Below are positions 1 to 16,853 of a DNA stretch of 16,853 nt, one piece after another. Numbering within the stretch: position 1 is the stretch's first letter; each line of letters opens with the position of its first letter. Made by a program: the position numbers and the translations under genes. Source of the stretch: Candidatus Abyssobacteria bacterium SURF_5 (lineage in GTDB: Bacteria > Abyssobacteria > SURF-5); contig QZKU01000029.1 in NCBI GenBank assembly GCA_003598085.1, positions 1 to 16,853 on the forward strand. Reading direction: 5' to 3'. The notes under the pieces were generated by a model. It saw only the letters and a program-made list of their open reading frames with translations, was not told the DNA's origin and did no database searches.

Positions 1-165
1 AAGGGGGAATCATGATGATGCTCTGCTAATTTGGGCAACATGCTTCGGAGTCAATGACCTACTCCGTGTTGTGTCCTAGCTCTCTTTGCAGGCTGGAAGA
101 CGGTGCTACGTGCCTCCTAAATCCCTGGGAGCCGGCGTTGTCACGGCTCTGGAATCCCCCTTAGT

Positions 166-184
166 CCCCCTTTTTCCAAGGGGG
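166..184. repeat. CCCCCTT/AAGGGGG hairpin repeat
   Basis: Arms CCCCCTT (166-172) and AAGGGGG (178-184) are perfect 7 bp complements around a 5-nt loop. The segment AAGGGGGAAT also occurs at position 1, consistent with a dispersed palindromic repeat. It has no evident link to a gene. Confidence 0.6.
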
Positions 185-209
185 AATGATGACGTTAAGA
201 CGGGACTTC

Positions 210-245
210 ATTCGTGAAATTTGTCGAATTCGTGGAATTCGTGTT
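210..245. repeat. Four-unit 9-nt tandem repeat
   Basis: Four consecutive 9-nt units starting at 210, 219, 228 and 237 follow the pattern ATTCGTGNN: ATTCGTGAA, ATTTGTCGA, ATTCGTGGA and ATTCGTGTT. The unit length would keep a reading frame, but the frame through it shows no recognisable protein, so a noncoding repeat is more likely. Confidence 0.6.
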
Positions 246-301
246 CCAAGAATTTTAATTGCGGCGCGTTGCTGCGCTGTGTCTTGGCGGTTCGTAGGAC
301 C

Positions 302-320
302 ATCCCGCGAGGGGCGGGAT
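302..320. other. GC-rich hairpin with a short T run on the plus strand
   Basis: ATCCCGC (302-308) and GCGGGAT (314-320) form a perfect 7 bp stem with a 5-nt loop, followed on the plus strand by only three T residues. No plus-strand gene reads into it, and for the minus-strand exporter upstream the T run would be on the wrong side. It is therefore probably repeat-derived rather than a working terminator. Confidence 0.35.
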
Positions 321-343
321 TTTGAGGGCTCAGCAGCGCTTTT

Positions 344-368
344 CTTGGTGGCTTCGTGTCTTGGTGGT
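344..368 (-). repeat. 25-nt CTTGGTG-type dispersed repeat, right-arm orientation
   Basis: This 25-nt segment is built of imperfect 8-nt units starting CTTGGTG. It differs at one position from the copy at 3711-3735. Its strand is given relative to the left-arm (ACCACCAAG) orientation. No left-arm partner lies between it and the window start, so the element may begin outside the window. Confidence 0.65.
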
Positions 369-385
369 TCTCTTGAATAACGCCT

Positions 386-3091
386 TCATTCAGGCTTGCG
401 GATAGTTATATTGAGGATGGCGGGCAGGACGATCAGCGAGGCGATCAGGCAGGCGCTCATTCCGAGGACGAGCAGTTGCGCGAGGCTGATCAGGCCGCGA
501 TGGCTCGACAGGAGCAGGCACGCGAACCCGACGATGGTGGTGAGCGACGAGACGGTCACGGCGCGACCGGAGACGAGAAGAGCCGCCCGCACGTCCCGGC
601 CAAAATCATGAAACCCGTGAACAATGTGAACGCCGCTGTCGATGCCGATTCCGAGGATAATCGGGACGGCCATGATATTGATCGGGTTGTATTGCCAGCC
701 GAAAAGCTCCATGAGCGCGAGCATCCAGAGCAGTCCGAGCCCGACCGAAATGAGTGAGAGAGCCGCCGGAATCAGGCTTCGGAAATCGAGGATCACCAGC
801 ACGATGATGGCAAGCGCAACCAGCAGGGCGCTCTGCCGCAACGCTCTTCCGCTGATCTCGAGCAATGATTGCGCGAACAGTGTCGTGCCGGTCGCGTTCG
901 GGGCGACCTGCAGAAGGTCCTTATTGAATCTGTCGAGAAAATCCTTGTTCCAGATGCTTTGCGACGGAAAAACATAGGCGGCGTATTTGCAGGTTTTTCC
1001 GATGAATCGCGTCGCTATATTTTGCGGATAATCGCAAAACCGCACCGGTTCGAGCTGCCGCGCGTCGGTCAGGACGGCCATGCGGCCTTGCAGGTAAGCG
1101 AAAAGCTCGCGCGAGAAATCTTCCAGACTTGCGGAGACCGTCGCCTCATCCAGTCGCCTGCCGTGTTCGAGGAAGGTATTGGCGGCCGCATGCGCTCGTT
1201 CCAGTTGACGAATTATCTCCGCGTCCTTGATAATCGATTTGATTTTCAGAGCAGTCGAGAGGCCTTTCGTCATCTCTTCGAACTGTTTCATCAATCGTGC
1301 GGCGTCCACCGGCCCGTGGTTTTTGTTCATGCGCTGATCCATTTGCACGAGTCTGTCTCTGATGCGGGCAACGATTTCGACGGCATCCGCCTGATCGGGC
1401 GGAACCAGGTGGTTTGCGGCGTCCACCCGCGCAACCGAGGGCATGCGCGCCAGGCGCTCTGTCTTTTTCTTCAGCGACTCCAGATCATCTTCCACAATCG
1501 CGCCGAAGGACGGAGAAATTCCGGTGCGTTCCATGAGGACTTCCTCGTACTCGCCGGTCGTGGAATTTTTCGGCTGGATGTGCAGGAAATTGTAGTCGAA
1601 CGAAACCCGCGGCGCGAAATAGCAGGAAATGAGAGTCGCCACCGCAAAGAAAGCGATTATTGCCGGGGCGTTCGTCGTGGTGAACGAGCCGAAGGCATTC
1701 AGGAGCCGGCTCAGCAAGAATTCGGTCGGAGGTCGTTTTTCAAGAATGACCGGCCGCCATCTGGTGCGGAGCACGATCAGCGACGGGAGCACGGTCATCA
1801 TCGCCAGCAGGCACAGCAGGATGCCTGTTCCTGCGATGATGCCGAGTTCGGCCAGTCCCCTGAAGTCGGTTATCGAGAGCGTCAGAAATGCGACTGCCGT
1901 AGTAAGCGCGCCAGTTGTTATCGGCGGGCCTGCGCCCATGAACGCCGCTTTCATCGCTTTGGCTGCGTCGGCATTTCGTCCGAGCTCGTTGTTGAACCGC
2001 GCGATAAAGTGGATGCCGAAATCGATCCCGAGCGAGACCAGCGTGATCGCGAAGACGGAGGACATGATATTCAGATGGCCGATGAGGATTTCGGCGGCGC
2101 CGAGCGTGGTCGCGAGTGCCAGCAACAGCGAGACGCCGCAGAAAAATATCTCGAGCGGGTAGCGAAAAAAAAGAAAGAAGAGGATCACGGTCGCCACAAG
2201 CGCCAGAATAAAAAGCCAGGGCATTTCCTCTTCCATCACGCGCAGATCGCCGTATGCAAACGTGGGAAGGCCGGTCATTCCTATAACGGCATCGGGGAAC
2301 CGATTCATCGCGTTCTCGCGCGCCTGAACGAGCGCCGCCATCATCGGCTTAAGAAACTCCAGCGAATCTTCCTTCTCCGCATTCGGCCGCGCGGCTAGGA
2401 TCACGGTCTTGCGGTTCTTGCCGACCAGATAGCCGTCGGGATCGTTGGAGACGGCGAACGGCAGCGCTCGGGCCGCTACGTCGGAGAGGAAATCAAGGTC
2501 CGCACGCTCATGTTCCCAGAGATAAAAATTGAGCGTTTCGAGCAATCCGGCGAGCGCATCGAGTTCTTTCGCGGTGGCTGGATTCTGAAATTTTTCCTTC
2601 GCTCGCCTTTCGGCCAGTTCTCCAATTACCGGGAACACGTCGTTCAGGTTTTTCGCTGCGCCCATTTTTTCCAGCAGATCGGCGTTCTTGTCCAGGTATT
2701 CCTCGATCGCCCGCAGTTGCTCGACCGAAAAATAGAGGAACAATTTTTTTTCGGCAGCGGAGCGATCCAGCTTGTGCAGGACGTCGCGAATATACTGCGG
2801 GTGCTTTTCGATTTCGGCTGCGAGCGCATCGGCGCATTTCTTTGAATATTCGAGCGAGGGGCCTTCAATAATGAAGTAGATGTTGTTGGCGGTCCCGAAT
2901 TCCCGAGTGAAATCAGCATAGCTGCGCACATGCGGATTCTCGGGGGAAAGCAGGTCGGTGCGTCCGCTCATCACCTCAAGTCGCGAGGCTAGTATGAGGC
3001 CGGCGGCCGCGGCGGCTATCCAGACGAGGAGGATTAAGCCGGGGCGGCGAAGAACGAGGGATGCAAGTGAAAGAAAAAGTCTTTGCCGCAT
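386..3091 (-). CDS. MMPL/RND superfamily exporter
   Basis: This 901-residue inner-membrane protein has the classic two-fold RND layout. TM1 is at about residues 16-36, followed by a large periplasmic loop (37-288), a bundle of membrane segments (289-440), a second lone TM (470-490), a second loop (about 495-745) and a final bundle (750-895). The duplicated TM4 signature is visible twice, as GIDFGIHF (355-362) and GIGIDSGVHI (814-823); the aspartates are the expected proton-relay residues. The family exports lipids, hopanoids or other hydrophobic molecules using proton motive force, and the length fits it. The substrate cannot be read from the sequence: hopanoid transporters of the HpnN type are relatives, but no hopanoid gene is nearby. 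The second loop has a predicted helical stretch (about 560-680). The start is supported by a GGAG about 7 nt upstream. The gene stands alone between repeat regions. Confidence 0.88.
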   Translation of the reverse strand: MRQRLFLSLASLVLRRPGLILLVWIAAAAAGLILASRLEVMSGRTDLLSPENPHVRSYADFTREFGTANNIYFIIEGPSLEYSKKCADALAAEIEKHPQYIRDVLHKLDRSAAEKKLFLYFSVEQLRAIEEYLDKNADLLEKMGAAKNLNDVFPVIGELAERRAKEKFQNPATAKELDALAGLLETLNFYLWEHERADLDFLSDVAARALPFAVSNDPDGYLVGKNRKTVILAARPNAEKEDSLEFLKPMMAALVQARENAMNRFPDAVIGMTGLPTFAYGDLRVMEEEMPWLFILALVATVILFFLFFRYPLEIFFCGVSLLLALATTLGAAEILIGHLNIMSSVFAITLVSLGIDFGIHFIARFNNELGRNADAAKAMKAAFMGAGPPITTGALTTAVAFLTLSITDFRGLAELGIIAGTGILLCLLAMMTVLPSLIVLRTRWRPVILEKRPPTEFLLSRLLNAFGSFTTTNAPAIIAFFAVATLISCYFAPRVSFDYNFLHIQPKNSTTGEYEEVLMERTGISPSFGAIVEDDLESLKKKTERLARMPSVARVDAANHLVPPDQADAVEIVARIRDRLVQMDQRMNKNHGPVDAARLMKQFEEMTKGLSTALKIKSIIKDAEIIRQLERAHAAANTFLEHGRRLDEATVSASLEDFSRELFAYLQGRMAVLTDARQLEPVRFCDYPQNIATRFIGKTCKYAAYVFPSQSIWNKDFLDRFNKDLLQVAPNATGTTLFAQSLLEISGRALRQSALLVALAIIVLVILDFRSLIPAALSLISVGLGLLWMLALMELFGWQYNPINIMAVPIILGIGIDSGVHIVHGFHDFGRDVRAALLVSGRAVTVSSLTTIVGFACLLLSSHRGLISLAQLLVLGMSACLIASLIVLPAILNITIRKPE

Positions 3092-3158
3092 TTATGGCTC
3101 CATCGGATTGACGTAATGCTCTAGGTAGGTTAACAAAGGCGAATTGATGTGGCAAGAA

Positions 3159-3179
3159 GCACAGGCCTCTTGCCTGTGC
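3159..3179. repeat. GCACAGGC/GCCTGTGC hairpin
   Basis: GCACAGGC (3159-3166) and GCCTGTGC (3172-3179) form a perfect 8 bp stem with loop CTCTT. It lies about 70 bp upstream of the exporter start. A related CAGGC/GCCTG inverted pair recurs inside each of the two large direct repeats that follow, so it is most likely a dispersed palindrome rather than a gene-specific operator. Confidence 0.6.
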
Positions 3180-3206
3180 CACCGGAACATCTTACAAAAG
3201 AAAAAT

Positions 3207-3381
3207 CAACCACCAAGTCACGGAGACACCAAGGATTTTTAGGTTGTCATTCTGAGGAGCGGAGCGACGCGAGGCGCCGGACGAGAGACGGAAGAAAGGA
3301 ACACCACGCGAGCCGCGTGGCAGGCATGGCGGGACGCCTGTGCTACCGGAGCTTGGGGTTCGATTGTGATGCAGGAGAAGC
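3207..3381. repeat. Large direct repeat, copy 1
   Basis: This is the first of two related ~170 bp blocks. Positions 3292-3381 are identical, base for base, to 3560-3649. The 5' half is diverged and differs by an internal substitution or indel (3268-3291 versus 3545-3559). Inside the identical part is a perfect CCACGCG/CGCGTGG hairpin with a 3-nt loop, followed by CAGGC and GCCTG in inverted orientation. Confidence 0.8.
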
Positions 3382-3480
3382 AAGCATGAGGGCACGGAGG
3401 CACAAACAATTTTGGATTTTCGATTTTGGATTCTGGATTTTTCGTTCGAGGTCCGGGACAAGCTTTGCATTGAAGAAAAT

Positions 3481-3650
3481 CAAACCACCAAGGCACAAAG
3501 ACACCAAGGATTCTTTAAGGTTGTCATTCCGAGGAGCGGAGCGACGAAGAATCTGCCTTAAGAAAGGAACACCACGCGAGCCGCGTGGCAGGCATGGCGG
3601 GACGCCTGTGCTACCGGAGCTTGGGGTTCGATTGTGATGCAGGAGAAGCG
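3481..3650. repeat. Large direct repeat, copy 2
   Basis: This is the second copy of the ~170 bp block. It begins with a CACCAAG-type 25-nt repeat (3484-3508) and shares 90 identical bases (3560-3649) with copy 1. It is followed about 60 bp later by an inverted CTTGGTG-type copy (3711-3735), so 3484-3735 could be a 252 bp element with imperfect inverted ends. No transposase is encoded. Confidence 0.8.
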
Positions 3651-3710
3651 AGTGAAGTGCATGGAGGCCTCTCGGCAAACCGCGGGAATTGGAAGACTCG
3701 GCGAGTTCTT

Positions 3711-3735
3711 CTTGGTGGCTTGGTGTCTTGGTGGT
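3711..3735 (-). repeat. 25-nt CTTGGTG-type dispersed repeat, right-arm orientation
   Basis: This segment is three imperfect 8-nt units (CTTGGTGG, CTTGGTGT, CTTGGTGG) plus a T. It differs from 344-368 at one position and is an imperfect inverse of 3484-3508. Together with the left-arm copy it may mark the end of a small non-autonomous element. Confidence 0.65.
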
Positions 3736-3742
3736 TCGTTTT

Positions 3743-3759
3743 GCAGGCTGGAAGCCTGC
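3743..3759. repeat. GCAGGCT/AGCCTGC hairpin
   Basis: Perfect 7 bp arms (3743-3749 and 3753-3759) surround a 3-nt loop. The hairpin lies about 30 bp past the stop codon of the minus-strand FmdE-like gene. In that direction it is followed by AAAACG rather than a T run, so it is not a classic intrinsic terminator. Part of the sequence recurs at 88-99. Confidence 0.5.
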
Positions 3760-3787
3760 GCTACATATTATGCTCCGCCGCGCTACG

Positions 3788-4411
3788 TTATGTCCTTGCT
3801 TTCTTTGCTGCGGCTTCGGCGCAGGGGATGCAGAGGCTGCGTCCTTTCAGGCGCCGGATGCGCGTGTCCATGACCTGTTCGCCGCAGTTTTCGCACACGA
3901 TGCTCTGGTGGATGCGTGCGGGCGCGGGCGGTTCCTCCGTCAGTTCCTGCCACTTGAGAAGCTCTTCGGGCGGCACAGTCAGAATATGCTTGATCAGCTT
4001 TTGGCGAAGGGTGCCGAACTCTTTTCGCTCGTTGTCGGTCGCCGAATTTTCGACGCGGATTCGTTTCTTCAGTTCCTCCATGCGCGCCCCGTCAGCACCG
4101 GGCAGAGTCGGAAATCCTCGATATGTAATGCGAAATGCCTTGTTTTTGTTTCTCGAAAAGAAGCTGAAACCGCCCTTGCCGTAGTCTTTGAAAACGAGGT
4201 TGCCCTTGCCGAAGGTGCAGCCGGTAACCACCTGCACGGCGTCGACGGCGCAGGTGTCGTTTTCAACGACCGCAACCAGTTCTTCATCTTGAGGGCGCTC
4301 GACCGCAAGAAGTTCAATGGCCGTCGCAGCTACCCTATATCCAATCGCCAGCCCGGGGCATTCGTGCCCATGGAACCGGACAGCTTCATCAAAGGTGTGC
4401 AATTTATTCAT
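3788..4411 (-). CDS. FmdE-family protein with C-terminal zinc finger
   Basis: This is a 207-residue soluble protein of the FmdE/FwdE family, named after a subunit-like protein encoded with formylmethanofuran dehydrogenase. In bacteria without that pathway its role is poorly defined, often in anaerobic or molybdenum/tungsten redox contexts. The family signature FHGHECPGL (residues 13-21) gives His14, His16 and Cys18 as likely metal ligands, with further conserved cysteines at 54 and 65. A C-terminal zinc ribbon has C173-x2-C176 and C194-x2-C197. The start is fixed by a strong AAAGGAGG about 9 nt upstream of the ATG at 4411; a longer reading from 4516 has no such site and an unrelated N-terminus. 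The gene is divergent from the acyl-CoA synthetase pair. No methanofuran or formate dehydrogenase gene is in the window, so its partner is unknown. Confidence 0.88.
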   Translation of the reverse strand: MNKLHTFDEAVRFHGHECPGLAIGYRVAATAIELLAVERPQDEELVAVVENDTCAVDAVQVVTGCTFGKGNLVFKDYGKGGFSFFSRNKNKAFRITYRGFPTLPGADGARMEELKKRIRVENSATDNERKEFGTLRQKLIKHILTVPPEELLKWQELTEEPPAPARIHQSIVCENCGEQVMDTRIRRLKGRSLCIPCAEAAAKKART

Positions 4412-4439
4412 CGCGGACCCGCCTCCTTTTCCGTTTATC

Positions 4440-4445
4440 ATTATA
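4440..4445 (-). promoter_or_regulatory. Possible -10 box of the FmdE-like gene
   Basis: Read on the minus strand this is TATAAT, about 28 bp before the ATG, which would give a short leader that includes the strong ribosome binding site. The hexamer 17 bp further upstream is a poor match to TTGACA. The assignment therefore rests on the -10 box alone. Confidence 0.35.
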
Positions 4446-4520
4446 TATTCTGCTGCAAAAGTCCGTTTTTGGATCGAATTCTGCCATGGTAAATGCGAAA
4501 TTACTCGCACATTCAAGACC

Positions 4521-4538
4521 GGCCGAATGAATTCGGCC
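4521..4538. promoter_or_regulatory. Palindrome GGCCGAAT/ATTCGGCC in the divergent region
   Basis: GGCCGAAT and ATTCGGCC form perfect 8 bp arms separated by 2 nt, in the 414 bp between the FmdE-like gene and the acyl-CoA synthetase pair. The geometry would suit a dimeric repressor. However, the position is about 80-95 bp upstream of the likely FmdE transcription start and 150 bp upstream of the synthetase promoter, and similar GGCCGAATT palindromes also occur as dispersed repeats. The rest of 4446-4690 shows no gene. Confidence 0.35.
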
Positions 4539-4691
4539 CTACCAAAAGGGGCTTTGTAGCTTAATATAACATATTCTGCGGCCGCGGTCGAACCCGGATT
4601 ATATGGTCGGGAGCGACGCTGCCCGGCCTGTGTGGGAGTTGCTACGATCGCGCCCTGATAATACGGGCGGGAGAACGATCCGGCGAGCTTT

Positions 4692-4720
4692 TTGAGAAAT
4701 TGCGGGTCACATGATATAAT
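4692..4720 (+). promoter_or_regulatory. Sigma-70 promoter of the acyl-CoA synthetase pair
   Basis: TTGAGA (4692-4697) and TATAAT (4715-4720) are separated by exactly 17 bp. TG at 4712-4713 adds an extended -10 element. This is 5 of 6 and 6 of 6 matches to the housekeeping consensus. Transcription would start near 4727 and give a leader of about 100 nt before the ATG at 4826. It is the best promoter seen in the window. Confidence 0.75.
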
Positions 4721-4732
4721 ACCGCGTACTGG

Positions 4733-4757
4733 AGCCGGCAGCCGGTTGCCTCTTTTT
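4733..4757 (+). promoter_or_regulatory. Possible leader attenuator hairpin
   Basis: Just after the predicted transcription start, AGCCGG (4733-4738) can pair with CCGGTT (4742-4747), including one G-U pair, around a 3-nt loop. Three bases later comes TCTTTTT (4751-4757). A small stem followed by a T run in a leader resembles an attenuator or early terminator. The stem is short, and no alternative antiterminator pairing was established. Confidence 0.25.
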
Positions 4758-4825
4758 CCGGAAGGCGGCCCTCCATTCCTCGTAATTTTTGCGGAAAGAA
4801 ATCAAGCATAAGGAGCAGCGAACCG

Positions 4826-5497
4826 ATGGAACTCATTACACAAGCCCTCAAGGCGGGACAACGGACGCTTTCCGAATACCAGTCCAAGCAGCTTCTGAGC
4901 GCCTACGGCATCCCCGTGACGCGCGAATTCCTCGCGAAGGACAAGAAAGAGGCGCTCGAATACGCGAAAAAGATCGGGTATCCGGTCGTCCTGAAAGGTT
5001 GCTCGCCCGCATTGACCCACAAGACGGAGCGCCAGTTGGTGGCCGTCAAACTGCGGGATGAAAAAGAAGTCGGCGAGGCGTTCGATGCGATCACCAAGCG
5101 GGCCGGTGAGCCAATGGACGGCATTCTCGTACAGGAGATGATATCGGGCAGCCGCGAGCTGGTCGTCGGGCTCACGCGCGACGAGCAGTTCGGCCCGTGC
5201 GCGATGCTCGGGCTCGGCGGCATTTTCGTTGAAGTGCTCAAGCAGGTGACTTTCCGGATCGCTCCGCTCGAGGAGCGAGACGCCCTCGAGATGATGGATG
5301 AGCTGCCGGGAAAGAAAATGCTCGAGGCGTTTCGCGGCGAGCCGCCGGTCGACCGCAAGACGCTGGCCAAGATTTTGATGACTATCGGCAATATCGGTCT
5401 CGAAAACGATGCCGTGAAAGAAATAGACGTCAATCCGCTCATTGTCTCGGGAGATAAGCCAGTCGCCGTTGACGCACTGGTGGTCCTGGGAGATTGA
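4826..5497 (+). CDS. ADP-forming acyl-CoA (acetyl-CoA) synthetase, ATP-grasp beta subunit
   Basis: This 223-residue subunit carries the ATP-grasp part of an ADP-forming acetate-CoA ligase, which makes acid, CoA and ATP from acyl-CoA, ADP and phosphate. The length equals that of split archaeal-type beta subunits. Visible features are a helical N-terminal region opening with LSEYQSKQLL (15-24), the catalytic-type histidine His65 in LTHKTE (63-68), a glycine-rich LGLGGIFVE (128-136) and the nucleotide/Mg motif EIDVNPL (199-205). AAGGAG 10 nt upstream supports the start. It is 121 bp upstream of the CoA-binding subunit, so the two are almost certainly co-transcribed. Oddly, the loop after the histidine reads ERQLVAVKL, whereas the family usually has an Asp and a Gly-Gly pair there. 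The acid substrate (acetate, propionate, branched or aryl) cannot be told from sequence alone. Confidence 0.9.
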   Translation: MELITQALKAGQRTLSEYQSKQLLSAYGIPVTREFLAKDKKEALEYAKKIGYPVVLKGCSPALTHKTERQLVAVKLRDEKEVGEAFDAITKRAGEPMDGILVQEMISGSRELVVGLTRDEQFGPCAMLGLGGIFVEVLKQVTFRIAPLEERDALEMMDELPGKKMLEAFRGEPPVDRKTLAKILMTIGNIGLENDAVKEIDVNPLIVSGDKPVAVDALVVLGD

Positions 5498-5542
5498 TAA
5501 GACGGATTCAGGCAGTCATTCTGCCTATTGATTCTCCAACCT

Positions 5543-5582
5543 GGCGGCGCCGACTCTTTCATGCCCCCTAGCCGGCGCCGTC
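5543..5582 (+). other. Intercistronic hairpin between the two synthetase genes
   Basis: Two copies of the self-complementary CGGCGCCG (5545-5552 and 5573-5580) can pair as a stem of about 10 bp, including one G-U, around a 20-nt loop. It sits in the 121 bp spacer between the subunit genes and has no T run, so an RNA-processing or stability element is more likely than a terminator. Confidence 0.4.
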
Positions 5583-5618
5583 TCTGCTCTTGATTATCTT
5601 CCACAGGAAATAGAGGAA

Positions 5619-7100
5619 ATGTCGAAAGTCTTGCAAAGATTATCACCGGTTTTCAACCCGCGCTCGATTGCCTTCGTCGGCGCCTCTAATAGCGTCACCA
5701 AATGGGGATTCCTTATCCTCTTCAATCTGCTTGACGGCGGCTACCAGGGACGGGTATATCCTGTCAATCCGCGCGAACGTGAAGTCATGGGAGTGACCGC
5801 ATATCCGAGCATTCTCGATGTGCCCGATGCCGTCGATCTGGCCATAATCGTCGTCCCGCCCCCGCAGGTTCTTCCGGTTATCCGGCAGTGCGTCGAAAAG
5901 AAAGTTCCGGCGGGAGTGGTGATCACGGCGGGTTTTGGCGAGCTTGGTGAAAAGGAGAAGGATCTCGAGCGGCAGATGGTGGAGTTGGCGCATGGTGGCG
6001 GTATGGTGCTTGCGGGCCCGAACTGCGCCGGCGTACTGAACGCCCATTTAAGCCTGTATTGTCTTATGCCGCCGTTCTTTCCGAAGCCAGGCGATATCTC
6101 GATGTGCTCGCAATCGGGGAATGTTGGCGCGTCGATGCTCCGGTTCAGCCTCCACCGCGAGATGGGATTCAGCAAGTTCATCAGCACCGGAAATGAGGCG
6201 GATCTGCACACCGAGGATTACCTGGAATATTTCGGTGAGGATCCGCAGACCAACGTGATACTTTCGTATTTGGAAGGGCCGCACGATGGGCGGCGGCTGT
6301 TCCAAACCGCTCGTTCAGTGGCAAAAAAGAAGCCGATTGTGCTGATCAAGTCGGGCCGAACGGCAGCCGGCGAAAAGGCGGCGCGTTCGCATACCGGTTC
6401 GCTGGCGGGCTCCGATGAGATATTCGACGTCATGTGCAGACAGGCGGGAATCATCCGGGTTGAAGACATCGAGCAGATGTTCGACACCGGCCGCGCATTC
6501 CAGCGCCAGCCGCTTCCGAAGGGAAAGCGCGTCGCGATTGTCGCGGCGGGCGGAGGCTGGGGCGTCCTGGCCGCGGATGCGTGTTCACGTGTCGGGCTGG
6601 ACGTCGTGAGACTGAGGCCCGAAACGCTTGAGGCGTTGGACGAAATTCTTCCTTCGTGGTGGAGCCGAAACAATCCGATTGATCTTGTGGCCGGGCTGAA
6701 GCCGGGGGATTTCATCAATTCGATAGAGGTCATGTTGCGGTGCGACTATGTGGATGCGGTGATGGCGCTCGGGGGGATCGGTTTTTCGACCGTTCGCGCG
6801 CAGGGTTTTCGGAAATCGTGCCACGCGGAGCGGTACAACCTGATCCACCTGTCAGAGCTTTTTGTCGGCGAGGACATGAGGACCGCGCGCGGGATCATCG
6901 AGCTTATCGACACGTATCAGAAACCGGTAATCGTTGCGTCTGAAACGTCGATCGGAGCGCGCCCGAATTTGAATCCTCCCGTTCTGGCCATAGAGGAAGC
7001 GGGAGTGATGGTGTATCCGACGCCGGATCGCGCCGCGAAGGTGCTTGCGCGAATGGTGGAACGCGCGCTGTACTTGCGGAACGGGGAAACGCAGGAATAG
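5619..7100 (+). CDS. ADP-forming acyl-CoA (acetyl-CoA) synthetase, CoA-binding/ligase alpha subunit
   Basis: This 493-residue partner of the preceding ATP-grasp protein has, in order, an N-terminal CoA-binding Rossmann domain with FVGASN (19-24), a succinyl-CoA-synthetase-like ligase domain with GPNCAGVLN (133-141) and SQSGNVGAS (164-172), and a C-terminal ligase-CoA domain. His258 in SHTGSLAG (257-264) matches the alpha-subunit histidine that is phosphorylated in characterised enzymes of this family. Known alpha subunits are about 460 residues, so this one is slightly long. The ATG follows GAGGAAA closely, with a second AGGAAA about 12 nt upstream, so the ribosome binding site is less ideal than that of the upstream gene. 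Split alpha and beta genes in the order beta-alpha suggest a heteromeric complex conserving energy by substrate-level phosphorylation. The gene ends 18 bp before a long inverted repeat. Confidence 0.9.
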   Translation: MSKVLQRLSPVFNPRSIAFVGASNSVTKWGFLILFNLLDGGYQGRVYPVNPREREVMGVTAYPSILDVPDAVDLAIIVVPPPQVLPVIRQCVEKKVPAGVVITAGFGELGEKEKDLERQMVELAHGGGMVLAGPNCAGVLNAHLSLYCLMPPFFPKPGDISMCSQSGNVGASMLRFSLHREMGFSKFISTGNEADLHTEDYLEYFGEDPQTNVILSYLEGPHDGRRLFQTARSVAKKKPIVLIKSGRTAAGEKAARSHTGSLAGSDEIFDVMCRQAGIIRVEDIEQMFDTGRAFQRQPLPKGKRVAIVAAGGGWGVLAADACSRVGLDVVRLRPETLEALDEILPSWWSRNNPIDLVAGLKPGDFINSIEVMLRCDYVDAVMALGGIGFSTVRAQGFRKSCHAERYNLIHLSELFVGEDMRTARGIIELIDTYQKPVIVASETSIGARPNLNPPVLAIEEAGVMVYPTPDRAAKVLARMVERALYLRNGETQE

Positions 7101-7118
7101 ACACGAATAGAAAGGCGT

Positions 7119-7185
7119 ACCACCAAGGCACCAAGACACCAAGGGACGTGCCTTATTCTTCTTGGTGACTTGGTGCCTTTGTGGT
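7119..7185. terminator. Long inverted repeat between converging gene clusters
   Basis: The left arm (7119-7143, starting ACCACCAAGGCACCAAG) and right arm (7161-7185, starting CTTGGTGACTTGGTGCC) are complementary over 25 bp with two mismatches around a 17-nt loop. The structure lies between the stop codons of the synthetase alpha gene (plus) and the glycosyltransferase operon (minus), the position expected of a two-way terminator. It lacks a long T run on either strand. Both arms belong to the dispersed CACCAAG repeat family, so it may be a repeat element that now serves this role. Confidence 0.5.
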
Positions 7186-7245
7186 TGGAAGGTCCTCTTC
7201 GCCTTGGCAAAGTTCGCCTCCCAATCGTCAGAGAGAATGTTCGTC

Positions 7246-9432
7246 CTATTTGTTTTCGAGCTGCTGGAGGGCTTCGCGTGCGGCGATAAGGGAAGGGTCG
7301 GCCTTGAGTGCTCGCGTGAGATACTTGCGGGCGTTGTCGTAGCGCCCGTTTTCGAGATAGAGCGCCCCGAGGTTATATAAGGCGATCGCCTCATCTTCAT
7401 TCCATCGAAGCGCGAGCTTGTACTCTCTTTCTGCCTCGTCTTTCAGTCCCCGCTCATCATAGATCCGCCCAAGATTGGTATGCGCCAGCGCATGCCGCCA
7501 GTCGAGCGCGACGGCCTTCTTGTAGCAGTAGAGTGCGGTTTCCTGCCGGCCCATCCGGTCAAACGCCAGTCCCATATTGTAGTATGCCTCCGGCGAATCC
7601 GGTTGGAGCTCGAGGCCGGCCTTCAACTGCTCGGCCGCCTGCTCATTCTGCCCCATCACGAGGAAAACGAGGCCGAGATTGAATTTGATTTGCGCGTCTG
7701 CGTCCGACGGCGCAAGAACGTTGATCCAATCAGAAATCTTCCTCAACATGTCCGGGTTTTGTCCGTTGAGAGGGTCATCGGGCGCGACTGTTGGTGGTTT
7801 CCAGCGAGTGATATCGATCCGATTCCTCGCGATCACGTCTACATTTTTGGAAGTTGCCCTGGCGAAAACGGCGGCAACGGGATCGAGGTGTACGAGGAAC
7901 CAGCCGGGGGTGCTGTAAATGATTGGCGCCATGAAGAGCCCATCTTGTGATGTGTGCGATATGAGGGCGGCGTTAAATCCATATTGATCGGCAAGTTCGG
8001 AGAACTGTTTCGGGTTCGACAGGACACTGCAATACTCGGCCAGAACGGTTTCTGTGTTTACTTCCAGGCGCGGATCAATGAACACTTTTTCCGATGGGAA
8101 CATCTGCCAGATAAACATGCCGCCGGCATCGAGGCTGTTGAAGAACGGACCAGACAACTTCTTCTCCTTGATGAACGACAACGACTCCTGCGGAAATGAA
8201 TGTTCTTTGAAGCCGATGCCGAATCTTTCCGCGCGCTTGTCTGAGATATAGTACCGATTGTTCCATATTCGCACGGTCTGTACGGCCATGATCGCCATGA
8301 GCATCAGATACGCGGCCATGGCGAGGCCGCGGGAATGCCGGCGTTCCAGGTTGAAGAGCATGCGCCACCTATCAACAACATTTCGAGCATGCACAACCAC
8401 AAACGGGAGAACGGCGAGCATGAAAACCGGCACGTTTCTGCGGGCGTTGAGGGCGAGATAGCCCATTCCGAGAAAGATAAAGATGTGGCTGAGTCTCGCG
8501 TTTCGCCAGTCGAGCGCGAGCGCAAGGGCGCTCAATGCGAGGAACCCGGCGAAATACATCGTGGCGCTTGTGACGTTGTATCCGGAGAACGGCGGCTGAA
8601 ATTCGGCGACCGAATTCGCAAAGACGTTTTCCATTCCGCCGACTCTCGTAAAGAGCGTGGCCGGAAACAGGAGCCCCTTCAATCCGTAGGGATTTATGAG
8701 GGAAGCGGCAACGGTCAAGGCGAAAAGTGCTCCGAGCCGGAGTGTCTTCCTGTCAGAAAATACTGACAGATCCCATCTTCTTCGGATTGAAAAATATGGT
8801 TTTTCCCTATCTATTAAAATAGAATCGAGGAAGTACGCAATAATCAGGCAAGGGCCGAGAATGAAGAGCGCCTGCAGGTTGGTCCAGATAATTTGCAGCG
8901 GAACGAGCAGAAAAATTCGCGCGCCGATTCGGCCGCGATCGTGTTTGATGAGGAGGAGTGTGTACAGCGCTATCATAAGGTAGGTGAATGCTTCCGGACG
9001 CGCAAGGAATCGGAAGCTGCCGGCAAGAAGCGCGAGCCAGATGAACAGCAGTGCTAACAGGCGACTCCTGGGGCGCCGGCACGAGAGCCAGGTAACGTAG
9101 AACGTTGCGGAATAGACGGCGACGAAAAGCAGGGACAGCGCATAGGATCCGAACGTGTGATAGGCGGTGTAAACGATCAATTGGAACAGCCAGTGAAGGT
9201 CGATCCATTGATTGCCGCCGGCGGTAAAGGAATATGGATCTGTCGCCGGAATGCGGCCGGATTCCAGGATGAGTTTGCCTGTCCTCAGATGCCACCAGAT
9301 GTCGGTGTCGATGATCTTGTGCGCGAACAGGGAGAGAGCGAGGATGGCGAGCCCAAGGAACGCAAGCCGTTTCAATATGGCTTCGGCTCTTTCAAGTATG
9401 GTCGGCGAAGTATTTTCCAGAGTTATGATCAT
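7246..9432 (-). CDS. GT-C-like membrane protein with C-terminal TPR repeats
   Basis: This 728-residue protein has an N-terminal membrane part of roughly 10 segments (residues 22-390). A first periplasmic loop carries DTDIWWHLRTGKL (42-54), the kind of acidic loop motif seen in GT-C glycosyltransferases that use polyprenyl-phosphate sugars. A soluble region of about 150 residues (400-550) follows, then four TPR units (about 580-725) with typical YYNMGLAFDRMGRQETAL and ALYNLGALYLENGRYDNA patterns. The substrate is not recognisable and the catalytic assignment is by architecture only. It is the last gene of the probable three-gene operon, 70 bp after its upstream neighbour. No clear ribosome binding site precedes the ATG at 9432. 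The interval upstream includes a GCCGCC/GGCGGC stem (9494-9513) overlapping the end of the previous gene. Confidence 0.75.
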   Translation of the reverse strand: MIITLENTSPTILERAEAILKRLAFLGLAILALSLFAHKIIDTDIWWHLRTGKLILESGRIPATDPYSFTAGGNQWIDLHWLFQLIVYTAYHTFGSYALSLLFVAVYSATFYVTWLSCRRPRSRLLALLFIWLALLAGSFRFLARPEAFTYLMIALYTLLLIKHDRGRIGARIFLLVPLQIIWTNLQALFILGPCLIIAYFLDSILIDREKPYFSIRRRWDLSVFSDRKTLRLGALFALTVAASLINPYGLKGLLFPATLFTRVGGMENVFANSVAEFQPPFSGYNVTSATMYFAGFLALSALALALDWRNARLSHIFIFLGMGYLALNARRNVPVFMLAVLPFVVVHARNVVDRWRMLFNLERRHSRGLAMAAYLMLMAIMAVQTVRIWNNRYYISDKRAERFGIGFKEHSFPQESLSFIKEKKLSGPFFNSLDAGGMFIWQMFPSEKVFIDPRLEVNTETVLAEYCSVLSNPKQFSELADQYGFNAALISHTSQDGLFMAPIIYSTPGWFLVHLDPVAAVFARATSKNVDVIARNRIDITRWKPPTVAPDDPLNGQNPDMLRKISDWINVLAPSDADAQIKFNLGLVFLVMGQNEQAAEQLKAGLELQPDSPEAYYNMGLAFDRMGRQETALYCYKKAVALDWRHALAHTNLGRIYDERGLKDEAEREYKLALRWNEDEAIALYNLGALYLENGRYDNARKYLTRALKADPSLIAAREALQQLENK

Positions 9433-9502
9433 GAAAAGATAGTCAGTTGTCCGAGGGCTTCAATGTCCCGATCATGAGAATAATGCTCAATCGGCCGCCG
9501 AT

Positions 9503-11206
9503 TCAGAGGCGGCTGCCTTGAACAGGTTTTTCCTTTGCTGCGCTCTCAGATTTCACCGCCCCCCTTAGCTGTTGAAGCTTTTCTTTTGCGGGTGTGAATT
9601 CCGGTTGATATCCGAGCGCCGTCAGGAAGCATTGGACCGCCTGGGCGTTCTCATGGTTTTCGGCGTGGGCCGAACCTTTCTCGAACCATGCGAGCGCGAG
9701 ATTATGGAGCATTCGCTCATCCTGCGGCGCCTGGCGCAGGCCGATGTCGTATTCGCGGATCGCGGCGTCCCACTTCCCTTTCGCAAGATACACATTGCCG
9801 AGCACTCCGTGAGCCGAGGGAAAATGTTCTTGAAACCTGCAGGCGATCTGCAAATGCTCGATAGCTTCATCATACTGCCCGCGTTTATAAAGCTCAAGGC
9901 CCAGATTGTAACGGGAGGTGGTTCCGAGGGGCGACGCTTTGACCGATGCCGTCCACAAAGAGAGCGAGTCGCGCCAGTCGCTGTTCCGGTCGAAAGTGAG
10001 AAGGCCGTACCCGAAAGCGATCAACCCCAAGGCGAGCGCCATTCCTTTGTACGCGAGCGGCCTTGCCACCTTCGAGACGATCAGGAGGGGCGCTGCCAGA
10101 GCGGCGCAGAAGCCGATCGACGGCAGGTAAAGGAACCGTTCATTCAGTATCGCTTGTAAAGGAATGATATTGGAGACCGGCAGAAGCGATCCGAAGAACC
10201 ATGCGATGCCGAATCCGACTGCCGGAATTCGCCGGTATGAGATCAACCAGACAAGGGCGCTCGTCAAAAGAACAAGAAGAGAGAGCATCACCGTCGGCTG
10301 AAGTAGTGACTGGGGAATCGGAACGATATATTCGACCATGAGGGGACGCGGCATGAACATGAGCCGCACATAGTACGCGAATGCTTTGATCATCGTCAGG
10401 GAAGACGCCCAAAACGAGCCGCCCCAGTAATCCATCTGCTTCGTTTCCCCGAGCACCAGGTGCCTCGCCAGGATGTATAGAACGGAAAGCGCCGCGAATG
10501 GAAGGAGCGCCGAAATACGCTTCCTCCATTCGCCCGCCTTTTCCGGCCGGTTCACGGAAAAGTCATGGACCAAGATCAGCACCGGCAGAACGACTGCCAT
10601 TTCCTTTGCAAGCAAGGAGAAAGCGGCGAACATGAGTGCGAGCGCGTAGAAGACGCGTTTTTTTTCTGAATCGGCGGTCCATTGCCTGTAGCACATGAGA
10701 GAGAGCAGCAGGAATGCGAGAAACATCGAGTTTCCACGGGCTGAAATCCAGGAGACCGCCTCGGTCTGTACGGGATGCAGGAGAAACAGCAGCGAGACGA
10801 AAAACGCGTACACACTGTGGCCGAACAACTGGCGGAAGAAGAGATACACCAGTAATCCGCAGACGGCGTGCAACAGTATGTTCACGGCGTGATATGAAGC
10901 GGGGCTGTAGCCGTTCAGCGCGTAATTCAATGCGAAGCTGATGGCGGCGAACGGTCGATAGATGACGTATTCGCCTTTATTGGAGAACGACTCCCGGTCG
11001 AGGAAGAATCTCAGCGGGTGCGATAACGTGCGAATCGAGGGATTTTCCACGATGAAAGGGTAATCGTCGTAAACAAATTCGGCGGAAAAATTATGGGAGT
11101 AGGCCAGAAGCGCCGTAACGAGGAGCAACACCAGCGGGAGGACCTGCCGCAGTCTCAGATTTCTGCTTTCCGGCGTTCGGGCCAAATTTTTCCAGTTGTT
11201 GTTCAT
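9503..11206 (-). CDS. TMTC-like GT-C membrane glycosyltransferase with TPR repeats
   Basis: This 567-residue protein resembles bacterial homologues of the TMTC/PMT group, which in eukaryotes transfer mannose to proteins. Visible marks are the first-loop acidic motif VYDDYPF (45-51) after TM1 (22-38), the conserved HPVQTEAVSWISARGN (144-159), and NERFLYLPSIGF (355-366). About 11 membrane segments are followed from residue 430 by three TPR units (YNLGLELYKRGQYDEAI, HGVLGNVYLAKGKWDAAI and a third near 500-540). The ATG overlaps the stop codon of the upstream 852-residue gene in the arrangement ATGA (11203-11206), which suggests translational coupling. The likely function is transfer of a sugar from a lipid carrier on the outer face of the membrane. 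Donor and acceptor are unknown. Confidence 0.8.
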   Translation of the reverse strand: MNNNWKNLARTPESRNLRLRQVLPLVLLLVTALLAYSHNFSAEFVYDDYPFIVENPSIRTLSHPLRFFLDRESFSNKGEYVIYRPFAAISFALNYALNGYSPASYHAVNILLHAVCGLLVYLFFRQLFGHSVYAFFVSLLFLLHPVQTEAVSWISARGNSMFLAFLLLSLMCYRQWTADSEKKRVFYALALMFAAFSLLAKEMAVVLPVLILVHDFSVNRPEKAGEWRKRISALLPFAALSVLYILARHLVLGETKQMDYWGGSFWASSLTMIKAFAYYVRLMFMPRPLMVEYIVPIPQSLLQPTVMLSLLVLLTSALVWLISYRRIPAVGFGIAWFFGSLLPVSNIIPLQAILNERFLYLPSIGFCAALAAPLLIVSKVARPLAYKGMALALGLIAFGYGLLTFDRNSDWRDSLSLWTASVKASPLGTTSRYNLGLELYKRGQYDEAIEHLQIACRFQEHFPSAHGVLGNVYLAKGKWDAAIREYDIGLRQAPQDERMLHNLALAWFEKGSAHAENHENAQAVQCFLTALGYQPEFTPAKEKLQQLRGAVKSESAAKEKPVQGSRL

Positions 11207-13761
11207 TGAAGTGCTTTTTCTGCCGATTCGGAAATGGCCAATTTTTCTTCCAGAACGGCAAGCAACTCCGCCACCGTGGACTGACCGGGACTCTTTTCCA
11301 ATGCTTGCCGGCAGGCAAGCGCCGCGTGTGAATACATTTTTTTCTGCATATAAAGCACCGCAAGCTTATTGTAGCATGCGCCGGCGTCTTTGATCCCGGC
11401 GGCCAATCCTCGCTGCAAAGTTTCGTACGCTTCGGCGAAGCGCCCGCTCCTCATCAGGAGAATCGCCAGCCGGTTGATAGCCGATGGATCATTCGGATGA
11501 ATTAAGAGAGAAGCCTTCAGGCTGAGGATTTCCGAATTCGGCCTCGGATAGATCTCGAGCGTGTCGCCGAGCATGATCCTGTTCCCTTCATAGTAAATGC
11601 GATAATCGCGAAAGGGCGAATGCTCGATCAAGAGGAAATCGCGCTCGTATCGCTGAATGATGTCCAGCGCTTCAGCGAGAGCGCCGCGCTCCTCGAGGAT
11701 GGCGGCGAGGTTTGCCCATCCTTCGCAGAAATCAGGCTCGAGTTCCAGCGCCGCGCGCACTTCGCGCTCGGCTTCTGAGAGGTTGCCTTCGGCCCAGAGG
11801 AAAACTCCGCGGTTGTTGTGGACCTTGTACTCATCTTCGAGGTCGGCGGGCGGGCGCGGCGTTCGCGCATACGAGTGGAACGTGTCCTGAACCATCGCCT
11901 GCTTCTGAAATGTTTTGCTTGCCGCGGTGTCGCCTTTAAGGGCGGCGAGAAACGAGAGGTTGCCTAAAGCATCCAGCCTGAGCGGATGCGATTCCGGCAC
12001 TAATGCGAAGGCATTGAACGCTTCGTCCAGATGCCCGAGTCCCATGTTCGCCAAGCCTAGGGTGTACAGCGCCTCCGAAAGCTGCGGCTGTTTTTCAAGC
12101 GCCGCCTCCGCCAGCCGCCGGGCTCTATGGAGGCGATCATCGGCATAAGCGAAAGCAGCGAGATAATATTCGTCCGGCAGGCGGCGCTTATCGGGCGCGC
12201 GCGCGGCAACGTGTTTTTCATCGAGATCATAAACCAGCCAAGAGTACCCGATATGGGCGACAGGCTCGAACTCTCGCAGCCATGCATGGATATCGTCTCT
12301 ACTGAAGCAATCCTGCAGCGTGGTCGCATTAACAAGGATTCGTCCGGGCACCGGCAGAATACCGGGATTCACGGCGACCGGAACGGTCGACTTGCGGGCA
12401 AATGCCACGGCCTGCTCGTAATCCTGTCCCCAGTCCAGGTTCGAATCGGAGAGCCATTTGTATCCCCTTTTCGGCCCGCCGATCAGCATGCTGAAATACG
12501 AGAGATGATGCGGGTGAAACCATATTGCCGGCGCAATGTAGAGAGCGATGAGAGTGCCGACTGCAATCCGCTTTCCGCCGCTCGAAAAGAGAGCGGGGAC
12601 CGCGCCCGCCAGAATAAAAAGAGGCGGCAAAGCGACGATAATATATCTGAAACCGGCCTGGCTGCGGCTGAGGAGGCTGTGGCTCGCTATTATCGCTATC
12701 GACGATGACGCCAACAGAAGCTGAGCCGTTTTTCGCCGCCTGTCGCCATTGCGCAAAGACGCGAAGACAGTCAATCCCATCATCGGCCAGAATGCAAGCG
12801 GTATCTTCAAGAGGAGCGCGAGCGGGAAGTAGTACCACCAGCCGTTTGTGGATCTCATTCCCGCCAGAAACGAAGAATGCCCCACCTCTGCGATGTGTTT
12901 CTGGGCGTCAAATCCGCGCACAAACGGATAGGGCGCCGGCACCGGAATCCAGTCTGTCAGCGGGTTGTGCGACAGTCTTGCCAGCAAGCGGCTCTGGTAA
13001 TGATATTCGCCAAGCTGGAAGAAAGAGCCGGAGAACCCATAGCCTGCATTCAGAACGACAATTGCGACTGCAAAAATCATGGCGATCGCCGCAACAAGTT
13101 TCAGAGGTCTGACAGCGGCGGGTTCGACTTCATCCGGACGCCGCCGCCAAAACAGTGCGATTGCGAGAGCAAGCGCCGGCAGCAGCGCGAACCAGATGAC
13201 CGCGGAGTACTTGGCCAAAAGAGAAAGACCCATGCTGAGGCCGCAGGCCAAAATCCAGCGACTCCCGCCGTCGCACAGGAACTTCCAGAAGAAGTAGAGC
13301 GTAAGAAGGCTGAAACAGGCATAGATGATATCGGTCGTGATAAGGGAAGAGTGCGCGAGAATATTTGAATTGAACACATACAGCGCGAGGGCGGCCAGCC
13401 CGCCTTCCGCGCCGAAGAGGTCTCGCGCCCAAACGAAAATCAACAGCCCCAGGATTAGTGAGTACGGAAGCATGGTTACGCGCGCCCAGCGCAGCCGCTG
13501 CAGTTCCCCCGAAAACTGGAACGGCTTCAGAAGGAAGCCATGTGTATAGAAAGAAAGAGGAGCATGCACGACGCTCATCTCGGTCCGCCATCCCTCCCCC
13601 GACGCGAGCTGTTGTCCGATCTGAAGGAATTTTGGTTCGTCGTATGTCGGGGAATATCGGTAGATGTTTTGCAGGCAGAGGCCGGCAAAAACGGCGAGAA
13701 GCGCTGCGGCAAGGGTAAGAGGAATTCGCTGATTCAAATTGTGGATGTGCGAAGGCTTCAT
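11203..13761 (-). CDS. Glycosyltransferase family 39-like membrane protein with long TPR region
   Basis: This 852-residue protein opens with TM1 (15-32) and the acidic loop motif PTYDEPKF (38-45), typical of family 39 and ArnT-like GT-C enzymes. About 10 further membrane segments follow (to residue 415). The stretch GGPKRGYKWLSDSNLDWGQDY (428-448) is a recognisable motif found after the membrane part of many such bacterial proteins. The region from 540 to 835 has several TPR units, including EALYTLGLANMGLGHLDEAF and VHNNRGVFLWAEGNLSEA. No close ribosome binding site is visible before the ATG at 13761; a GGGAAG lies about 18 bp away. It is the first gene of the probable operon and overlaps the next by 4 bp. 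A role in surface glycan or glycoprotein assembly is inferred. Confidence 0.8.
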   Translation of the reverse strand: MKPSHIHNLNQRIPLTLAAALLAVFAGLCLQNIYRYSPTYDEPKFLQIGQQLASGEGWRTEMSVVHAPLSFYTHGFLLKPFQFSGELQRLRWARVTMLPYSLILGLLIFVWARDLFGAEGGLAALALYVFNSNILAHSSLITTDIIYACFSLLTLYFFWKFLCDGGSRWILACGLSMGLSLLAKYSAVIWFALLPALALAIALFWRRRPDEVEPAAVRPLKLVAAIAMIFAVAIVVLNAGYGFSGSFFQLGEYHYQSRLLARLSHNPLTDWIPVPAPYPFVRGFDAQKHIAEVGHSSFLAGMRSTNGWWYYFPLALLLKIPLAFWPMMGLTVFASLRNGDRRRKTAQLLLASSSIAIIASHSLLSRSQAGFRYIIVALPPLFILAGAVPALFSSGGKRIAVGTLIALYIAPAIWFHPHHLSYFSMLIGGPKRGYKWLSDSNLDWGQDYEQAVAFARKSTVPVAVNPGILPVPGRILVNATTLQDCFSRDDIHAWLREFEPVAHIGYSWLVYDLDEKHVAARAPDKRRLPDEYYLAAFAYADDRLHRARRLAEAALEKQPQLSEALYTLGLANMGLGHLDEAFNAFALVPESHPLRLDALGNLSFLAALKGDTAASKTFQKQAMVQDTFHSYARTPRPPADLEDEYKVHNNRGVFLWAEGNLSEAEREVRAALELEPDFCEGWANLAAILEERGALAEALDIIQRYERDFLLIEHSPFRDYRIYYEGNRIMLGDTLEIYPRPNSEILSLKASLLIHPNDPSAINRLAILLMRSGRFAEAYETLQRGLAAGIKDAGACYNKLAVLYMQKKMYSHAALACRQALEKSPGQSTVAELLAVLEEKLAISESAEKALQ

Positions 13762-14244
13762 AAGTGTTTACGTTTTATCTTCCCGCTGCCGCCGGCTGAA
13801 AAGCAAGATTGATTTCTCCGCCAGTGTTTGCTTTCCTGGATTCCTGCGTTCGCAGGAATGACGGGAATGGGGCTTCTTTGAAAGTTTTCGGTTCATTGAA
13901 CGTGTTGCCTCTTCAGCCCCTATATCCCCCTCCCTCAGGGTCGCAGACCGAGGGGAGAATTCTTTCTTATGAAAGCTTCGGATGCCGTATCAGAATATTT
14001 TCCCTCGACGCCTCGCGCTCACGGGGTCGTGCAGGCGCAACGCAGGAAACGTGAACGATGAATACGATGGAAATGGTTGTGTGCGGGCGCGGGTGAAATA
14101 AGAGAGATTTTCTTCAAGCATGCGGGGCGTCTTACCCCTCAATTTGTGTTACAGCGGAAAACGAAATGATCATGGGCGAACATAGTATCGGGATGGCCGA
14201 TCGTCTTTCAGCGGAGCCGCTTCACCGGTTCGTGCGCGAAGCGA
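13762..14244. other. Intergenic gap with REP-like hairpin, no gene seen
   Basis: These 483 bp lie between the end of the activase gene and the start of the glycosyltransferase operon, both on the minus strand. Short plus-strand frames here are not credible: one reads through the palindromic repeat and another overlaps the activase. A perfect hairpin sits at 13840-13859, and an imperfect CTCCCTC/GAGGGGAG pair lies near 13930-13958. I could not identify a convincing promoter for the operon. Confidence 0.5.
13840..13859. repeat. REP-like hairpin ATTCCTGCG/CGCAGGAAT
   Basis: Nine-base arms are perfect complements around a 2-nt loop, and the stem is followed by GACGGGAATGG. Palindromes of this type with flanking GGATTCC and AATGACGG are common dispersed repeats in many bacteria. 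It lies about 80 bp upstream of the glycosyltransferase operon. Confidence 0.6.
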
Positions 14245-15156
14245 TTAGCCGCCGCCGATCAGAACGGAAATTCCCGCAGCCTCGAATTGCACTTTTATTG
14301 CGGCGACATCTTCGTCGGAGAGCGGTTCGAGATTCAGCGGCTCCAAGGTGGAATCTATCCGCTCGAGCTTGGATTCCCCCATCTTATGGTACGGCAGCAA
14401 ATGGATCCGGTCGTGCTCGAACTCGCTCAGCAGATCGATAATATCTAAAACATTTTCCGATGTTGCGGTCATCCCCGGCACCAGCGGAACCCGGAACACC
14501 ATGTTTGCAGAGGACTCCACCAGCTTTCGCGCATTTGTGAGGATTGAGCGATTGCCGGCGCCAGTATGGCGCCTATGTGCTTTTGCATCGATTATTTTGA
14601 GATCGAAATGGATGAGATCGAGATATGGGAGGAGTTGCTCCAGCTTGCTCCATGCGCACGATCCGCATGTTTCCATCACGGTATGAAGGTCCGCCGCTTT
14701 TGCCGCTTTCAGAAAATCGAGCAGGAACGAGAACTGCGCCGTCGGCTCGCCTCCCGACACGGTCACTCCCCCGCCGGATTGCCGGTAGAAGGGGCGATCC
14801 CGCTCGACGACGTCGAGCAAATCGGAGACGGCGTATTCCTTGCCCACCGTCACCAGTGCCTCTGCGTAACAGGTTTCGGTGCATTTCCCGCAGCGGTCGC
14901 ATAGCGAGCGATTGATTCGGCCGGGTCCTTCGAAGGTAATGGCGCCCTTCGGGCACGCCTTTGCACATTCACCACAGCCGATGCACTTATTCGAAAAGAA
15001 GGCGATTTCGCGCTGCTTGCTTATCGATTCCGGGTTTTGGCACCACTTGCACCGGAGCGGACAGCCTTTGAAAAAGACGAGCGTGCGAATGCCGGGACCA
15101 TCGTGAACGGAATAACGCTGGACATCGAAAATCAGGGCTTTTTTTTCGGTGGTCAA
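14245..15156 (-). CDS. Glycyl-radical enzyme activating protein (radical SAM)
   Basis: This 303-residue radical-SAM enzyme would install the glycyl radical on a partner enzyme such as pyruvate formate-lyase or a dehydratase. The radical-SAM cluster is C32-x3-C36-x2-C39 (CPLRCKWC), preceded by the family signature HDGPGIRT (18-25). A ferredoxin-like insert carries two four-cysteine sets, C58/C61/C64/C68 and C86/C89/C92/C96; this insert is typical of activases other than the short E. coli PflA. SGGEP (134-138) is the SAM-binding motif. I chose a TTG start at 15156 because GGAGG is 5 nt upstream and the first residues (TTEKKALIFDVQRYS) match the usual N-terminus; a TTG at 15216 would add 20 residues but has no ribosome binding site. 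No glycyl-radical enzyme is in the window. The gene is divergent from a sigma-54 response regulator 315 bp away. Confidence 0.88.
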   Translation of the reverse strand: MTTEKKALIFDVQRYSVHDGPGIRTLVFFKGCPLRCKWCQNPESISKQREIAFFSNKCIGCGECAKACPKGAITFEGPGRINRSLCDRCGKCTETCYAEALVTVGKEYAVSDLLDVVERDRPFYRQSGGGVTVSGGEPTAQFSFLLDFLKAAKAADLHTVMETCGSCAWSKLEQLLPYLDLIHFDLKIIDAKAHRRHTGAGNRSILTNARKLVESSANMVFRVPLVPGMTATSENVLDIIDLLSEFEHDRIHLLPYHKMGESKLERIDSTLEPLNLEPLSDEDVAAIKVQFEAAGISVLIGGG

Positions 15157-15336
15157 TTCTCCCTCCACGCCGTTAAAAATCAGTTTATGATACCATTGTT
15201 TTTCAGCGAGCGTCAAGCTTTTGGCTGGCTCAGCGCGCGTTGATACGAAAGGATTTCGAGAACAGATTGCCGGGGCGATTGTCGCTCATTTCCTCATGAG
15301 TTTGCGCATAGATTTCTTTTCTCGACTCTGTTATAA

Positions 15337-15352
15337 TACAATTGTCTTGCCA
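15337..15352 (-). promoter_or_regulatory. Weak sigma-54-like element upstream of the activase
   Basis: On the minus strand this reads TGGCAAGACAATTGTA. The -24 part (TGGCA) fits well and GG is correctly placed, but the -12 dinucleotide is GT instead of GC. It points toward the activase, with a leader of about 170 nt. It is of interest mainly because a sigma-54 activator is the neighbouring gene. The region 15157-15471 otherwise holds no convincing gene. Confidence 0.25.
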
Positions 15353-15471
15353 CTTGATGGAATACTCTGCAGCACGGGATGCGAGAGATGATTCATTCAT
15401 CTTCGAGAATCTGCCGTTTCCATTCTTCAAGAATACAAATCCATTTTTTATCATAGAGAGGGGTAATCTTT

Positions 15472-16853
15472 GTGAACAGGCAACAGATCCTGATTGTTGA
15501 GGATGAGGATATTCAACGAGCGCAGCTTGCGCGTGCTCTCTTGAAAGAGAGGCGAGACGTTGTGGAAGCTCGCTCCGGGGAGGAAGCTCTCAAGCTGCTG
15601 GAAAGACAGCAATTTGATCTTGTGATTTCCGATCTGAAAATGCCCGGCATGTCGGGGCTCGATCTGGTAAAGCAAATCAAGGAAGCTCACGAGTACACTT
15701 CCATCCTGGTGATCACCGGTCACGGCACGGTGGATTCCGCGATTGCGGCAATGAAGCTCGGGGTCGAGGATTACCTCACCAAGCCCTTCGGGAGTGAAGA
15801 GCTGAATATCATCATCGACAAGATCTTCGAGAAAAGGGATCTGCTTGCCGAAAACATTCTGCTCAGAAAGCAGATCGAGTCGCAGTTCAGCTTCGCGAAC
15901 ATCATCAGCAAGAACCACAAGATGCAGAGGATTTTCAAGACCGTCGCCTCGATCGCTCCGACGGACAGCACCGTCCTCATTCAAGGAGAAACCGGGACCG
16001 GCAAGGAGTTGATTGCGAAAGCGATTCATTTTCACAGCCTGCGCAAAGACCGGCGTTTCGTGGCCGTGGACTGTGGAGCGTTGCCCGACAACCTGCTTGA
16101 GACGGAATTGTTCGGCCACGAGAAAGGGGCCTTTACCAGCGCGACCGCGCGCAGAATCGGGAAATTGGAATACGCCGACGGCGGAACAATCTTGCTGGAC
16201 GAGATCGGCAACATGTCGCAGGTCACGCAGATGAAGGTGTTGCGCGCCCTCGAGGAGAAGCAATTCCAACGCGTCGGAAGCAATGAGCCGATCAAGGTTG
16301 ATATCAGGTTGATTGCCGCAACCAACGCAGACCTGCAGAGCCTGGTGCGCGAGGGCAAATTCAGGGAAGACCTGTATTACCGGTTGAGCGTGATTCCGCT
16401 CCAGCTTCCCCCTTTAAGGGAACGTCTTGAGGATATTCCTCTTCTGGTCAGACATTTCCTGAAAGTTCACGGGAACAGAAGCGCCCGCAATGTCAACGAG
16501 ATAAGTCACGACGCAATCAAGAAGTTGATGAAATACAACTGGCCGGGCAACGTGCGGCAGTTGGAAAATGTCATTGAAAGGGCAGTCGCCACGGTGGCCG
16601 GCAATTGCATCGATGCGAGCGACCTCCCGGACGTCGGAGAGGTTGGAAACAAGATCTACAGCACTTCCCAATCCCTCACTGATGAGCCCCTTTCCGAGAG
16701 AATCTCCGACATGGAGAAGAAGTATCTGACTGAACTGCTTAAGCGATACAGCGGGAAGACGGATATTGCAACCGAACGGGCCGGCCTCAGCCTGAGGACT
16801 CTTCAGCGGAAGCTGAGAAATTATGGTATCAGATCGGATGAATTCAAGGCGAA
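15472..16853 (+). CDS. NtrC-type sigma-54-dependent response regulator (runs off the window)
   Basis: The 460 residues visible form an almost complete regulator. The receiver domain (1-120) has acidic pocket residues EDED (10-13), phosphoacceptor Asp54, Thr82 and Lys104. The AAA+ domain (about 143-375) has Walker A GETGTGKE (172-179), Walker B ILLDEIG (240-246), and the arginine-rich end motifs FREDLYYRLSV (297-307) and GNVRQLENVIERA (359-371). A Fis-type helix-turn-helix fills 418-456 (TDIATERAGLSLRTLQRKLRNYGI). Start is GTG at 15472 behind AGAGGGG, 7 nt away. The family length is about 450-470, so the stop is probably just beyond the edge. The sigma-54 contact loop reads GAFTSA (219-224) rather than GAFTGA. 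The signal is unknown and no histidine kinase is in view. It is divergent from the activase and may regulate it. Confidence 0.92.
   Translation, partial: MNRQQILIVEDEDIQRAQLARALLKERRDVVEARSGEEALKLLERQQFDLVISDLKMPGMSGLDLVKQIKEAHEYTSILVITGHGTVDSAIAAMKLGVEDYLTKPFGSEELNIIIDKIFEKRDLLAENILLRKQIESQFSFANIISKNHKMQRIFKTVASIAPTDSTVLIQGETGTGKELIAKAIHFHSLRKDRRFVAVDCGALPDNLLETELFGHEKGAFTSATARRIGKLEYADGGTILLDEIGNMSQVTQMKVLRALEEKQFQRVGSNEPIKVDIRLIAATNADLQSLVREGKFREDLYYRLSVIPLQLPPLRERLEDIPLLVRHFLKVHGNRSARNVNEISHDAIKKLMKYNWPGNVRQLENVIERAVATVAGNCIDASDLPDVGEVGNKIYSTSQSLTDEPLSERISDMEKKYLTELLKRYSGKTDIATERAGLSLRTLQRKLRNYGIRSDEFKA

Follow-up and report, generated by a model that had tools for sequence, protein, structure and literature searches.

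A conserved operon of three dissimilar GT-C/TPR membrane proteins in Candidatus Abyssobacteria: a candidate outward-facing glycosylation system

Both the GT-C superfamily of membrane glycosyltransferases and the TPR-fused architecture are already known. The animal TMTC1–4 proteins (CAZy GT105) are O-mannosyltransferases of cadherins, and the TMEM260-like proteins (PF11028, GT117) are likewise a GT-C O-mannosyltransferase family. Human TMTCs have 11 membrane segments and carry their TPRs in the ER lumen, and full-length prokaryotic TMTC homologues have been reported earlier (PMC7801869). A search of open papers, which is weak evidence on this point, found no description of bacterial operons of GT-C/TPR proteins.

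Here we describe three such genes from Candidatus Abyssobacteria bacterium SURF_5, a genome of 5.1 Mb on 145 scaffolds with 4482 genes that was recovered from mine fluid at 1.5 km depth (PMC6121073). The assembly analysed here comprises 5,103,455 bp in 145 contigs. The window, that is, the whole stretch of DNA that was analysed, is an entire contig of 16,853 bp. On it, genes A, B and C follow one another in the same orientation on the minus strand; the overlap of A with B is 4 bp (11203–11206), and 70 bp separate B from C. The features are as follows.

11203–13761, minus strand: gene A, 852 aa; predicted PMT_2/GT39-like GT-C core, then TPRs; D41-E42 in the first outer loop
11227–12144, minus strand: TPR region of A (Pfam), residues about 540–845
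9503–11206, minus strand: gene B, 567 aa; predicted TMTC-like GT-C core, then TPRs; residues D47-D48, YRP 83–85, K201-E202 and ER 356–357
9572–9934, minus strand: TPR region of B (Pfam), residues about 425–545
9433–9502, no strand: gap of 70 bp between B and C, the place of a DPMS-like GT2 gene in SURF_17
7246–9432, minus strand: gene C, 728 aa; predicted core of a GT-C family that Pfam does not model, then TPRs; motif IDTDIWWHL (D44)
7753–8247, minus strand: soluble domain of C, from the last membrane segment to the TPRs, with the conserved VFIDPRLE (D453, R455)
7258–7710, minus strand: TPR region of C (Pfam), residues 575–725

All three proteins join a multi-pass membrane core to TPRs, as an earlier note made from the sequence had described: Pfam places the TPRs at the C-terminal end, and family-averaged hydropathy gives, as rough counts, nine membrane segments ahead of them in A, 11 in B and nine in C. 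Because each of these numbers is odd, the TPRs would lie on the opposite side of the membrane from the N-terminus. BLASTP comparisons among A, B and C gave meaningful E-values for the TPRs only, which indicates that the cores are not recent duplicates and agrees with the note's statement that the three proteins are distinct in sequence. A promoter scan showed no excess over shuffled sequences.

The three cores differ in how readily they can be assigned. The core of A matches PMT_2 (PF13231) at 42.4 bits (cut-off 26.1) and PMT (PF02366) at 30.9 bits (cut-off 22.7) in Pfam, which bears out its description as family 39-like. The core of B matches PMT_2 at 28.1 bits in a six-frame search and has no match in a plain hmmscan. 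B keeps D47-D48, YRP, K201-E202 and ER..Y, corresponding to TMTC motifs M1, M2, M4 and M7, and with its approximately 11 membrane segments and C-terminal TPRs it fits the TMTC-like label proposed before. At the cut-off of 27 for PF08409 (TMTC_DUF1736), however, the B orthologue of SURF_17 reaches 15.9 bits, at the expected place, and B of the window is not listed; we therefore call B TMTC-like rather than a TMTC. The core of C has no Pfam matches, even at an E-value of 10.

AlphaFold2 models of C and B, built from alignments of three and two sequences, respectively, had poor membrane cores (mean pLDDT 52 for C and 45 for B), so homology was tested by profile–profile comparison instead. Foldseek and VIA-align searches with the C model (mean pLDDT 52) gave TPR proteins only among the matches listed; being limited to the TPR part, these have no bearing on the core. 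A PDB sequence search with the C and B profiles likewise gave TPR matches only among those listed. The comparison used profiles of C (32 homologues), B (14), A (3), the PMT_2 proteins of the genome (7), TMEM260-like proteins (4), STT3 (4) and ArnT. Single membrane controls were NuoL, M, N and H, WzxE, WzyE, WecA, WaaL, CyoB, CyoE, AmpG, AmtB, MscK, AcrB, MdlA, the MMPL protein of the window and, from these genomes, a Wzx, an antiporter and an MFS protein; multi-sequence control profiles, one of them of nine MFS proteins, were also included.

Known GT-C pairs (PMT_2 against TMEM260, STT3 and ArnT) scored 65–139, and all membrane controls scored 24.4 or less. Against the PMT_2 profile, A scored 268, B 72.4 and C 59.7 (E 1.8e-6, 490 columns); A against B scored 60.5, and C against STT3 38.9. 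Scores of C against single GT-C sequences were near background, so the assignment of C rests on family profiles. The profile alignments set D44 of C against the DE of the PMT_2 proteins and its late arginine region against theirs, and the VFIDPRLE stretch against both the SNLDWGQD region of the PMT_2 proteins and the WWD region of STT3. A conserved acid, a candidate for a catalytic role, is present in the first outer loop of all three proteins: D41-E42 in A, D47-D48 in B (14 of 14 sequences) and D44 in C (32 of 32). Judged in this way against membrane controls, profile–profile comparison places the cores of A, B and C in the GT-C superfamily. The GT-C cores proposed in the earlier note are thus supported through profiles and not through structure, and C, there called an unassigned GT-C type, appears as a GT-C relative with its own family and no Pfam model.

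The closest named public relative that we found is SURF_17. All three genomes of the family, each from a different genus, preserve the order A-B-C: the window genome, G001 and SURF_17 (G002). In G001 (contig 149) the genes run A-B-C, with B and C overlapping; in SURF_17 (contig 123) A is truncated at the contig end and is followed by B, a GT2 gene of 229 aa, and C. Identity to the window proteins is 52% for A, 56 and 59% for B, and 52 and 53% for C. The earlier note had read the short overlap and spacing as an operon and held that a scattering of the genes in relatives would speak against the trio. The genes are not scattered: with the same order in three genera at 52–59% identity, both the operon layout and the reading of the genes as a trio stand. 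If 15 GT-C/TPR genes were placed at random among 4482 genes, about 0.05 adjacent pairs would be expected; together with the order in three genera, this puts the trio beyond chance.

The best solved relative of the GT2 protein encoded in the SURF_17 operon is dolichol-phosphate-mannose synthase (5mlz), followed by ArnC and sll0501; the NCBIfam models for AglJ, PgfS, PpgS and ArnC match it below their own cut-offs. The SURF_5 gene nearest to it lies on contig C64 (50% identity), and the other two genomes have counterparts at 48–49%. The trio operon itself contains no GT2 gene in SURF_5 or G001. The view that no sugar-donor gene accompanies the trio therefore holds for SURF_5 but not for SURF_17, where the DPMS-like GT2 gene sits between B and C, which suggests that the system of at least one relative includes a donor-making gene. 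GtrA-type flippases were not found in the three family genomes, nor were sugar-nucleotide, Wzx or Wzz genes found beside the trio in the window or at the SURF_17 locus.

The remainder of the window holds genes of other kinds. Upstream of the trio, and directly upstream in G001 too, is a glycyl-radical-enzyme activase (TIGR02494; 14245–15216, minus strand); the window has no glycyl radical enzyme adjacent to it. On the other side, at 4826–7100 (plus strand) and 3788–4516 (minus strand), an acetate-CoA-ligase-like protein, split into ATP-grasp and CoA-binding genes, neighbours an FmdE protein that carries a DksA-type zinc finger; ATP-grasp and FmdE genes flank the trio in SURF_17 too. An RND transporter (386–3091, minus strand) resembles the hopanoid transporter HpnN and the sterol transporter BstA, at scores below the curated cut-offs. 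The intergenic stretch at about 3150–3700 gives spurious, self-repeating translations (…VAGMAGRLCYRSLGFDCDAGEAS…), suggesting a short repeated element. An exosortase/PEP-CTERM link, prompted by matches of the TPRs to PrsT, was rejected, as the genome has no exosortase.

Relatives of C and B are found well beyond this family. Among 386 sampled species, 93 contain the C core (E 1e-10 or better) and 156 the B core (E 1e-25 or better); viral and phage collections contained no relatives of either. Some C homologues have recognisable TPRs and others do not. In 20 loci picked by C match alone, a GT2 gene lies immediately downstream of C in two (after 18 bp in G266, overlapping in G088), a TMTC-like gene lies at or near C in two (on the same strand in G266, converging in G170), and C–C tandems occur in three. 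Two large membrane proteins adjoin C in G301 and likewise in G014, where they are of YfhO type; C overlaps a TMEM260-like/TPR gene in G218, an ordinary C locus. With some 30 GT2 matches in a genome of roughly 4400 genes, chance would give about 0.3 adjacent cases in 20 loci; the two observed are by themselves only suggestive.

Three further genomes (G068, G121 and G258) form a selected set, obtained from contigs common to the C and B match lists. In G068, B is followed by C. The G121 locus reads TMTC-like/TPR, another TPR membrane protein, TMTC-like/TPR, C, GT2, a Wzy_C/TPR protein and a 14-segment protein. The G258 locus reads TPR membrane protein, TMTC-like/TPR, TPR membrane protein, C, GT2 and TMTC-like. 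A GT2 gene of the kind seen in SURF_17 is thus directly beside C in four distant genomes (G121, G258, G266 and G088), and the overlapping ORFs and repeated composition in unrelated genomes make the C–GT2 linkage stronger. Most C homologues have no TMTC-like or GT2 neighbours.

Several of these loci have features of their own. The G121 operon (contig C41; L166 1391–13747) runs on one strand with mostly overlapping ORFs, and its GT2 is DPMS-like. The G258 operon (contig C102; L167 1–9494) is also on one strand and mostly overlapping, and both of its TPR membrane proteins carry an RLDLAxSxxLSGxLNIDExH motif; this RLDL-type protein may be one more unassigned GT-C kind. In G001 (contig C269; L033 4512–8656), a C-family/TPR paralogue directly precedes genes that resemble, by eye, those for undecaprenyl-diphosphate synthase and phosphatidate cytidylyltransferase; its neighbour would thus be a lipid carrier maker.

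We infer the following topology, donor use, acceptor class and cooperation for A, B and C. The three would be different inner-membrane GT-C glycosyltransferases. A cytoplasmic GT2, encoded within the operon in SURF_17 and perhaps by the nearest relative on C64 in SURF_5, would make a polyprenyl-phosphate-linked sugar. This lipid-linked sugar would reach the outer face, where each GT-C core would transfer it by means of the first-outer-loop acid (D41-E42 in A, D47-D48 in B, D44 in C). The TPR arm of each protein, on the outer side, would bind and select the acceptor; the TPRs of TMTCs have been proposed to recruit cadherin domains (PMC11292533). If the acceptors are, as seems most probable, envelope proteins, A, B and C would together form a small set for O-glycosylation whose members either add successive sugars or serve different acceptors. 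Outward GT-C activity with a lipid-linked sugar is the part of this scheme that we consider quite probable. Towards the full statement, that these are outward transferases of polyprenyl-phosphate sugars acting on protein acceptors selected by the TPRs, we lean slightly, protein acceptors being favoured by analogy with the TMTCs. We give less than an even chance to A, B and C forming one physical complex. Tentatively, and with some doubt, we suggest that C founds a widespread new GT-C family and that the trio with its GT2 partner exemplifies a bacterial multi-enzyme system whose several dissimilar GT-C enzymes glycosylate specific envelope proteins by means of outward TPR arms, a prokaryotic counterpart of the TMTC and TMEM260 O-mannosylation pathways.

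The same enzymes might instead decorate or build a surface polysaccharide, an LPS-like lipid or a secreted glycan, with the TPRs assembling enzymes or binding partners. Of the bacterial relatives ArnT is the best known, and its target is lipid A; GT2–GT-C pairs like ArnC–ArnT act on lipids. The Wzy_C/TPR protein of the G121 operon, a member of the O-antigen-ligase family, and the 14-segment membrane protein beside it point the same way, although the Wzy_C/TPR neighbour is compatible with protein and with glycan or lipid acceptors alike. A polysaccharide gene set, however, is absent beside the trio both in the window and in SURF_17, and long TPR arms, which ArnT does not have, are typical of the protein-modifying TMTCs. 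We regard such acceptors as rather unlikely.

A different objection comes from the abundance of these genes in SURF_5. The genome has 38 PMT_2 matches, five confident TMEM260-like genes together with many relatives of B, and at least 15 GT-C genes with TPRs, a census that is a minimum. A second triple, of three overlapping TMEM260-like (PF11028)/TPR genes, is found on contig C68 (G000:C68, about 23180–30287; L075 4180–11287). Two neighbours within it are 32% identical over their full length and are probably tandem duplicates, unlike the trio of the window. On contig C42 (G000:C42, about 23026–26759; L071 3027–6760), two TMTC-like/TPR genes form a tandem pair whose ends overlap, and the opposite strand carries a TMEM260-like gene nearby. 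The architecture is thus common in SURF_5 and is not unique to the trio site. With such a stock, and with C standing alone in the majority of distant genomes, A, B and C could be independent enzymes, co-transcribed and together by descent but functionally separate, and no joint machine would exist. We consider this improbable: with cores as dissimilar as these, tandem duplication fails to account for the trio, and unrelated genomes again have C next to TMTC-like/TPR and GT2 genes.

The alignment of C homologues bears on whether C is an enzyme at all. All 32 homologues share D44, W81, R145, W183, N185, E277, R332 and D453 without exception. The family has no characterised members and no Pfam model, and its profile signal to known GT-Cs is moderate, so that C might be a membrane receptor or scaffold whose activity was lost or never present; the invariance of D44, E277, R332 and D453 across distant species and the donor-making GT2 genes that adjoin C make this very improbable.

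The reading that we favour, of TPR-armed transferases acting on proteins at the outer face, would, if true, give many little-known bacterial lineages a glycosylation system dedicated to the outer face, whose enzymes are relatives of the TMTC O-mannosyltransferases of animals. The C family, present in about a quarter of the sampled species, would then be annotated as a family of enzymes. Because a donor synthase is linked to these genes, the donor hypothesis lends itself to a direct test in a relative that can be cultivated. As far as our analysis shows, three things are new: a family, that of C, for which Pfam has no model; a conserved operon that joins three dissimilar GT-C/TPR proteins; and the repeated association of C, in distant lineages, with TMTC-like proteins and a DPMS-like GT2.

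These proteins can be set against five known systems. With STT3 (PF02516), the C profile is collinear over 431 columns, the WWD region standing opposite the GG-VFIDPRLE region of C; but the score of 38.9 corresponds to a probability of 22%, PF02516 does not match C at an E-value of 10 and the WWDxG motif is missing, and C was rejected as an STT3 oligosaccharyltransferase. TMEM260-like proteins share the GT-C O-mannosyltransferase theme, and three of the five confident SURF_5 members stand in a row with TPRs, but PF11028 matches none of A, B and C; with a profile score at background, C was rejected as a member of GT117. DPMS/ArnC/GtrB-type GT2 proteins are the best solved relatives of both the SURF_17 operon GT2 and the GT2 adjoining C in G088, although the GT2s found here are shorter (229–249 aa), have no membrane tail and are missing from the SURF_5 operon. 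A resembles the protein O-mannosyltransferase/ArnT-type GT-Cs (PMT_2, PMT), scoring above both cut-offs and matching the PMT_2 proteins of the genome over its whole core, but has in addition a soluble domain containing SDSNLDWGQD and some 300 residues of TPRs. B shares with animal TMTC1–4 approximately 11 membrane segments, the DD of the first outer loop, YRP, KE, ERxxY and C-terminal TPRs; it differs from them in that RxD is replaced by RxN in the trio's B and its orthologues, and in that the two other genes of its operon encode GT-C/TPR proteins unlike it.
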